The notes under the pieces are model-generated. The model was not told where the DNA came from and did no database searches. It was given only the letters and a program-made list of their open reading frames with translations. Below, in pieces: positions 1-64,000 of a stretch of DNA of 64,000 bases. Source of the DNA: a bacterium (GTDB taxonomy: Bacteria; Armatimonadota; Zipacnadia; Zipacnadales; UBA11051); the NCBI GenBank assembly GCA_021372615.1, contig JAJFUB010000092.1:124001-188000 (forward strand), given 5' to 3'. Position 1 is the stretch's first letter. Every line of letters starts with the position of its first letter. Both the position numbers and the translations under genes were made by a program.

Positions 1-168
1 ACCGCCGATGACGTGTACTTCTCATACACGAAGGACACGCTGGAGCGCTTCCGCGCCGGACAGCCGCCCGTGGCGGGGATGGACGACATGGTCAAGACGC
101 TGCGGGTGCTCAATGCGGCCAGGGAGTCGGCGCAGACCGGCCAGCCGGTGCGCATCGGCGGCCACTAG
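1..168 (+). CDS. Gfo/Idh/MocA-family oxidoreductase, C-terminal fragment (5' end outside window)
   Basis: The frame is open from base 1 to the TAG at 166-168 and gives 55 residues. They end in a helix reading DDMVKTLRVLNAARESAQTG followed by QPVRI. This 'L..A..S...G..V.I' ending is typical of the last helix and strand of NAD(P)-dependent Gfo/Idh/MocA sugar dehydrogenases. The Rossmann domain lies outside the window, so substrate and cofactor cannot be read. The assignment rests on the tail alone. Confidence 0.55.
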   Translation, partial: TADDVYFSYTKDTLERFRAGQPPVAGMDDMVKTLRVLNAARESAQTGQPVRIGGH

Positions 169-320
169 CCGCGTGGCTATGCCGTGAGCCGCGTGGGCGC
201 GCGTGTCCCCACGCGCGCAGGTCCACCGCTAGCCACGCAGAGGCGGGCTGGAAGCCCGCACTACCAGTCTGTTGGCACTACCCGTCCATTGACACTACCC
301 AAGCATAGGGGGACCAGACC
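169..320. repeat. Spacer with two palindromic elements (type C copy 1 and a GGCTGGAAGCC hairpin)
   Basis: No gene is visible. Bases 188-219 hold a 32-nt element that matches, inverted and with one mismatch, bases 1416-1447 on the other side of the sialidase-like gene. Its core is a hairpin with arms GCGCGCGTG and CACGCGCGC. Bases 241-262 hold a second hairpin, GCGGGCTGGAAGCCCGC, related to the type F element at 48810-48870. The flanks AGCCGCGTGGCTA and TAGCCACGC are also inverted. Confidence 0.7.
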
Positions 321-1412
321 ATGGCCCTACGGAAGCTCGAAGACATCGTCATCTACGGCAACGACGCGTGGTACTCCACGTTCCCCTCGATCGTTCGTCT
401 GGCTAGCGGTAAGCTCATCTGCGGCTTCCGCCGGGCCCCGGAGCGGCGCCTGCAGCCGGGCGGGGTCGTCACGCATGCCGACCCCAACAGCCAGGCCGTC
501 TGCGTCACCTCCGCCGACGAGGGGCGGACGTGGGACCCCGAGCCGCAGCTCATCTACGCTCATCCCGCCGCCGGCTGCCAGGACCCGTGCCTCAGCCTCC
601 TGGCCGACGGCGCCATCCTGTGCACACTGTTCGCCTGGCAGATCTACCCGGCGCAGTCCCAGAAGTTGGTGCCCGACGCGCCCTTCCTGGTGGACGGCAA
701 CGGTTGGACGATGAGCAACCTGGGAGTGCACACGTTGCGCTCCACCGACGGTGGGGTCTCCTGGGGGCCGGCCACCGTCGTCGAGCCCGCGCCCGGAGCC
801 ATGGACCGGCTGCCGGGTGTGCCCGCCCGCGGCGCCGTCAGGGGCCGGAGCGTCAGCTTGCCGGACGGCTCCGTCCTCATGCCCGTCTATGGCGGCAGCC
901 GCCCGTCCCCGTCAGTGGCCTACCGCTCCACCGACGGCGGGCAGAGCTGGCGCTTCCTGTCGGTCATCGCCCACGACGCGACGGTGGACATGCACGAGCC
1001 GCACTTGCACCTGTGTCCCAGCGGCAAGGTCGTAGCCTTCATCCGCACCGCTGGCCTGGACGGCTATCTGGCCATGTGCCATTCCACCGACGGCGGCGCA
1101 ACGTGGAGCGAGTGGGCGAAGACAGAAGTCTGGGGGCACCCCTTCACCACCGCCGTCGCCCCGGACGGGCGCGTCCTGCTGGCCTACGGCTACCGCCGCG
1201 AGCCGTTCGGCGTCCGCTGCCTGTTGCTGGACCCCGAGTGCGAGACGATTGACATGGCCGGTGAGCTGGTCCTGCGCGACGATCTGTACAACTTCGACAT
1301 CGGCTATCCCTGGGCCGTGACACTCGGCGACGGCACCATCCTGGTGGCCTACTATGCCAACATTGCCGACGGCACCCGCCACATCGCGGGAACGTTCGTG
1401 GAGGTCCCATGA
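321..1412 (+). CDS. BNR/Asp-box exo-sialidase-like protein
   Basis: This 363-residue protein has four Asp-box (S-x-D-x-G-x-T-W) motifs: SADEGRTW near residue 55, STDGGVSW near 140, STDGGQSW near 195 and STDGGATW near 255. These mark the turns of a six-bladed sialidase beta-propeller. An N-terminal segment, RLASGKLICGFRRAPERR, resembles the arginine-containing strand that precedes the first box. No signal peptide is visible, so it is probably cytoplasmic. The ATG is preceded by GGGGGA at good spacing. The family includes true sialidases and many uncharacterised glycosidase-like proteins, so the substrate is open. It lies between oxidoreductase and URO-D-like genes on the same strand. Confidence 0.75.
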   Translation: MALRKLEDIVIYGNDAWYSTFPSIVRLASGKLICGFRRAPERRLQPGGVVTHADPNSQAVCVTSADEGRTWDPEPQLIYAHPAAGCQDPCLSLLADGAILCTLFAWQIYPAQSQKLVPDAPFLVDGNGWTMSNLGVHTLRSTDGGVSWGPATVVEPAPGAMDRLPGVPARGAVRGRSVSLPDGSVLMPVYGGSRPSPSVAYRSTDGGQSWRFLSVIAHDATVDMHEPHLHLCPSGKVVAFIRTAGLDGYLAMCHSTDGGATWSEWAKTEVWGHPFTTAVAPDGRVLLAYGYRREPFGVRCLLLDPECETIDMAGELVLRDDLYNFDIGYPWAVTLGDGTILVAYYANIADGTRHIAGTFVEVP

Positions 1413-1415
1413 GGT

Positions 1416-1447
1416 TGCGCGCGTGCGGACACGCGCGCCCACGCGGC
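1416..1447. repeat. Type C palindromic element, copy 2
   Basis: This 32-nt element is the inverse of 188-219 with one mismatch and is close to 38451-38482. The hairpin has arms GCGCGCGTG and CACGCGCGC with loop CGGA, followed by CCACGCGGC. It starts 4 nt after the sialidase-like stop codon. The rest of the spacer, to 1502, contains a short CCCGAATCCCGAATCCCG iteration. Confidence 0.75.
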
Positions 1448-1502
1448 CCCGTCGGCTACGCCCGGTTCCCGAATCCCGAATCCCGCCTCCCGGACCCCGC
1501 CC

Positions 1503-2636
1503 ATGACTTCACGACAACGCATGCTCATCGCCATGGCGAACGGCCAGCCGGATATGGTGCCGGTCGCGCCGGACACGTCGAACATGATCCCCTGCCGGCT
1601 CACCGGCAAGCCCTTCTGGGACATCTACCTGTACCAGGACCCGCCCTTGTGGGAAGCGTACATCCGCTGCTGCCAGCACTTCGGCTTCGACGGCTGGCTG
1701 CCCTCGGTGCCTCTGCAACTGGACTACGAGCTGGAGGCGGCCGCCGCCGGCCCGCAGTGGACCGAGGCCATCGTCCACCGGACCGCCGAACGCATCTACA
1801 CGCGGCGCCGGGCGACCACTGACGGAGAGGACAAGTGGACGGACACCTGCACCGTCTACTACATCGCTGACCCACCCACAGGGAACGTCCCGCTGCGCAA
1901 GGTCGGGCTGCCTGAGGGCCCACCGGAGACGTGGGAGGACGTGACGGCTCGAACGAACTACCGTGGCCGGGAAGCCTTCGACCGGGCGCGGGAGCTGATG
2001 GGCGAGGCCGGCGTCGTCGGGGTCGCCGTGGGGACGCCGATGCTGGGGCTGTCCGCCGAGGCGGTCTACGAGTGGGCCGACAACCGGGACGCGGTCAGGG
2101 AGCGCTGTGAGCGGCAGGGGGAAGCCTGCGTCCGCCGCGCACGTGAGATCGTCAAGCTCCAGCCCGACTTCGTGCTCACGGGCGGCTCCGGCATGATGAT
2201 CAACAATCCCGAGCCCATCTTCCGCGTGCTGTGCCTGCCGACGATTCAGGAAGTCACCCGCATCTGCAAGCAAGCGGGCGTCCCCTCGCAGATCCACTGC
2301 TGCGGGCCGGAGCGCGACCTGGTGCGCATCTGCGCCGAGGAGACCGACCTGTCGTCCATCAACCCGCTCGAAATCAAGCCCATGGGCGACTGTGACCTGG
2401 CCGACATCAAGCGCCGCTATGGGGCCAAGATCGGCCTGATGGGGAACCTGCACACGACCGAGGTGATGCTGCGGGGCACGCCGCAGACCGTCATCGAGGC
2501 GAGCCAGCGGGCGCTGGACGACGCGGCTGCTGGCGGGGGCTTCATCCTCTCGACGGGCGACCAGTGCGGCCGCGACACACCGGACGAGAACATCGCCGCG
2601 ATGATCGAGACGGCGCGGGTGCACGGGCGGTACTGA
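1503..2636 (+). CDS. Uroporphyrinogen decarboxylase (URO-D)-like protein, MtaA/MtbA-type zinc site
   Basis: The protein has 377 residues and a URO-D-type barrel. It resembles cobalamin-dependent methyltransferases more than haem-pathway UroD. H265 and C267 (IHCCG) plus C355 (GDQCG) fit the His-x-Cys...Cys zinc ligands of MtaA/MtbA, which bind thiol-type methyl acceptors. Other family traits are the LTGGSGMMIN strand near 220 and the GNLHTTEVML segment near 315. No strong Shine-Dalgarno precedes the ATG. No corrinoid protein is encoded nearby, so any methyl-transfer partner must be elsewhere. It could equally be an uncharacterised URO-D paralogue of sugar clusters. Two more paralogues lie at 4660 and 42831. 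Confidence 0.75.
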   Translation: MTSRQRMLIAMANGQPDMVPVAPDTSNMIPCRLTGKPFWDIYLYQDPPLWEAYIRCCQHFGFDGWLPSVPLQLDYELEAAAAGPQWTEAIVHRTAERIYTRRRATTDGEDKWTDTCTVYYIADPPTGNVPLRKVGLPEGPPETWEDVTARTNYRGREAFDRARELMGEAGVVGVAVGTPMLGLSAEAVYEWADNRDAVRERCERQGEACVRRAREIVKLQPDFVLTGGSGMMINNPEPIFRVLCLPTIQEVTRICKQAGVPSQIHCCGPERDLVRICAEETDLSSINPLEIKPMGDCDLADIKRRYGAKIGLMGNLHTTEVMLRGTPQTVIEASQRALDDAAAGGGFILSTGDQCGRDTPDENIAAMIETARVHGRY

Positions 2637-2701
2637 GGGCGGAGCCGCGCCACGACGCCGGGCCGGACGGGGCTCGGGCCCATCCACTGCCCGTGGACGC
2701 C

Positions 2702-3388
<687 letters not shown>

Positions 3389-3580
3389 GGATACTCATCC
3401 TCTCATGCTAGTGCCAACACCCGCACCACTCTCCCCCCCAAAGTCGTTCGACATCCCTAGTTATTCCCCCTTCTGCTCCGGAACATTCCTCTTTTCCTGC
3501 GTGTTGCCCCGTATAGGACTCCGTCGCGGCCGTCCTGCGCGGGGACATACCACCTGGCCCGACGGCCCAGAGAGGACGTT

Positions 3581-4576
3581 GTGCGCGCTCTGTCGAGGCT
3601 TGCCATCATGATCCTCGTCGCAGCCGCCGCCTGCGCGGCCGTCTGCACAGCCCTGCTGTGCCCGGCGCGCGCACAGGATGCCCCCGCACCGCCAGCAAAG
3701 GAGGACACCACCGTGAAGCAGGATACCAGCCAATGGAAGACGCTCACCCCCGAGGAGCAGCACGTCATCGTCGGCAAAGGGACCGACGCTCCGTTCACCG
3801 GTGAGTATGTGGACCTCACGGCGCCGGGCCTCTACACCTGCCGGCGCTGCGGGGCCGTGCTGTTCCGGTCGCAGGACAAGTTCCACTCCGGCAGCGGCTG
3901 GCCGTCCTTCGATGACACGATCTCCGGCGCCGTGACGCGCCAGCCCGATGCGGACGGGCGGCGAACGGAGATCATCTGCACGAACTGCGGCGGTCATCTG
4001 GGGCATGCCTTCCTTGGGGAGGGGATGACCCCCAGGAGCGTCCGGAACTGTGTGAACTCCACCGCCCTGACGTTCGTGCCCGAGGCGGAGGTGAGGGTAG
4101 GACGGGCGTACTTCGCCGGGGGATGCTTCTGGGGCGTGGAACACCTGCTCAAACAGCAGTCCGGCGTCATCGCCACCACGGTCGGCTACATGGGCGGCCA
4201 TACCGACAACCCGACCTACCGCGACGTGTGCAGCCACACGACGGGCCACGCGGAAGCCGTCGAGGTGCTGTACGACCCGCAGCGGGTGGACTTCGAGGCG
4301 CTGGCCAAGCTGTTCTTCGAGATCCACGACCCGACCCAGGCCAACGGCCAGGGCCCGGACCTCGGCGACCAGTACCGTTCCGAGATCTTCACCACCACCG
4401 CCGAGCAGCAGGCCGTGGCGCGGAAGCTGATTGCCGATCTCAAGGCCAGGGGGATGGACGTGGTGACGCAGGTCACGCCGGCGGGCAAGTTCTGGCCGGC
4501 GGAGGAAGACCATCAGGACTACTACGACAAGACCGGCAAGCTGCCGTACTGCCACGCGCGCAAGCAGTTGTGGTGA
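3581..4576 (+). CDS. msrBA: Secreted bifunctional peptide methionine sulfoxide reductase (MsrB-MsrA fusion)
   Basis: This 331-residue protein has an N-terminal hydrophobic stretch ending in ARA, which is a probable signal peptide. An MsrB domain spans about residues 45-170. It has zinc Cys pairs CRRCG and CTNCG, the GSGWPSF motif, and the catalytic Cys in RNCVNS, where most families have R-Y-C. An MsrA domain spans about 175-331 and carries the catalytic GCFWG and the GHAEAVEV motif. The two domains reduce R- and S-methionine sulfoxide in oxidised envelope proteins. The domain order B-then-A is the reverse of PilB-type fusions. The start is a GTG with GAGG upstream. An in-frame ATG nine codons later would keep most of the signal peptide. 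Confidence 0.93.
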   Translation: MRALSRLAIMILVAAAACAAVCTALLCPARAQDAPAPPAKEDTTVKQDTSQWKTLTPEEQHVIVGKGTDAPFTGEYVDLTAPGLYTCRRCGAVLFRSQDKFHSGSGWPSFDDTISGAVTRQPDADGRRTEIICTNCGGHLGHAFLGEGMTPRSVRNCVNSTALTFVPEAEVRVGRAYFAGGCFWGVEHLLKQQSGVIATTVGYMGGHTDNPTYRDVCSHTTGHAEAVEVLYDPQRVDFEALAKLFFEIHDPTQANGQGPDLGDQYRSEIFTTTAEQQAVARKLIADLKARGMDVVTQVTPAGKFWPAEEDHQDYYDKTGKLPYCHARKQLW

Positions 4577-4584
4577 GCCTCGCC

Positions 4585-4647
4585 GTGGGAGCAGTCACCG
4601 ACCCCTACCCGCGCGTGCCCGAGGTCGCGGTCGGTGACCGCTCCCAC
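4585..4647. repeat. Type A palindromic element, copy 1
   Basis: This 63-nt element lies between two convergent genes. The ends are GTGGGAGCAGTCACCGACC and the inverse GGTCGGTGACCGCTCCCAC, giving a nearly perfect terminal inverted repeat. The same family is found at 9252-9301, 11513-11562 and 51344-51492. It may also act as a bidirectional terminator here, but there is no T-run. Confidence 0.85.
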
Positions 4648-4659
4648 GCCAGTGACCGC

Positions 4660-5721
4660 TCAGTCGTACCCCCCGTGCCTCCTCCCCACCTCGACCGCCA
4701 GGCTGTAGGACTCGAAGCTCACCGTCGGCGGCACCGAGTGGTCGGAATGCCAGATGTACCCCCCGCCCACCTTGGCCGCCTCGACCTTCGTCGCGACCTC
4801 GTGCGTGATCTCCTCACGGTCACCCCGGGCCAGGACATCCATGTCGGTATTGCCGAAGAAGCTGATCCGGTCGCCGTACAGCGGCTTGTAGCGCCGCACA
4901 TCGTTGCCCGCGCGGGCTTCCAGGGGCTGGATGCAGTCGAAACCGGCCTCGATGAGCAGCGGGACGAACTCGCCGACATCGCCATCGCAGTGCAGGATCA
5001 TGAACATGTCGTGCGCATGGCACAGCTCGGCGAAGCGCTGGTGGTAGCGGAGGACGTGCTCCCGGTACACGCGCGGCGAGAACAGCATCCCGTTGCGGTA
5101 GCACAGGTCGGAAAAGAACCAGACAGCATCGGGCGTCACGCCCTGCGCCAGCAGCTTGCGCAGCAGTTCCAGTGACATCTCGGCCTGGGTCGCCACCATC
5201 TCCTCGAACCACGTGGGCTGCTCCACCATCACCATCAGCGCCCGCTCCATCCCCAGCGTCCGCAGCACCCACCAGACCGGCTCGACCGGGTCGAAGGTGC
5301 TGAACTGCCCGTTGGCGGCGGCCTGCGGGTAGTGTTGGGCCAGCGCTCCGAGCCGGTCATCGGTCGGCTGCAGACGGTCGCGGTGTTGTGCCCAGTCCTG
5401 CGGCGTCTTGATCAGGTGATCCACCTCGCACGGGGGGGCGTAGTTGTCCTTCCATACCTTGTGGGTGGACCCATCGGCGTCCCGCTCCAGCTTCCAGTCC
5501 TCGCCCTCCTCGACCAGCTCCACCGGCAGACCCAGGCTGCAGTTCGGCCCGCTGATGGCGATGGTGTCCAGGCCGAAGTACGCCGCTGGGCTCTGCTCGG
5601 CGGGGAGGCCTTCACCGCGCCAGCGCTCCACGGTCTGGGGCCAGAAGCAGATCTCGCACATCGGGATGCGGTCGGGCTCACGGTGGCTCAACGTGGTGCG
5701 CAGGCGCTCGCGGCTGGTCAT
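4660..5721 (-). CDS. Uroporphyrinogen decarboxylase-like protein
   Basis: This 353-residue protein belongs to the URO-D superfamily. It opens with MTSRERLRTTLSHREPDRIP, a typical start for this group. The barrel strand MFMILHCDGDV near residue 230 has His-Cys but no Cys two residues after the His, so the MtbA-type zinc site is incomplete. Later motifs FFGNTDMD and GGGYIWHSDHSVPP are typical of URO-D-like proteins in sugar and sulfatase clusters. The second ATG is chosen because GAGGA lies 10 nt before it, whereas the upstream ATG at 5742 has no clear site. It starts 39 nt after the sulfatase stop and is the last gene of the probable 16-to-4.7-kb operon. The function is unknown. Confidence 0.75.
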   Translation of the reverse strand: MTSRERLRTTLSHREPDRIPMCEICFWPQTVERWRGEGLPAEQSPAAYFGLDTIAISGPNCSLGLPVELVEEGEDWKLERDADGSTHKVWKDNYAPPCEVDHLIKTPQDWAQHRDRLQPTDDRLGALAQHYPQAAANGQFSTFDPVEPVWWVLRTLGMERALMVMVEQPTWFEEMVATQAEMSLELLRKLLAQGVTPDAVWFFSDLCYRNGMLFSPRVYREHVLRYHQRFAELCHAHDMFMILHCDGDVGEFVPLLIEAGFDCIQPLEARAGNDVRRYKPLYGDRISFFGNTDMDVLARGDREEITHEVATKVEAAKVGGGYIWHSDHSVPPTVSFESYSLAVEVGRRHGGYD

Positions 5722-5760
5722 GGTGGACAGTCCTCGTGCCATAGTGGTCCGGTTTGGGTG

Positions 5761-7212
5761 CTACTGTTCCGGCCAGACATTCGTTCCCGGCGGAGGCAGC
5801 CAGTGATCGGGATCGGGCGCCGCGAACTGCCGCCGCCACTGCGCCAGGAGCGCTCTGGGGGCACGCCGGGCCAGTACCCCGAGCGACCGCTGCGCATCGA
5901 ACCCCGCCTGCACGCGCTCGTGGAACTGCTCGCGCAGCCCCCGCAGCTCCGGCGCGTCGGCCACATTCCTCAGCTCACCGGGGTCCTCCTCCAGATTGAA
6001 CAGCAGCGGAGGGAACCCCGGGTACCACAGCAGCTTCCACGGCCCCTGTCGGATCATGCGTCCAGGCGGCTCGTGGCCATAGCCGACCATTTCGGAGAAG
6101 ACGGCGTCGTCCCAGTCGGCCGGCACGGCGCCCTCCAGCAGCGGCCGCAGCGACCGCCCGGCCACGTGCGGAAGGGGTTCGGCGCCCGCGTAGTCCAGGA
6201 GCGTCGGGCCCAGGTCCAGCAGGCTGGCGTTGAGGGCGCATTCGCGCGCTTCTGGCAGTCGCCCCGGGGCGCTGACGATCAGGGGCACGCCGACGGAGCC
6301 CTCGTAGAAGCTGGTCTTGCACCACCACCCATTCTCCCCGATGCAGTCGCCGTGGTCGGAGGTGTAGATGACGATGGTGTTGTCGGCCAGCCCGGTCTCA
6401 CGGAGAGTACCCAGCAGCCGCCCGACGAGACCGTCGACGACCTCCACCAGCCCGTAGTACGCGGCCCGGGCGCTGCGGACCTGGTCGGGCGTCAGCTCGT
6501 CGAAGCCCCGGCCCTGGCGCATGCCGCGCACCGGCTCCGGCACGCTCTCCAGGTACCCATCGGGCAGCCGCGGCGGCTCGACGCGGTCGAGGTAGTAGTC
6601 GTAGAGGGCCTTCGGGGCGATGTACGGGCAGTGGGGCAACACGAGCCCGGTGACCAGGCAGAAAGGGTCTTCGGGGTGCTCGGCGCGCTCGCGCAGGTAC
6701 TCCTGGCATCCCCCCAGCACCGCCTCGTCGAAGGCCTGGTACGAGGTGCGGCCCGGCCCGGAGACCTCCACGGTGGCGCGGGTCTGCCCGGTGCTGACCG
6801 TGGGGATGTGCCCGAGGTCAATGCCTGGCCCGCCGGGCACGGACGCGGTCACGTCGCCCACCAGACGCCGGTGGAAGCCATGGCGCTGGTCGGGACCGAC
6901 GAAGTGCATCCGGCCGCCGAGCGTCACCTCATACCCCGCCGCGCCCAGGCTGTGGGCGAAGGTCGGGACATCCGACGGCAGGTAGCAGCCGTTGGTGTAC
7001 ACGTCGAGGTCGCTGCAGTGCCGCCCGGTCAGGAAGGTCATCCGCGAGGGGACGCACAGGGGCGAGCCGCAGGTCGCGCTGCCAAAGCGCACGCCGTCGG
7101 CGGCGAGGGCGTCCAGGTGCGGCGTCCGGACGACCCTATCTCCCGCACAGCCCATCACGTGCGGGTTGTGCTGGTCCGACATGATGAGCAGGAAGTGCGG
7201 GCGGTCGGCCAT
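5761..7212 (-). CDS. Type I sulfatase (formylglycine-dependent)
   Basis: This 483-residue protein is a sulfatase of the alkaline phosphatase superfamily. It has a metal-binding Asp in LLIMSDQHNPH (D13). The activation motif SPLCVPSRMTFLTGR has C53 as the residue converted to formylglycine, within C-x-P-S-R. The second metal site is YTSDHGDCIGENG near residue 285. No signal peptide is visible. Such enzymes hydrolyse sulfate esters on sugars or lipids and need an FGE or anSME maturase, neither of which is in the window. The ATG directly follows the TAG of the upstream gene (TAGATG), which suggests translational coupling. The target sulfate ester is not predictable. Confidence 0.9.
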   Translation of the reverse strand: MADRPHFLLIMSDQHNPHVMGCAGDRVVRTPHLDALAADGVRFGSATCGSPLCVPSRMTFLTGRHCSDLDVYTNGCYLPSDVPTFAHSLGAAGYEVTLGGRMHFVGPDQRHGFHRRLVGDVTASVPGGPGIDLGHIPTVSTGQTRATVEVSGPGRTSYQAFDEAVLGGCQEYLRERAEHPEDPFCLVTGLVLPHCPYIAPKALYDYYLDRVEPPRLPDGYLESVPEPVRGMRQGRGFDELTPDQVRSARAAYYGLVEVVDGLVGRLLGTLRETGLADNTIVIYTSDHGDCIGENGWWCKTSFYEGSVGVPLIVSAPGRLPEARECALNASLLDLGPTLLDYAGAEPLPHVAGRSLRPLLEGAVPADWDDAVFSEMVGYGHEPPGRMIRQGPWKLLWYPGFPPLLFNLEEDPGELRNVADAPELRGLREQFHERVQAGFDAQRSLGVLARRAPRALLAQWRRQFAAPDPDHWLPPPGTNVWPEQ

Positions 7213-8874
7213 CTACTGCTCCACGAGCTTCACGAGTTGGGGCGTCGCAGTGATGTGGTAGTACTCCGCGATATTCGAGACGGTCGGCAGGATCCAGTTG
7301 GCCGCCGGGAAGGAAGACATCGAGACCTGCTTGTAGTGCTCCACCTGCTCGGGAGTGTACTGCATCCAGGAGGTGCCGTGACCATAGATCCAGCAGTACT
7401 TGCCGCTGAAGCTGCGGGCGGCGGCAAACTGCGGACCGAACTCGGCGAGGGGGTAGTTCTCGCTTTTGTCCGCGTACGAGCCGGTGATCTTGTCGCCGTA
7501 GGTCTCCTTCTTGCCCGACCACCCCAGGAACTTGCCGTCGTTGTCGGTAATGGCCCGGTAGTACCCCAGCGGCCAGCAACCAAGGGCCAGGTCGCCGTAC
7601 TTCCGCCAATACGTCCGCTCCCGGGCGGGCAGCTTCTCCGTCGTGGCGTCCCGGACGCTCTCGGCGAAGTCGCGCAGGGCCCACGGGGCGCGCATCTGGT
7701 AGGTGCTCTCGGTGAGTTGGTGGATGCCGCGCGTGTAGTGCGTGCGTTCCATCCCCTCGATCATCCCGGCGAAGATGGAGGCCCACAGCGGCCCGTAGTG
7801 GATCGAGCCCTCCGGCAAGGTCAGCAGCTCCACCTGCGGGTACTCGCGGATGACGCTCTCGAAGATCGTGGCCCAGCGCTCCTGGGTCTTGGTGGCGAGT
7901 TCCGCGGGGGTGTGCCGCCCTCCGTAGCCCTTCCACGCCGGGTCGAACTGGTAGGCGGTGTACTCCGTGTCTACGGCAAAGCACGGGAACTTCGCCAGCC
8001 GGGCAAAGCGCGCCGCCTCGCGGAAGTTGGCAGTGATCCTGGCGTAGCCCGCGTCGTCGAACGGGTCGGGCAGGTCGGTGTAGAACGCCACCTTCAGGAC
8101 GTTGGCATCTACCCCGGCCTTGAGACACCTGGCGTTGGCGGCGCGGCATTCCTGGAGCAGCTTGTCATCCTCGCCGCGCGTGTTGGGGTCCTTGTCCACG
8201 GCCCACACGTCGCTCCAGATGTCCGAGTAGACGTTGTCAATGAACGCGCCGGAGAAGCCTCGCGCGTGCCACTTCTCGGCCTCATCGGCCCAGGACATCA
8301 GATGCGTGCTGAAGTACAGGAGCCTCGGCTGCTGCCGGGCGGGGCGCTTGTCGGGCACGATGCTCGCGCGGGCCTCCTGGCACGGCTCGAGGGCGATGTC
8401 ATCGAACCAGATCGTGCCGATGGCCCCGGAGGCATTCTGCACGTTGATCTCGGCGCGATCTACGGAGTCGAACAGCGTATTGCGGAAGGTGAACTTCTGC
8501 CACTGATCGGTGATGCGGAAGGCTCGCGAGTAGGCGGTGGCCAGGTAGCAGCACGCGAGACCGCTCTTGCCGGGCTCAGACTTCGCCCAGAAGCTCAGCG
8601 CCCAGGTACCCTTCGCCAGTGGCACGTGGGTGTAGCCGCCGCCGCGAGCCGTCGCCGTCTCGTTGATGCCCTGCAGTGAGTTGCGGCCCGTGTGCGCCAC
8701 CGTAGTGTCAATCTTCTGACTGCCCTGGCTGCCCTCCGGTCCCCAGTTGTACCGGCCCCACTTCACCGCCCACCCGTCTTGGCCGACTTCCTCGAACGAG
8801 GGGTTCGGGATGGGGTTCTCCGCCGCGCACAGTGGCGCGGCGAGTAGTATCATGAACAGTGCTGACGAACGCAT
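7213..8874 (-). CDS. Secreted protein with carbohydrate-binding module and a glycosidase-like domain
   Basis: The protein has 553 residues. The signal peptide MRSSALFMILLAAPLCAAE is followed at about 25-180 by a jelly-roll CBM4/9-like module, starting IPNPSFEE and ending IGTIWFDDIALEP. Residues 190-553 look like a TIM-barrel enzyme, with ARGFSGAFIDNVYSDIW and CFAVDTEYTAYQFDP as strand ends carrying acidic residues. I cannot place it in a GH family. GGAGACAGGAG lies just upstream of the chosen ATG. Longer in-frame starts up to 8946 lack this. It sits between two sulfatase-fold genes, so it may act on a sulfated glycan. That is inference. Confidence 0.65.
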   Translation of the reverse strand: MRSSALFMILLAAPLCAAENPIPNPSFEEVGQDGWAVKWGRYNWGPEGSQGSQKIDTTVAHTGRNSLQGINETATARGGGYTHVPLAKGTWALSFWAKSEPGKSGLACCYLATAYSRAFRITDQWQKFTFRNTLFDSVDRAEINVQNASGAIGTIWFDDIALEPCQEARASIVPDKRPARQQPRLLYFSTHLMSWADEAEKWHARGFSGAFIDNVYSDIWSDVWAVDKDPNTRGEDDKLLQECRAANARCLKAGVDANVLKVAFYTDLPDPFDDAGYARITANFREAARFARLAKFPCFAVDTEYTAYQFDPAWKGYGGRHTPAELATKTQERWATIFESVIREYPQVELLTLPEGSIHYGPLWASIFAGMIEGMERTHYTRGIHQLTESTYQMRAPWALRDFAESVRDATTEKLPARERTYWRKYGDLALGCWPLGYYRAITDNDGKFLGWSGKKETYGDKITGSYADKSENYPLAEFGPQFAAARSFSGKYCWIYGHGTSWMQYTPEQVEHYKQVSMSSFPAANWILPTVSNIAEYYHITATPQLVKLVEQ

Positions 8875-8956
8875 GGGTATGCTCCTGTCTCCTCGCATGA
8901 GCGCGGACGTCCCGGCCGCGCCGGCAGCTCGCACGTCCGGCCTCACGCGCGCGACA

Positions 8957-10342
8957 CTAATTGAGCCGGTGCGACATCTGCGCCAGCAGCGCCTCCCGCA
9001 GCCGCCCCGCCTGCTCGGGCTCCGCCTCGCACACGTTCGTCAGCTCGCCCGGGTCCCGGCGCAGGTCGTACAGCTCCCAGCGCTGCTCCCGCGTCTCCGG
9101 GTCCCAGTTCAGGATGAGCTTCCAGCCCTGCTCCCGCACCATCCAGATGCGTCGGTTGTCGCCCTCGAGCGCCTGCCAGCCGGCGGGCATCGTCTCGGCG
9201 AATGCCTGCTGGCGGAAGGCGGCGCTTGCTGGGCCAGTGGGGGCGGTCACTGTGGGAGCGGTCACCGACCGCGACCGTTCGGGGTCGGTGACCCCTCCCA
9301 CACACCCATCCTGCCTCATCAGTCCTTGCCCGATCAGCCCCAGCGCCGACTGCCCGTCGTGCGGCAGCTCCAACGGCACGCCGAGGAGGTCGAGGATCGT
9401 CGGCATGATGTCAACCTGCGAGACCTGCTGCTCGACGGTGACGCCCTGCGGTAGCCCCTTCGGATAGCGCATCAGCAGCGGCACGCGCACGCACTCGTCG
9501 TACAGCGTCCCCTTCAGGTTGCACGAGGTGTGCCCGATGTGGCCTCGCTCCAGCAGTTCCTCGCCATGGTCCGAGGTGATGACGATCAGCGTATCGTCGA
9601 GCTGGCCCACCTCCTCCAGCTTCGCGACCCAGCGGCCCACCATGTCATCGAACACACGCAGCTCACCATCATAGAGCGCGTGGACGCCGGGGCGGTCCTG
9701 CTCGGGCACGAAGTCCACGACCGCCACGCTGCGCTTGTGGGCGTCGTCACCGTCGCCGATGGGGTCCTGACGGCCTGCTTCCATCGCCGAGACGACATCA
9801 GGCGGATGCAGAATCATGCGGGTACGGACGATGTCCAGGCGCTCCTGCGTCGCGACATCGGGGTGGTAGTCGGGCGGCACGAACAGGTCGTAGTACTCCG
9901 GCGGGGGGTTGTACGGCAGATGCGTCGGGTAGGGCATCGCGAAGTAGAACCAGCCGCCCTCGCGGTGGCGGTCGAGATAGCCGAGCAGGTCGTTGTCGTC
10001 GCGGTCGAAGCCCAGCGGCCCCCAGCGCGTCACCAACTCCCCGTCGATCGCGAAGCCCCGGTCGCGCAGCAGGTGCAGCGGCGTGCGGCGGCCGACCCAC
10101 TCCGGGCTCTCGGCCCAGTGCGCGAAGTCGTACGGGCTCTGGATATGGTGCGAGGCCACGTCCTGCCCGGTGATGATTGAGACCACCGGCGGCAGCGTGT
10201 GTGAGGAGACCGAGATGCAGTCGCGGAACAGGACGCCCTCGCGCGCCAGGCGGTCGCAGTGAGGTGTTGTCGGCTTCGGGTAGCCGTAGCAACTCATGTG
10301 GTGAGGCCGCACGGCATCTTCGAGGATGATCAGGATGTTCAT
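8957..10342 (-). CDS. Sulfatase-fold hydrolase with Thr replacing the formylglycine Cys
   Basis: This 461-residue member of the alkaline phosphatase superfamily begins MNILIILEDAVRPHHMSCYG, with E8 and D9 as probable metal ligands. The second metal site, ITSDHGEELLERGHIGHT, is intact. At the nucleophile position it reads SHTLPPVVSIITG instead of C-x-P-S-R. T49 aligns with the Cys and the Arg is Val. A Thr nucleophile is known in this superfamily in phosphodiesterases and LtaS-type phosphoglycerol transferases, so a phosphate substrate or a true sulfatase with altered chemistry are both possible. A type A palindromic element (9252-9301) is read in frame as residues about 347-364. It is part of the operon between a permease and the CBM protein. 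Confidence 0.75.
   Translation of the reverse strand: MNILIILEDAVRPHHMSCYGYPKPTTPHCDRLAREGVLFRDCISVSSHTLPPVVSIITGQDVASHHIQSPYDFAHWAESPEWVGRRTPLHLLRDRGFAIDGELVTRWGPLGFDRDDNDLLGYLDRHREGGWFYFAMPYPTHLPYNPPPEYYDLFVPPDYHPDVATQERLDIVRTRMILHPPDVVSAMEAGRQDPIGDGDDAHKRSVAVVDFVPEQDRPGVHALYDGELRVFDDMVGRWVAKLEEVGQLDDTLIVITSDHGEELLERGHIGHTSCNLKGTLYDECVRVPLLMRYPKGLPQGVTVEQQVSQVDIMPTILDLLGVPLELPHDGQSALGLIGQGLMRQDGCVGGVTDPERSRSVTAPTVTAPTGPASAAFRQQAFAETMPAGWQALEGDNRRIWMVREQGWKLILNWDPETREQRWELYDLRRDPGELTNVCEAEPEQAGRLREALLAQMSHRLN
9252..9301. repeat. Type A palindromic element, copy 2 (inside sulfatase-fold CDS)
   Basis: This 50-nt element has ends GTGGGAGCGGTCACCGACC and GGTCGGTGACCCCTCCCAC. It differs from copy 3 at 11513-11562 by only two or three central bases. 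It lies in the reading frame of the minus-strand gene and encodes VGGVTDPERSRSVTAPT. The flank GGCGGTCACT partly repeats the element, suggesting a small local duplication. Confidence 0.88.
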
Positions 10343-10365
10343 GGCGCGCTCCCCGCGGCCCCAGG

Positions 10366-12381
10366 TCACTTCATCTGCGGCAGGATGATGCCCCGCAGGA
10401 TGATCTTCTGGCAGAACAGGAACACCAGCAGCACCGGGATCGAGTTCACAATGAACGAGGCCATGACCATGTAGGGCGCGCCGGTGAGAGTCTGGCTGAA
10501 CTGGTACGTCCACACCGCGATCGTCCAGATCTTCGGGTCCTGCGCCACGATGATCGCCCACTCCCAGCCGTTGTAGGCCGCGATGAAGGCGTTCAGCATC
10601 CCCACCGCCAGGATCGGCTTGACCAGCGGCAGGGAAATGCGCCAGAAGACGGTCCACTCGGGCGCCCCGTCTATCGTCGCTGCCTCGTATAGCTCCGCTG
10701 GCAGCGAGTCGAAGAAGCCCTTGAGCAGGAAGATGGTCATGCCGTTGGCCGCGCCCGGAAGAACGAGGGCGGCGAAGGTGTTGAGCAGCCCCAGGTCGCG
10801 CAGCAGCAGGAACCCCGGGATGGCCGCCACGGCCGCGGGGAAGGCCATCGTCGCCAGGCAGAAGACGACGATCTTCTCGGTCTGGCGCAGCCGGAACCGA
10901 CTGAGCGCGTACGCCGCCAGCGGGTTGACGGTCAGTGTGATGCAGATGGCGAGAATCACCAGAATCAGCGTGTTGCGCACCGCCAGCCCGCGGTGGATCA
11001 GGTAGTCGAAGACCGCCACGTAGTTCCCGGCGAGGTTGTCGAAGAAGAAGGCCCATTGCTTGTGGGCGAACGTGACCAGCAACGCCTGCCCGAACGGCAC
11101 CCCCAACTGCTCCAGGCTGTCGAGCTTCAGCCCATAGGCCGTGTTGATCCCCGCCAGGCTGCCGTGCCTGGCCAGGGCGAACTCCTGGAAGGCCTGCTCG
11201 GGGAGCGTGTCGCGGATGCGCCACTGCGTGACCGGCACGGTCTCGCGCACGAAGTCCATCCACACGCGCCCCAGCGGGCCATACGGCGCAGTGGGGGTCA
11301 GTCTGACGTCCTGCCAGCGGGCTACAGGCTCAAAGGCTTGCCCCATGCCGGCCAGCACGCGGTTGAGGTAGTCCACACTCGGGAAGCGCCGCTGCAGGAA
11401 GCGTTCGAACTCCGCCTGACGGTTGCCGACCACGATCTCCACGTGGCGCATGGGGAACTCGGTGAGGAGGAACTTCTCCCAGAGCGCGACGAGGTCCGCG
11501 TGTGCGGGACTCGTGGGAGCGGTCACCGACCGCGACCCATCGGGGTCGGTGACCCCTCCCACGCCCGCGGCGACCGGGAACGGCAGCGCCGCCAGTTGCT
11601 CGGGTTTGAGCTTCTCGTCCTGCTTGGCGACGTAGTCCTCCCAGATGAACCGCAGCGCCGCCGGGCGCAGGTACCCCGCCGCCGACGGATCGCCCTTCAG
11701 ATAGGCGGTGAAGCGGTTCTCCCGGTAGGCCTTGCGGAACTCCAGCAGGTCCCGGTAGCGCACATCCACTTCCGGAATGTAGGTCGCCTGGTCTACCGGT
11801 TCCCCGCTCCATTCGCTGGCATTGACCTTGGCGAAGTCATCAATGGTCATCTGCCACGCCTGGTTGAGCGCCGCCAGAGTGCCGTAGCGTCCACGCAGGA
11901 AGGGCGCGATGTAGCGGTTGTCGTACGCCAGGATCGTCTCGGTGACGTTCCAGTCACGCATGAAGTCCGCATAGTCGCGCGCGGCCGTCTCGAGGCACTG
12001 GCGCTGGTCGGGGTCCCGCAGCAGCGCCAGTTGCTTGCGCGCCCAGGCGTCGCTGGCCTGTCGCTCGTCGCCGATGGCGCTCCACAGCGACCAATCTTCC
12101 GGAAGGTCCGGGAAGTACTGCCGGAGCTGCCGCAGGGACGCCCGGTGGGCCGGCGGGAAGTACGCGCACAGCATGTGCATGAAGCGGTCTTGGCGGGACC
12201 ACAGGTAGCGCGGGGCCGGGTCGCGCCGGTCGTAGTCGAAGCCGTTGCTGACCGAGCCGGTGAGCATCACGGCGAAGGGATACACCATCGTGAGGCCGCC
12301 GAGCAGCAGCGTCACGTAGATCCACGCGGTAAGCGCGCGGCCTTTGGCTGACTTGCGGTCTATGTCACTGATGATGGGCAT
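10366..12381 (-). CDS. Carbohydrate ABC transporter permease (MalG-like) with a giant periplasmic insertion
   Basis: The protein has 671 residues, against about 280 for ordinary MalG-like permeases. TM1 is at about 15-40 (WIYVTLLLGGLTMVYPFAVM). The remaining helices are in the last 250 residues, with the EAA loop YEAATIDGAPEWTVFWRISL that contacts the ATPase. Between them lie about 370 soluble, tryptophan- and tyrosine-rich residues that should face the periplasm. I recognise no domain in them. A type A palindromic element is read in frame near residues 273-290. It probably pairs with the fusion permease at 13270. The ATPase must be supplied from elsewhere. No clear Shine-Dalgarno is visible, and the gene starts 18 nt after the preceding stop. 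Confidence 0.82.
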   Translation of the reverse strand: MPIISDIDRKSAKGRALTAWIYVTLLLGGLTMVYPFAVMLTGSVSNGFDYDRRDPAPRYLWSRQDRFMHMLCAYFPPAHRASLRQLRQYFPDLPEDWSLWSAIGDERQASDAWARKQLALLRDPDQRQCLETAARDYADFMRDWNVTETILAYDNRYIAPFLRGRYGTLAALNQAWQMTIDDFAKVNASEWSGEPVDQATYIPEVDVRYRDLLEFRKAYRENRFTAYLKGDPSAAGYLRPAALRFIWEDYVAKQDEKLKPEQLAALPFPVAAGVGGVTDPDGSRSVTAPTSPAHADLVALWEKFLLTEFPMRHVEIVVGNRQAEFERFLQRRFPSVDYLNRVLAGMGQAFEPVARWQDVRLTPTAPYGPLGRVWMDFVRETVPVTQWRIRDTLPEQAFQEFALARHGSLAGINTAYGLKLDSLEQLGVPFGQALLVTFAHKQWAFFFDNLAGNYVAVFDYLIHRGLAVRNTLILVILAICITLTVNPLAAYALSRFRLRQTEKIVVFCLATMAFPAAVAAIPGFLLLRDLGLLNTFAALVLPGAANGMTIFLLKGFFDSLPAELYEAATIDGAPEWTVFWRISLPLVKPILAVGMLNAFIAAYNGWEWAIIVAQDPKIWTIAVWTYQFSQTLTGAPYMVMASFIVNSIPVLLVFLFCQKIILRGIILPQMK
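11513..11562. repeat. Type A palindromic element, copy 3 (inside permease CDS)
   Basis: This 50-nt element is nearly identical to copy 2. It is read on the minus strand in the same frame as copy 2, as VGGVTDPDGSRSVTAPT, within the large periplasmic insertion of the permease. Confidence 0.88.
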
Positions 12382-12399
12382 GGGAAGTCTGAGAAGAAG

Positions 12400-13266
12400 T
12401 CACTTTCCGGGCAGGTTCCGGGTTGCCATGTAGGCATCCGCGTACGCCTTTTCTAGTCTGAGCACGTCCTCCGGATACTGTGGTCGTGGAGACAGAGCCG
12501 TAATCTGGGCCATCATCGTGAATTGCGCGTGCCTGGCTATGGACTCGCCGCGCTTCTCAGGGTCCTTCACGGCTCTGAGCACGGAACGGATCAGCCCGTC
12601 GGACTGGGCGAACCGAGTATCAAACCCCTGCTTGATCTGCTCAATCTGGTCGGGCAACAATGGCTGCTTCAACAGCACTGACGAGGGATTTGTGCGGCCA
12701 CGCGTTGCGTCGTGAGTGAACTCCCTCGCGGCAGTGGCACCGGCCTCGTCTGCGATCGCGGGGTCCAGTGCCGCCAGAGTCCTCCGCACCTGTTCGGTGA
12801 CGTGCTCGGCGAGTTCGTCCACTTGCCGGTCGATCTGCTGCATCTGCCGGGGCGTCAAGTCCGGGAGACGTGCGAGCTCGGCGTAGTTGTACCGTGCGGC
12901 CGCGGCTCGCCACACGTAGTACTCCCGCAAGGCGGGCTGGGGCGCATCGGCAGCGCCGTGGGTGACCGCCTCCCGCAACGCCGCCATGCGCTGCTCGGAC
13001 AAGGGCTCAGTGCCGGTGTCCATGATGGCCTGCGAGATGCCCTTCGCCCACTGTGGTGCGTACTGCTCAAACGGCGACGGCCACACCGCCTGTGCCTGCT
13101 TCAGCGCAAGCCGCCGCAGCTCCGCCGCCTGCTGCTGTCGAGTCGCACCGCGAAGCGGAGAGGGAGCCGGAGGAGCGGTCGGGGCGCGCTTGACACAACC
13201 CGTCATGATCAGTGCAAGCGCAAGGACGCTTCCCAACAACGCGATCAGTCGGGGCGCATTGGACAC
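12400..13266 (-). CDS. Lipoprotein of unknown function between two permease genes
   Basis: This 288-residue protein has an N-terminal signal ending LIMTGC, which fits a lipobox and implies lipid-anchored export. A Pro/Ala linker follows, then a mostly helical, Gln/Arg/Ala-rich body with no recognised domain. The start is GTG with AGGAG 8 nt upstream, and it begins 3 nt after the stop of the binding-protein/permease fusion. Its position between the two permease genes suggests a role in the same uptake system, for example as an accessory periplasmic component. That is inference. Confidence 0.7.
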   Translation of the reverse strand: MSNAPRLIALLGSVLALALIMTGCVKRAPTAPPAPSPLRGATRQQQAAELRRLALKQAQAVWPSPFEQYAPQWAKGISQAIMDTGTEPLSEQRMAALREAVTHGAADAPQPALREYYVWRAAAARYNYAELARLPDLTPRQMQQIDRQVDELAEHVTEQVRRTLAALDPAIADEAGATAAREFTHDATRGRTNPSSVLLKQPLLPDQIEQIKQGFDTRFAQSDGLIRSVLRAVKDPEKRGESIARHAQFTMMAQITALSPRPQYPEDVLRLEKAYADAYMATRNLPGK

Positions 13267-13269
13267 GTT

Positions 13270-15948
13270 CTAGTCTCCTCTTGCCTGCCGGAAGTCCACG
13301 CGCCTCAAGATCCTCAGTTGCAGGTAGGTGAACCCGATCAGGATGCTGCCCAGGATCCACGCGTAGCTGGTGGCGAGGCTGAAGCGCATGTTGACATACG
13401 CCTCCTGCCAGATCGCCATGCCCATGACCATCGTGGCCTTGCCGGGACCGCCGAAGGTGAGCAGGAAGATCTGACCCATGGACTGGAATGTGCCGATGAA
13501 GGCCCCAACGAAGTTGATGAGCACCAGCGGGGCGATGGTGGGCAGTGTGATGTGACGGATGCGCCCCAGGAAGCCCGCGCCATCCAGGCTGGCGGCTTCA
13601 TACAGCTCGTCCGGCACCGACTTGAGCGCCGCCAGGTAGATCAGGCTGCCGATGCCGGAGGCCGCCCAGACGCTCGGGATGATGACACACGCCATGACCA
13701 CATTCGGGTTGCCCAGCCAGTCCACCGGCTTGAGGTCCCACAGGCCCAGGACTGGCGCCAGCAGGCGGTTGATCGTCCCCTGGGCCGTGCCGGCGAACAT
13801 CTCCTTCCACATCAACGTCACGACCAGCCCCGAGGTCATCTGCGGCAGGAAGAACAGCGTCCGGAAGAAGATCTTGAACTTCGGGACCTCCGTGAGCAGG
13901 AACGCCAGGACGATGGGAGTGAAGAATGCCAGTCCCAGGTTCCACAGTACGAACCGGAACGTCGTGAGCAGGTAGTGGTAGAAGTTGGGGTCCAGGGCGA
14001 TGCTGATGAAGTTGTTGAGGCCCACGAAGGCCGAGTGCCCCACGACCTTGTAGTCCTGGAAAGCCATCACGAGACCGCGCGCGAGCGGGTAGTAGCCCCA
14101 CAGCGCAATCGAGACCACCGCGGGCGTGAGCATCAGCCACGGCAGAAAGCCCTTGTAGACGCCGGCTTTGCTCTCGACCTTGCGCATCTGGTCGCGGACG
14201 ATCAGCACAGTGAAGAAGGCCAGGAAGAGCGCGATGAAGCCGGCGATAAGGCGCGCCCGGGGGCGGTACTGGTTGAGCAGCTCGGGCGGGCGCTCGAACA
14301 TGATGCCGGTGTTGGCGTCACGCTCGAGGTCCTTTAGCGCCGTCTTGTAGTCGAACTCCTTGCCGCTGGGCCGCAGCACCAGGTCAATGATCTCGCGCTG
14401 GTAGAAGTCGCGGAACTGCAGCCACTTGCCCATGAAGGGCTCGACGACCTCGAGGATGCGGCCCTGCTCGATGCCCTGCCACATGAGCATGTTCTCGGGC
14501 GGGATTTCGCGCAGGTAGTCATCGAACCCCAGGCGCTCCAGGTCGCGGGGGTTCAGGAACTTGGCCTGCCCGGCGGCGACCTTCCGGCGGATCTCCTCGT
14601 CGGAGCCCTCGGGGGAGCAGATGCGTCGCATCATCTCCCACACCAGGTCCCGGTAGGCCTTCTTGTCCTGCGCCGTCGGCCCCCCACGCCTCAGTACGTC
14701 CTTGCCGATCATGAAGAAGCTGTTGGAGGCCTGGAGCACCGGCTGACAGTGCTCGTTCATCCCGGGGAAGGGCATCATGCCCATGTCGTCGGGCTGCAGC
14801 CCCAGATTCTGGAACTCGGTCATGTCACCCGACCACAGCGGGTACATCGCCAGGTCGCGCCCCATGCGCTTCATCGTGTCCAGCAGGTTCGTCGTCGTGA
14901 CGCCGATGCTGCCCTCGACCACCTCGTCCTTGCCGAACACCAGGCGCTTGCCGCCCGACATGACGAAGCCGTTGTCCACGTCCTGCTGCGTCAGCTCCAC
15001 GGGCTCGCGGCGGCGGCGGTCCATGACCCACGGCGCCCAGCGCAGGCGATGGTAGAACGCCACCGCCGCGGTGCACTCGGGGCTGGCGACATTGCAGCGC
15101 CACGTGGGCACGACGCGCGACAGGTCATGCCCGGCCGGGTCCACGAACTCGATGGCTTGCTCGTTGAAGGTGATCTGCTTGCCGCACTGGGGGCACGAGC
15201 GGTCCTGCACGACGATGCTGGAACCGGTCGTGGCCACCCACGGGGCGAAGGCCCAACTCTGTGAGGTCAACTCGAGGCCGAAGGTCTTCTTCACGGGGTC
15301 GTACAGGAGCCGCACCCAGCGGATGAACTCGTCGTAGGTTTTCGGCGGCTGCATGGGGTCGAGGCCGGCCTTGCGCAGGAGCCGCTTGCTGTACAGGATG
15401 CCCACGTACGTCCCGCCGCGATTCGGCAGCGAGTAGACCTTGCCATTGACCGTGACGACCTGCCGGTACAGCGGCTTGATCTTCACCCAGTCCGGCCACT
15501 TGCTCTCATCCGCATCCACCTGTCCGTTGCGGTCCGGCTTGCCGTCTTTCGTCAGTTTCGGCTTGCCGTTGGCGAGGACCCCGTCCTCGCCGATCCATTC
15601 GGTCAGGGGATAGGCCAGCCGCTGCTCGACGGCCTGGCGGATGTCGGTCTCGAAGATGTCGGGGCCGATGTTGGCGGCCATGGCCATGGCCAGCGAGGCC
15701 CGCGCGCCCTCGGCGGGCATGCGAATGCCATCCCACTGGACCAGACGCACATTCGGATGGGCCGCCAGGAAGTCGCGAATGATCTTGGGCTGGCGGTTCT
15801 GCGCGTTGTAGCGCGAGGTGACCGAGATGTGGAAGAGGGGCTGGCCGTTCGCTCCCCGTGCGGGGTCAGTCGGGGCCGACGGAGCGGCAGACGCACAACC
15901 GACAGCAACGAGCGTGAAGGCCAGCAGTGAACGGCATCCTGACGTCAA
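13270..15948 (-). CDS. ABC sugar transporter: solute-binding protein fused to MalF-like permease
   Basis: The protein has 892 residues. Residues 1-30 are a signal sequence. Residues about 35-560 are an extracellular solute-binding domain of the sugar-binding type, including NGKVYSLPNRGGTYVGILYS and YDEFIRWVRLLYDP. Residues about 575-892 are a MalF-like permease with six predicted helices and the EAA loop YEAASLDGAGFLGRIRHITL. Within the binding domain, near residue 240, lies an unusual four-Cys insert: CPQCGK and, about 30 residues later, CNVASPEC. It looks like a zinc ribbon. The start is read as TTG with AAGGA upstream, and no in-frame ATG gives a signal peptide. The binding domain would be tethered to its own permease. 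It is the first gene of the 16-to-4.7-kb operon. Confidence 0.85.
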   Translation of the reverse strand: MTSGCRSLLAFTLVAVGCASAAPSAPTDPARGANGQPLFHISVTSRYNAQNRQPKIIRDFLAAHPNVRLVQWDGIRMPAEGARASLAMAMAANIGPDIFETDIRQAVEQRLAYPLTEWIGEDGVLANGKPKLTKDGKPDRNGQVDADESKWPDWVKIKPLYRQVVTVNGKVYSLPNRGGTYVGILYSKRLLRKAGLDPMQPPKTYDEFIRWVRLLYDPVKKTFGLELTSQSWAFAPWVATTGSSIVVQDRSCPQCGKQITFNEQAIEFVDPAGHDLSRVVPTWRCNVASPECTAAVAFYHRLRWAPWVMDRRRREPVELTQQDVDNGFVMSGGKRLVFGKDEVVEGSIGVTTTNLLDTMKRMGRDLAMYPLWSGDMTEFQNLGLQPDDMGMMPFPGMNEHCQPVLQASNSFFMIGKDVLRRGGPTAQDKKAYRDLVWEMMRRICSPEGSDEEIRRKVAAGQAKFLNPRDLERLGFDDYLREIPPENMLMWQGIEQGRILEVVEPFMGKWLQFRDFYQREIIDLVLRPSGKEFDYKTALKDLERDANTGIMFERPPELLNQYRPRARLIAGFIALFLAFFTVLIVRDQMRKVESKAGVYKGFLPWLMLTPAVVSIALWGYYPLARGLVMAFQDYKVVGHSAFVGLNNFISIALDPNFYHYLLTTFRFVLWNLGLAFFTPIVLAFLLTEVPKFKIFFRTLFFLPQMTSGLVVTLMWKEMFAGTAQGTINRLLAPVLGLWDLKPVDWLGNPNVVMACVIIPSVWAASGIGSLIYLAALKSVPDELYEAASLDGAGFLGRIRHITLPTIAPLVLINFVGAFIGTFQSMGQIFLLTFGGPGKATMVMGMAIWQEAYVNMRFSLATSYAWILGSILIGFTYLQLRILRRVDFRQARGD

Positions 15949-15988
15949 CGGGGACCATCCTTCGGTAAGAGGGAGCGACCTGCGCGCA

Positions 15989-16041
15989 GGCAGGCCAGAC
16001 TGATTTCGCCGCCGGGGCGGCTGACTCCTGTCTGGCCTGCC
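15989..16041. terminator. Long inverted repeat, probable terminator of the minus-strand OMP gene
   Basis: The 12-bp arms GGCAGGCCAGAC and GTCTGGCCTGCC are perfect. They enclose a smaller GCCGC/GCGGC hairpin. It lies between the stop of the outer-membrane-like gene and the start of the ABC operon, both on the minus strand. No T-run follows, so it could also be another palindromic element. Confidence 0.5.
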
Positions 16042-16072
16042 GCAGTCGGATCTGCTAGCGGAACCTCAGGTT

Positions 16073-17116
16073 CTACCAGCGGTACATCACTTCAAACGAA
16101 TGAGTCGCCGAGCCGCCAAACAGCGGGCTGACGTCGCCGCTACTCCAGCCATTGATGAAGGCGTAGTCGGCGCGCCAGTGCGGCCCATCCCAGCCCACGC
16201 CACAACAGAAGTCGCCGTCATTGACCCCGGCGCGCAGCCCCCAATCAGGGGCGACGAGATACTCCGCGCCGAAGCTCCACGTGTCGCTAACCTTGTCCGA
16301 CCCGTCCCCGGACAGGACACCATGTTGGTACTCGGCGGCGAGCAGCAGGTTCGGGTTCAGGTGCCGCGAGGCTCCCAGCACGAACTGCGAGCTGTCGAAC
16401 TCGAGGCTCTGCGCGACCTGCACCGGGGCCCCACCGCCCGGTGACTGGACGAGCGCGCGGAAGTCCACGTCGTCGCGTGAGAAGCTGTACATGGCCCCGA
16501 TGAAATCGCCTGGAGCCCACTCATAGGCCAGGCCACCCCGGAAACCGTACTGTGCGGTGTCATCCACGTCCGCCAACTCCGCGCCGAACCCCGACGTGAA
16601 GGTTAGCCCGACGTCCTCGAAGCCCAGGACGCTCAGCCCACCCGTCAGATGGCCCCGCAGGCGGCGGCCGTAGTCCACCACCATGGCGCTCTCGGACATG
16701 TTCACCTCGACGGGCCCGACTCCTGGCAGGACCGCCGGGTCGCCGGAGCTGTCGAGCGTGATGACGGTGAACTGCAGCCCGCTCCGGCGTGGCAGCAGCG
16801 GCAGCGTGAGGTGCGCGTAGTAGCTGTCCACCGTGGGGCCGTTGTCGAACTCGGTGCGAGTGGCCCGTACGCCCATGCTCGGCCGCGTCTGCACCGCGGC
16901 AAAGGCGGGGTTCGCGAACTGGTCGTCATTCACGCAACTGAGGAACCCGCCCATGGCGAGCACCCGCGTCGGCACAGGAGTGCCCATCCCGAACCGACCC
17001 ACCAGGCCGTACATCTCAGGACCCATCGTCTGGGCCGGGGTGACACTGCAAGCGACGAAGACGGTGATGACGAGGCTGAGCAGCAACCAGGCGGGGGCGA
17101 GACTACATCGCGGCAT
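16073..17116 (-). CDS. Outer-membrane beta-barrel-like protein
   Basis: This 347-residue protein has an N-terminal signal peptide ending near TPAQ. It consists of alternating amphipathic strands such as FGAEYLVAPDWGLRAGVNDG and ends FEVMYRW. A C-terminal aromatic residue after alternating hydrophobics is the BAM recognition signal. A segment near the start, AMGGFLSCVNDDQFANPA, resembles the N-terminal hatch of FadL/PorV-like proteins. The ATG at 17116 has GGAGGTGG 6 nt upstream, so the ATG 12 codons earlier is not used. The role is not known. It may be a pore for the adjacent ABC operon, but a hairpin separates them. Confidence 0.65.
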   Translation of the reverse strand: MPRCSLAPAWLLLSLVITVFVACSVTPAQTMGPEMYGLVGRFGMGTPVPTRVLAMGGFLSCVNDDQFANPAFAAVQTRPSMGVRATRTEFDNGPTVDSYYAHLTLPLLPRRSGLQFTVITLDSSGDPAVLPGVGPVEVNMSESAMVVDYGRRLRGHLTGGLSVLGFEDVGLTFTSGFGAELADVDDTAQYGFRGGLAYEWAPGDFIGAMYSFSRDDVDFRALVQSPGGGAPVQVAQSLEFDSSQFVLGASRHLNPNLLLAAEYQHGVLSGDGSDKVSDTWSFGAEYLVAPDWGLRAGVNDGDFCCGVGWDGPHWRADYAFINGWSSGDVSPLFGGSATHSFEVMYRW

Positions 17117-17258
17117 GACACCACCTCCAGGGAATGTGTGAGACACCTTCACGTCGGCATGCCCTCGCGTCTGACGGCAACTGCGGGCGCGACAGCCACT
17201 CCCCGGGGGCGAGGCTCAGGACAACGTTTCGGCGGAAACCCTCCGCATACCTTCTGGT

Positions 17259-18182
17259 CTACCTCAGCACGACTTCCCCCGCTTCAAGATGCACCTCCGA
17301 GACGCCACGGTACTCCCGGGCGACCTGCCCCATCGGCGCAAGGTCGTCAAACCAGCCCACGGCATAGGCGGCGCCAAACTGCGCGCCCGCCGCCACCGGC
17401 CGCCCCCCGATCTCCTCAATAAAGCACACATAGCCCCGCTGGTGGCACCAGGCCTCGGACACCACCGCCGGGTCGAGGGTGATCCCCGCCAGCCACGGCC
17501 CCGGCCGCCCGTTGAGGCGCACCTGGTAGGCCCGGATCATGTCCTCGGGTATGCCGCCAGGCTGCCGCTGGTACAGGAACCGGGCATCGGGAGCGAAGTC
17601 CTCCCGGAACTCCTCTGCGGGGATCTCGCCGTGGTAGCTCAGGAAGATGCGCTCGAAGCTGTCGCCGGCCTGGTGCTTCAGGTGGCCCGGCATGTCAATC
17701 CGCAGGATCAGGCCATCCACTGCATTCACGCTCGTGACGCGGTCGGAGGCCAGGAAGTAGCGCCAGCCGTCGCGGAAGACGAGGGTCTGCTCCCAGCGCG
17801 ACCCCGGCCGCCGCCCGTAGGTCGCGCCCGACCAGTGGTGCCACTGCTCGACGACGACCGTGTCGCCCAGGTCGTGGACGCGGTACTCCAGCTTCCGGGC
17901 CTGGGTGCAGATCTGCGGCGTCTCCACGTAGCGCTTGACCAGGTGGCCGTGGTAGAGGTCCCCCAGGGGGTAGACGTCCTCCGCCGCGCCCGGCTCATCG
18001 CCAAGCGGCTCGAGCAGGAAATCCACGATGTCCAGTCCGAAGCCCAGATCGGTCGCCCCGGTCTGCTTGTCGCGCAGCGTCCCGGCAGCCACGCCGCTGA
18101 CATAGCCTTCGGTGTGGACTTCGGCGGCCAGCAGATCAGTCTCGATGCAGACGGTGGAGCCGTCAACGCGGACAGAAGCCAT
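17259..18182 (-). CDS. Hypothetical protein, beta-rich, sugar-cluster type
   Basis: This 307-residue protein has no signal peptide or membrane segment. The body is rich in strands with many Trp, Tyr and His residues (VVEQWHHWSGATYGRRPGSR, HLKHQAGDSFERIFLSYHGE). It resembles in style the DUF-type proteins found beside sialidases and sulfatases, but I recognise no family. The ATG at 18182 has GAGGTG 5 nt upstream, which supports it over longer starts. It is a single gene or the first of a pair with the OMP gene downstream. Confidence 0.55.
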   Translation of the reverse strand: MASVRVDGSTVCIETDLLAAEVHTEGYVSGVAAGTLRDKQTGATDLGFGLDIVDFLLEPLGDEPGAAEDVYPLGDLYHGHLVKRYVETPQICTQARKLEYRVHDLGDTVVVEQWHHWSGATYGRRPGSRWEQTLVFRDGWRYFLASDRVTSVNAVDGLILRIDMPGHLKHQAGDSFERIFLSYHGEIPAEEFREDFAPDARFLYQRQPGGIPEDMIRAYQVRLNGRPGPWLAGITLDPAVVSEAWCHQRGYVCFIEEIGGRPVAAGAQFGAAYAVGWFDDLAPMGQVAREYRGVSEVHLEAGEVVLR

Positions 18183-18288
18183 GGCGCACCTCGGTGGCGG
18201 TGGATGGTCTGGTCCTCGCGGGGGACTCCGCATACGGAAGAAGACAGCCACAGGGGCTGTCTTCCGGGGGCCGGCGGGTGCAGGGGCC

Positions 18289-18798
18289 TCAGGCCCCGGC
18301 GCGGGCGTATTCCCGGACCAGGTGCTGAATGCCGTGCTTCAGCTCGTTGTTGTTCACGCGCCCGCCCAGGAACTCGGTCTGCAGCAGCTTGTTCAGTTCG
18401 GCGAAGATCTCGCTGCGTCCCTTGCCCTGCGACACCCACGAGTCGATGGTCTTCTCGATCTGCACCAGGCGCTTGCCGGGAATCTGGCGCATGTGGTCCT
18501 CGATGTACTGCAGCACGGTCTCAGCGCTGGTGGTGGTGATCTGAGACTCGAGGTCCTCGTCCAGGTAGGTGAACTCCCCCGTCAGGTGGTTGAACGTGAC
18601 GTTGATCTGGGTGGTGGAGCCGCCAGGCGTCTCGTAAATGACCGCGATGTTCGTGTCATTGACGCCCTCCCGGCACCAGTCACAGTATTCGTGCCGGATG
18701 TTGCCGAAGCCGATGCGCCGCTCCTCGGGCTGCTGGCACGCCGTGATGACCCGGTCCAGGCGCTGCTTGAAGGCCGCAAAGGCCTCATCATTAGCCAA
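18289..18798 (-). CDS. Hypothetical protein, 169 residues
   Basis: This is a small soluble protein with no recognised domain. A CDWCREG motif near residue 40 contains two Cys that could bind a metal or form a disulfide. The rest is an antiparallel region (NVTFNHLTGEFTYLD) followed by helices. The start is read as the second of two TTG codons, because GGAGGT lies 8 nt before it and only 2 nt before the first. No ATG is in a better place. It sits 51 nt downstream of the LON-domain gene and may be co-transcribed with it. Confidence 0.6.
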   Translation of the reverse strand: MANDEAFAAFKQRLDRVITACQQPEERRIGFGNIRHEYCDWCREGVNDTNIAVIYETPGGSTTQINVTFNHLTGEFTYLDEDLESQITTTSAETVLQYIEDHMRQIPGKRLVQIEKTIDSWVSQGKGRSEIFAELNKLLQTEFLGGRVNNNELKHGIQHLVREYARAGA

Positions 18799-18849
18799 CG
18801 ACAACGACCTCCAGGTGATACGTACGACCGATCAGGATAGAGTAGTGCT

Positions 18850-19515
18850 TCAGTTCAGTGAGAACGTCTCGTCCTCCGTCTTTCCTCCCCCAGTACCGAG
18901 TCTCCTTCTGGTCGCCAGCAGCAGTCGGTACTCCTCGCTCTCCCGCTGGAGCAACTGCTTCTCGTGGAAGAAGCGCTGCGGCAGACTGTCCATCTCCAAC
19001 AGGCGCTGTCGGGCCTGGGGCTCGCAGGTCAGGTGTGCGGCGACCATGTACGACAGGCGCGAGGCGCTGTCAGGGATTCTGATATCCAAGTCAGGTTGCC
19101 CCAATAGCTGCAGGACCAAACGTAGATGATCGGCAAACAGTTCCCGCAGCTCGTCCTGGACCTCGGCCGGGACCGCCGCCCCATCGCTCTCGGCCAGCAG
19201 TTCCACCTCCCCCACCATGTACGGCTCGGCCTGGACGATGTCGAGCAGCCGGAAGCGGTCGGCTCCCACGGTCAGCACATGCATCCCCCCCTCCTCCAGT
19301 TCCAGCGTCCGCACGATGTTGGCCGTGGTCCCGACAGCCCAGGGAATTGCCGGGCCGCCTACTTCCTTTCCCTCGCGGATCAGCGCGACGCCGAAGCCGT
19401 CGCCGTCGGCCATGCACCGCTCGACCATCTCGCGGTAGCGCGGCTCGAAGATGAACAGGGGCATCACCATGCCCGGAAACAGGACCGCATTCAGCGGCAT
19501 GAGTGGCAGTTCCAT
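18850..19515 (-). CDS. LON substrate-binding domain protein
   Basis: The 221-residue protein begins MELPLMPLNAVLFPGMVMPL followed by FIFEPRYREMV. This is the N-terminal LON domain signature (LPLFPLNTVLFPG..LPL.IFE.RY) without the AAA+ ATPase or protease domain of Lon itself. The second half is helical and ends with a run of Leu/Arg. Stand-alone LON proteins of this length (YcaM-like) are common in bacteria, and their substrate-recognition role is only inferred. GGGAGAG lies immediately upstream of the ATG. Confidence 0.85.
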   Translation of the reverse strand: MELPLMPLNAVLFPGMVMPLFIFEPRYREMVERCMADGDGFGVALIREGKEVGGPAIPWAVGTTANIVRTLELEEGGMHVLTVGADRFRLLDIVQAEPYMVGEVELLAESDGAAVPAEVQDELRELFADHLRLVLQLLGQPDLDIRIPDSASRLSYMVAAHLTCEPQARQRLLEMDSLPQRFFHEKQLLQRESEEYRLLLATRRRLGTGGGKTEDETFSLN

Positions 19516-19650
19516 CTCTCCCAGCCTCCAGCAGCCCCTCCGCCTGCACCTTCAACAGTGTTCGCCGTCCCGCCCGGTGTCTCCTGCCGGCCCCCGTGTT
19601 CCCCGCGCGGGCAGCGCAGGAGACTCTGCGGCGACGCCGAAGTACCTTCC

Positions 19651-20859
19651 ATGACCATGAGCGCCAACCCCCACCAACAGCTCGAACAGGCCCGCCGGCT
19701 CATCTTCGCCATGGGCCTCGACGACAGCGCCTCCCGCCTGTGCGCCGCCAACATGGCCTACGGACTGGCGAAGACGAACCATGTCCTGTTGCAGTTAGGA
19801 TACCCACCTGACGCGACTTTCATCGCCACGCCGGACATGACCATCACCCGCAACACGGCCCGCTGGCAGTCCGGCTTCGGCTATGGGGGCAAGGTGCAGT
19901 GGGGCGACGGCGACCGTCCGCTGCTGATCCTGGACGTGAAGCCCAACGGCTGCGGGATGCTCGTCGGCGGTCTGCCCGACAAGCCCAGCCCCCAGGACGT
20001 CGTGGAGCGTCTCGATCAGCTCAAGGCGTCGCGCGTCAGCCTCTCCGGCCTGGAGATCAACTGGGATTTCGGCCGTGGCAACCACTTCATTGACATCTGC
20101 CAGGTGCAGGCGGCGGACACGGACCGCCCTCTGCCGCCCTATGCCTTCGTCATGCACTCCTCGTGCCCGGAGCTGCACACCGAGAGCGCCCTGGGGCCTG
20201 GGTCGTACTGGGATAGCTCCCCCGCCCTGCAGCGTCTGGCCCGCCTGTTCGACACCCCGTGGGGCGAACTGCACGTACTGCTCGAGGACGCGGTGCAGCG
20301 CTTCGTTGACTTCTGGGCGCGCGCCGATCAGTTCGCCCGGGAGCGCCGCTTGCTGGCCGCCCGGCATTGCTTCGGCGACTTCGAACTCATCAGCAACGAG
20401 ACCCACCAGGGGATGCAGGGCGGCAATGCCGTGCTGCTGGGATGCCACGACAGCCAACCGGCCGACGGGAGCCTCCTGCCCGTAATGGTCCGTAGCGACC
20501 TGCCGGGCTATCTGTTCGAGGGGTTGCCGAACCTGACGGACTCCGTGATCGACAGCCTGGGCTTCCGCGAGCGCGCGGTCGAGGCGGGGGTGCTGCACCG
20601 GCTCCAGAACGCCAACGTCATCCCCCACGGCGCCGGTTACGCCATCCCGCATCTGCGCGATGTCCTGCGCGTGATCGAGGTGGACAACCAGCGCTATTTC
20701 GAGATGTCCACGATCGAGGATCGGACGACGGAGATGGTGCAGGACCTCCACGACATCCAGCAGCGCTACCGCGGGCGCCAGCCGGTCCTGAAGGCCATCG
20801 AGTGCGGGCTGGGCCGCATGGTGGCCCGCCTGACCCCCCTCCACGTCATCAAGGCCTGA
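19651..20859 (+). CDS. Hypothetical protein, 402 residues
   Basis: I do not recognise the family. The protein is soluble, with an alpha/beta pattern. Conserved-looking motifs are MLVGGLPDKPSPQDVVERLD, SGLEINWDFGRGNHFIDICQ, FISNETHQGM-like FELISNETHQGMQGGNAV and NVIPHGAGYAIPH, with several Asp and His residues that could be a metal or catalytic site. No signal peptide or membrane segment is seen. The start is uncertain. ATG codons occur at 19651 and 19657 and neither has a clear ribosome site. It is divergent from the LON-domain gene and convergent with the gene at 20991. Confidence 0.6.
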   Translation: MTMSANPHQQLEQARRLIFAMGLDDSASRLCAANMAYGLAKTNHVLLQLGYPPDATFIATPDMTITRNTARWQSGFGYGGKVQWGDGDRPLLILDVKPNGCGMLVGGLPDKPSPQDVVERLDQLKASRVSLSGLEINWDFGRGNHFIDICQVQAADTDRPLPPYAFVMHSSCPELHTESALGPGSYWDSSPALQRLARLFDTPWGELHVLLEDAVQRFVDFWARADQFARERRLLAARHCFGDFELISNETHQGMQGGNAVLLGCHDSQPADGSLLPVMVRSDLPGYLFEGLPNLTDSVIDSLGFRERAVEAGVLHRLQNANVIPHGAGYAIPHLRDVLRVIEVDNQRYFEMSTIEDRTTEMVQDLHDIQQRYRGRQPVLKAIECGLGRMVARLTPLHVIKA

Positions 20860-20861
20860 CC

Positions 20862-20990
20862 GGAGGGGTCTGCCCCCGCAGCCGAGGGGGGTCTGTCCCC
20901 GGAGACCGGCACAGCCGGTCGCAGGGGGCTGACCCTATCTCTGCGCACAACGGGGACAGCCCCCTGCGGGGACAGTCCCCTGTCCCTCCC
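20862..20990. repeat. GGGGACAG-rich palindromic spacer between convergent genes
   Basis: No gene is visible. The segment contains repeated GGGGACAG and CTGTCCCC words and a GACCGGCACAGCCGGTC hairpin. It ends with CCCCTGCGGGGACAGTCCCC, which can fold in several ways. The same GGGGACAG word occurs in the hairpin at 63149-63176. It may terminate transcription from both sides. Confidence 0.55.
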
Positions 20991-22136
20991 CTACAGCTTC
21001 TTCTCGAAGATCGCCCACTCCACGAACTTCAGCACGTACGACAGCGCCAGCAGCCCCACGATCACGAAGAAGAAGATCTGCAGGGCCGGGGTGTCCAGGT
21101 AGCGCACCCACTCGCCGGGGTCCACCCGCCGCACATCGAAGGTCATGCGGCTGGCGACCGCCGCGACGGCCTGCACCACGGTGTGGTAGATGGCCCGGAG
21201 GGGGATGTACAGCACCCCCATGGCCACCACAGTGCCGATGACGGCGATCGGGTTGACGATCTTGAACTTCTGGCGCTGGTGGTCCAGGTAGATCGGGCAC
21301 TTGCTGCACGGGATGGTGCGCTCGCTGGCCTTCACCGGCGCATCGGCCTGCAGGTCGGAACGCACGTAGGCGGCATGGGCGGTCTTCTCGCGGCTACTGG
21401 CCTTGGAGGCGCCCTTACCGGCCTCCAGCGCACCGGAGCGGATCAGGCGCTCGATCATGCCCGGGTCGCAGTTGCAGCCCGACCCGTAGCGCCAGCAGGA
21501 CTTACGGTTCTTGAAGGCCGGGCAGGACTCCCGGACCGCCTCATGGCAGTACGGTAGCTTCCAGCAGGGCGACCAGACCCCCGGCTTCGGTGGGCGCTTG
21601 GCCTTCTGCAGGCCCTCGACCGCTTCGAGTTCCTCTTTCCCCTTGCGCCGCGCTCCGGCGGTCCGGATCTGCTCGACGATCTCGTACAGGATCCGCAGCG
21701 CCACCACGGCCAGGATGCCCATCCCGGCGTTGCGCGACCACTCGTTGATGACACCGATGATGCGGTTGCCGGCCTGGGCCAGGTTGCTGGCCACCAGGAT
21801 CGGCATCCCGAACATCAGCGCCACGCCAAGGATCGCCATGGTCACCGAGTAGGCAATCTCGCTCAGTGTCAGCACGACGAAGGAGATGGTCCCCAGTACG
21901 CCCGCGGCGGCCATGATCTCGCCCATCAGGCGCAGGTTCCGTACGTACCGCTCCGCGGCCGCAGCGTCCACCGGCCGGTTCAGAACGCCGCTGAAGATAC
22001 CGTAGAGGATGTACCCCAGGGAAATGACGAAGGCCGCGATGGCGAACTGCAGCACAAACCGCGCCCAGCGCGATAGAAGGATGTAGACATCGAACTCTTC
22101 TCTGACCTGGCGTGCGACCTTGGGCTTCGCGCGCAT
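20991..22136 (-). CDS. Multi-pass membrane protein with a cysteine-rich cytoplasmic region
   Basis: The protein has 381 residues. Three or four hydrophobic segments lie between about 25 and 165, and two more at about 290-320 and 350-375. Between them are two Cys clusters: CWKLPYCHEAVRESCPAF and CWRYGSGCNCDPGM near residue 200, then CSKCPIYLDHQ near 285. Their spacing suggests metal or Fe-S binding. I recognise no family. AGGAG lies 6 nt before the ATG. It begins 31 nt after the stop of the first PilT-like gene and is the last gene of that cluster, so it may be a pilus or motility component or a sensor. Confidence 0.65.
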   Translation of the reverse strand: MRAKPKVARQVREEFDVYILLSRWARFVLQFAIAAFVISLGYILYGIFSGVLNRPVDAAAAERYVRNLRLMGEIMAAAGVLGTISFVVLTLSEIAYSVTMAILGVALMFGMPILVASNLAQAGNRIIGVINEWSRNAGMGILAVVALRILYEIVEQIRTAGARRKGKEELEAVEGLQKAKRPPKPGVWSPCWKLPYCHEAVRESCPAFKNRKSCWRYGSGCNCDPGMIERLIRSGALEAGKGASKASSREKTAHAAYVRSDLQADAPVKASERTIPCSKCPIYLDHQRQKFKIVNPIAVIGTVVAMGVLYIPLRAIYHTVVQAVAAVASRMTFDVRRVDPGEWVRYLDTPALQIFFFVIVGLLALSYVLKFVEWAIFEKKL

Positions 22137-22167
22137 GGGGTGCTCCTGATCAGGGTGATGGGCCGTG

Positions 22168-23328
22168 CTACTGCTCCGTGTCCTCTTCGGCCACGTCGGC
22201 GGCGTGCTGGTAGCCGGCGTCCAGACCGACCTTCACATCGGCGACTACACCGCCGTCCTCCTTCCGGCGATCGAGCATCTCGTCGAAGGCGGCGTAGTCG
22301 TGCGCCTTGTCGCGGGCGGACTCCCAGTCGGCGATGCCGCGTGCGACCAGCTCCACCAGGAACTGGTCCAGGGTCATCATGCCGCGACGCTGCCCTGTCT
22401 GGATCAGCGACGCAATCTGGTGGGTCTTGCCCTCACGGATGAGGTTGCGGATGGACGGCACGGCCTCCATGATCTCGAAAGCCGCTACCCGGCCCTGCTT
22501 GTCCCGGGTCTTGATGAGCGCCTGGGACAGCACGCCCACGAGGTTGACGGACAACTGCATCCGCACCTGTTGCTGCTGGTGAGGCGGGAACACGTCAATG
22601 ACGCGGTCAATCGTCTGAACGGCGTCGGTGGTGTGCAAGGTTCCGAACACCAGGTGGCCGGTCTCTGCCGCGGAGATGGCCAGGTGGATGGTCTCCAGGT
22701 CGCGCATCTCACCGATCAGGATCACGTCCGGGTCCTGCCGCAGCACGTACTTGAGGGCGTTGGGGAAGCTCAGCGTGTCGTCCCCGACCTCGCGCTGGTT
22801 GACCAGGGCCCGCTGCGGCTCGTGGATGAACTCCAGGGGGTCCTCCACGGTCATGATGTGCAGCGGCTTGGTCTCGTTGATGTAGTTGACCATGGCGGCC
22901 AGCGTTGTGGTCTTGCCCGAGCCGGTGGGCCCGGTCACGAGTACCAGGCCGCGGGGAAAGTCACAGAAGTGCTTGCAGATGGCCGGCAGGCCCAGTTGGT
23001 CCATCGTCTGGATGTGGAAGGGGATAGTCCGGTAGACCGAGGTGATGCGGTCGCGCTGCTGCATGATGTTGACGCGGAAGCGCGCGACGTTCTCGATCTC
23101 GTGGGCGTAGTCCAGCTCCAGTTCCTTCTCGAACCTCGCGATCATGTCCGGCGGCAACACGCTGTAGCTGACCTCGCGCGTGTCTTCCGCCGTCATGACC
23201 TCCGCACCCATCCGCACCAGGTCACCATGGATGCGGAAGATCGGGGGCTGGCCGGCCTTGATGATCAGGTCGGAGGCACGCTGTTTGACCGAGAAGCGCA
23301 GCAACTTGTCCAGATCGTACTTTGCCAT
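22168..23328 (-). CDS. pilT: PilT-like type IV pilus retraction ATPase (paralogue 1)
   Basis: The protein has 386 residues and is a secretion ATPase of the PilT family. The N-terminal PAS-like domain starts with RASDLIIKAGQPPIFRIHGD. Walker A is GPTGSGKTTT. The Asp box is VEDPLEFIHE, Walker B is PDVILIGEMRD, and the His box is ETGHLVFGTLHTTDA. These are hexameric cytoplasmic motors that depolymerise pili. PilT tails usually contain an AIRNLIRE motif, and here SIRNLIREGK is present. GGAGGG precedes the ATG. It is the third of three tandem PilT paralogues, 15 nt downstream of the second. Confidence 0.93.
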   Translation of the reverse strand: MAKYDLDKLLRFSVKQRASDLIIKAGQPPIFRIHGDLVRMGAEVMTAEDTREVSYSVLPPDMIARFEKELELDYAHEIENVARFRVNIMQQRDRITSVYRTIPFHIQTMDQLGLPAICKHFCDFPRGLVLVTGPTGSGKTTTLAAMVNYINETKPLHIMTVEDPLEFIHEPQRALVNQREVGDDTLSFPNALKYVLRQDPDVILIGEMRDLETIHLAISAAETGHLVFGTLHTTDAVQTIDRVIDVFPPHQQQQVRMQLSVNLVGVLSQALIKTRDKQGRVAAFEIMEAVPSIRNLIREGKTHQIASLIQTGQRRGMMTLDQFLVELVARGIADWESARDKAHDYAAFDEMLDRRKEDGGVVADVKVGLDAGYQHAADVAEEDTEQ

Positions 23329-23343
23329 GGACAGCCCTCCGGA

Positions 23344-24426
23344 TTACGTCGCGGCGGTGTCGCTGATCCCGCAGCGCCGCGCGAACTCGTTCGGGTACGA
23401 CGACTTGGCCAGAGCATGCTCGTACTCGACCAGGTTGTTCCGCACCAGCCCGGCGAGGTACTGGTCCAACACGATCATGCCCTCATCGGCGCCGCTCTGG
23501 ATCAGGTTGTAGATCATGTGCGTCTTGCCCTCGCGGATGACCGCGCGGATCGCAGGGGTCGCCTTCATGATCTCGAAGCTGGCGACGCGACCCGGCCGGC
23601 CCTTGATGGGCAGGAGCGATTGGCAGATTACGCCGCCCAGCGTGACCGCGAGCTGCATGCGGATCTGCTGCTGCTGCTGGGGGGGGAACACGTCCACCAT
23701 GCGGTCCACGGTCTGCATGGCGTCGGTGGTGTGCAGGGTAGCGAACACGAGGTGGCCGGTCTCCGCCGCGGTGATGGCCAGGGAGATGGTCTCCAGGTCG
23801 CGCATCTCGCCGACGAGAATGACGTCCGGCGTCTGGCGCATGACGTGCTTGAGGGCGTCGGCGAAGGCGTGAGTATCCTGGCCGACCTCGCGCTGCTCCA
23901 CGATGCACTTGCGGTCCTCGTGGACGAACTCGATGGGATCCTCGATCGTGATGATGTGGGCCTTGCGGGTGTCGTTGATGTGGTTGACCATGGCGGCCAA
24001 CGTCGTGGACTTTCCGGACCCGGTCGGTCCGGTGACCAGCACCAGGCCACGGGGCAGGTCAGCAAACTCCTTGAGGATCTGTGGCAGCCCCAGCTCCTCG
24101 ATGCTCTTGATCTTGATGGGGATCATGCGCATGACCGCGCCGACATGTCGCTGCTGATGGAAGCAGTTGACCCGGAAGCGCGCGACCCCCTCGACCTCGT
24201 ACGCCATGTCCAGTTCCTTGAAGCTCTCGAACCGCTCCCTCTGCGCCTCGGTCATCTTGGCGTACATCAGGTCCATCGTGTCCTCGTGGGTGAGCACCGG
24301 ATAGTCGAGTCGCTCCAGGTCGCCATGGATGCGCATCATGGGCGGCTCCCCCACCCGCAGGTGCAGGTCCGAGGCCTCCAGGTCCGGCATCTGGCCGAGC
24401 AGATCGTCGAGAATGTAGTCAGGCAT
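23344..24426 (-). CDS. pilT: PilT-like type IV pilus ATPase (paralogue 2)
   Basis: The protein has 360 residues. The N-terminal domain begins ASDLHLRVGEPPMMRIHGDL. Walker A is GPTGSGKSTT, the Asp box IEDPIEFVHE, Walker B PDVILVGEMRD and the His box ETGHLVFATLHTTDAM. An AIRAVIREGK motif occurs near residue 310. The ATG at 24426 is chosen because the protein then starts at the usual PilT position and GGAGA lies just upstream. A longer frame to 24471 has no support. It differs clearly from paralogue 1 in the N- and C-terminal parts, so this is an old duplication. Confidence 0.92.
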   Translation of the reverse strand: MPDYILDDLLGQMPDLEASDLHLRVGEPPMMRIHGDLERLDYPVLTHEDTMDLMYAKMTEAQRERFESFKELDMAYEVEGVARFRVNCFHQQRHVGAVMRMIPIKIKSIEELGLPQILKEFADLPRGLVLVTGPTGSGKSTTLAAMVNHINDTRKAHIITIEDPIEFVHEDRKCIVEQREVGQDTHAFADALKHVMRQTPDVILVGEMRDLETISLAITAAETGHLVFATLHTTDAMQTVDRMVDVFPPQQQQQIRMQLAVTLGGVICQSLLPIKGRPGRVASFEIMKATPAIRAVIREGKTHMIYNLIQSGADEGMIVLDQYLAGLVRNNLVEYEHALAKSSYPNEFARRCGISDTAAT

Positions 24427-24525
24427 ATGGTCTCCGATCCGTGGAACGGGAGTTCGCACCCCGCCCCGCATGACGTCAACCCGGTGACGGGAGCCGAGCG
24501 GGGCCCCCGCCTCATGGCGCCCCTG

Positions 24526-25746
24526 CTACTGCGGCGGCCGGGACGGCGGCGTGCCTCCGGCGGGCGGAGCGCCGCCGGCCGGTTGGCTCTGGCTCTGCGC
24601 CATCCGCGCCCGCGCCGCGGCTGCCGCGGCGGCCTTCTTGGCCGCGGCTTCCTCTTCCTTCTGCTGGTCGGCCGCCAGACCGTCCACACGGCGCAGCATC
24701 TGCCGCATCTCGGTGTAGTTGCCCGCATAGAACAGCGCGTGCTCCCCGCTCACCTTCCCCGACTTGTACAACTCCAGCAGCGCCTGGTTCTTGGTCTGCA
24801 TGCCGAAATGCTGGCCCTCTTCGATGAACTGGTAGGCTTCGGAGGGCTTGCCGTCCTCGATCAGCTTGGCGATCGTCGGCGTGACGTACATGATCTCGAG
24901 GGCCGCGATCCGGCCGGCCTCGTCCTTCCGCGGCACCAGCGCCTGCGAGATGACCGCACGCAGCGTCTTGCCCATGCGCAGACAGATCTGCGGCTTCTCG
25001 TGCGGCGGGAACATGTTGATGATACGTTCCATCGTCTCGGCGGCGCTGGTCGTGTGGACGGTGGAGAAGACCAGATGGCCCGTCTCGGCCGCCTGCATGG
25101 CCACCGCCATGGTCTCGACGTCGCGCATCTCACCGATGAGGATCACGTCGGGGGCCTGGCGCATGGCGTACTTGAGCGCCGCCCCGAAGCTGTTGGTGTC
25201 AATGCCGACCTCGCGCTGGCTGACGATGGAGGACTTATCGCGGTGGACGTACTCGATGGGGTCTTCGATGGTGATGATATTGGCGCGCCGCTTGCGGTTG
25301 ACCATGTCGATCATGGCGGCGAGCGTCGTGGACTTGCCGCAGCCGGTCGGCCCCGTCACGAGCACCAGGCCCTGCGGCTCAAGCGAGATCTTGTTCAGGA
25401 CGTCCGGCAGGTCCAGATCCTCGACGGTGAGGATGTCCAGGGGAATCAGACGCATGACCAGACAGGTATTGCCGCGCTCGCAATAGACGTTGATGCGCAG
25501 GCGGCACACGCCCTCGATGGTCAGGCCGATGTCCTTCTCGTGCATCTCCTCGAACTTTTCCCAGTCCCCCGGCCGCATCAGCGACTTGGCGATGTTCTCG
25601 GTATCCTCTTTGGTGAGGATGGGGAACTCCTCGACGTGCGAGACGACGCCACGCATCTTGCAGCAGGGATGGTTGGCGGGCTTCCAGAAGACGTCCGAGC
25701 ACTTGTGCTCATACCCCCAGCGGATGACATCCTGCCAGTTATCCAA
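24526..25746 (-). CDS. pilT: PilT-like ATPase (paralogue 3), divergent, with Ala/Gln/Pro tail
   Basis: The protein has 406 residues. Walker A is GPTGCGKSTT, the Asp box IEDPIEYVHR, Walker B PDVILIGEMRD and the His box ETGHLVFSTVHTTSA. The N-terminus has KCSDVFWKPANHPCCKMRG in place of the usual ASDLHL region, with three Cys. The C-terminus, from about residue 345, is a charged then Ala/Pro-rich tail unlike the other two paralogues. The start is TTG, since GGAGGG lies 8 nt upstream and the first in-frame ATG would delete the first strand. Its retraction role is less certain than for the other two. Confidence 0.88.
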   Translation of the reverse strand: MDNWQDVIRWGYEHKCSDVFWKPANHPCCKMRGVVSHVEEFPILTKEDTENIAKSLMRPGDWEKFEEMHEKDIGLTIEGVCRLRINVYCERGNTCLVMRLIPLDILTVEDLDLPDVLNKISLEPQGLVLVTGPTGCGKSTTLAAMIDMVNRKRRANIITIEDPIEYVHRDKSSIVSQREVGIDTNSFGAALKYAMRQAPDVILIGEMRDVETMAVAMQAAETGHLVFSTVHTTSAAETMERIINMFPPHEKPQICLRMGKTLRAVISQALVPRKDEAGRIAALEIMYVTPTIAKLIEDGKPSEAYQFIEEGQHFGMQTKNQALLELYKSGKVSGEHALFYAGNYTEMRQMLRRVDGLAADQQKEEEAAAKKAAAAAAARARMAQSQSQPAGGAPPAGGTPPSRPPQ

Positions 25747-25799
25747 CGTGCATGCCCTCCCGGCCAGACAGCGATATGTGCCCCGCCGTCGCAGCGTCG

Positions 25800-26411
25800 C
25801 TAGTCGCCGCGGCGTCTCATGAGCAGGTACACCAGCACTCCGACGGCCATGGCCGTCACGACCAAGAAGAACCAGGCCCAGCCCAGGCGGCTCCCCCGAT
25901 GAGTGCTCGCACCGGGGAGATCCGGCTTCATCAGCTCGTCCAGAGACTCGAAGCTGGAGTCCTTGACGAAGGCCTGGTATGACAGAATCCCCTGCCCGCC
26001 GCTTTGTTCCAGTCGGACGAACCGGTTCTCGACGACCATGGGGGCCACGGCCGCGGGCGCCCCCGTGACCATGATCCCCAGTCGCTCGTGCCGTGCCATG
26101 GCCGCCACCAACGGCCACACCACATCGTTGAGGACCGAGGCGACCTCGCCACCCATGACCTGGGCGTGCACCGAGATAGTGTCGCCCTCCGTCTCGGCCG
26201 GCTGCCCCTCGATGCGCCACCCTGTCCGCTGCGCCACCTGCTGGAGGTCAGACTGGATGGCGGTCATGTTCATGCCCGCCGGGAAGGACGCATCCAGACT
26301 CACCACTGCCCCGCCTTGCAGCGCCGCCACCAGACCCACTGGCGTGTCCGTGGCAGTCGCCACAGCACACCAGATGGTCGCGAGGGCACTCAGCAGCAGT
26401 ATTCGATACAC
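25800..26411 (-). CDS. Hypothetical exported protein with C-terminal membrane anchor
   Basis: The protein has 203 residues, with an N-terminal signal peptide (ILLLSALATIWCAVATAT). A secretin/STN-like alpha/beta region at about 30-130 includes LQQVAQRTGWRIEGQPAE, which resembles a short secretin N-domain repeat. One helix at about 170-195 is followed by RRRGD, so the protein should be anchored with most of it outside. The start is GTG with GGAAGGAA upstream. It precedes the three pilT genes by 53 nt and may be part of a pilus cluster. I do not recognise the family. Confidence 0.55.
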   Translation of the reverse strand: MYRILLLSALATIWCAVATATDTPVGLVAALQGGAVVSLDASFPAGMNMTAIQSDLQQVAQRTGWRIEGQPAETEGDTISVHAQVMGGEVASVLNDVVWPLVAAMARHERLGIMVTGAPAAVAPMVVENRFVRLEQSGGQGILSYQAFVKDSSFESLDELMKPDLPGASTHRGSRLGWAWFFLVVTAMAVGVLVYLLMRRRGD

Positions 26412-26451
26412 GGGACGCCATTCCTTCCTGGAACCGGGGAGTGAATACGGA

Positions 26452-26479
26452 GAAGGCGCAAGCTGTCGCCTGCGCCTTC
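26452..26479 (-). terminator. Hairpin downstream of tRNA-Ala
   Basis: The 9-bp arms GAAGGCGCA and TGCGCCTTC enclose a 10-nt loop, 16 nt past the tRNA 3' end on the minus strand. It is followed by TCCGTATT, which is only weakly U-rich. It probably terminates tRNA-Ala before the exported-protein gene. Confidence 0.6.
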
Positions 26480-26495
26480 GCGGGTAGCCTTAGTT

Positions 26496-26571
<76 letters not shown>

Positions 26572-26584
26572 AACCACGGGCCAT

Positions 26585-26613
26585 AGTATATCAAGCCTGA
26601 GCCCGACCGTCAA
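26585..26613 (-). promoter_or_regulatory. Sigma-70-type promoter of tRNA-Ala
   Basis: On the minus strand, TTGACG and TATACT are separated by 17 nt, and the predicted start is about 6 nt before the tRNA 5' end. Confidence 0.85.
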
Positions 26614-26680
26614 GAAAAAGAGGTGCTTTCCCCGGGGCCAGGAACGCACTTGCGGACCCACTCCCCCCGTGAGGTGCGAC

Positions 26681-27919
26681 ATGAGCAAGCTGGCGCTGTT
26701 CGGTGGCCCCCAGACTGTAGGTCCGGAACGCGATCTGAAGTCCAGTTGGGCCGGCAAGGGCCTGGAAGCCGCCCTGTGCGAGTACACCGGCGCTCGCTAC
26801 GCCCGCTGTGTCAGTTCGGGCACGGCCGCGCTCATCTCCTCCCTGTTCGCCGCCGGCTGCGGCCCCGGCGACGAGGTGCTGACGGTCGCCTTCACCTGGG
26901 TGGCGACAGTGGGGGCCATCCTGCGCGTCAACGCCGTCCCGATCTTCGCCGACATTGACCCCCAGACGTTCACGATGGACGTCGCCGACGCCCGCCGCAA
27001 GATCACCCCCAACACCAGGGCGATCCTGCCGGTGGACTTCTACGGCCACCCGGCCCCCATCCCCGAGTTGATGGCGCTGGCCGCCGAGTACGGCATCCCC
27101 GTGATCGAGGACGCCTGCCAGGCCTCCACGTCTGAGATCGACGGCCGCAAGGTCGGCAGCATCGCCGACATGACGGCCTTCAGTTGGTCCGGCAAGCCCA
27201 TCTACTCCTTCTCCGGTGGCGGGGCGTATCTGACCAACGACCAGGGCCTGTACGAGCGGGCACTGCTGGCGGGCCAGCACCCGACCGTCATCCAGGGCCT
27301 GGCCACCGACCCCGAGGTGCTCAAGTATGCCTCGATGGGCGGCACCGGCGACAACATGCGGGCCGTGGGCGCCGCCGAGGCCATGCAGCAACTCCTGGAC
27401 GCCGAGGTCCGTACCGCAGCCCGCATCCGGAACTGCGAGGCCCTCTCCCGGCAGGTTGCCGATCTCCCCGGCCTGACGCCGCCCTACGTGCGCCCGGGCT
27501 ATCGTCATGTCTTCCACTACTGGACCGCGCTGTGGGACCCGGAGGTGCACGGCGTCAGCCGCGACCGCTTCTGCCAGGCGCTCAATGCCGAGGGCGTCTA
27601 TGCGGTCGCCTACGTCAATGACGCCAACTATCGGTTCGCGCCCGAGAGCCGGCCGATCCAGGCGGGCGGACCGATCCACCTGCGCACGATCTTCCAGGAG
27701 CGCAACCTCTACGGCAAGGGCTGCCCCTTCCAGTGCCCCCACGTGGAGAACCCGCCGGTCTACCGGAAGGGCGACCTGCCGGTCAGCGAGCTCATCGCCG
27801 AGCGGGAGTTCTCGATCATCCAGCCCTACCTCTCGCCGCCGTGCGACGAACAGGACATGCAGCTCATGGCCGACGCGATGGCCAAGGTGGTCGAGAACAT
27901 AGACGAGCTGAGGGAGTAG
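26681..27919 (+). CDS. DegT/DnrJ/EryC1/StrS-family PLP aminotransferase
   Basis: The protein has 412 residues and is a sugar aminotransferase of the DegT family. It has the cofactor phosphate loop RCVSSGTAAL near 45, the PLP-stacking region VIEDACQASTSEI near 150, and the Lys of AFSWSGKPIYSFSGGGAYLT near 175 in place of the usual SF..KN.T.GEGG. Such enzymes form amino sugars from keto sugars, or act in other keto-to-amino conversions using Glu. No nucleotide-sugar genes are adjacent, so the substrate is unknown. GAGGTG lies 4 nt before the ATG. Earlier in-frame Mets overlap tRNA-Ala and are rejected. Confidence 0.88.
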   Translation: MSKLALFGGPQTVGPERDLKSSWAGKGLEAALCEYTGARYARCVSSGTAALISSLFAAGCGPGDEVLTVAFTWVATVGAILRVNAVPIFADIDPQTFTMDVADARRKITPNTRAILPVDFYGHPAPIPELMALAAEYGIPVIEDACQASTSEIDGRKVGSIADMTAFSWSGKPIYSFSGGGAYLTNDQGLYERALLAGQHPTVIQGLATDPEVLKYASMGGTGDNMRAVGAAEAMQQLLDAEVRTAARIRNCEALSRQVADLPGLTPPYVRPGYRHVFHYWTALWDPEVHGVSRDRFCQALNAEGVYAVAYVNDANYRFAPESRPIQAGGPIHLRTIFQERNLYGKGCPFQCPHVENPPVYRKGDLPVSELIAEREFSIIQPYLSPPCDEQDMQLMADAMAKVVENIDELRE

Positions 27920-27954
27920 CGGCAGCACGCCCTGGCGGGGGGCCTTGAGGGCCG

Positions 27955-27963
27955 TGGTATAAT
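27955..27963 (+). promoter_or_regulatory. Extended -10 promoter of the HAD phosphatase gene
   Basis: TGGTATAAT is a perfect extended -10 element (TGnTATAAT), which does not need a -35 box. The expected start of transcription is near 27970, right at the GTG at 27971. Confidence 0.65.
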
Positions 27964-27970
27964 GCGCCGC

Positions 27971-28669
27971 GTGACACCTGGCGCCATTGCACTGCAACCC
28001 GAAGACCTCATTCTCTCCGACTTCGACGGGACTATCAGCCTCATTGACACCGGGCTGGCAATGATTGACACCCTCGCCCCGGCGGATGCGGCCGCCGCCT
28101 GGGAAGACGAGTATGCCTGGCGACGGGGGGAGATCGACTCGATGGAGTGCCTGCGCCGCCAGTGGCGCACGTTCTATCCCACCGAGGCGGAGGCTCTGGC
28201 CTTCGTGGATGGCCTCGTCATAGACCCCGGCTTTCTCGAACTACTCGCCCTGGCCCGCGCGCGGGGTGCGGGAATTGCCATCCTGAGCGACGGCCTGGAC
28301 TTCTACCTGGACCGCATGTTCGCGGGCCTCGGCCTCCGTACGTGCGGTGAGGACAGTTGCCTGCGGGCGACGGACTGCCTGCTGCGCTTCAGCAACGCCG
28401 CCACCTTCCCCCCCGAGGGCCTGCGGATCGAGTTCCCCTACTGCAACGCCTGCGGCCAGTGCGGCAACTGCAAGGTCGAGCACCTGTTCCGCCTGCGGCG
28501 GAGCGCCACGCGCGTGATCTACCTGGGCGACGGACACTCCGACCTGTGCGCCGCGCGCTTTGCCGACCTCATCTTCGCCAAGCACGCCCTGGCCGAGGAC
28601 TGCGAGAGCGCCGGGCGCCCCTATATCCCCTTCGAGACCTTCGCCGACGTGATGCGCGTCCTGGCCTGA
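27971..28669 (+). CDS. HAD-superfamily phosphatase, MtnX-like, with CxxCxxC motif
   Basis: The protein has 232 residues. HAD motif I is SDFDGTISLIDT near 15. Motif II is the Ser of AILSDGLDFYL near 98. Motif III/IV is IYLGDGHSDLCAA near 180. Length and order fit the MtnX/SerB-like group, which dephosphorylates small phosphoesters. An insert near 160 reads YCNACGQCGNCK, a likely metal-binding Cys cluster also seen in MtnX-type relatives. The start is read as GTG at 27971 because the -10 element ends at 27963, making the mRNA leaderless. The ATG at 27962 overlaps the -10 box and would precede the predicted transcript. Confidence 0.83.
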   Translation: MTPGAIALQPEDLILSDFDGTISLIDTGLAMIDTLAPADAAAAWEDEYAWRRGEIDSMECLRRQWRTFYPTEAEALAFVDGLVIDPGFLELLALARARGAGIAILSDGLDFYLDRMFAGLGLRTCGEDSCLRATDCLLRFSNAATFPPEGLRIEFPYCNACGQCGNCKVEHLFRLRRSATRVIYLGDGHSDLCAARFADLIFAKHALAEDCESAGRPYIPFETFADVMRVLA

Positions 28670-28688
28670 GGGCCCTGACCAGGCACGA

Positions 28689-28722
28689 GAGCGGCCGGAG
28701 TCCGTGGGGACTCCGGCCGCTC
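28689..28722. terminator. Bidirectional terminator hairpin
   Basis: The 15-bp stem GAGCGGCCGGAGTCC/GGACTCCGGCCGCTC has a 4-nt loop and lies between the convergent HAD phosphatase and Gly/Pro lipoprotein genes. No T-run is present, as is common at high GC. Confidence 0.75.
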
Positions 28723-28746
28723 GCTCACTTCAACTCGGCGACTGGG

Positions 28747-29490
28747 CTAGGCGGGAGGCCCACCCGGTCCGCCGGCCGGGGGACCACCAGGCCCGCCCGC
28801 CGGGGGTCCTCCAGGGCCGCCGGCGGGAGGCCCACCGGGACCGCCAGCCGGAGCACCACCCGGCGCCCCCATGCCGCCAGGAGCCGCGGCTGGGGCCGCA
28901 GCCGGCGCCGCACCAGCCGACTTCATCCGGCTGACCGCGGCCTTGGCTTCCTTGACCTTCTTGGCGTCTTTGCTCACCTTGAGGAAGCTGTTGAAGGTGG
29001 CGATGGACTGCGGGCGCTGCCCCTGCTCGGCCAGGATCCAGGCCTTGCCATAGAGCGCCAGGGCGTCCTTGGGGTTCTTCTGCAGGTTGGCCTCGAAGAT
29101 CCCGAGCGCCTGGGTATAGTCGCCACTGTGCTTGATGTTCAGGCCTTCCTTGGTGGTCTTCCCGGGGATGGGCGTGATAGCCGCCGCGCCTCCGGCCGCC
29201 GGTGCGCCCTCAGGGGCTCCGCCAGGGCCGCCCGCAGCTTCCGCGCCGGGAGCGCCCTCGGGTCCGCCAGGACCGCCGCCAGGAGGTCCGCCGGCCTCCG
29301 CGCCAGGTCCGCCGGCCGGTGGCCCACCGGGGCCACCGCCAGGAGGTGCGCCCGCTTCCGCACCCGGGCCACCTTCAGCGGCGCCTCCCTCTTCCGTCTC
29401 CCCCTTGCTGCCACCAAACAGACATCCGCTACACAGCGACACCAGCAGGGCCAGTATGACCAGGACGGCTAAGACGATCGGTACTCTCAC
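28747..29490 (-). CDS. Exported TPR protein flanked by collagen-like Gly/Pro repeats
   Basis: The protein has 247 residues. A hydrophobic N-terminus (VPIVLAVLVILALLVSLCSGC) is a signal peptide or lipobox with a weak fit (CSGC). Residues about 30-120 are low-complexity Gly/Pro/Ala/Glu repeats such as GGPPAGGPGAEAGGPPGGGP. Residues about 125-200 contain two TPR-like helical pairs (SGDYTQALGIFEANLQKNPK, GQRPQSIATFNSFLKVS). The last 45 residues are four copies of GGPGGPPA. The start is GTG with AAGGA 7 nt upstream. The role is unknown. Repeats of this kind usually span the cell wall or form flexible stalks. Confidence 0.72.
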   Translation of the reverse strand: MRVPIVLAVLVILALLVSLCSGCLFGGSKGETEEGGAAEGGPGAEAGAPPGGGPGGPPAGGPGAEAGGPPGGGPGGPEGAPGAEAAGGPGGAPEGAPAAGGAAAITPIPGKTTKEGLNIKHSGDYTQALGIFEANLQKNPKDALALYGKAWILAEQGQRPQSIATFNSFLKVSKDAKKVKEAKAAVSRMKSAGAAPAAAPAAAPGGMGAPGGAPAGGPGGPPAGGPGGPPAGGPGGPPAGGPGGPPA

Positions 29491-29593
29491 GGGGCGTCCT
29501 TCCCTTCGATATGATGTCCGCGCTAGTTCAGTGCGGTAATCAGTTCCCCAGCCCTCAACCGTCTCCTTCTTGCCCGGCGACAATTCCTGCGCG

Positions 29594-30601
29594 TCACGAC
29601 TCTCGCCGCGTCACGTACTCTGCGAACCCCACCAGGGCGTCCCGTGCCGGCGTCTCCGGCAGGGGCGCGAGAGCCAGCGAAGCCTGTCTGACGAGTTCCG
29701 CCGTGCGGCGTGAGGCGTACTCCCGGCCCCCCAGCGCCTCCACCCGGGCCGCCGCCTCCGCCGCGGCCTGCGCATCGCCCTCGGCGGCGTGCTCGAGGAG
29801 CTTCTGCAACCCACGGGCCTCTTCGGGGGGCGCGTTCTCCAGGGCCGCGATGACCGGCAGCGTCCATTGCCGCCGCAACAAGTCCTGCCGCACAGGCTTC
29901 CCCAGCTTCGCCGGGTCCCCGTACAGGTCCAGCAGATCATCCGTGATCTGGAACGCCAGTCCCAGGTTGGTGCCGAACTCCCGCAGGGGCTGCGCTGCTG
30001 CCGTGTTCCCGGCGGCCACAGCACCGGTCTCGCACGCCGCGGCCATGAGCGCCGCCGTCTTCCCCTGAATGTTCGCGAAGTACGCGGCCTCGTCAGGACA
30101 CGGACGGCCCTCTCCCTGCTGCACCAGCTCCGACTGGCACATCTGCACCACAGCCTCAGCCATGACGCCCAGCGCAGCGCGGCCAGACTCGTCGCTCAGG
30201 CGCCGGAAGGTCTGTGCGATGAGCAGGTCGCCCACCAGTATGCTCGCCCGATTGCCCCAGCGCTGGCGCGCCGCGGGACGCCCGCGACGCTCCCGGGCCT
30301 CGTCAATCACATCGTCATGCATTAGCGAGGCCAGGTGCACGACTTCGACGCCGGTCGCCATGGTGATGGCGCGGGCGGGGTCGCCGCCGGCCGCCGCGCA
30401 CGACAGCAGCACGAGCAGCGGACGCAGACGCTTGCCCCCGGCCTGCACGACCTGGTGGTAGATGACCGGCGCCAGGCCACCCACATCCGGCGGGAGCAGT
30501 TGCGCCAGGCTCTCCTCGACCTGCCGCAACTCCGCCGCGACCGGCCTGGCGAACTCACGCGGCGCCTGCCAGGGCGCCGGCTGCTCGGTGATGGCGGCCA
30601 T
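29594..30601 (-). CDS. Trans-polyprenyl diphosphate synthase
   Basis: This 335-residue isoprenyl chain elongator has first Asp-rich motif LMHDDVIDEARERRG (DDxxD plus the basic RRG), second motif FQITDDLLDLYGD and substrate motif GGKRLRPLLVLL. It builds the polyprenyl diphosphate tail of menaquinone or ubiquinone, or C40-C50 precursors. Product length cannot be read safely from the sequence. The ATG overlaps the stop of rex (TGATG), so translation is coupled. Its place at the end of the nuo operon fits a quinone-tail synthase supplying the electron acceptor of complex I. Confidence 0.9.
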   Translation of the reverse strand: MAAITEQPAPWQAPREFARPVAAELRQVEESLAQLLPPDVGGLAPVIYHQVVQAGGKRLRPLLVLLSCAAAGGDPARAITMATGVEVVHLASLMHDDVIDEARERRGRPAARQRWGNRASILVGDLLIAQTFRRLSDESGRAALGVMAEAVVQMCQSELVQQGEGRPCPDEAAYFANIQGKTAALMAAACETGAVAAGNTAAAQPLREFGTNLGLAFQITDDLLDLYGDPAKLGKPVRQDLLRRQWTLPVIAALENAPPEEARGLQKLLEHAAEGDAQAAAEAAARVEALGGREYASRRTAELVRQASLALAPLPETPARDALVGFAEYVTRRES

Positions 30602-31266
30602 CAGCGATCCGTCCCCGCCGGCGGCACGTCCGCCGGCAGATAGAAGCATAGTGTCTCCAGCTCCCGCGCCAGGTCCACGTTGCGGATGGTGACCTCTCGC
30701 GGCACGTTCAGCAGTAGCGGCGCAAAGTTCACGATGGCCTTCACGCCAGCGGCGATCACGAAGTCCGCCGTATCCTGCGCTGCATGCTCGGGCACGGTGA
30801 GGATGGCGATCTCGACCTTCAGAGCCCGGACGTCATCCGGCAGCTCGCGGGTCGAGCGGATCTTCATGTTCCCCAGGCGATGGCCGATCCGCGCCGGGTA
30901 GTTGTCGTACACGCCGACGATCTGGAAGCCGTGCGCCGCAAACCCCGGATAGCGGGCCAGCGCCGACCCCAGGTTTCCCGCCCCGACCACGATGGCCGGA
31001 CGCTGCTGCCGCACCCCCAGGATGTCCTGGATGTGCATCCGCAGCTTGGCCACTTCGTAGCCCAGGCCGCGCCGCCCGAACTCGCCAAAGTACGACAGGT
31101 CCTTGCGCACCTGCGAGGCCTTCACCCCGGCCCACTGCCCGATGTCCACTGACGAGGCCTTCGGCTGGCCTCGCCGCTCCATCATCGTCAGCACGCGCAG
31201 ATAGTCGCACAGCCGTGTGACGGTGCCCTCGGGGACATTCGGTCGTCGGGAAAGCTCGTTGGGCAT
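30601..31266 (-). CDS. rex: Redox-sensing transcriptional repressor Rex
   Basis: The protein has 221 residues. The winged-helix N-terminus holds SSVDIGQWAGVKASQVRKDL and SYFGEFGRRGLGYEV, both typical of Rex. A Rossmann domain follows, with VVGAGNLGSALARY as the NAD(H)-binding loop, and a C-terminal helix mediates dimerisation. Rex senses the NADH/NAD+ ratio and represses respiratory or fermentative genes at TTGTGA-type palindromes. It is encoded 7 nt after nuoN in the same direction. A near-match to its operator lies at 42785-42803 upstream of the operon. Confidence 0.95.
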   Translation of the reverse strand: MPNELSRRPNVPEGTVTRLCDYLRVLTMMERRGQPKASSVDIGQWAGVKASQVRKDLSYFGEFGRRGLGYEVAKLRMHIQDILGVRQQRPAIVVGAGNLGSALARYPGFAAHGFQIVGVYDNYPARIGHRLGNMKIRSTRELPDDVRALKVEIAILTVPEHAAQDTADFVIAAGVKAIVNFAPLLLNVPREVTIRNVDLARELETLCFYLPADVPPAGTDR

Positions 31267-31273
31267 CGGCTCG

Positions 31274-32725
31274 CTACCGTCCCATTACCAGCATGGTCGC
31301 CTCGGCCGCGGCGTTGAGGATGGGCGCCGGGACGAGGCAGAGCACCAGTGTGCCGACCAGACAGACCCACATGACCAGACTGAACTCCACCGGCTGGCGG
31401 GTCGTCTCGCCGCCCCCCTCGCAAAAGAACATCAGGCGGGCGATGTTCATGTAGTAATAGACCGAGATGGCGCTGTTGATGATCCCGACCACGCCCAGCC
31501 ACCACCACACACCGGAGCTGATCGCCGCGCCGAACACGTACAACTTCCCCACGAAGCCTGCCGTCGGCGGGATGCCGGTCAGTGACACCAGGAACACGAG
31601 CATGATGAGCGCCAACCCCAGCGACCCGCGCGCCAGGCCCCGGAACCCCTCCAACTCCTCCGTCCCCGTGTTGTGCGCTACGATCATCAGCACGGCGAAC
31701 GCGCCCAGGTTCATCAGCAGGTAGGCCACCAGATAGTACAACACCGCCGCCATGCCGAAGCCGAGCTGGCTGCCGGCAGCGACGACGCCGATGAGCATGT
31801 ACCCCGCGTGGGCGATGGACGAGTACGCCAGCATGCGCTTGACGTTCTGCTGGCGGATCGCCAGCAGGTTGCCGGTGAACATTGTCAGCGTCGCCAGCAC
31901 CGCCACGATGACCTGCCACTGCGGCACCAGCGGCGGCGCCACAATCAGCAGGAAGCGCGCCAGGATCGCGAAGCCGGCAGCCTTGGGCCCCACCGACAGG
32001 AAGGCAGTCACGGCGGTCGGCGCGCCCTCATACACATCCGGCGCCCACGCCTGGAAGGGGGCCATGGCGACTTTGTACCCCAGCCCCGCCAGGACCATGA
32101 CGAGCGCCAGCGCGTGCATCGGCCCGACCGGGTTCATCGCCAGCCGGTCGGCCAGCACCAGCAAGTTCGTCGAGCCCCCCAGCCCGTACAGCAGGCTCAT
32201 GCCGTAGATCATCACGGCCGAGGCCGAGGCCCCGTACAGGAAGTACTTCAGCGCCGCCTCGTTCGACTTCGGGTCGCGGCGCAGATAGCCCGCGAGCACA
32301 TACGAGGACAGGCTGACCAGCTCGAAGGCCAGGTAGATCGTGACCAGGTCCACCGCACCGCTCAGCAGCGACATCCCGAGCAGCGTGAACACCAGCAGCA
32401 CGAAGAACTCGCCGTACGCGTACACGCGCCGCAGGAAGTCGGTAGCCAGCAGTACCACCAGGATGCCGACGACGGCGAAGAGCACCTTGAAGAACACGGC
32501 GTAGTTGTCCAGCAGCATGCTGTGCCAGAACTCGAACGCCGGCACATGCGCCGGGTTCCACAGGCTGCCGGCCGCGGTCCCATAGGCCGCCAGGCCCACA
32601 ACCGTCACCGCGGGCAGCAGGCGCTTCTGCTCGCCCCGCAGCACCAGGTCGAGCACCAGCACCCCCAGGCCCAGCAAGGCCAGGATGATCTCCGGCAGGA
32701 AAGTTGTGATGTTGTATACTGGCAT
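31274..32725 (-). CDS. nuoN: NADH-quinone oxidoreductase subunit N
   Basis: This 483-residue antiporter-like proton-pumping subunit has about 14 predicted membrane helices. It has the conserved EL(V/S)SL.SY.L pattern in LAFELVSLSSYVLAG, the Lys of KVAMAPFQAWAPDVYEGAPT near 235, and NVKRMLAYSSIAHAGYMLIG. It is the last complex I gene of the operon. The 111-nt gap to nuoM is almost wholly a palindromic element (32737-32835). Confidence 0.97.
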   Translation of the reverse strand: MPVYNITTFLPEIILALLGLGVLVLDLVLRGEQKRLLPAVTVVGLAAYGTAAGSLWNPAHVPAFEFWHSMLLDNYAVFFKVLFAVVGILVVLLATDFLRRVYAYGEFFVLLVFTLLGMSLLSGAVDLVTIYLAFELVSLSSYVLAGYLRRDPKSNEAALKYFLYGASASAVMIYGMSLLYGLGGSTNLLVLADRLAMNPVGPMHALALVMVLAGLGYKVAMAPFQAWAPDVYEGAPTAVTAFLSVGPKAAGFAILARFLLIVAPPLVPQWQVIVAVLATLTMFTGNLLAIRQQNVKRMLAYSSIAHAGYMLIGVVAAGSQLGFGMAAVLYYLVAYLLMNLGAFAVLMIVAHNTGTEELEGFRGLARGSLGLALIMLVFLVSLTGIPPTAGFVGKLYVFGAAISSGVWWWLGVVGIINSAISVYYYMNIARLMFFCEGGGETTRQPVEFSLVMWVCLVGTLVLCLVPAPILNAAAEATMLVMGR

Positions 32726-32736
32726 GAGATGTTGTC

Positions 32737-32835
32737 TGTAGGGCGTAGAGATCGCTCGCGATCTCAGGGGGCTTGTACCACGCCCGCGTCTAGACCAGGC
32801 AAGGAGGGGCGGGGTACAAGCCCCCGCCCTACAGG
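32737..32835. repeat. Type G palindromic element (nuoM-nuoN spacer)
   Basis: The 99-nt element has 10-bp terminal inverted repeats CTGTAGGGCG and CGCCCTACAG. An inner pair, GGGGGCTTGTACC and GGTACAAGCCCCC, is perfect over 13 bp. A GAGATCGC/GCGATCTC hairpin is inside the left half. Confidence 0.85.
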
Positions 32836-32836
32836 C

Positions 32837-34384
32837 CTACCCTAGCCCCAGCGCCTGTCCGAGGTGCTGGACGACCGACCACGACACCGTGTTGATGACC
32901 TGTAGCACCGGGTGCGGGAAGACACCGATGGCCAGTGTCAGGACCATCAGCGGCACGACCGCGACCAGCTCGCCCGGGTCCATGTCCGGGAGGCCGGCCC
33001 ACTGTCGGTTCAGGTCCCCGAAGAACATCCGCTGGATCATCCACAGGAAGTAGCCTGCGGTCAGCACCACGCCGATGACCGCCAACCCCGTGATGATCTG
33101 GTACGTCCCGAACGCCCCGACGAAGACCAGGAACTCGCTCACGAAGCCGGCCAGCGTCGGCAGGCCCAGCGAGGCGAAGGAGGCCATCATCATGATCCCG
33201 GCGTACACGGGCATCTGCTTGGCCAGCCCGCCGAAGGACGCCAGGTCGCGCGTGTGCGCCCGGTCGTAGATGACTCCGACCAGGAAGAACAGCGCGCCGG
33301 TGATGATCCCGTGGGTCACCATCTGCAACACCGCGCCGTTGAGCGCCGTGGTGCGGCTGACGGCGTCGAAGGCGTGCGGGTTGCCGGGCCAGGTGATGCC
33401 CGCGGCGGCGGCGATCCCCAGCATCACGTAGCCCATGTGGTTGACCGAGGAGTACGCGATCAGCTTCTTCAGATCGGTCTGCGCCATCGCCACCAGCGCG
33501 CCATAGACGATGCTCACCAGCGCCAGCAGGGCGATCACGATGGCGAACATGCGGCTGGGCCCCGGGAGGATCGGCAGGCACACCCGCACGAAGCCGTACG
33601 TTCCCATTTTCAGCAGCACGCCCGCCAGGATGACGCTACCGGCCGTGGGGGCCTCGACGTGCGCGTCGGGCAACCACGTGTGGAACGGGAACAGCGGGAC
33701 CTTGATGGCGAAGGCCAGGAAGAAGCCCCAGAAGGCCAGGACGCCGACCCAGAAATGGGACGCCAGCGGCGTCTGCCGGGCCAGCTCGATCATGTCGAAA
33801 GTGTGTGGGCTGCTGTGGAAGTACAGCGCCAGGATCGCCAGCAGCATCGCCAGGCTGCCGACCAGGGTGTAGATGAAGAACTTGATGGCGGCATATTCGC
33901 GGCGCGGGCCGCCCCAGATGCCGATCAGGAAGTACATCGGCACCAGCGAGATCTCCCAGAACACGTAAAACAGGAAGAAGTCCAGGGCCGAGAAGGTCCC
34001 CAGCATCCCCACCTCGAGCAGCATGAAGAAGGCCATGTACTCCTTGACGCGGTGGGTGATGCGCCAGGAGTAGATCGTGCACAGGAACGTCAGGAGCGTC
34101 GTCAGGATGATGAGTGGCAGGGACAGGCCGTCCGCCCCCAGGTGGTAGTTGACAACCACGCCGGCGGCCGCGAACCAGGGGGTCGGCCCCTCCTGAAGTT
34201 GCATGGCCGGATTGCCCGGGATGAAGGCGGTGAGGGCGAGCAGCGACAGCACGAACACCAGGCCGGCGACGATGTTCGCCGTCCACCGGATGGCCGTGAC
34301 GTGCTTCTCCTTGTGCATCAGGAGAATGATGGCCATGCCCACCACGGGCAGGAAGATCATGAGGGACAGGAAAGGTATCGTCAT
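32837..34384 (-). CDS. nuoM: NADH-quinone oxidoreductase subunit M
   Basis: This 515-residue antiporter-like subunit has the conserved Lys and proton-channel motifs in FAIKVPLFPFHTWLPDAHVE and AYSSVNHMGYVMLG, and the WEISLVPMYFLIG Glu near 140. About 14 helices are predicted. GAGG precedes the ATG, 23 nt after the nuoL stop. Confidence 0.97.
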   Translation of the reverse strand: MTIPFLSLMIFLPVVGMAIILLMHKEKHVTAIRWTANIVAGLVFVLSLLALTAFIPGNPAMQLQEGPTPWFAAAGVVVNYHLGADGLSLPLIILTTLLTFLCTIYSWRITHRVKEYMAFFMLLEVGMLGTFSALDFFLFYVFWEISLVPMYFLIGIWGGPRREYAAIKFFIYTLVGSLAMLLAILALYFHSSPHTFDMIELARQTPLASHFWVGVLAFWGFFLAFAIKVPLFPFHTWLPDAHVEAPTAGSVILAGVLLKMGTYGFVRVCLPILPGPSRMFAIVIALLALVSIVYGALVAMAQTDLKKLIAYSSVNHMGYVMLGIAAAAGITWPGNPHAFDAVSRTTALNGAVLQMVTHGIITGALFFLVGVIYDRAHTRDLASFGGLAKQMPVYAGIMMMASFASLGLPTLAGFVSEFLVFVGAFGTYQIITGLAVIGVVLTAGYFLWMIQRMFFGDLNRQWAGLPDMDPGELVAVVPLMVLTLAIGVFPHPVLQVINTVSWSVVQHLGQALGLG

Positions 34385-34407
34385 AGGCTAGCCTCGAGTT
34401 AGCTCCT

Positions 34408-36495
34408 TCACGACCCGCCGAACCACCCGCGCAAGACCGGCTCGAGATACGGCATCGCCAGGATCAGCACATACGCCGCCGCCGCCACCGCACAGGCGAT
34501 GAAGACGAAGCCCGACACGTACTCCTGCACGCGCCCGGTCTGCAGCCGCGCGCCGTACTCGCCTACTGTCTTGGTCATCCAGCCGACGAGATTGACCGCG
34601 CCGTCCACGATCCACTTGTCCACCCACCCGGCCACCAGCGCTACCAGCGTCCGCGTCCCCCACCCCACCAGGTTGACCGCGCCGTCCACGATGTTCTGGT
34701 CCAGCCAGCGGAACAGCGCCGCCACCAGCAGCACGCCCCGCACGAGCACACCCTCGTACACATCATCGAACCAGAACTTGTGCCGGGCGGCGAAGTACAG
34801 GGGGTACGCCGGGATCTTGATCCAGTTGACGTTCAGCACGCCATAGCGATAGATGGCCGCCGACACGAGCAGGCCCCCCAACGCCATCAGCGTCGAGATA
34901 CCGGCCACCAGCCAACTGAACCCATGCTCCCCGCCCAGTGCCGGGGTCCCGCCGGCCAAGGCCGCCCCAGAGTGGAGGAAGCCCGCAAACAGGTTCCCAC
35001 CGACCCATGGCGATCCGATCCACCCCAACAGCACCGCAAACACCGCCAGAATGACCAACGGCACGGTCATCACGTTCGGGCTCTCGTGGGCGTGCTCGGC
35101 CTTCTCGCTGCGCGGCTCGCCGCTGAAGGTCAGGAAGCAGGCCCGGCCCATGTAGAAGGCTGTCATGAACGCCGCGATCTCCAGGCCGACGAAGAAGACC
35201 CAGTACACCCAGTGCTCGGCGGTGTTGTGGAACGCGGCGGTCAGGATCTCGTCCTTGGAGAAGAACCCCGCGAATGGGAAGATGCCCGCCAGGGCCAGCG
35301 TGCCCGCCCAGAAGGTCCAGTAGGTCACCGGCGCCTTACGCGCCAGCCCGCCCATCTTCCACATGTCCTGCTCTTCGTGGCAGGCATGGATGACGCTGCC
35401 GGAGCCCAGGAAGAGCAGGGCCTTGAAGAAGGCGTGGGTGATCAGGTGGAAGATCCCGGCGACCATCCCGATCGGGCCCATGCCCATGGCGACCATCATG
35501 TAGCCGAGCTGTGAGATCGTCGAATACGCCAGGACGCGCTTGATGTCGCTTTGCACGACGCCGATGGTCGCGGCCAGCAGCGCCGTGATGAGGCCGATGA
35601 TCGCCACCCAGGTCAGCGGCGTCAGCAGCAGCCCGCCGCCGACGGGCCCGGCGCCTTCGAGCCCCGGGACGTAGAAGATCGTGAACAGCCGCCCGACCAT
35701 GTACACGCCGGCGGCGACCATCGTCGCGGCGTGAATGAGGGCCGAGACCGGCGTCGGGCCCTCCATGGCGTCGGGCAGCCACGTGTGCAACGGGAACTGC
35801 GCGCTCTTGCCGATGGCCCCACAGAACAGGAACAGCGCCGCCGCGCCGGCCACCGTCGCGGGGATCGCCCCGGCCGAGATCGCGTGGAACACTGCCCCGA
35901 AGTGCAGCTCCGGCACGTGCGCAAAGAGGATCAGGATACCGATGGCGAAGCCGACATCGCCCACGCGCGTGGTGATGAAGGCTTTCTTCGCGGCGTTGTA
36001 AGCCGACTTGCGCTCATACCAGAAGCCGATGAGCAGGTACGAGCACAGCCCCACCATCTCCCAGCCCGCATACAGCATCACGAAGTTGTTGGCCAGGACG
36101 ATCAGGTACATCGAGCCACAGAACAGCGACAGGTACGCGAAGAAGCGCTGGAAGCGGCTGTCGCCGTGCATGTAGCCCAGCGAGTAGACCTGGATGCAGG
36201 TGGCGACGATGCTGACCATGACCAGCATGATGGCCGCCAGCGGGTCCACCGCGTAGCCCACCTGCATGGCCTTGTTGCCGAGGCTGGCCCAGACCACAGT
36301 GTGGTCCACCGGCGCCACGCCCATCAGCAGTTCCACCAGGCAGCCGACGGTCAGTGGGATCGTCGCCGCGATCCCCGCGACGCCGATCCAGCCCACCCGC
36401 TCGCCCAGGCGATGACGCAGGGCGCTGCCGAAGAAGATCAGCACCGCGAAGGCGGCATATGGGATGATGGGAATGAGCCAGGCTAGGTCAAGCAT
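34408..36495 (-). CDS. nuoL: NADH-quinone oxidoreductase subunit L
   Basis: The 695-residue protein is the largest antiporter-like subunit. Markers are WEMVGLCSYLLIGFWYERKS, GAIGKSAQFPLHTWLPDAME and AYSTISQLGYMMVA. The C-terminal 100 residues contain the lateral helix region. Two near-repeated segments lie in it (VDGAVNLVGWGTRTLVALVA and VDGAVNLVGWMTKTVGE). No Shine-Dalgarno is obvious. It follows the small gene orf77 by 103 nt. Confidence 0.96.
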   Translation of the reverse strand: MLDLAWLIPIIPYAAFAVLIFFGSALRHRLGERVGWIGVAGIAATIPLTVGCLVELLMGVAPVDHTVVWASLGNKAMQVGYAVDPLAAIMLVMVSIVATCIQVYSLGYMHGDSRFQRFFAYLSLFCGSMYLIVLANNFVMLYAGWEMVGLCSYLLIGFWYERKSAYNAAKKAFITTRVGDVGFAIGILILFAHVPELHFGAVFHAISAGAIPATVAGAAALFLFCGAIGKSAQFPLHTWLPDAMEGPTPVSALIHAATMVAAGVYMVGRLFTIFYVPGLEGAGPVGGGLLLTPLTWVAIIGLITALLAATIGVVQSDIKRVLAYSTISQLGYMMVAMGMGPIGMVAGIFHLITHAFFKALLFLGSGSVIHACHEEQDMWKMGGLARKAPVTYWTFWAGTLALAGIFPFAGFFSKDEILTAAFHNTAEHWVYWVFFVGLEIAAFMTAFYMGRACFLTFSGEPRSEKAEHAHESPNVMTVPLVILAVFAVLLGWIGSPWVGGNLFAGFLHSGAALAGGTPALGGEHGFSWLVAGISTLMALGGLLVSAAIYRYGVLNVNWIKIPAYPLYFAARHKFWFDDVYEGVLVRGVLLVAALFRWLDQNIVDGAVNLVGWGTRTLVALVAGWVDKWIVDGAVNLVGWMTKTVGEYGARLQTGRVQEYVSGFVFIACAVAAAAYVLILAMPYLEPVLRGWFGGS

Positions 36496-36598
36496 AGAGA
36501 GAGTTGGCCGAAAGCCATAGGTAGCATGTGCCGCAAAGCCAGATTCCTACCGGAACCCGCGAACGTTGCCGAGAGGCCACACCATTGGTTCAGTCGCG

Positions 36599-36832
36599 TT
36601 AGTGTACAGGTGACTTTATCTGATGCCAGGGATTGTCCCGGTTATTGTCTTCCTTCACCCAAAGGCAGCCGGTGGCGGTGTCAACAAAGTACACATAGGG
36701 GTACTGACCCGACGGGGCCATCTGGTACCTCCCAACCTCGGGGGCATCAGCCTTCAGGTTGGTCTGGGTCAACAGGGCCACAGACAGTATGACAACGACG
36801 GCCACGAGTACAACAAAGGCGCGGTCTCTCAC
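36599..36832 (-). CDS. Small single-pass membrane protein inserted between nuoK and nuoL
   Basis: The protein has 77 residues. The N-terminal helix AFVVLVAVVVILSVALLTQ is followed by a soluble tail with YVYFVDTATGCLWVKED. This is the pattern of short proteins that display a Trp/Asp-rich 'DTxTGxLW' motif. It is not a known complex I subunit. The start is GTG with GGAGGT 6 nt upstream, a stronger site than those of the neighbouring nuo genes. Its place inside the operon suggests co-expression. A role with complex I is inference. Confidence 0.7.
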   Translation of the reverse strand: MRDRAFVVLVAVVVILSVALLTQTNLKADAPEVGRYQMAPSGQYPYVYFVDTATGCLWVKEDNNRDNPWHQIKSPVH

Positions 36833-36859
36833 GATACACCTCCATGGGGTGCCGTTCGC

Positions 36860-37189
36860 TTACCACTTCATCGTGCTCGCTTCATCCGGGTTCAGCACGC
36901 CCCGCGTCCGGTAGATGCGCAGTATGATCGCCAGCCCCACCGCCACTTCGCACGCCGCCAGGGCAATCACCATCAGGGCGAACACTTGCCCGTCCAGGAC
37001 CGTGTTGATCTGCTTGCCAGGCGACAGGTAGTGGCTGAAGGCTACCAGATTGAGGTTCGCGGCGTTGAGCATCAACTCGATGCCCAGCAGCAGCGCCACG
37101 GCGTGCCGCCGGGTCATCACCGCGAACAGGCCCATCGAGAAGAGGATGGCCGAGACGAACAGCCAGGCTAGCAGAGGGACGGGGTTCAT
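36860..37189 (-). CDS. nuoK: NADH-quinone oxidoreductase subunit K
   Basis: The 109-residue three-helix subunit has the conserved Glu of GIELMLNAANLNLVAF and the second Glu of ALAACEVAVGLAIILRIYR. It overlaps nuoJ by ATGA. Confidence 0.97.
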   Translation of the reverse strand: MNPVPLLAWLFVSAILFSMGLFAVMTRRHAVALLLGIELMLNAANLNLVAFSHYLSPGKQINTVLDGQVFALMVIALAACEVAVGLAIILRIYRTRGVLNPDEASTMKW

Positions 37190-37722
37190 TCGCCCGGCTC
37201 CCTTCGCGCCAGCACCATGGCCCCCACCATCGCGGCCAGCAGCACTACCGAGATGATCTCGAAGGGCAGCAGGTACTTCGTGAGCAGGAGATGGGCGATC
37301 ATCTGGACGTTCTGCCCGGCGAAGCCGACGGGCTGCTCGGCGGTGGACAGCTCCGGGAAGCGCGTGGTGAGCGCCCCCACCATGATGAGCACCGCCACGA
37401 ACCCGGCGGCGATCACTCCGCCGATCAGGTGCTGGTTCTCGGCCATGATGATCCGCCCGGTGCCGCGCTGCAGCAGCATCACCGCAAAGATGATGAGCAC
37501 CGTGATGGCCCCGGCGTAGATCAGGATCTGCATGGCGACCATCAGGTGCCCGGCCAGCAGGCCATACAGGCCGGCCATGCCCAGCAGGCACACCAGCAGC
37601 CACAGACACGCCGGGAACACGCGCCGCGACACGACCGTCCCCAGCCCGCCGAGCAGCGTCAGCCCGGCGGTGCACAGGAAAGCCACGTATTCGATGATGT
37701 GCTCGGCAGGAATACCGTACAT
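37186..37722 (-). CDS. nuoJ: NADH-quinone oxidoreductase subunit J
   Basis: The 178-residue five-helix subunit has the MQILIYAGAITVLIIFAVML motif that includes the pi-bulge helix at the quinone-to-pump link. The stop overlaps the nuoK start (ATGA). The 72-nt gap to nuoI is mostly a type E element. Confidence 0.96.
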   Translation of the reverse strand: MYGIPAEHIIEYVAFLCTAGLTLLGGLGTVVSRRVFPACLWLLVCLLGMAGLYGLLAGHLMVAMQILIYAGAITVLIIFAVMLLQRGTGRIIMAENQHLIGGVIAAGFVAVLIMVGALTTRFPELSTAEQPVGFAGQNVQMIAHLLLTKYLLPFEIISVVLLAAMVGAMVLARREPGE

Positions 37723-37733
37723 GGTAGTTCGCT

Positions 37734-37793
37734 GGAGGGGCCGGCTACCAGCCGGCCCGCTGTTCCCTGGGCCGGCTGATAGCCGGCCCCTCC
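37734..37793. repeat. Type E palindromic element, copy 1 (nuoI-nuoJ spacer)
   Basis: This 60-nt element has two hairpins, GCCGGCTACCAGCCGGC and GCCGGCTGATAGCCGGC, inside GGAGGGG/CCCCTCC terminal repeats. The left half recurs at 40791-40822 with two mismatches. Confidence 0.88.
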
Positions 37794-37794
37794 C

Positions 37795-38364
37795 CTAACT
37801 CTCGTCCCCGCCAGGCGCCTTCTTCTTGCCTGAGGCCAGTGTCGTCTTCTCTGGAGACACAGGCACTTCGGGCTCAGGAATGCCCTGTCCGCGCGCCTTC
37901 AGGTCCGCCAGGTCGCGGATGAGCTTCCTGGGGTCATATTCCACATTGTGGTACTCGCGCGTCATGGTCAGCGCCCCGACCGGGCAGGCCTCGACACACA
38001 GCCAGCAGTACATGCACAGCCCCGCGTCCACGTAGAACTCCACCGGGTGGCGCTCCTTGCCCTTCCCCTCGGCGGTGATGTGGATGCACTCGTCGGGGCA
38101 GGCCTTCTGGCACGCCATGCAAGCGATGCAGCGCGTCCCGCCGGGCCGCTCGGGATCGGCGATGAGCGCGAAGTCGCCCCGGTAGCCCGGCGCCGGCACC
38201 CAGTCCTTCTCCGGGTGGTGCTTGAAGGGGTACTGGTGCGTCACCTTGGGCCGGAACAGCACCCGCAGGGTCAGCCATAGGCCCTTGCAGACGCTCAGGG
38301 CCCCGTAGCCGATGTCGCCGAGTAACTCCCAGGCAGATTGTGGACGACGGATCTGTTCGGACAT
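37795..38364 (-). CDS. nuoI: NADH-quinone oxidoreductase subunit I (2x[4Fe-4S])
   Basis: The 189-residue protein has two ferredoxin motifs, CIACMACQKACP and CMYCWLCVEACP, which bind clusters N6a and N6b. These carry electrons from the peripheral arm to NuoB. The ATG at 38364 gives the typical N-terminus. A longer frame runs into a palindromic element and is rejected. The tail of about 45 residues is charged and Lys/Glu-rich. Confidence 0.96.
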   Translation of the reverse strand: MSEQIRRPQSAWELLGDIGYGALSVCKGLWLTLRVLFRPKVTHQYPFKHHPEKDWVPAPGYRGDFALIADPERPGGTRCIACMACQKACPDECIHITAEGKGKERHPVEFYVDAGLCMYCWLCVEACPVGALTMTREYHNVEYDPRKLIRDLADLKARGQGIPEPEVPVSPEKTTLASGKKKAPGGDES

Positions 38365-38373
38365 GATATCGAT

Positions 38374-38437
38374 GGTACGCCCGACACTCCTGTCGGGCAC
38401 GCCCCGTGTAGCGCCCGACAAGAGTGTCGGGCGTACC
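38374..38437. repeat. Type D palindromic element (nuoH-nuoI spacer)
   Basis: This 64-nt element has perfect 16-bp terminal inverted repeats, GGTACGCCCGACACTC and GAGTGTCGGGCGTACC. Each contains a CCCGACA/TGTCGGG hairpin. Confidence 0.9.
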
Positions 38438-38450
38438 GGCGCAACATGCC

Positions 38451-38482
38451 TGCGGGCGTGAGGACACGCCCGCCCACGCGGC
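38451..38482. repeat. Type C palindromic element, copy 3
   Basis: This 32-nt element is in the orientation of 1416-1447. It differs at three positions. Two of them (C to G and G to C) are partners in the stem, so the 9-bp pairing is kept. It lies 7 nt from the nuoH stop. Confidence 0.85.
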
Positions 38483-38488
38483 CTAAGC

Positions 38489-39586
38489 CTAGGCCCAGCC
38501 GGCCAGGACGACTCCCGTCACGATGGCCAGCGCGATGAATCCCGCCGGGATGAGCAGCTTCCATGACATCGCCATGAGCTGATCCACCCGCAGGCGGGGC
38601 AATGTCCAGCGCACCCACATCAGGACGAGCACGAACACGAAGGCCTTCCCCAGCAGCCACAGCAGCCCCGGCAGACAGAGCGGGTCCGGGTTGCCCAGCG
38701 GCGACTGCCAGCCGCCCAGGAAGAGTACCGTGAAGATGAGCGAGACCAGGTAGACGTTCCCGTATTCGCCCAGGAAGTACAGGGCAAACTTCATGCCGGA
38801 GTACTCGGTGTGGTAGCCGGAGACCAGCTCGCTCTCGGCCTCGGGCAGGTCGAAGGGCGTCCGGTTGACTTCGGCGATGCTGCAGATGATGAAGATGAGC
38901 ATCGGCAGCCACAGCCAGGGCCGCACGATGTTCCAGTGCCCGAAGCCCCCGTGCTGGGTCTCCACGATCCCCACCATCGAGAGCGTCTGCGACTGCATGA
39001 CGATGCACAGCAGCGCCAGCAGCATCGGCACCTCGTACGAGACCATCTGCGCGGCGCCGCGAATGGCGCCCAGCAGCGACCATTTGTTGTTCGAGCCCCA
39101 GCCACCGGTGATGATCCCCACGATGGCCAGCGACGACACCGCCGCGGCGAACAGCAGGCCGATGTTGGCGTCCATGAGCCCGGCCGTGGTCCGCCCGCGG
39201 TCCCAGGGGATCACCACAAACGCCAGCGCCCCCGCGACCAGAAACACGACCGGCCCCAGCCAGTGCAGCAGCTTGTCGGCATCAGCCGGGATGATGTCTT
39301 CCTTGAGCAGCAGCTTCAGCGCGTCCGGGAAGGACTGCAAGATGCCCGCCGGCCCGCAGCGCGTGGGGCCCAGACGGCTCTGGATGTACCCGGCGACCTT
39401 CCGCTCCAGGTAGATGAACACCAGGGCGGCCAGCATGATGACCACCAGCGCCCACACGCCACCGATGCCCCAGGCGAAGACCTCGCAGATGATCTTGGCC
39501 CATTCAGGAGGCACACCCCAGCCGGTGAGCAGGCGAACGAACCACTCACCCAGGGCGGCGCCGGTTGTGAAGAGAAGGTCGGACAT
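38489..39586 (-). CDS. nuoH: NADH-quinone oxidoreductase subunit H
   Basis: The 365-residue, eight-helix subunit forms the quinone channel. Typical motifs are YLERKVAGYIQSRLGPTRCG, EVPMLLALLCIV and the acidic loop SIAEVNRTPFDLPEAESELV. About 30 extra residues sit at the N-terminus compared with E. coli NuoH. Confidence 0.96.
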   Translation of the reverse strand: MSDLLFTTGAALGEWFVRLLTGWGVPPEWAKIICEVFAWGIGGVWALVVIMLAALVFIYLERKVAGYIQSRLGPTRCGPAGILQSFPDALKLLLKEDIIPADADKLLHWLGPVVFLVAGALAFVVIPWDRGRTTAGLMDANIGLLFAAAVSSLAIVGIITGGWGSNNKWSLLGAIRGAAQMVSYEVPMLLALLCIVMQSQTLSMVGIVETQHGGFGHWNIVRPWLWLPMLIFIICSIAEVNRTPFDLPEAESELVSGYHTEYSGMKFALYFLGEYGNVYLVSLIFTVLFLGGWQSPLGNPDPLCLPGLLWLLGKAFVFVLVLMWVRWTLPRLRVDQLMAMSWKLLIPAGFIALAIVTGVVLAGWA

Positions 39587-39592
39587 GAGTAT

Positions 39593-39668
39593 CAGGGTCT
39601 AGGGTTCAGGGGCGAGGGTCAAGGGCAACGGCCCTGACTTGCCACATGGCACTTGCCACTCGCCGTTG
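39593..39668. repeat. Type B element, copy 2 (nuoD-nuoH spacer)
   Basis: This segment of GGGTCTAGGGTTCAGGGG type with CAAGGGCAACGG is followed by repeated ACTTGCCA words and CGCCGTTGC. It resembles the left half of the element at 51916-52048. Confidence 0.6.
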
Positions 39669-40781
39669 CTACCGATCCACATCTCCCAGCACGATATCCG
39701 TACTGGCGATCACGGCCACCATGTCGGCCATCCAGCCGCCGGTACACATGGTGTCCAGAGCCGACAGATTGTAGAAGGACGGGGCTCGCCAGTGCATTCG
39801 CCAGGGCTTGTCGCTGCCGTCGGCGACGAGATAGCAGCCCACCTCGCCCCGGGGCGACTCCACGCGCTCGTACACCTCGCCCGGCTCGATCTTCAGCTTC
39901 CGCGGCACCGGGACGTTGACATCGCCCTCGGGCAGCTTGTCCAGGGCCTGGCGGATGATCTTGACGCTCTCGCGCAGCTCGCGGATGCGCACCAGGTGAC
40001 GCGCCAGGCAGTCCCCGCCCTCCTCGACGCACACCTCGAAGTCCAAGTCCGGGTAGGCCCCGTAGCCATCCAGCTTGCGCAGGTCGTAGGGTATGCCGCA
40101 GGCCCGCAGGCACGGGCCGGTCAGTCCGTACTGCAGGGCATCATCGGCCGAGATCACGCCTACGCCCCGCGTCCGCCCGACAAAGATGCGGTTACGGGTC
40201 AGCAGGTCGTCATACTCCTCGAACCGTTCCGGCAGCAGGTCGAGTACCTCGACGGCCTTCTCCGCCCAGCCGTCGGGCAGGTCGTTGCGGACCCCGCCGA
40301 CGCGTAGGTAGTGGTACAACAGGCGCTGGCCACAGACCCACTCGAACAGGTCGAGGATCAGCTCTCTCTCGCGGAAGGTGTACAGGAAGGCGGTCGTGGC
40401 GCCCAGGTCAATGCCGATGGCGGCGAAGTACAGCAGGTGGCTCGCCAGGCGGTTCAGCTCCGCCATGATGACCCGCAGGTACTCGCAGCGCGGCGTCACG
40501 GTGATCCCCGCCAGGCGCTCGACGGCCCGCACGTAGCACAACTCGTTGCCCATGCCGTTCAGGTAGTCGAAACGGTCGGCGTAGGGCACGTACTGCCGGT
40601 ACTCGACGCACTCGGCGATCTTCTCCATCGAGGAGTGCAGGTAGCCGATGTCGGGGTCGGCCCCCAGCACCTTCTCGCCGTCGAGCCTCAGGGCCACCCG
40701 CAGCACACCGTGGGTAGCGGGGTGCTGGGGGCCCATGTTGACCAGAAGCTCGTCAGTTGTCCCGACTGTCTCTTCACTCAT
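39669..40781 (-). CDS. nuoD: NADH-quinone oxidoreductase subunit D
   Basis: The 370-residue subunit begins the core with NMGPQHPATHGVLRVALRLD. It includes the quinone-site His of GPQHPATHG and ends LGDVDR, the family's conserved C-terminus. The ATG at 40781 is used. The longer frame passes through the type E element at 40791-40822. Confidence 0.97.
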   Translation of the reverse strand: MSEETVGTTDELLVNMGPQHPATHGVLRVALRLDGEKVLGADPDIGYLHSSMEKIAECVEYRQYVPYADRFDYLNGMGNELCYVRAVERLAGITVTPRCEYLRVIMAELNRLASHLLYFAAIGIDLGATTAFLYTFRERELILDLFEWVCGQRLLYHYLRVGGVRNDLPDGWAEKAVEVLDLLPERFEEYDDLLTRNRIFVGRTRGVGVISADDALQYGLTGPCLRACGIPYDLRKLDGYGAYPDLDFEVCVEEGGDCLARHLVRIRELRESVKIIRQALDKLPEGDVNVPVPRKLKIEPGEVYERVESPRGEVGCYLVADGSDKPWRMHWRAPSFYNLSALDTMCTGGWMADMVAVIASTDIVLGDVDR

Positions 40782-40790
40782 GTGTCGTCT

Positions 40791-40822
40791 GGAGCGGCCG
40801 GCTACCAGCCGGCCCGCCGTTC
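40791..40822. repeat. Type E palindromic element, half copy (nuoC-nuoD spacer)
   Basis: This 32-nt element holds the GCCGGCTACCAGCCGGC hairpin with the GGAG start. It matches the left half of 37734-37793 with two differences, in the same orientation. Confidence 0.85.
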
Positions 40823-40850
40823 GTCCCGGATGGCGCAACCCCGCCTCGGC

Positions 40851-41423
40851 TTAGCTCTCCGCAGTCCCCTCGGCACGCAGCACCTGCCCCGGGTCCTCCC
40901 GCAGCGGGTCCGGCGCCAGGTACGGGTGGTCCAGTGGGACCTGGTAGTCCTTGCGCAGCGGGTAGCCCTCGCAGTCATTGGGCAGCAGCAAGTGCCGCAG
41001 GTCCGGATGGCCCTCGATCTGCACGCCGAACATCTCGGCCAGCTCCCGCTCCGGCCACAGGGCCCCCTTGTACAGGTGCGACAGGGTTGGCAGCACCGGC
41101 TTGTGGCGCGGCATGCGGGTACGGATGGTGACCCGCCGGGGCTCCATCAGCAGCGACAGGCGGTAGACGGCCTCGATGCTGTCAGGGCGCTCGACGGCGC
41201 AGGCGTCGCAGAAGCAGTGCTGCGGGGGCAGTACGGAGCGGCGCAGGGCGCCCACGAAGTCCGCGAGGGCCTCGGGCGCCACGGTGAAGTCCATCTCGCG
41301 CTCGGAGACAGTATGATCGAGCAGTGTGTCGGCGAAGTCCTCACGAAGCTGCTGCAGGCGGGCCTGCAGAGCCGCTTCGGGTGGGGCGCTGCCGGCGCAC
41401 TCGGGGTTCGGCGTCTGTGACAC
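40851..41423 (-). CDS. nuoC: NADH-quinone oxidoreductase subunit C
   Basis: The 190-residue protein has the signature WPERELAEMFGVQIEGHPDL followed by RHLLLP near the C-terminus, which contacts NuoD. The start is the GTG at 41423, because AGGAG lies 8 nt before it. The GTG at 41432 overlaps that site. An uncommon CFCDACAVE segment is near residue 70. Confidence 0.93.
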   Translation of the reverse strand: MSQTPNPECAGSAPPEAALQARLQQLREDFADTLLDHTVSEREMDFTVAPEALADFVGALRRSVLPPQHCFCDACAVERPDSIEAVYRLSLLMEPRRVTIRTRMPRHKPVLPTLSHLYKGALWPERELAEMFGVQIEGHPDLRHLLLPNDCEGYPLRKDYQVPLDHPYLAPDPLREDPGQVLRAEGTAES

Positions 41424-41458
41424 GTGACACACTCCTGGTTCGGCGCAAGGCGATTCGG

Positions 41459-42166
41459 CTAGCGGGCAGCATCCGGTGTGATGATGGTGCGGTACCCGCT
41501 CCCGGCTTGCTTCTCGCCCGCCTCGGGCGAGGGATCGCGGACCGACTCGCCCCGCATCTTCTTGTGCAGGGCCAGCAGGCCGTCAATGAGCTGCTCGGGC
41601 CGCGGCGGGCAGCCCGGCACGTAGATATCCACTGGCACGACCCGGTCCACGCCTTTCACGACCGAGTAAGCGTGCTGGTGGAAGCGCCCGCCGCTGACCG
41701 CGCAGTTGCCCATGGCCAGCACATAGCGCGGCTCGGGCATCTGGTGGTACAGCTTCTCCAATACCGGCGCCATCTTCACGCTCAGCGTCCCGGCGACGAT
41801 CATCACGTCGGACTGCCGGGGCGTGGCGCGGGGGATGATGCCGAAGCGGTCCAGGTCGTGGCGGGAGGCGTTCGTGGCCATCATCTCGATGGCGCAGCAG
41901 GCCAGGCCGAACTGCATCGGCCACAGCGAGCAGGCCCGCGAGACGTTGAAGACGTGGTCCACCAGGCTGAAGAAGCGCACCATCAGCGGCTGCTCGGAGA
42001 ACCGCCGGGCCACGCGCCGTAGCGGCTCGTCCACCCGGTACTTCTCCAGCTTCTCCAGCTTCAGCTTCTCGTACAGGTTCACATCGCGAAGCTGCTCGAG
42101 CTTGTCGTCAATGCGGCGGTTGATCTCCGCGATCTTCTGCTCGGGGTTGAAGTCTAGCGGGTCCAT
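41459..42166 (-). CDS. nuoB: NADH-quinone oxidoreductase subunit B ([4Fe-4S] N2)
   Basis: The 235-residue protein has the N2 ligands in [20 protein letters not shown] and [10 protein letters not shown]. About 55 charged helical residues precede the core ([20 protein letters not shown]), longer than in E. coli. GGGGGA precedes the ATG. The start overlaps nuoA by 13 nt, so the two are coupled. Confidence 0.97.
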
Positions 42167-42531
42167 TCCAGGTCCCCCTTCCGCCAGACGTACGCCAACC
42201 CTACCAGCAGGATCAGGATGAAAACGCCGACCTCCACCACGGGCCACAGGCCCATCATGTCGGGCGCGCTCAGGCGCTTGAAGACCACAGCCCACGGGAA
42301 GAGGAAGATCGCCTCCACGTCGAAGACGACGAACACCAGGGCGATCAGGTAGTAGCGGACATAGAACTGGCCCCAGGCTTCACCGATGGGGGTCAGGCCG
42401 CACTCGTAGGTCTCGCGCTTTGCGGCGTAGGGGTCGTGGGGGCGGACAATCCAGGCCACCACCAGGGAGGCGACTGCCAGAGCTGCGGCGAGAGCTGTGA
42501 TGACGGCGACGGGGCCGTAGGTAAGCGCCAT
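42154..42531 (-). CDS. nuoA: NADH-quinone oxidoreductase subunit A
   Basis: The 125-residue three-helix subunit has the conserved loop [21 protein letters not shown] and [19 protein letters not shown]. It is the first gene of the operon, with a promoter at 42675-42704. The leader is about 135 nt. Confidence 0.97.
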
Positions 42532-42674
42532 CTAAGTCTCCAACGGCGGGACCGGGGCAGCCGGCCAGGTGGTGGCACTATCGCGGACGGCAGCCACCGT
42601 TGCGGCGGCTGTCAGAGGAACACGGGCCGGAGAACGAGCGAGGGCACCGGTCCGTGTCGCGTGCGAGCGGCCTC

Positions 42675-42704
42675 AGTATAGCCGCGCGAGTCGGGTGGTG
42701 TCAA
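42675..42704 (-). promoter_or_regulatory. Sigma-70-type promoter of the nuo operon
   Basis: On the minus strand, TTGACA and TATACT are separated by 18 nt. The predicted start is near 42668. The rest of the 42532-42830 spacer has no gene. Confidence 0.82.
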
Positions 42705-42784
42705 CCGGAGGGGCCCGACGCCAGCCCCTGCGGACCAGCCCGGGCAGCCCGGGAGGTCCACAGCGCCAGGCTGTCGAAGCCACC

Positions 42785-42803
42785 TTGTGAAAACGTCACA
42801 TAA
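42785..42803. promoter_or_regulatory. Candidate Rex-type operator between nuoA and a URO-D-like gene
   Basis: TTGTGAAAACGTCACATAA contains TGTGA-N5-TCACA. Rex sites are TTGTGA-N6-TCACAA and CRP/FNR sites TGTGA-N6-TCACA, so the spacing is one base short. It lies about 115 nt upstream of the predicted nuo start and 28 nt before the URO-D-like start. Confidence 0.4.
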
Positions 42804-42830
42804 CCCCCCAGAGCCATCAGGAGCGCCTGC

Positions 42831-43850
42831 ATGCCCCGTATCCCCTGGTCTATCGCTGTGCCGCCCGAGGTCTACTGCGAGGTCTGTGGTGCCACCATGA
42901 GTGCGTACCACAGCAGTCCTGCAGTGCAGATGGACGTCCAGCTTCGGGGTCCCCGGACCTTCCACGAGCGCTACGGCCTGCCCCCAAGCAAGCACATTGT
43001 GCCAGATTTCACAACCTACCTGACGGGCTCCGTCTTCGGTCTCGAGTTTGAGGTCTTCGAGGATCAGGTCCCCGCTCCCCGGGGCCACCCCATCGCCAGC
43101 ACCCAGGAAGCCGCCGCCCTGACCGTGCCCGAGGACATGAGCCGGGCGGGCACCTTCCCGCGCGCCCTGGAGTTCTACGCGTGGATGCGGGCCCACGCCC
43201 CGGAGGGCGTCAGCGTGGGCTTCACCGGTGGCAGCCAGGCCCCCTTCACGACGGCGGTCCTGCTGCGCGGCGAGGGCTTTCTGCTCGATCTCGTGGACCA
43301 CCCGGACCTCGCCCACCGCTTCCTGCAGACGCTGACGGAGACCAGCATCCGCCAGCGCGAGTTCGCCCTGTCGGTCGTAGGAGCGCCGGCTTCCAGCCGG
43401 CACATGCCGCCCGACTGGCACGCGCCGCAGGACTCCCTCGGCTTCACTGACGACTACGGCGGCCTCCTGGGTCCCAATCTGTACTACGACTGCGACGTGC
43501 AGTACATGCTCCAGATCGCCGACCACTTCGGCGCCACCCGCAAGACCATCCACACCGAGCTGCTCCGCCAGCCCCACCTGGCGATCCTACAGGAGCACGG
43601 CTGGGGCTATATTGACGTCGGCACCGACCCGTACCTGACCATCGCCGACTGCCGCGAGGTGCTCCATATCCCCTTCCTGGTGCAGATGAAGACGAGTGCG
43701 GAGATGCTGCACTCTACGCCGGAGGCGATCCAGGCGCGCTATCGGGAGATGGTGGCCGAGGGGGCACAGACGATGCTCGTCGAGCTGTGCCGGGGGGTGC
43801 CCGAGGCGAACATCCGGGCGTTCATCGAGGTGGCGAGGGAGTTTGAGTAG
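42831..43850 (+). CDS. URO-D-like protein carrying an in-frame palindromic insert
   Basis: The protein has 339 residues and is of the URO-D superfamily, as judged by the barrel pattern (VSVGFTGGSQAPFTTAVLLR, FLLDLVDHPDLAHRFLQTLT, YIDVGTDPYLTIADCREVLH). It lacks the His-x-Cys zinc motif of MtaA/MtbA. The ATG has AGGAG 9 nt upstream. Residues 183-191 (VGAPASSRH) are encoded by a 27-nt type F element. They are low in hydrophobicity and probably form a surface loop. It is divergent from nuoA, and its function is unknown. Confidence 0.68.
   Translation: MPRIPWSIAVPPEVYCEVCGATMSAYHSSPAVQMDVQLRGPRTFHERYGLPPSKHIVPDFTTYLTGSVFGLEFEVFEDQVPAPRGHPIASTQEAAALTVPEDMSRAGTFPRALEFYAWMRAHAPEGVSVGFTGGSQAPFTTAVLLRGEGFLLDLVDHPDLAHRFLQTLTETSIRQREFALSVVGAPASSRHMPPDWHAPQDSLGFTDDYGGLLGPNLYYDCDVQYMLQIADHFGATRKTIHTELLRQPHLAILQEHGWGYIDVGTDPYLTIADCREVLHIPFLVQMKTSAEMLHSTPEAIQARYREMVAEGAQTMLVELCRGVPEANIRAFIEVAREFE
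43377..43403. repeat. Type F element, half copy, in frame in the URO-D-like gene
   Basis: This 27-nt segment, GTAGGAGCGCCGGCTTCCAG then CCGGCAC, is exactly nine codons. It matches the inverse of the right half of 48810-48870. Confidence 0.85.
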
Positions 43851-43853
43851 CAG

Positions 43854-43885
43854 AGCCGGGAGGCTCCGAACGGAGCCTCCCGGCT
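43854..43885. terminator. Bidirectional terminator hairpin
   Basis: The 15-bp stem AGCCGGGAGGCTCCG/CGGAGCCTCCCGGCT has a 2-nt loop. It starts 4 nt after the URO-D-like stop and lies 25 nt before the convergent protease gene. Confidence 0.75.
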
Positions 43886-43910
43886 GTGTGTGTCGTAGCG
43901 AACGTGCCGC

Positions 43911-45644
43911 CTACTCGATCCCCTCATCGCGCTCCGCAGGCTGCGTCGGCCCCGCCGCCGGCGGGGCACCGGGTGGCGCTGCCGGCGGTGCGGCCGGGGG
44001 AGCAGCAGGCGGGGCTGCTGGCGGCGCAGCGGGCTGTGCGGCCGGGCTCACCGGTGGCGGCGGAGGCGGTGGGGGGGCCGCCACGGTCGGCGTCGGAGCC
44101 GGCGGAGGCGCCGGGACAGGCGGGGCAGGCGCGGCGGGCGGCAGCGGCGTCGCCTGCGAGGCGATGACCCGTGGGGCAGGTGGCGGCGCCATGGGGAGGC
44201 CTGGCGCCGCCGGAGCGGCGACCGGGACGCGCCGCTTCCGCGAGACGCAGACGATCACGCCGCCCACCACCAGCACCAGCACCACGACCACACCCAGGAC
44301 CGCCGGCAGCCACTCCATGTAGCTCTTGTCCTTGCCCTCGCTGATGCCCTTCTGGGCGGCCGAGATGTACTCCTCGGTGTACGGCGAGCCGGGGTACAGC
44401 GCGTTGATCTGCGACAGCAGCTTCATGGCCGACTTGAAGTGCTGCTGGTTCATCTTGTGAACAGCCTTGCGGTACAACTCGGTGACGAGGCTGACCTGGG
44501 GCTTGACATTGCTGCGGTCCAGGAACTGCTTGACCACGCTGATGGGCACCAGGAAGTTCATGCCCTGGACCTCGGTCTGCACCACATCGCCCTGGGCGGT
44601 CTGCTGCTCGGCGGTGGCGCCCCATGTGGTCAGGCCGATGACGTTCCCGTTCTTGTCCAGCGCCGGGCCGCCGCTGTTGCCATGGGTGATGGCGGCATCG
44701 GTCTGGATGACCTCGACCCCGCCACTCCAGGTCTTGCGGGCGCTCATGCTGCCGCTGGTGCACGTCGCCTGGATGGTAGCGGCTTCGTCGGCCCAGGGCT
44801 GGAAAGTAGCGGCCGCCGGATAGCCGATGCAGTGGATCGGGTCGCCGGTCTTGAGCGTGCTGTCATCGCCGATGGGCAAGGTGGGCAGGTTCTTGGCCTC
44901 GACCTTCAGGATCGCCACATCCTTGCTCGCGTCCATGTCCCCCTTGGTCACCAACTCGGCCTTCAGGCCCTTCTTCTCGGCGCCCTTCCCGGGCACTGCC
45001 ACGCCCGTCAGCACGAGGTACTCGGTCGTCAGGCTCTCCAGTTGCATGTACTCCACATACCACTTGACCGTCGCGACCTTCAGCTTCTCGATGACGTCCT
45101 CGGTGACTTCCTCCGGGAAGGCCTGCTTGAGTTCGGAGACGGTCTTGTCCACCAGATCGGAGAGCACGGACATGACGAACTGTTTCTTCAGTTCGTCCTG
45201 GTCGGCGCTCACCACGTGGGCATTGGTCACGCAGTAGCCGTCGGGCGTGACAAAGAAGCCCGAGCCCTGACCGGACATCGTGCGCTCGTGGGTCTCGCGC
45301 TCTTCGCTGGGGACCAGGTAGTAGAGGGGATCGGCGAGGAAGGCCTCCAGCGCCGCCTTCTTCAGGGCGCTCTCGTTGGCCGGCAGCTCGCCGGCCTGGA
45401 CCTTCGCGACCAGCTCGCGCTGCAGTTCCTGCACCTTGGCCTGCGGGACGTGCGAGTTGGCGGGCACGGACAGCTCCGCGCTGTAGACCGCCACGACCAT
45501 CACCGTCGCGGGCTTGGCGAAGTCAAAGACCTCGTTGACCGCCGGCGAGGCCCCCTGTCCCGCCAGCGCCGGTGCGCCGGCCGCCAGCACCACCCCCACA
45601 ACCATCAGAGACACCAGCAGACCCGCTCTCCTCAGTGGTGACAT
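43911..45644 (-). CDS. HtrA-like trypsin-fold serine protease with membrane anchor and Pro-rich tail
   Basis: The protein has 577 residues. A signal peptide or N-terminal helix covers residues 1-30. The S1C-type domain at about 120-370 has His in VTNAHVV, Asp in DASKDVAILKV and Ser in THGNSGGPAL. No PDZ domain follows. Instead there is a helical segment with FKSAMKLLSQINALYPGSP, a membrane helix at about 455-480 (VLGVVVVLVLVVGGVIVCV) and a Pro/Ala-rich tail of about 95 residues (PPAAPPAAPPAAPP). An insertion of about 90 residues separates the His and Asp. It is probably an envelope-quality or signalling protease. The orientation of the tail is uncertain. Confidence 0.85.
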   Translation of the reverse strand: MSPLRRAGLLVSLMVVGVVLAAGAPALAGQGASPAVNEVFDFAKPATVMVVAVYSAELSVPANSHVPQAKVQELQRELVAKVQAGELPANESALKKAALEAFLADPLYYLVPSEERETHERTMSGQGSGFFVTPDGYCVTNAHVVSADQDELKKQFVMSVLSDLVDKTVSELKQAFPEEVTEDVIEKLKVATVKWYVEYMQLESLTTEYLVLTGVAVPGKGAEKKGLKAELVTKGDMDASKDVAILKVEAKNLPTLPIGDDSTLKTGDPIHCIGYPAAATFQPWADEAATIQATCTSGSMSARKTWSGGVEVIQTDAAITHGNSGGPALDKNGNVIGLTTWGATAEQQTAQGDVVQTEVQGMNFLVPISVVKQFLDRSNVKPQVSLVTELYRKAVHKMNQQHFKSAMKLLSQINALYPGSPYTEEYISAAQKGISEGKDKSYMEWLPAVLGVVVVLVLVVGGVIVCVSRKRRVPVAAPAAPGLPMAPPPAPRVIASQATPLPPAAPAPPVPAPPPAPTPTVAAPPPPPPPPVSPAAQPAAPPAAPPAAPPAAPPAAPPGAPPAAGPTQPAERDEGIE

Positions 45645-45692
45645 GGTCCCATCCCTTCCTATGTCTGTGTGAGCGCGACCGACGCGACAGGC

Positions 45693-45914
45693 CTACTGCG
45701 GTGGTGAGGGTCTCCGGCGCGTCGCCAGGGCGACCACGATGGCGATGAGGGAGAGAACCGCCGCCCCGATGACGATGGTGGTGGTCAGGTGCTGCGACGA
45801 GGTAGCTGCGGGCGGCACCGGCGGGCTGGCAGTGGTCTGCCCGATGGCCGCGCCGCATGCCAGCAGCGCAGTCACGCCCCACACCGTTCGCATGGCTCGA
45901 CTAACGAATCCCAT
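45693..45914 (-). CDS. Small membrane protein, 73 residues
   Basis: The protein has an N-terminal hydrophobic segment that may be a signal peptide (VTALLACGAAIGQ). A second helix, TIVIGAAVLSLIAIVVALAT, ends RRRPSPPQ. I recognise no family. It lies 48 nt upstream of the HtrA-like protease on the same strand and may be co-expressed with it. Confidence 0.45.
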   Translation of the reverse strand: MGFVSRAMRTVWGVTALLACGAAIGQTTASPPVPPAATSSQHLTTTIVIGAAVLSLIAIVVALATRRRPSPPQ

Positions 45915-45989
45915 TCGGTGGCATCCTCCTGCGCAACAGGCCGTGCCGCGTATTCGACGTGTGGGGCCCGATTCCTGCGCCGCTGCAGG

Positions 45990-48023
45990 CTATTGCTCTC
46001 CTGCCGCCGCTTCCGTGAGGGCTACCAGCGTCTCCTCCCAGCACCCGGGGTCTCCGCCCAGCACGTCTGTCGGCGCCAGCGTGAGCCCCGCGAGGTGCTC
46101 ACGGAGCCCCGCCAGCCTGTCGCGAGCCTCAGCCAGTGCCTCCGCCGCCCCTGTCGCCCGGTACTCGGCCAGCGCCTGCACCACCCGCGCGAACCTCTCC
46201 CCCATCTCCAGTCCGCGCACGAAGGCGTGGATGCCCTCGTCATCTGACAGGGCCGCCGCTTGCCTGGCCCACCCCAGTGCGCCCAGGGTGCTCTCCACCC
46301 GCTGCCGCCACTGCTCCGACACCTCGTCCCAGCTCTGCCCGGCTCCGGCCAGATCCCCCTTGAAGCGGCGCACCTCGCGCGTCACGACCCACCACACACG
46401 ACTGACGGGGCCCTGCCCGGTGTCCCCGCCAGCCAGGTAGGCCCGCCACATGCAGTCGCCTGCCTCCGCGCCCCATAGGCTGCGGCACACGCTCTGGAAC
46501 ACTCCCCCCTCCGCGAACACGTCTGCCGGGCGGTATTCCCCTCGCTGCAGCCGGTGATATAGCTCCTGGACCTCGTCGGGGTCCAGCAGGTTCATGCCGA
46601 AATGTGGCTCGGCGGCGTTCCAGAGGCACTCGGCGTTCAGCACCTGCACCGGCTCCTCGTGGACGCCCCCGTTGGACAGGCAGACCGACTGTGCCCCCTG
46701 GTACAGCGGGCTCAGCCCGCCGGAGAGGTTGCACAGGTCGTCGCTGGTGTAGTTGTCGCCGCCGCTGAAGGCGATGACATGGGCGCCGTGGCCGTGGCCA
46801 ACGGTGTCAAACGCCGCAGCCAGTTGAGCCAGCCGGGGCGACCTGTTGGTGTTGAGGAACTGCTCGCGGAACCCGAACTGCACCCCTGGGACGGGCCCGA
46901 TCAGCTCGCTGATGAGCCGGAAGCAGGCGATCTCGTGCCGCCAGGTCTCGTCGCTCTCATGCGCGGCGCCGTACAGCGGCGAGACGAAGATCAGCGTGAG
47001 GTCGCGCGCGGCGTCATAGTCGTCCGTCCGCACCTGCCGCAGGTGCCGGGCCACGAAGCCGAACCAGTGCGCCAGCGCCCCGGCCATGCCCTGCGGGTCG
47101 GTCAGCTCATCGCTGGGCCAGCGTCGGCGGCACTCGTCGCAGCGCATCCGCCAGCTCTGCTCGCTGGCCGCCCAGGTGCCGCTGTCAATGTCGTGGATGT
47201 ACATGAACCCCGGCTCGATGGTCTCGACGAAGCGCCGCATCTCGGCCACTTTGGCCGCCGCCAGCCCCTCGCTGCACAGGCACGAGCCGTACTGCCGCCC
47301 CTCGGAGCTTTCCAGCCCCCGGCACTGGTACACCTCTCCCTCCGGCCAGGGCCGGCGGTTCAGGAAGACCTGCCCCTGATACCCGCACCGGTACAGCTCG
47401 GACTTCTGATAGGAGGTGCCGTATCCGCCCCCGTAGCCGGCGAAGGTCAGGCGGATCCCCCGCGCCCGCGCCATGCGATTGCACGCGCGTACCACCTCGG
47501 CGTAGTGCGGCGTCCGCGCCACATCCCACCCGAAGCCGTCGAACCACACCTGGTTGATCTTGTGGCGGAAGCACAGGTCCAGCTTGCGCTCGACGCGGGC
47601 CACGAAGGCCTCCGGCCCGTCGCCCCAGTCATACCCCCAGCGGTTGATCTCGCAGTTCAGCAGCCAGTCGGCAGCGCAGCGGAACCGCACATCGGGCCAG
47701 TCCACGACCTCGCAGCAGGGCAACCGCCAGCCGTCCGGGCCGGCCTCGAGCAGTTGCAGCAGCGTCGCCTCGGCGCGCAGCAGCCCCTCCTCGGTGGCCG
47801 CTGCCGCCTGCACGGCGGTCGGGCTCACGATCAGACGGTAGCACTCCTCGCGCCCCGGCGGGGGGCAGTCCGGGAGGTCACCCTCCGCCACCCGCGCGAA
47901 GGAGCCGGCCGGGAGCCGGCGCCGCAGATCGCCCGGCCGCGGGGCTGCCCCGCCCGGAAGCTGCAGCGATAGAAAGCCGGAATGCGGCGTGAACTGCTTG
48001 GGTCGGGGCAGCAGGAGACTCAT
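45990..48023 (-). CDS. Glycoside hydrolase-like protein with GH20b-type N-terminal domain
   Basis: The protein has 677 residues without a signal peptide. Residues 1-110 are an alpha/beta domain ending in an EEGLLRAEATLLQLLEA helix, as in the GH20b domain of hexosaminidases. A TIM-barrel region follows from about residue 125, with DWPDVRFRCAADWLLNCEIN, QVWFDGFGWDVARTPHY and YIHDIDSGTW. The last has His and two Asp in a strand end where GH20 enzymes carry catalytic residues, but no canonical GH20 Asp-Glu pair is evident. Three CxxC-like groups occur (CDECRRRW). GGAGGT lies 5 nt before the ATG. Confidence 0.6.
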   Translation of the reverse strand: MSLLLPRPKQFTPHSGFLSLQLPGGAAPRPGDLRRRLPAGSFARVAEGDLPDCPPPGREECYRLIVSPTAVQAAAATEEGLLRAEATLLQLLEAGPDGWRLPCCEVVDWPDVRFRCAADWLLNCEINRWGYDWGDGPEAFVARVERKLDLCFRHKINQVWFDGFGWDVARTPHYAEVVRACNRMARARGIRLTFAGYGGGYGTSYQKSELYRCGYQGQVFLNRRPWPEGEVYQCRGLESSEGRQYGSCLCSEGLAAAKVAEMRRFVETIEPGFMYIHDIDSGTWAASEQSWRMRCDECRRRWPSDELTDPQGMAGALAHWFGFVARHLRQVRTDDYDAARDLTLIFVSPLYGAAHESDETWRHEIACFRLISELIGPVPGVQFGFREQFLNTNRSPRLAQLAAAFDTVGHGHGAHVIAFSGGDNYTSDDLCNLSGGLSPLYQGAQSVCLSNGGVHEEPVQVLNAECLWNAAEPHFGMNLLDPDEVQELYHRLQRGEYRPADVFAEGGVFQSVCRSLWGAEAGDCMWRAYLAGGDTGQGPVSRVWWVVTREVRRFKGDLAGAGQSWDEVSEQWRQRVESTLGALGWARQAAALSDDEGIHAFVRGLEMGERFARVVQALAEYRATGAAEALAEARDRLAGLREHLAGLTLAPTDVLGGDPGCWEETLVALTEAAAGEQ

Positions 48024-48150
48024 GGCGACCTCCGAGCGTGCACGGGCGGTAGTGGCACGAATCCGTCCTGGGGCTGTAACTTGGTCGGCAGGGGGAGGAA
48101 TCCTGCTTCGCGTGGCCTGCACGCGACACCCAACCAGGCGGTGGTGTGCG

Positions 48151-48179
48151 TTGACACGCCAGGAGAAGTTTGGTAAACT
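48151..48179 (+). promoter_or_regulatory. Sigma-70-type promoter of tRNA-Leu and following tRNAs
   Basis: A perfect TTGACA and TAAACT are separated by 17 nt, with a TGG just before the -10 box. The start would be a few nt before the tRNA-Leu 5' end. Confidence 0.88.
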
Positions 48180-48189
48180 GTCGCTCACT

Positions 48190-48277
48190 GCCGAGGTGGT
48201 GGAATTGGTAGACACGCTAGCTTGAGGGGCTAGTGAGCCTTGGCTTCGTGCGGGTTCGAGTCCCGCCCTCGGCACCA
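48190..48277 (+). tRNA. tRNA-Leu (anticodon GAG), CCA encoded
   Basis: The 88-nt class II tRNA has acceptor GCCGAGG/CCTCGGC, anticodon loop TTGAGGG and a long variable arm. The T-arm has GGGTTCGAGTCCC. Confidence 0.97.
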
Positions 48278-48285
48278 GGGAATGT

Positions 48286-48362
48286 GGGCGGTTAGCTCAG
48301 CTGGTAGAGCGATTGCTTCACACGCAATAGGTTCACTGGTTCAAGTCCAGTACCGCCCACCA
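48286..48362 (+). tRNA. tRNA-Val (anticodon CAC), CCA encoded
   Basis: Acceptor GGGCGGT/ACCGCCC, anticodon loop TTCACAC with stem ATTGC/GCAAT, and T-arm with GGTTCAAGTCC. Confidence 0.97.
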
Positions 48363-48377
48363 TTGACAACCCGGAGC

Positions 48378-48453
48378 GCGGGAATAGCTCAGTTGGTAGA
48401 GCACCAGCTTCCCAAGCTGGGTGTCGCCGGTTCGAGTCCGGTTTCCCGCTCCA
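48378..48453 (+). tRNA. tRNA-Gly (anticodon CCC), CCA encoded
   Basis: Acceptor GCGGGAA/TTCCCGC, anticodon loop TTCCCAA with stem CCAGC/GCTGG, discriminator T. Confidence 0.97.
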
Positions 48454-48472
48454 TTCTGACCACAAACAGGCG

Positions 48473-48501
48473 TTGAACTGCGCGGCGGATTGTGCTATAT
48501 T
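48473..48501 (+). promoter_or_regulatory. Sigma-70-type promoter of tRNA-Gly(GCC)
   Basis: TTGAAC and TATATT are separated by 17 nt, about 20 nt before the tRNA. Confidence 0.85.
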
Positions 48502-48520
48502 GAGCGCCTGTCGTTGACGA

Positions 48521-48596
48521 GCGGAAGTAGCTCAGCTGGTAGAGCGCCTCCTTGCCAAGGAGAAGGTCGCCGGTTCGAATCCGGTCTTCCGCTCCA
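48521..48596 (+). tRNA. tRNA-Gly (anticodon GCC), CCA encoded
   Basis: Acceptor GCGGAAG/CTTCCGC, anticodon loop TTGCCAA with stem CCTCC/GGAGA (outer pair mismatched), T-arm with GGTTCGAATCC. Confidence 0.97.
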
Positions 48597-48604
48597 GATA
48601 ATTC

Positions 48605-48653
48605 GGCGAGCCGGAATGGGCCGCAGCAGCGGCTGAGGTCGGCTCGCCTTTTT
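48605..48653 (+). terminator. Intrinsic terminator after tRNA-Gly(GCC)
   Basis: The 9-bp arms GGCGAGCCG and CGGCTCGCC are followed by TTTTT, with an inner GCCGC/GCGGC hairpin in the loop. This is the only classical T-run terminator seen. Confidence 0.88.
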
Positions 48654-48679
48654 GTAGCACCCGGTGCGAGGCACCGCCT

Positions 48680-48755
48680 GGCGGCATAGCCAAGTGGCTA
48701 AGGCGACGGTCTGCAAAACCGTTATTCACGGGTTCAACTCCCGTTGCCGCCTCCA
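48680..48755 (+). tRNA. tRNA-Cys (anticodon GCA), CCA encoded
   Basis: Acceptor GGCGGCA/TGCCGCC, anticodon loop CTGCAAA with stem ACGGT/ACCGT, T-arm with GGGTTCAACTCCC, discriminator T. Confidence 0.97.
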
Positions 48756-48764
48756 ACCCTTGCG

Positions 48765-48797
48765 AAACGCCCGACCCATCGGCCGGGCGTTTCCGTT
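48765..48797 (+). terminator. Terminator after tRNA-Cys
   Basis: The 9-bp stem AAACGCCCG/CGGGCGTTT ends in a short T-rich stretch, TTTCCGTTTCT. It could also serve the convergent serpin gene. Confidence 0.75.
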
Positions 48798-48809
48798 TCT
48801 CCCCCTGTC

Positions 48810-48870
48810 GTAGGACCGCCAGCATCCTGCTGGCGAACGGCCTGTGCCGGCTGGAAGCCGGCGCTCCTAC
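48810..48870. repeat. Type F palindromic element, full copy
   Basis: This 61-nt element has GTAGGA/TCCTAC ends around two hairpins, CGCCAGCATCCTGCTGGCG and GCCGGCTGGAAGCCGGC. It ends 8 nt before the serpin stop. A half copy lies in the URO-D-like gene at 43377. Confidence 0.88.
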
Positions 48871-48878
48871 GGCAACGT

Positions 48879-50129
48879 CTACTCCTCCGGCGCGACGATG
48901 GCCCCCATGAACAGGATCGTCTGCGTGTCCCGGTCCGTGATGGCCAGGAAGAACGGGCGGTCCACCACCATCTCGAACGGCTCGCCCGGCGGCGGGGCGG
49001 CGGCGCCGACCATCCCCACCTGGGTCACTGCAGCGGCCTCCGTGCCTTCCTCGTCCACCTTCAGGTAGGACTTCTGCCGCACGAGGTCTATCCACATCTT
49101 CCTGTCGCACAGGGCCGAGAAGTCGGCTTTGGCCTGATCGAACGCCACGCCCATGCCCAGCGCCGTCAGCGCGGCGTTGAGCTTGCGGTCGTTCTTGGCC
49201 GTGAAGCGCGGGAGCTTGATGGTCCCCTCCCGCACCGCCATGGCCCCGGTCCATTGCGCCCACTTCTCGGCGCTCAGGGCCGCCAGGAAGCCCTTCAGTC
49301 CCACCTGCTTGGCGGGCAGGAAGACCACCATCGCCAGCCGGTGGTCGCGTCCGTACGGCAGGCGAATGGCCTGGAAGAGGTCGCCGGCCTGATAGGCGAA
49401 CTCGCCGGTCTGCGCCATCATCGGCACGGTCCGCTGCGAGCCGTCCAGCAGCGTGAAGGGGGCGTCCTGCGTGGCGTCCTTACTGAAGACGTCGCTCCAG
49501 CGACCCTTGAAGTAGACGGCATCCAGGACCATGAGCCACAGACCGGCGAGGTCCTGTGGGGTGGTGATCTCCGGGATGAGCCCAGCGGTCTTGTCCTTCA
49601 CCCAGTTGTTGATGATCCCGGCGGAGGCGGGGTCGCCGAAGTTGAGCGCCTCCACCCGGACGTCCGGCGTGGCCTTCACCGCCTCGAGGAACGTGGGCTT
49701 GAAGGTGACATCCTCACGGGCCCACAGTGAGTCGGCGATGGTCAGCTTGACTTCTGGGTCGGCGGCCTGCAACTGCGCGGCGAGTCCCTTCAGCGCAGTG
49801 CCGACCTGCCCGGCGTTCAGGCCGTCCCAGCCCATCGTCTTGGCGATGGCCGACGCGGTGTCGGCGCCGGCCCCGTGGTAGACGCTGCTGAGCGCCATCG
49901 CAACACTCAGGGGCGAGACGAAGAGGTTTTCGTCAGGCTGCTCGCCCTGGAGCTTGCTGAACAGATCGAAGGCGAAGCGGGTGGTGCGCTCGGGCATGTC
50001 GCCGATGCTCGCCCCGGCGGGCGCGGGCGGTGGCGGAGGGGGCTTGGGCGGGTCGGTCTGGGCGGGCTTGCACCCCCAGACGAAGGTGAGGACAACCAGC
50101 AGCGCAACCATCAGCATTCGCTCTGACAT
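48879..50129 (-). CDS. Serpin (serine protease inhibitor) lipoprotein
   Basis: The protein has 416 residues. A lipoprotein signal ends at C20 (FVWGC) and is followed by a Pro-rich linker. The serpin core shows NLFVSPLSVAMALSSVYHGA near 70 and the breach and shutter regions. The reactive-centre hinge is DEEGTEAAAVTQVGMVGAAA near 355, with small Ala residues at P12-P9, which is the inhibitory type. By length from the hinge, P1-P1' is about Ala-Ala, suggesting an elastase-like target. The ending PFFLAITDRDTQTILFMGAI is typical. It is presumably anchored in the envelope and may protect it from proteases. Confidence 0.95.
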   Translation of the reverse strand: MSERMLMVALLVVLTFVWGCKPAQTDPPKPPPPPPAPAGASIGDMPERTTRFAFDLFSKLQGEQPDENLFVSPLSVAMALSSVYHGAGADTASAIAKTMGWDGLNAGQVGTALKGLAAQLQAADPEVKLTIADSLWAREDVTFKPTFLEAVKATPDVRVEALNFGDPASAGIINNWVKDKTAGLIPEITTPQDLAGLWLMVLDAVYFKGRWSDVFSKDATQDAPFTLLDGSQRTVPMMAQTGEFAYQAGDLFQAIRLPYGRDHRLAMVVFLPAKQVGLKGFLAALSAEKWAQWTGAMAVREGTIKLPRFTAKNDRKLNAALTALGMGVAFDQAKADFSALCDRKMWIDLVRQKSYLKVDEEGTEAAAVTQVGMVGAAAPPPGEPFEMVVDRPFFLAITDRDTQTILFMGAIVAPEE

Positions 50130-50219
50130 GGCACACCTCTGGCAAGCGCTCGACTGCCGCTGCGCGGTCAGCCGTCGGCATACGCTGACGAGACGCCCGG
50201 GAGCAGATGCTGCGGCTCG

Positions 50220-51299
50220 TTACTTCGTCCTGGCCAGCAGACCCACCCCCAGCGCCCCGAAGAGCACGTCCGGGATCCACCCCGCCAGTGCCGGGTCCAG
50301 CGTCCCCGCCAGCCCGAACGCCAGCGTCCAGCTCCGCACCCCGTTGTACAGGAAGACAATCAGGACCGCAATCACGATCCCCCCGAAGCTGCCGAAGCGC
50401 GCGAAACGGAAGCTGATCGGGGCGGCGATGAGCGCGAAGACGAGGCAGCCCAACGGAATCGAGTACTTGAAGTGATACTGCACCCGCAGCCGCTGGGTGT
50501 CCTTGCCCGCCGGGCCCAGCGTGCCGATCATGTCGCTCAGCTCCCCCGCGCTCATCTCAAACGACGTTCGCCGGGAGGCGTAGTAGTCCTGCAGGGCGGC
50601 CTGGAGCTTGATCTCCTGCTCGCCGAAGTACGCCACCGAGCCCTCCTGGTCGCCCGTGGGGCCCAGCGTCACTGTCGCCCCCTCGCGCAGGTACCACACG
50701 TTGCCCCGCACCTCGGCCCACTCGGCCGTGGTGATGCTGCAGATGCGGTTCTGCTCGTCATGCCCCCAGATCGTCAGGCGCTCCAACTCGTTGGTCTTGG
50801 GGTTCATGTTGCCGACGTAGAAGATGCGACGCTGCGTCGGGTCGCGGAAGAAGACGTTGCGCTCCTGCTGGACGATGGGCTGCGCCAGGCCGATCTCGGC
50901 CAGGGCCTCGCGGGCCTTGCGCGACGCCGGCGGAGCGAGGCACTCCCCGCAGTACAGCGAGACGCCGCTGGCGATGACCCCGGCAAGAATGAGGCTGCGG
51001 CAGATCCGGGGGAAGCTGGCGCCCCCCGCGCGTATCGCCGTGATCTCCCCGTGATTGGCCAGTAGCGCCACCACCATCGCCACGCCCACCACCGTCCCGA
51101 CCGGCATGGACCATGAGACGGCATGGGGGACGTGGCAGAGCAGGTACTTGAGGACGAGCCAGGGCGGCACTTCCCCACCCATGAACGCCGAGCCCATCTG
51201 CCGCGCCACGTCGCCGACCATGATGATGACGAAGGCGAACAACCCGATGAGGAAGGGCACGACGAGTTGGCCCAGGATGTAGCGGTCGAGGAGTCGCAT
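50220..51299 (-). CDS. LptF/LptG-family lipopolysaccharide export permease
   Basis: The protein has 359 residues. Two helix blocks flank a beta-jelly-roll-like periplasmic region. It starts MRLLDRYILGQLVVPFLIGL, a typical YjgP/YjgQ N-terminus, and has NHGEITAIRAGGASFPRICR, the cytoplasmic coupling helix that contacts the LptB ATPase. The C-terminus has three helices including FGGIVIAVLIVFLYNG. It moves lipopolysaccharide or an equivalent lipid to LptC. Only one of the pair is present here. It implies an outer membrane. Confidence 0.9.
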   Translation of the reverse strand: MRLLDRYILGQLVVPFLIGLFAFVIIMVGDVARQMGSAFMGGEVPPWLVLKYLLCHVPHAVSWSMPVGTVVGVAMVVALLANHGEITAIRAGGASFPRICRSLILAGVIASGVSLYCGECLAPPASRKAREALAEIGLAQPIVQQERNVFFRDPTQRRIFYVGNMNPKTNELERLTIWGHDEQNRICSITTAEWAEVRGNVWYLREGATVTLGPTGDQEGSVAYFGEQEIKLQAALQDYYASRRTSFEMSAGELSDMIGTLGPAGKDTQRLRVQYHFKYSIPLGCLVFALIAAPISFRFARFGSFGGIVIAVLIVFLYNGVRSWTLAFGLAGTLDPALAGWIPDVLFGALGVGLLARTK

Positions 51300-51343
51300 G
51301 GTTGGGTGGAACCCGTGGGCACTGCGCGAAGCTCTGGGAGGCT

Positions 51344-51492
51344 GTGGGAGCGGTCACCGACCGCGATCGGCCGCCGGTCGCAGGGAGTTGTGGGAGCGGT
51401 CACCGACCGCGATCGGCTGCGGGTCGCGTGAGGTTGTGGGAGCGGTCACCGACCGCGACGGGCTGCCGGTCGCGGTCGGTGACCGCTCCCAC
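51344..51492. repeat. Type A element tandem array (46-bp period) ending in an inverted copy
   Basis: GTGGGAGCGGTCACCGACC starts at 51344, 51390 and 51436, exactly 46 nt apart. The third unit ends in the inverse GGTCGGTGACCGCTCCCAC at 51492. It lies between the acpS stop and the lptF/G-like start, both on the minus strand. Confidence 0.92.
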
Positions 51493-51537
51493 GGCTTCCC
51501 CGCCTCTCACAGGGCTCCGGCCGCTCGGCTCCCGTCC

Positions 51538-51915
51538 TCAGTCCTCCAGCACCACAAACGCCACAGCGTTGTCGCGTTCGTGCGAGAGACTAATGTGGAT
51601 GTTGGACACCCCGGTCCGGTCGGCAAGTTCCCTGGCCCCACCCGACACCGACAGCACCGGCCGCCCCGTGTCCTCCGTCGCGACCTCGATCTCCAGGAAG
51701 GTCAACTCTCTCCCCCACCCCGTGCCGATGGCCTTCATGAAGGCCTCTTTGGCGGCGAAGCGCGCCGCATAGCGCTCGTCACACGCGGGCCCGTTGCCGC
51801 ACCGCTGCTGCTCCACCGGGGTGAAGACGCGATCCAGGAACCGCGCCCCATACTTGAGGCGCAGTTGCGAGAGCCGATGAACGTTACAGATGTCTACGCC
51901 AATGCCGAGGATCAT
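51538..51915 (-). CDS. acpS: Holo-[acyl-carrier-protein] synthase
   Basis: The 125-residue protein has the AcpS signatures ILGIGVDICNVHRL and ARFAAKEAFMKAIGTG, with Asp and Glu as metal ligands. It transfers 4'-phosphopantetheine from CoA to ACP. The ATG at 51915 is used. The longer frame runs into the type B element. The spacer to the upstream L,D-transpeptidase is entirely that element. Confidence 0.95.
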   Translation of the reverse strand: MILGIGVDICNVHRLSQLRLKYGARFLDRVFTPVEQQRCGNGPACDERYAARFAAKEAFMKAIGTGWGRELTFLEIEVATEDTGRPVLSVSGGARELADRTGVSNIHISLSHERDNAVAFVVLED

Positions 51916-52048
51916 AGGGTGAGGGTTGGGGGTCAAGGGTCGAGGGTTAAGGGTAACGACAGCCACGGCGATCCGGGGCGCGGCTCATGGACGGCCTGCA
52001 CCGGCCGTTGCCGTTACCCTTGACCCTGGCCCCTCGACCCTCCACCCT
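51916..52048. repeat. Type B element filling the spacer between acpS and the L,D-transpeptidase gene
   Basis: The left end, AGGGTGAGGG followed by GGGTCAAGGG words, is inverted at the right end as TACCCTTGACCCTGG and CCCTCCACCCT. The element begins directly at the acpS start codon and reaches the stop of the upstream gene. A related segment is at 39593-39668. Confidence 0.75.
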
Positions 52049-53099
52049 ATTCGTGTATCCACACGGGTGTGCCGACTGGTATGTTGTTGTACAGCTCGAT
52101 GGCGTTGCTGTTGTAGGTGCGCAGGCAGCCGCCCGAGATCCGCCGCCCGATGGACGACGGCTGGTTGGTGCCATGGATGCCGATGACGCGCCCGGTAGCC
52201 CGCCCGCGGGCGGTCGTGCCCAGCCAGCGCGCCCCCAGCGGGTTGCGCGAGCTGCCGCCGGGCATGTGCTCGCCCCAGTACGCCTCCCACGGCGGCCACA
52301 CAGCTTTGTTCTGGATATGGAAGTGCCCGACCGGGGTGTTCTCCCCGGCGCCGGTGCACAGCGGGTACTGCTTGATGGGCTGGCCCAGGAAGAAGACCTG
52401 CAGCCAGCGCCCCGAACGGCTGATCTCCATGCTGTACATGCGCTCGCGCACGATCACGTACAGCTTCTTGTCCCCGCGCGTGAGCTTGAACCAATTGCCG
52501 TCGCGGCTGGCCTGGATCTTGACCTCGCAGAGCTGCTCGAGCACCTTCACCGGGGCGCGCAACTGGCCGTATTCGGCCAGCACGGGCGCCGGCAGGGGCA
52601 GCGGCTTGTAGTTGCGCAACGCCGCCGGCTCCCCGGGGGTGAAGGTGATGAGGGCATCGGGCAGGATGATGCTGCCCTGCACGTCGCCCTCACTCCACTT
52701 GACCTCGCCGCCGAGGGCATCCAACACGGGCGCCAGGGCCACGTAAGCGATGTCGTCCTTCTCCTGGGCCAGGACATACGGCCGATAGGTCGCCAACATG
52801 CGGCGCGCGCGGCGGCCCAGGTCGCCCCCATCCCCCACCTCGGCGACCTTCATCTCCGGCGGGGCCAGCCCACCGAACACGCTCACAGTCCCGTTGCCGC
52901 CGCGTAGCGCCTGTCTGGAGACCGGCACATAGGCCACGGGCTCCAGCCCCGCAGCCCTCAGGGCGTTACCGTCGGGACCAAAGGACTGCAGCGCGGCGAG
53001 GTCCGCGAACTGCACCCCCAGGAAACACAGGCCGGAGAAGATGATGAGGAAGCTAAGGCGGAACCAGAGCTGGTAGCGATGCGGCCAGGGCTGCTTCAT
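52047..53099 (-). CDS. L,D-transpeptidase (YkuD) with copper-amine-oxidase-like N-domain
   Basis: The protein has 350 residues. A signal anchor near the N-terminus (FLIIFSGLCFLGVQFADLAAL) is followed at about 110-165 by a CuAO-N1-like domain (AYVALAPVLDALGGEVKWSE). A linker region and then a YkuD domain from about 230 complete it. The catalytic motif is IGIHGTNQPSSIGRRISGG followed by CLRTYN. The Cys is present, but the usual His of SHGC is Gly. It would cross-link peptidoglycan or tether lipoproteins. The ATG at 53099 gives the signal. The longer frame to 53207 has no support. Confidence 0.85.
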   Translation of the reverse strand: MKQPWPHRYQLWFRLSFLIIFSGLCFLGVQFADLAALQSFGPDGNALRAAGLEPVAYVPVSRQALRGGNGTVSVFGGLAPPEMKVAEVGDGGDLGRRARRMLATYRPYVLAQEKDDIAYVALAPVLDALGGEVKWSEGDVQGSIILPDALITFTPGEPAALRNYKPLPLPAPVLAEYGQLRAPVKVLEQLCEVKIQASRDGNWFKLTRGDKKLYVIVRERMYSMEISRSGRWLQVFFLGQPIKQYPLCTGAGENTPVGHFHIQNKAVWPPWEAYWGEHMPGGSSRNPLGARWLGTTARGRATGRVIGIHGTNQPSSIGRRISGGCLRTYNSNAIELYNNIPVGTPVWIHE

Positions 53100-53227
53100 G
53101 GCGATCCCATTAGGAGCCAGTGGCTCGGCGTCGGTCGCGGCAGGCAGGTGCCTATTGCTCGCAGGACGAAGTGTTTCCTGCAAGCAGCCTACCAGAACCG
53201 TGGACATCCTGCAATGGGGGGCCGGTC

Positions 53228-54421
53228 ATGCGCCCCGCGTGGGGTATGAGACCCGTGGCACGCCATTATCTCCATGCCGGCAGCCTGCTCTGCGTGCTGC
53301 TCGTCGTCTGCTCCGCCGGCCCGGCCGCACCGACCGCCGGCGGCCGAGTTGCCGTGCTCTGGCAGCGGGCGGAGGCCCAACTCAGCCTGGAGAGGTCGCT
53401 GGCGGCGCTCCAGACGGCGCGGCAGGCTGTCCGCCTCGCCCCGCGCAGCGCCGATGCCTGGGCGCTCATGTCCCTCGTCCTATTCGAGGTCGCCCCCGAA
53501 CTCGACTTCACGACGATGGACATCGCCGACACGGCGAACCATGCGGCTCGTCTGGGCGCCTCGTCCAAAGTGTGGCTCGTCATCGGTCTGTGCAACTGCT
53601 TCTGCGGGCCGGAGACTGAGCAGGGCCTCGACTGCCTGCGCCGGTCGCTGCAGTTGAACCCGACCTACGCCCGCGCCCACGCGATGCTCGGTGAGGGCCT
53701 GTGGGACACCGGGCGCACCGAGGAGGCCCTCGCGGAGCTGCGCGAGGCGGTCCGGCTGGCGCCGCGCGAGTCACGCTGGCATCTGAGCCTGAGCCGGCGA
53801 CTGGGCGAGCTGAATCGCCTCGACGACGCACTCGCCGAGAACGACCTGGCCCGGCGCTGGGCCGCGACGAACCTGCAGCTCTCGTATACCCACCACGAGC
53901 GGGCCTGGCTGCGGGCCTACCAGGGGAGCTGGCCGGAGGCCGTGGAAGAGGCGCGACTCGGTTGTGCGTTGCTGCCCGACGACCTGGAAGCGACCCTCCG
54001 GGCGGCGGCGGCCGTGGCTCAGCACTGCTCGACGCCGATCGTGAACAATGGCCGCCAGATGCGCGCCGAGGCGACGTTCGGGGCCATCCTGGCGCTCCAC
54101 GGCGACTTCGCCCGCGCGGACCGTGTCCTGGCAGAGGCCTGGGCCGACTGGGACGGCGGCTTCGCCTCTCCGGCGCGGGCGTACGTGCTGGCCCAGCTTG
54201 ACCGACCAGACGAGGCCCGGCGCTACCTGCCTTGCCAGGAGTCCTGGCGGGAGTATCCCCAGAGCCTGCGGGAGGTCCTTTTCCTGGCCAAAGCGTATCA
54301 GGCGGTAGGGGATGTCGCCCGGGCGCGGGCCGCGTGCGATGTGGGCCTGCGGCGCTGGCCTGCGCATCCGTTGTGCAACCAACTGCGTGCCCTGCAGGCG
54401 GAACTCCCCGCCGCGCAGTGA
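53228..54421 (+). CDS. Exported TPR-repeat protein
   Basis: The protein has 397 residues with a signal peptide (YLHAGSLLCVLLVVCSAGPA). At least seven TPR-like helix pairs follow, such as ALQTARQAVRLAPRSADAWA, GLDCLRRSLQLNPTYARAHA and EEALAELREAVRLAPRESRW. It probably acts as a periplasmic protein-binding scaffold. The start is ATG 53228 with GGGGG upstream. A later ATG at 53246 is possible. It is divergent from the L,D-transpeptidase gene. Confidence 0.75.
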   Translation: MRPAWGMRPVARHYLHAGSLLCVLLVVCSAGPAAPTAGGRVAVLWQRAEAQLSLERSLAALQTARQAVRLAPRSADAWALMSLVLFEVAPELDFTTMDIADTANHAARLGASSKVWLVIGLCNCFCGPETEQGLDCLRRSLQLNPTYARAHAMLGEGLWDTGRTEEALAELREAVRLAPRESRWHLSLSRRLGELNRLDDALAENDLARRWAATNLQLSYTHHERAWLRAYQGSWPEAVEEARLGCALLPDDLEATLRAAAAVAQHCSTPIVNNGRQMRAEATFGAILALHGDFARADRVLAEAWADWDGGFASPARAYVLAQLDRPDEARRYLPCQESWREYPQSLREVLFLAKAYQAVGDVARARAACDVGLRRWPAHPLCNQLRALQAELPAAQ

Positions 54422-54458
54422 CGCTGACACCACCCGAACCACCACATAGGAGCAGAAC

Positions 54459-55289
54459 ATGGACCTGAGCTTGCCTGTCGTCCACATCGTCGCCGAGACG
54501 CTCCCCGAGGGTTGGGAGCGAGCCGTACTGGAGTGCTGGGAGCGTGGCGCGACCATCGCCACCCAGTATGACAAACCGGGCGATCCGCCCAGCCGCGATG
54601 TCTCGCTCTTCCTGGCCGTCGCCGACCCCTTCGCCGAGCCGCGCATCCACCGCGCCATGCCCGGCGGCTTCCAGGACCTCGAAGTCTACCGCCAGGAGGT
54701 CGTGGACGGCATCCACGACCACTGGATTGCCCCCGAAGAGGGCAAGTGGCAGTACTCCTATCACGAGCGCATCGCTACATACACCGTGCCCGGCCTGGAG
54801 GCGCCCATCAACCAGGTGGACTACGTGGTCAGCGCTCTGACCGCCGCCCCGCATACGCGCCGGGCCCAGTGCGTGCTCTGGAAACCCTGGACGGACCCCG
54901 ACTGCGAGCACCCCGCGTGCCTGCAGCGCCTGTGGTTCCGCATCTTCGACGACCGCCTGCTGCTGGCCGCCCACATGCGCTCGAATGACGCCTACAAGGC
55001 CTCGTTCATGAACATGTACGCCTTCACCGACCTGCAGCGGCATGTGGCCGAGCGGCTCAGCGAGAGCCTCGGCCGGAAGATCAAGGTCGGGCAGTACAAC
55101 CATGTGGTGGACAGCTTCCACATCTACGGCTCGTACTTCGATGAGTTCAAGGGCTTCCTGCAGACCGTCGAGGTCCGCTCGTTCGACCAGCGCACCTACC
55201 GCACCGAAGACGTGCAGATCTTGATTGACGAGGCCCGGGAGAAGATCGCCGCCTCGCTGGCGAAGGAACGCACTGAGGGCAGCGCATGA
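54459..55289 (+). CDS. Thymidylate-synthase-superfamily protein, divergent
   Basis: The protein has 276 residues. The C-terminal half matches the ThyA fold by spacing. C154 (HPACLQ) corresponds to the catalytic Cys. R174-S-N-D177 (HMRSND) is exactly 20 residues later, as R166-S-C-D169 is in E. coli. N185 (FMNMYAF) is 11 residues after R174, as N177 is. H221 and Y223 are in DSFHIY, with six extra residues before them. The Gln before the Arg is Met and the His after the Cys is Leu. Deoxyuridylate or deoxycytidylate C5 modification is possible, but the N-terminal folate region is not recognised. AGGAG precedes the ATG. It overlaps the PAP2 gene by ATGA. Confidence 0.72.
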   Translation: MDLSLPVVHIVAETLPEGWERAVLECWERGATIATQYDKPGDPPSRDVSLFLAVADPFAEPRIHRAMPGGFQDLEVYRQEVVDGIHDHWIAPEEGKWQYSYHERIATYTVPGLEAPINQVDYVVSALTAAPHTRRAQCVLWKPWTDPDCEHPACLQRLWFRIFDDRLLLAAHMRSNDAYKASFMNMYAFTDLQRHVAERLSESLGRKIKVGQYNHVVDSFHIYGSYFDEFKGFLQTVEVRSFDQRTYRTEDVQILIDEAREKIAASLAKERTEGSA

Positions 55290-55906
55290 GGCTCCTGCGC
55301 CTCTGCCTGCTCGTGCTGCTGGGGGCCTCCGCAGCCCACGCTCAGAGCGACGAGAGCCACCTCACGAAGGCCATCAGCCGCGGGCTGGAGGCGGCGACGG
55401 CGGCCATGCCCGCGGTTCGCTACCTGGACGACGGCGCACAGCAGCGCGAGACGGGGCGGCGGATGATGGACGCGCTGCTCATTGACACCGCCGCCACCTA
55501 CGGCCTGAAGTGGGCGATCAAGTCGCCCCGACCCCGTGGCGGGGACGATGGCTTTCCCAGCTACCACACGTCGGCGGCCTTCGCCACAGCGGTGGCACTG
55601 CTGGAGCGCGAGCCGAAGGCGACATGGTTCGCGCTGCCACTGGCGGCAACGGCGGGGTGGGCGCGAGTAGACCTGGAGGAGCACACGTGGGCGCAGGTGA
55701 TCGCCGGAGCCGCGCTGGGAGCGTTCGTCGGGCACATGTGCGGTAGTGGCCAGTGGCGCATGATCGGCCGCGGCGATCCTCTGCCCGCCGAGACGGCGCA
55801 ATCGGGGGAGGCGGCGGTCGCGTTCCGGGGGCCGTCCTCCCCCCCGCGTGGGGCCGGCCCATGGGCCTCGCCTCGATCCACGGTTCTGTGGCGCACGGAG
55901 TTCTGA
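55286..55906 (+). CDS. PAP2-family phosphatase, secreted
   Basis: The protein has 206 residues with a signal peptide (LCLLVLLGASAAHAQ). The three PAP2 motifs are present: K-x6-RP in LKWAIKSPRPRG, PS-x-H in FPSYHTSAAFA, and R-x5-H in ARVDLEEHTWAQVIAG. These hydrolyse lipid phosphates or nucleotides. The C-terminal 40 residues are low-complexity and look unstructured. Its start overlaps the stop of the thymidylate-synthase-like gene by 4 nt. Confidence 0.85.
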   Translation: MRLLRLCLLVLLGASAAHAQSDESHLTKAISRGLEAATAAMPAVRYLDDGAQQRETGRRMMDALLIDTAATYGLKWAIKSPRPRGGDDGFPSYHTSAAFATAVALLEREPKATWFALPLAATAGWARVDLEEHTWAQVIAGAALGAFVGHMCGSGQWRMIGRGDPLPAETAQSGEAAVAFRGPSSPPRGAGPWASPRSTVLWRTEF

Positions 55907-55975
55907 CTGGCGGCCGCGGCGAGGGTGCTCGGCCGAGACCGCAAGAAAATGGGGCGACTCGGCCTTCCAGGGCCG

Positions 55976-56004
55976 TTGACAGGCCCTGGTGCTGTTGTTA
56001 TACT
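55976..56004 (+). promoter_or_regulatory. Strong sigma-70-type promoter upstream of guaA
   Basis: A perfect TTGACA and TATACT are separated by 17 nt. The start is near 56011, about 235 nt before the guaA ATG. Confidence 0.88.
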
Positions 56005-56010
56005 CAACCT

Positions 56011-56246
56011 TGACACCCCGCGGCCACAGACGTGATGAGGCCGCCTCGCCCGATCCCCGGGTACATTTCTCGTTGACTGCGCGCGACTTCATCAGGCGAC
56101 TGAACGCCTGCAACAGTGTCTTATCGGCACGGCCCCTGGCATGACTCCGCCTTACCCCCAGTGCATTGTTCGCTCCTGCTGCGTCCGTTCACCCGGTCGC
56201 GGCTTGTCGGTCACGACTGCCTCCACGCTCACCACAGGAATGGGAC
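56011..56246 (+). other. Long guaA leader, possible structured RNA
   Basis: The region has no gene. Hairpins visible are GCGGCC/GGCCGC near 56022-56046 and CAGGCG/CGCCTG near 56094-56111. I cannot match it to a purine riboswitch or other known leader. The rest of the 55907-55975 stretch before the promoter shows nothing. Confidence 0.45.
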
Positions 56247-57794
56247 ATGGCAGCTAGCTCGTCCACCCACGACACCATCATCGTTCTGGATTTCGGCGCT
56301 CAATACGTCCAGCTCATCGCCCGCAAGGTGCGTGAGCAGGACTGCTACTCCGAGATTCTCCCGTTCGACACGCCCGTCGCCGCGCTGCTGGAGCGGCGCC
56401 CGGCCGGCATCATCCTGTCCGGCGGGCCCTCCAGCGTCTACGAAGAGGGCGCGCCGACCGTGGACCCGGAGCTGTTCGAGGCCGGCATCCCCATCCTGGG
56501 GATCTGCTACGGCGAGCAACTCATGGCCCACCTGTGCGGCGGCGAAGTCACCCCCGGCGCCGAGCGCGAGTACGGCCATTCCGAACTGGACGTCGTCGCT
56601 GAGGGCGAGCTGCTCCAGGGCATCGCCAGCCCCACCCAGGTTTGGATGAGCCACGGGGACCGCGTGACGGTCGCGCCGCCGGGGTTCGAGGTCTTGGCCA
56701 GCAGCCCCAACGCGCCCATCGCCGCCATGGGCCACGCCGACCGCAAGCTCTATGGCGTCCAGTTCCACCCCGAGGTGCACCACACGCCCTGCGGTAGCAC
56801 TGTCCTGCGCAACTTCCTGTACAACGTGTGCGGCTGCCGGGGCGACTGGAAGCCCGGATCGTTCATCGAGGAGACCGTGCAGGCGCTCCGGGCCCAGATC
56901 GGCGACAAGCGGGTGCTTTGCGCGCTCTCCGGCGGGGTAGACTCGTCGGTGGCTGCCGCACTGCTCAACCGCGCCGTGCCCGAGCAGCTCACCTGCATGT
57001 TCATTGACCACGGCCTGCTGCGCAAGCACGAGGCCGAGCAGGTACAGGCCGTCTTCTGGCCCATGCTCGGCGACCGGTTCGTCTTTGTGGACGCCACGGA
57101 CACCTTCCTGGACAAGCTGGAGGGCGTCAGCGACCCCGAGCAGAAGCGCAAGATCATCGGTGAGACGTTCATCCGCGTCTTCGAGGAAGAGAGCGGCAAG
57201 CTGGGGGTTTTCGAGTTCATCGTCCACGGCACGCTGTACCCCGATGTGATCGAGAGCGGCGGGGGCGCCACGGCTACCATCAAGACACACCATAATGTCG
57301 GCGGCTTGCCCGCCGATATGAAGTACACCAATGTCGAGCCGCTGCGGCGGCTGTTCAAGGACGAAGTGCGGCGTCTGGGGCGCGAGTTGGGGCTGCCCGA
57401 AGAGATCGTCCAGCGCCAGCCCTTCCCCGGCCCCGGCCTGGCGGTGCGCGTCGTCGGCCCCCTCTCCCGCGACCGCATCGCGCTGGTGCGCGAGGCGGAC
57501 GCCATCATGCGCGAGGAGATCGGCCTGGCCGGCTGGGCCGACCAGATCAGCCAGTACTTCGCCGTGCTGCTGGACACGCGCAGCGTCGGTGTCATGGGCG
57601 ACGGCCGCACCTACGCCCACCCCATCGTCCTGCGCGCCGTCACGACCGAGGACTACATGACGGCCGACTGGACGAAGCTGCCGCCGGAGCTGCTCGCCAA
57701 GATCGCCACCCGCATCGTCAACGAACTCAAGGGCGTCAATCGCGTCCTGTACGACATCACGACGAAACCCCCCGGAACCATCGAATGGGAATAG
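56247..57794 (+). CDS. guaA: GMP synthase (glutamine-hydrolysing)
   Basis: The protein has 515 residues. The class I amidotransferase N-domain has ILGICYGEQ with catalytic Cys and FHPEVHHT with His and Glu. The ATP pyrophosphatase domain has the P-loop [16 protein letters not shown] and the C-terminal dimerisation region ending KPPGTIEWE. It converts XMP to GMP with Gln. AGGAA lies 7 nt before the ATG. Its stop overlaps hpt by 10 nt. Confidence 0.98.
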
Positions 57795-58345
57795 CGCCCG
57801 CTGCTGACTGGGAGCATGACCTCGCCTCGGTGTTGCTGACCGAGGAGCAGATCCAGGCCCGCGTTGCGGAGATGGCGGCCGAACTGGCCGCCGAATACCG
57901 CGACAAGCACCCGCTGCTCATCGGCGTCCTGAAAGGCTCGATCGTCTTTCTGTCCGATCTGATGCGGCGGCTGTGCTTCCCGCTGGAGATAGACCTCGTC
58001 TGCTGCTCCAGCTACGGCCACTCCTCGGAGTCCAGCGGTGAAGTGCACCTGCGCCTGGACCTGTCGAAGGAGCTGGCGGGCCGACATGTCCTGCTGGTCG
58101 AGGACATCGTGGATACCGGCCTGACGCTGTCACGACTGTGTGACTTGCTCCGGGAGCGACAGCCGGCGTCGCTGAAGGTCTGCTGTCTGCTGAGCAAGCC
58201 CTCGCGACGCGAGGTGGACATGCAGCCGGACTATGTCGGCTTTGAGATTCCGGACGAATTCGTTGTGGGCTACGGCCTGGACTACGCGGAGCGCTATCGC
58301 TGGCTGCCCCACGTGGCGGTCGTGAAGCCGGAAGCCTACCGGTAG
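57785..58345 (+). CDS. hpt: Hypoxanthine phosphoribosyltransferase
   Basis: The 186-residue protein has the PRPP motif [14 protein letters not shown] and the [20 protein letters not shown] purine-site segment. It salvages hypoxanthine or guanine to IMP or GMP. Overlapping guaA forms a purine salvage and GMP synthesis pair. Confidence 0.97.
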
Positions 58346-58399
58346 GGTAAAGAAGCGGGGCCGGTCCCCGACGAACAAGAAGCTTAGAGGTGCCTTCAG

Positions 58400-59662
58400 A
58401 TGCTAGAGCTGGCCGAACTGCAGCGGATGACCGTGGAGCAACTGCGCGATGTCGCCGCCGAGATGAAGATGGAGGGGGTCAAGGGCATGCGCAAGCAGGA
58501 CCTGTGCATGCGCATTCTCTCGGAACAGAGCGAGCAAAGCGGCCACAAGTACGGCTACGGCATCCTCGAGACCATGCCCGACGGTCGCGGCTACCTGCGC
58601 GTGGACGGCTACAAGCCCGATCCGCAGAAGGACGTCTACGTGGCCGACACGCAGATCAAGCGCTTCGGCCTGCGTACCGGCGACCTGGTCAGCGGCCCCA
58701 TCCGCCCGCCCAAGGACACCGAGCGGTACTGGTCGCTCCTGCGGGTGCAGACGATCAACGGTGCGGCCCCCGAGGAGATGCGGCATCGCCCTCACTTCGA
58801 GGAGCTCACCCCGATCTACCCCAATGAGCGCCTGTACATGGAGACCGAAGGCCCCGACGGCTTCGCTGGACGGTTCCTGGACATCGTCACCCCGGTCGGG
58901 CGCGGGCAGCGCGGGCTCATCGTGGCTCCGCCCAAGGCCGGCAAGACGACCATCATCAAGCAGATCGCCAACGCCCTCACCCGCAACTACACCGACATGA
59001 TCCTCATGGTGCTGCTCATTGACGAGCGCCCTGAAGAGGTCACCGACATCGCGCGCTCGGTGGATGGCGAAGTCATCGCCTCGACGTTCGACGAGATGCC
59101 CGAGAACCACATGCGCGTGGCCGACGCCGTCCTGGCCCGCGCCAAGCGCCTGGTGGAGCAGGGCGAGGATGTCGTCGTGCTGATGGACAGCATCACCCGC
59201 CTGGCCCGCGCCAGCAACCTGACCGTGGACCCCAGCGGCCGCACGCTGTCGGGCGGTCTCGACCCGACGGCCCTCTACCGGCCCAAGCGCTTCCTCGGCG
59301 CCGCCCGCAACATCGAGCATGGCGGCAGCCTCACCATCCTGGCCACCATCCTCGTCGAGACCGGCAGCCGCATGGATGACATGATCTTTGAGGAGTTCAA
59401 GGCGACCGGCAACATGGACCTCGTGCTGTCGCGCGAGCTGGCGGACCGCGGAATCTTCCCGGCCATTGACATCCAGCGCTCCAGCACCCGCCACCAGGAA
59501 CTGCTTTTCAACGATGAGGAGATGCAGAGCGTCTGGCAGTTGCGCCGCGCCCTGCATGCGCTCGACACCGTCGAGGCCACCGAGCTGCTCCTGTCGGGCC
59601 TGCGCAAGACCCGCAGCAACCAGGAGTTCCTGGCCATGGCTGTCGAGACGTTCAGCCGCTAG
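58400..59662 (+). CDS. rho: Transcription termination factor Rho
   Basis: The protein has 420 residues. The N-terminal helix bundle and RNA-binding cold-shock domain (GYGILETMPDGRGYLR) precede the ATPase. Walker A is APPKAGKTTI, Walker B is VLMDSITRLARA, and the Q-loop and R-loop are present (DPTALYRPKRFLGAARNIE). The helix LLFNDEEMQSVWQLRR is typical. GAGGTG lies 7 nt before the ATG. It may be transcribed with guaA-hpt. Confidence 0.98.
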   Translation: MLELAELQRMTVEQLRDVAAEMKMEGVKGMRKQDLCMRILSEQSEQSGHKYGYGILETMPDGRGYLRVDGYKPDPQKDVYVADTQIKRFGLRTGDLVSGPIRPPKDTERYWSLLRVQTINGAAPEEMRHRPHFEELTPIYPNERLYMETEGPDGFAGRFLDIVTPVGRGQRGLIVAPPKAGKTTIIKQIANALTRNYTDMILMVLLIDERPEEVTDIARSVDGEVIASTFDEMPENHMRVADAVLARAKRLVEQGEDVVVLMDSITRLARASNLTVDPSGRTLSGGLDPTALYRPKRFLGAARNIEHGGSLTILATILVETGSRMDDMIFEEFKATGNMDLVLSRELADRGIFPAIDIQRSSTRHQELLFNDEEMQSVWQLRRALHALDTVEATELLLSGLRKTRSNQEFLAMAVETFSR

Positions 59663-59764
59663 CGTCGCCGCGGCGGCGCCGCTCCCTCCGAGCCCCGGGC
59701 GAAACACGATGTGGTGTCGGGACTCTAATCACACTGAACATCGCAGTCCCAGTGGAGGAACATC

Positions 59765-60568
59765 ATGCCGAACCTGCGTCCGATCCCGCTGCGCGGCTCG
59801 CTCATTATCCTGCTGGCGGCCCTGCCGCTGCTGGGCGCCTGCCAGCCGGCCGCGCCCACCGGCACGGCCGCCCCGGCCCTGTCCGAGGCCGAGCAGACCG
59901 CCAACAACCTCGCCGAGGACATCAGCCTGCTCTACACGCTGAACCGTCTGGACCTGCAGCCGGCCCAGCTCAACCCGCTGTACGCAGTGGCCGTGCAGGC
60001 CCAGCAGGCGCGCGCGAAGGCCGAGCCGCCGCGTCAGGCCGCGCTGGCCCAGCTCGTGCCCCTGCTGCGCGAGAAGCGGTCGCTGATGCTACAGGACCAG
60101 GATGTCCCCGCCGACCTGGAGAAGCAGTTGCGCGCGGCCCAGGACAAGATGGATGAAGCCGAGGAGAACAAGGGGCAAGCGGCGCTGGCCGCGGTCCCCG
60201 AGTTGCGCAAGGTGCTCACCGCCGACCAGGTCGCGATCATCACCGGCGCCGACGAAGCGCGCTCCCAGGCTGAGGACCTGCTCGACTGGGTCCGCCAGCT
60301 TTCCCCCGGCACGTATGCCGAGGAGGCCAAGGCCAACGCCGATCAGCTGGCCGATCCCGAAGTGAAGCTGACGGCCGCCGACATCATGAAGGTCTTCGAC
60401 GAAGCGCGGAAGCTGTCGGCCGCCGATTATGCCGCCAAGAAATCGCAGCTTGTCGCCAAGCTGGCGCCGCTGTACGCGCCGACGGCGGAGGCGGCTGACC
60501 AGGCCCTGGCGGACTTCGTGGGCTCCGCACGGCTCACTGTCCTGTTGCAGGAGCGGGGCGCCAAGTAG
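59765..60568 (+). CDS. Helical lipoprotein of unknown function
   Basis: The protein has 267 residues. The signal ends LPLLGAC with a good lipobox at C26. The mature part is almost wholly helical, with repeated Gln/Ala/Glu segments (AVQAQQARAKAEPPRQAALA, LTADQVAIITGADEARSQAE). It has a look of Spy/CpxP-like proteins but no clear LTxxQ pair. GGAGGAAC precedes the ATG. It follows rho by 102 nt. Confidence 0.65.
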   Translation: MPNLRPIPLRGSLIILLAALPLLGACQPAAPTGTAAPALSEAEQTANNLAEDISLLYTLNRLDLQPAQLNPLYAVAVQAQQARAKAEPPRQAALAQLVPLLREKRSLMLQDQDVPADLEKQLRAAQDKMDEAEENKGQAALAAVPELRKVLTADQVAIITGADEARSQAEDLLDWVRQLSPGTYAEEAKANADQLADPEVKLTAADIMKVFDEARKLSAADYAAKKSQLVAKLAPLYAPTAEAADQALADFVGSARLTVLLQERGAK

Positions 60569-60618
60569 GCTTCCTCCCTGTCGCTTGCGCCCCGACCGGG
60601 GGTCGGGGAAGGCTTGTT

Positions 60619-61788
60619 ATGCGTATTGCCATCTTCACGAACACCTACTGGCCGACCGTCAACGGGGTGGCTATCTCGATCGCCAACCTCCGTACGGGTC
60701 TGCAGCAGTTGGGCCATGCCGTGCACGTCTTCGCTCCGGCCCCGGCGGGGTTCGACACCGCCCGGGACGAGAAGGGCATTTCGCGCTTCCCGGCGCTCCC
60801 GGCCCCCGTCGAGGCGGATTACCACCTGGCCCTCCCTGTCGCCCCCCGCGTCACCCGCGCCCTGATGAAGCACAGCTTCGATCTCGTCCACACGCACCAC
60901 CCGATGTGGGTGGGCGTGTGGGGGCAGTGGTATGCCCGCTGGATGGGCCTGCCGCTGGTCACCACCATCCACACCCAGTACGAGATCTACAGCAAGCTCG
61001 TGCCTTTGCCCGACGAGATGGTGGACCAGTACCTACGCGTCCGGGTGCGGAGCTACTGCAACCGGTGCGACCTGGTGACGACCCCCGCCGAGAGTTCGCG
61101 CGGCCGCCTGCGTGACCTGGGTGTCAAGCGCCCCATCGAGGTCATCTACAACCCGACCGACCTCTCCGCGCTCTGGCATGCCGACGGGGCGCCCATCCGC
61201 AAGCAGTACGGCTGCGGGCCGGATGACTTCCTCCTGGGCTATGTGGGGCGCCTGGCGCCGGAAAAGAACCTCTCGGCCCTGCTGGATGCCGCCGAGATCA
61301 TCCTGCCGCAGATGCCCCAGGTCCGGCTGCTGCTCGTCGGCGACGGGCCGTCGCGTCCGGCGCTCGAGGAGCGCGCCCGCGCCATCCCAGGCGGGGACCG
61401 CATCATGTTCGCCGGCCGCATCGAGCACGAACGGGTGCCGCAGTACGACGCCGCGCTCGATCTGTTCATCACGCCCAGCATGTTCGAGGTGCAGCCGCTG
61501 TCATTCGCCGAGGCCATGGCCGCCGCCACGCCCGTGATCGCCATGGACGCCCCGGGCGGCAACGACATGGTGGAGGATGGCGTCAACGGCCGTCTGGTGC
61601 CCCCCGATGAGCAGGGCCAGGGCCTGGCCCGCGTAGCTCGGGAAGTGCTCAGCGATCCGGACGGTCTGCGGCAGATGAGCGAACGGGCCCGGGACTGGGC
61701 CACCCGCTACGACCGTATGACAGTAGTGCGGAGGGTGCTGGAGGTCTACGAACGGGCGACGGAACTGCACCGCGCCCACGCTACCTGA
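60619..61788 (+). CDS. Glycosyltransferase family 4
   Basis: The protein has 389 residues with GT-B fold markers. The N-domain has NTYWPTVNGVAISIANLRTG and HTHHPMWVGVWGQW. The C-domain has LGYVGRLAPEKNL and the E-x7-E motif FEVQPLSFAEAMA that binds the nucleotide-sugar. It resembles MgtA/PimB-type diacylglycerol or phosphatidylinositol glycosyltransferases. The acceptor is unknown. A CCCCGACC/GGTCGGGG hairpin lies at 60590-60609, just before the start, and may affect its translation. Confidence 0.88.
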   Translation: MRIAIFTNTYWPTVNGVAISIANLRTGLQQLGHAVHVFAPAPAGFDTARDEKGISRFPALPAPVEADYHLALPVAPRVTRALMKHSFDLVHTHHPMWVGVWGQWYARWMGLPLVTTIHTQYEIYSKLVPLPDEMVDQYLRVRVRSYCNRCDLVTTPAESSRGRLRDLGVKRPIEVIYNPTDLSALWHADGAPIRKQYGCGPDDFLLGYVGRLAPEKNLSALLDAAEIILPQMPQVRLLLVGDGPSRPALEERARAIPGGDRIMFAGRIEHERVPQYDAALDLFITPSMFEVQPLSFAEAMAAATPVIAMDAPGGNDMVEDGVNGRLVPPDEQGQGLARVAREVLSDPDGLRQMSERARDWATRYDRMTVVRRVLEVYERATELHRAHAT

Positions 61789-61837
61789 GCGCCAATGCCG
61801 CTGGAGGACCAGTGGCCACGTATGGCGAACCATCCCG

Positions 61838-61859
61838 GGCGCCTCGTCACCGAGGCGCC
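61838..61859 (+). terminator. Hairpin between the GT4 and Gfo/Idh/MocA genes
   Basis: The 9-bp stem GGCGCCTCG/CGAGGCGCC has loop TCAC and is followed by TCATTCATGTTT. It argues against the start at 61812. Confidence 0.65.
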
Positions 61860-61886
61860 TCATTCATGTTTGTGGAGGTGGCTCTC

Positions 61887-63047
61887 TTGGAGCCTGTAAG
61901 GACGGCACTGGTTGGTATCTCAGGCATCGGCGGCTATCATCGCGGCATTCTGCATGACGCCGGTGAGGTCGAGTTTGTGGCGGCGGCAGACCGCTGGCAA
62001 GACCGCGAGCGCGTGCAGGAGGCCATGGCGGCCCTCCAGGAGCAGGGCGTGCCCGTGTACGGCGACACCATCGAGATGCTCGACGCCGTGGACGTCGAGG
62101 CGGTCGTCATCGCGACCCCGCACCCCTATCACGCCCCGTACACCGACGCGTGCCTCGAGCGCGGGCTGCATGTGCTGTGCGAGAAGCCCTTTCCCATCCT
62201 GGCCTCCGACGGCATGGCCCTCGTGGAGAAGGCGCGGCAGAAGAAGCTCTTCGTCGGCGTGGACTTCCAGTATGCCGGCTACGAACACTCCCTGGCGCTC
62301 AAGGACCTTATCTGCAACGGCGACCTGGGCGAGCTGCGTGAGATCATCGGCGTGATGGAGTGGAAGCGCACCGATGAGTACTACCTGCGGGCCGACTGGG
62401 CCGGCAAGCGCTACTACGACAACCTGCCCTGCTGGGACGGCGTGCTGATGAACCAGGCCGTGCACCTCCTCAACTCGTCGCTACAGATGGGCACCCGCGA
62501 GCGCGCCCGCGCCATCCCGCAGCGCCTGCAGGCCGAGATGTACCGGGTCCACGACATCGAGTGCGAGGACACCGCGTGCATCCGGGCGGACCTGGGCGAG
62601 GCCACGCTGCACTTCTACGCCACCACCTGCTGCGACGCCGACCATCGCACCACCCTGGACATCATCGGCACCAAGGGCCGCGCCAGTTGGGACACCAGCA
62701 AGGCGGTCGTGCAGATCGAGGGCAAGGACGAGATCGTGTTCGACATGCCCACGGACCGCAACGCCATCCACTCCAACCTGATGCAGTGCATCCGGGGCGA
62801 GGCGAAGGAACTGCTCGCGCCGGCCAGCGAGTCGGTCAAGCCGACGCTGACGATCAACGCCGCATACCTGTCGTCGGGCAGCATCCCGCGCGTCAGTTGG
62901 GACGAGTTGGGCGACGCCCGCAGCCTGCTGGATCAGGCCGCCGACGAGCGGAAGCTCCTGTCGGAGATGAGCGTGTCATGGGGACGGAGCACAGAGGTCG
63001 TCGAGCAAGCTGATTTCACGAAGTTCGCGGGGCTGGAGGACGACTGA
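61887..63047 (+). CDS. Gfo/Idh/MocA-family oxidoreductase
   Basis: The protein has 386 residues. The Rossmann start ALVGISGIGGYHRGIL binds NAD(P). The Lys-Pro catalytic motif is VLCEKPFPIL near residue 100. The C-domain has LNSSLQMGTRERARAIPQRL. The start is TTG with GGAGGT 7 nt upstream, and the earlier ATG at 61812 precedes a hairpin. It acts on a sugar or polyol that cannot be named. Confidence 0.85.
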   Translation: MEPVRTALVGISGIGGYHRGILHDAGEVEFVAAADRWQDRERVQEAMAALQEQGVPVYGDTIEMLDAVDVEAVVIATPHPYHAPYTDACLERGLHVLCEKPFPILASDGMALVEKARQKKLFVGVDFQYAGYEHSLALKDLICNGDLGELREIIGVMEWKRTDEYYLRADWAGKRYYDNLPCWDGVLMNQAVHLLNSSLQMGTRERARAIPQRLQAEMYRVHDIECEDTACIRADLGEATLHFYATTCCDADHRTTLDIIGTKGRASWDTSKAVVQIEGKDEIVFDMPTDRNAIHSNLMQCIRGEAKELLAPASESVKPTLTINAAYLSSGSIPRVSWDELGDARSLLDQAADERKLLSEMSVSWGRSTEVVEQADFTKFAGLEDD

Positions 63048-63148
63048 GCACGGCGGGAACGTGGGAGCGCCGGAGGCGCGGCTCACGCTAGGCATGGGCG
63101 GAAGCCCCCGTCACAACAGCCGACCTCCTCCCCCCACCGGAGACACAA

Positions 63149-63176
63149 CGGGGACAGGCCACATGGCCTGTCCCCG
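63149..63176. terminator. Bidirectional terminator hairpin
   Basis: The perfect 12-bp stem CGGGGACAGGCC/GGCCTGTCCCCG has loop ACAT. It lies between the convergent oxidoreductase and zinc-ribbon membrane protein genes, and shares the GGGGACAG word with 20862-20990. Confidence 0.75.
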
Positions 63177-63200
63177 CTCGATTCCTCTTCGGGCCGTGCC

Positions 63201-64000
63201 TCAGGCGAGCATCCGCCAGAGCGACGCCCCCTCCCCTCCCCCACCCTTGGTCTCGGGCGCGGCCTTCGTCGGCATGTGCGCCGCGGCCGCCGACCAGATC
63301 GCATTCACGACCAGGATCGCGCCGGACAGCAGGGCGGCGTAGATCATCAGCGAGCCGATGGCGCGCGTGTCTTCGTCCTTAGAGAGCTTGAACATGACCC
63401 CCAGGATCAGGCCCGCCGGCGGCGCAAAGAACGAGCCGATGATCAGGCCGATCTGCGTGAACACTGAGATATGCACAACATTGGGGGTCTCGCCGCGGTT
63501 CACGGCCGAGATGGCGACGCACATGCCCCACAGGCGGCGCGTCTCGCCGATGACACACAGCAGACAGGCCAAGGCCACACCCGAGAGCATCACGAAGACG
63601 ATACGGGGGTCCTCAAAGGGGTTGATGCCGACGGCCTTGAAGGCCGCCACGTCCAACTCCTTGACCTTCTCCCAGCCGCCGCCCTGCTTGAGGTAGCTGG
63701 AGGCGGCGGCAAGCATAGCGAACATGCCGATGACCGCGAACACAACGATGACGATCATCGCCGGCCGCTGCTTGCGCAGCAGGTCCGCTTCCTGCTTGTC
63801 AAAGACCCGCAGACGCTTCTCGTCCGCGTTCTCGCCGGGCAGGACGATCCCGGCCGCGGCGGGGTTGGCGACGGCAGCAGCGGGACTGGCCGGGCCGGCC
63901 GGTCCGTTCCGCGCTTCCTTCATGGCCTGCTGCACGATGTCCTCGCGGGCCGCGATGAGATCCTGGCCGCAGTCCATGCATACGGCATCGGTTGGGGCGA
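63201..64000 (-). CDS. Zinc-ribbon membrane protein, N-terminus cut by window edge
   Basis: The frame stays open to the window end, and the residues before M at 63977 read APTDAVC, giving VCMDCGQDL. The second Cys pair of a zinc ribbon is therefore present, and the first pair must lie outside. Helices are at about 75-95, 130-150, 170-195 and 215-235, numbered from that Met. The tail is Gly/Lys-rich. I recognise no family. It is probably a cytoplasmic-face regulator or sensor in the membrane. Confidence 0.68.
   Translation of the reverse strand, partial: APTDAVCMDCGQDLIAAREDIVQQAMKEARNGPAGPASPAAAVANPAAAGIVLPGENADEKRLRVFDKQEADLLRKQRPAMIVIVVFAVIGMFAMLAAASSYLKQGGGWEKVKELDVAAFKAVGINPFEDPRIVFVMLSGVALACLLCVIGETRRLWGMCVAISAVNRGETPNVVHISVFTQIGLIIGSFFAPPAGLILGVMFKLSKDEDTRAIGSLMIYAALLSGAILVVNAIWSAAAAHMPTKAAPETKGGGGEGASLWRMLA

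Follow-up and report, generated by a model that had tools for sequence, protein, structure and literature searches.

In-frame REPINs within protein-coding genes of an Armatimonadota bacterium

Two neighbouring genes and the palindromes inside them

The window analysed here is a 64,000-nt stretch of contig C92 from a bacterial genome of the phylum Armatimonadota (6.41 Mb in 171 contigs, 97% complete). Two neighbouring genes on the minus strand of the window each contain a 50-nt palindrome, and further members of the same repeat family lie between genes. The features used below are as follows.

4585-4647, strand not given: intergenic member of the same REP family, 63 nt, with a longer spacer
8957-10342, minus strand: host gene 1, sulfatase-fold hydrolase (P0001), 461 aa, intact; PF00884, E=3.5e-38, best stretch 119-322
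9237-9251, minus strand: partial third REP arm, 15 nt, adjoining the sulfatase copy; GTGGGGGCGGTCACT on the plus strand
9252-9301, minus strand: REPIN (REP doublet) in the sulfatase-fold gene; VGGVTDPERSRSVTAPT on the minus strand, aa 348-364 of P0001
10366-12381, minus strand: host gene 2, ABC transporter permease (P0002), 671 aa, intact; PF00528 (BPD_transp_1) at residues 504-664
11513-11562, minus strand: REPIN in the ABC-permease gene; VGGVTDPDGSRSVTAPT on the minus strand, aa 274-290 of P0002
51344-51492, strand not given: intergenic array of three direct REP units and one inverted unit

The original prediction, made from the letters of the window, was that nearly identical 50-nt palindromes are read in the same frame inside two neighbouring, unbroken genes. 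A repeat search of the window confirms the pair (9252-9301 and 11513-11562) at 96% identity, minus-strand translation gives VGGVTDP(E/D)xSRSVTAPT in the same frame from both copies, and the sulfatase-fold and permease frames are intact at 461 and 671 aa. Host gene 1 also matches 5g2v in a phmmer search, and its insert lies past the end of the Pfam Sulfatase match; the permease insert lies within the long region N-terminal to the BPD_transp_1 domain. The partial third arm beside the sulfatase copy recurs as a nearly identical extension next to the copy that a methylpurine-DNA glycosylase gene carries on a different contig (C76:33235-33305). The sharing of this junction by two unrelated genes suggests that the unit was copied as a block.

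Judged by its sequence features, the element is a REPIN, that is, two REP hairpins in inverted orientation. The hairpin has the consensus GTGGGAG-SGGTC-ACC-GACCS-CGA, and a variable 4-nt loop separates the two inverted hairpins. Each arm by itself resembles a REP and forms its own stem-loop (GSGGTC-ACC-GACCSC). Units start mostly with GTGG and in a few cases with GTAG (C19:79011, C102:94350 and C169:3027). Arms are of two types, GCGG..CCGC or GGGG..CCCC, and a doublet with one arm of each type is here called an unlike-arm doublet. In nearly every arm, the exchange of G and C at positions 8 and 20 of the unit alters the stem on both sides, so that the hairpin is preserved. The 2.17 Mb in which genes were called contain 40 doublets of this inverted ('><') kind with a short variable loop. 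Even among the eight copies with identical arms (46 of 46 positions), all eight loops differ, with a mean pairwise loop identity of 43%.

The window also holds repeats of other kinds. A second palindrome, GTAGGAGCGCCGGCTTCCAGCCGGC, has two inverted copies at 43376-43409 and 48838-48871, the first overlapping a predicted gene (42924-43850); in a rough scan of the 2.17 Mb, 9 of 32 members of this family were genic. A third, GGAGSGGCCGGCTACCAGCCGGCC, occurs at 37732-37765 and 40789-40822, just past the 3' ends of genes, and tandem 24-nt G+C-rich units (GGCGGGAGGCCCACC...) occupy 28750-28870.

Copies across the genome and their absence from homologues

With up to three mismatches allowed, the half-unit GTGGGAGCGGTCACCGACC matches the genome at 343 places (180+163), versus 11 (7+4) for the reversed control, so that the repeat is not a product of chance. 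Counts of genic copies refer to 2.17 of the 6.41 Mb, in which a codon-usage script called 1,513 genes (87.7% coding), while GGGG arms and unlike-arm doublets were listed for the whole genome. The 2.17 Mb contain 110 sites: 37 inside genes, 4 at gene edges and 69 intergenic. The family thus combines high copy number with a mostly extragenic location, as expected of REPs. With 37 of 110 sites genic in sequence that is 88% coding, insertions into genes are strongly depleted; they are selected against, yet often tolerated. A search for other genes encoding the peptide, proposed along with the original prediction, is answered by these 37 genic sites. Many contigs start or end inside REP units (for example C9, C10, C58, C66, C73 and C75); REP arrays thus seem to break the assembly, and copy numbers are probably undercounted.

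Among 80 related genomes, the half-unit matches in just three, G001 (10 matches), G046 (3) and G020 (1), so that the family expanded in this lineage. G001, the closest of the relatives with copies, is identical over 2.2 kb to Armatimonadetes bacterium Ch33, which places the host in Armatimonadota and in the family of that genome. The half-unit also occurs in other species, namely some Planctomycetota, Limnohabitans and a few others, and the exact 50-nt doublet was found in none of 84,980 other species, a set that may not include the genome of the window. In G001, two related REPs 66 nt apart (C127:39877-39965, L186/L188) share an open frame of about 800 codons, where they read VGRVSDPDA and VGGISDPDA; genic copies in the same frame may thus be present in this relative as well.

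In the original prediction, the element appears to have moved into both window genes. All four sulfatase homologues, from genomes of the same family and about 62-64% identical overall, are without a 32-aa stretch at the repeat, and all six permease homologues (63-78% identical) are without 18-19 aa exactly at the repeat. The peptide residues are found in none of the four sulfatase homologues and in none of the 6-9 permease homologues, in agreement with the claimed movement; homologues carrying the same residues without the DNA repeat, which would speak against it, do not occur among those aligned. The insert is clearly absent from relatives in 18 of the 20 genic copies compared, and for the other two (C105 and C130) the relatives are too divergent for a clear call. 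The segment is missing, for example, in 9/9 relatives of a GFO/IDH oxidoreductase, 6/6 of MutS, 6/6 of the C161 gene, 5/5 of the C95 gene and 8/8 of the C40 gene, and in further single cases. This is the behaviour of a Rickettsia-palindromic-element-like repeat: in-frame insertion in genes whose homologues are free of the insert. In the same comparisons, the net insert size of single doublets ranges from 39 to 69 nt; thus, either the insertion is not a clean 51-nt event or its size is blurred by indels in the loops of the homologues.

The hosts include valyl-tRNA synthetase, with the insert separating the anticodon-binding domain from the C-terminal arm; a RluD-like pseudouridine synthase, with the insert between the S4 and catalytic domains; an oxidoreductase, with the insert between the NAD-binding and C-terminal domains; MutS, with two inserts; and a NuoF-like subunit, a carbohydrate kinase and the methylpurine-DNA glycosylase. 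A fused double UvrA of 1,868 aa (L147:2195-7801, contig C47) also has two inserts, a REP group at the junction of the halves and a doublet in the second half; its residues 2-924 match the UvrA of 9gxk, and the C-terminal part matches 2vf7 and 7sh1. The original prediction took the peptide to be tolerated as a surface loop, and in several hosts the inserts fall in linkers or where Pfam domains meet, which supports such a putative loop.

Arm types, reading frame and alternative explanations

Arm types are distributed very unevenly between genes and other sequence. GGGG and GCGG arms stand at 28:36 in genes versus 6:116 elsewhere (p=2e-10). Because some contigs had been picked by similarity to the window copy, the test was repeated on contigs chosen by the GCGG half-unit only, where the ratio is 12:22 in genes versus 1:75 elsewhere (p=1.6e-6). 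For arm type, the odds ratio is 15-41 overall, with p<=1.6e-6. The whole genome has 39 GGGG arms and 13 unlike-arm 50-nt doublets, 11 of the latter in genes. The hairpin of these doublets is weaker, with a fold energy of -42 versus -52 to -54 kcal/mol. That genes retain the unlike-arm form is probably due to its causing little disturbance: the hairpin loses about 10 kcal/mol of stability, and the peptide contains fewer arginines. We regard it as conceivable, although rather doubtful, that the 50-nt unlike-arm REPIN is a subtype that mainly inhabits coding sequence and is shaped by coding, with a weaker hairpin and one frame that yields a stop-free peptide of low charge; its normal habitat would then be genes and not intergenic DNA.

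One could go further and regard the genic unlike-arm doublets as a specialised group that either seeks out coding DNA or is kept there for some benefit to the element or its host, such as a peptide tag or mRNA structure. The 11 of 13 doublets in genes, the enrichment of the arm type and the single phase described below can all be cited for this idea. Yet 11 of 13 also roughly matches the share of the genome that is coding (88%) and is expected from random insertion of a nearly neutral element, for which no targeting is needed, and the hosts are functionally unrelated. We therefore consider a specialised subfamily unlikely.

The 50-nt doublet has two stop-free phases, and all 13 genic 50-nt doublets use the same one, phase 0 (p about 1e-4 if both open phases were equally good). 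Over all genic sites, the forward-arm phases are 28/2/10. The avoided phase 1 would give the peptide GRGHRPR..VAVGDRSH with five or six Arg/His residues, whereas the phase used has only one to three. Sequence background was considered as a cause of the frame bias and rejected, as genic TGGGA prefers the phase that places GTGGGA at phase 2, not 0. None of the 73 non-genic sites splits a recognisable gene, judged by paralogues within the 2.17 Mb. Taken together, the frame bias, the Arg/His contrast, the exclusion of codon background and the lack of split genes point to translation of the inserts and to selection on the peptide, a conclusion that we draw from sequence patterns.

These results bear directly on the idea that the inserted DNA is never translated and is instead bypassed by the ribosome or cut out of the RNA, in the manner of small introns or of the bypassed inserts known from some mitochondrial genes of yeast. 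A very stable hairpin of fairly fixed size in many genes would suit such a process, but the frame would then not have to be kept, and all 13 genic 50-nt doublets share one stop-free phase. The strong preference of forward arms for one phase, the lack of recognisable genes split by non-genic sites and the varying net insert sizes argue against it as well, and we give this idea very little weight. Less probable still is an artefact in which repeats were mis-joined into genes of a fragmented genome. The 171 contigs, many with ends within REP units, make the concern a reasonable one, but the genic copies are contig-internal, homology assigns both flanks to a single gene, correctly ordered and in frame, and about 20 such outcomes are implausible for chance mis-joins. 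Finally, the same frame and nearly the same peptide in the two window hosts could suggest a conserved motif inherited by both proteins, with the DNA likeness secondary, but the host folds are unrelated, relatives of both proteins without the peptide refute it, and the same DNA is also found between genes and in other phases and orientations, so that this explanation has almost no probability left.

Mobilisation and relation to known palindromic elements

The reading that we prefer, and hold to be very probably correct, is that the REPIN is a non-autonomous mobile element, that it has multiplied across this Armatimonadota genome and that its in-frame copies in linkers or loops survive. Mobilisation would be by a Y1 (RAYT-type) transposase acting via single-stranded hairpin DNA. 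Genic copies would survive if the net length change is a multiple of three, the frame read is stop-free and the insertion point falls in a linker or loop; translation would then yield a peptide of about 17 aa with few hydrophobic residues, and the host protein would keep its function despite the peptide.

Target duplications at the edges of the element, a proposed sign of movement, are absent: flank identity is at chance level for 2-4 nt, and among the 40 doublets a flank duplication is seen in 1/40 at 5 nt and in 0/40 at 6-9 nt. The target-site duplication of a classical MITE, derived from a DDE transposase, is thus lacking. Together with the stem-loop units and the combination of variable loops and constant arms, this lack fits a Y1/RAYT-type single-strand mechanism. 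The 97% complete genome has seven Y1_Tnp genes, and none of the seven is flanked by the element's REP, the arrangement typical of a RAYT; the nearest to that REP is on C154, at 1.6 and 2 kb. REPtrons can be absent from some species (Di Nocera et al. 2013, PMC3733652). In our reading of their motifs, the Y1_Tnp proteins of C154 and C125 look RAYT-like. Another Y1_Tnp gene (contig C34 near 112930, L101/L015) is flanked by inverted, different palindromes, GTAGGAGCGCCA, and is likely to be a RAYT with its own, different REP family.

REPINs consist of an inverted REP pair with a variable loop, occur in high copy number, are thought to be moved by RAYT and are described as mainly extragenic. The present element shares the two inverted REPs, the variable loop and the many copies, but a third of its sites are genic, as are most of its unlike-arm doublets. 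Families of Rickettsia palindromic elements are lineage-specific, and several are longer. These elements are mobile palindromes found in frame in many unrelated proteins as tolerated extra peptides (PMC3733652), and the likeness to them lies in the in-frame insertion of a palindrome in many unrelated proteins, with no claim of a sequence relationship. The comparison with Rickettsia in the original prediction thus stands as a parallel case and not as one of closest molecular kin, which are the REP/REPIN elements (GTAG-type REPs; for REPINs, Bertels and Rainey 2011, PMC3116915).

REP dimers in frame in genes have been reported from Opitutus terrae, Thioalkalivibrio and others, with the largest numbers of intragenic dimers in Opitutus terrae and R. 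conorii; their hosts include uvrA (two insertions), tRNA synthetases, pseudouridine synthases and other repair genes (Di Nocera et al. 2013, PMC3733652). The hosts described here are strikingly similar to those of the GTAG-type dimers (fused UvrA twice, MutS twice, ValRS, a RluD-like enzyme and a DNA glycosylase), whereas the element is of another sequence family, comes from Armatimonadota and starts mostly with GTGG versus GTAG. The gene-associated unlike-arm subtype and the frame bias are not known from that paper. Nematomorpha mitochondria likewise have inverted repeats in coding genes, but those palindromes are mitochondrial and reach 284 bp (PMC6649704).

The type of event is thus already known, in-frame REP dimers in genes of other bacteria having been reported in 2013; new in this case are the phylum, a subtype with unlike arms that is associated with genes, and a strong bias towards one frame. 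The short list of groups in which mobile palindromes write peptides into working proteins thereby gains a phylum distant from Rickettsia and Opitutus, and here too the hosts include repair and translation genes. Both the arm subtype and the bias in frame provide statistical evidence for selection at the protein level sorting the insertions, and whether selfish palindromes give rise to new segments of proteins, a long-standing question, becomes directly testable.
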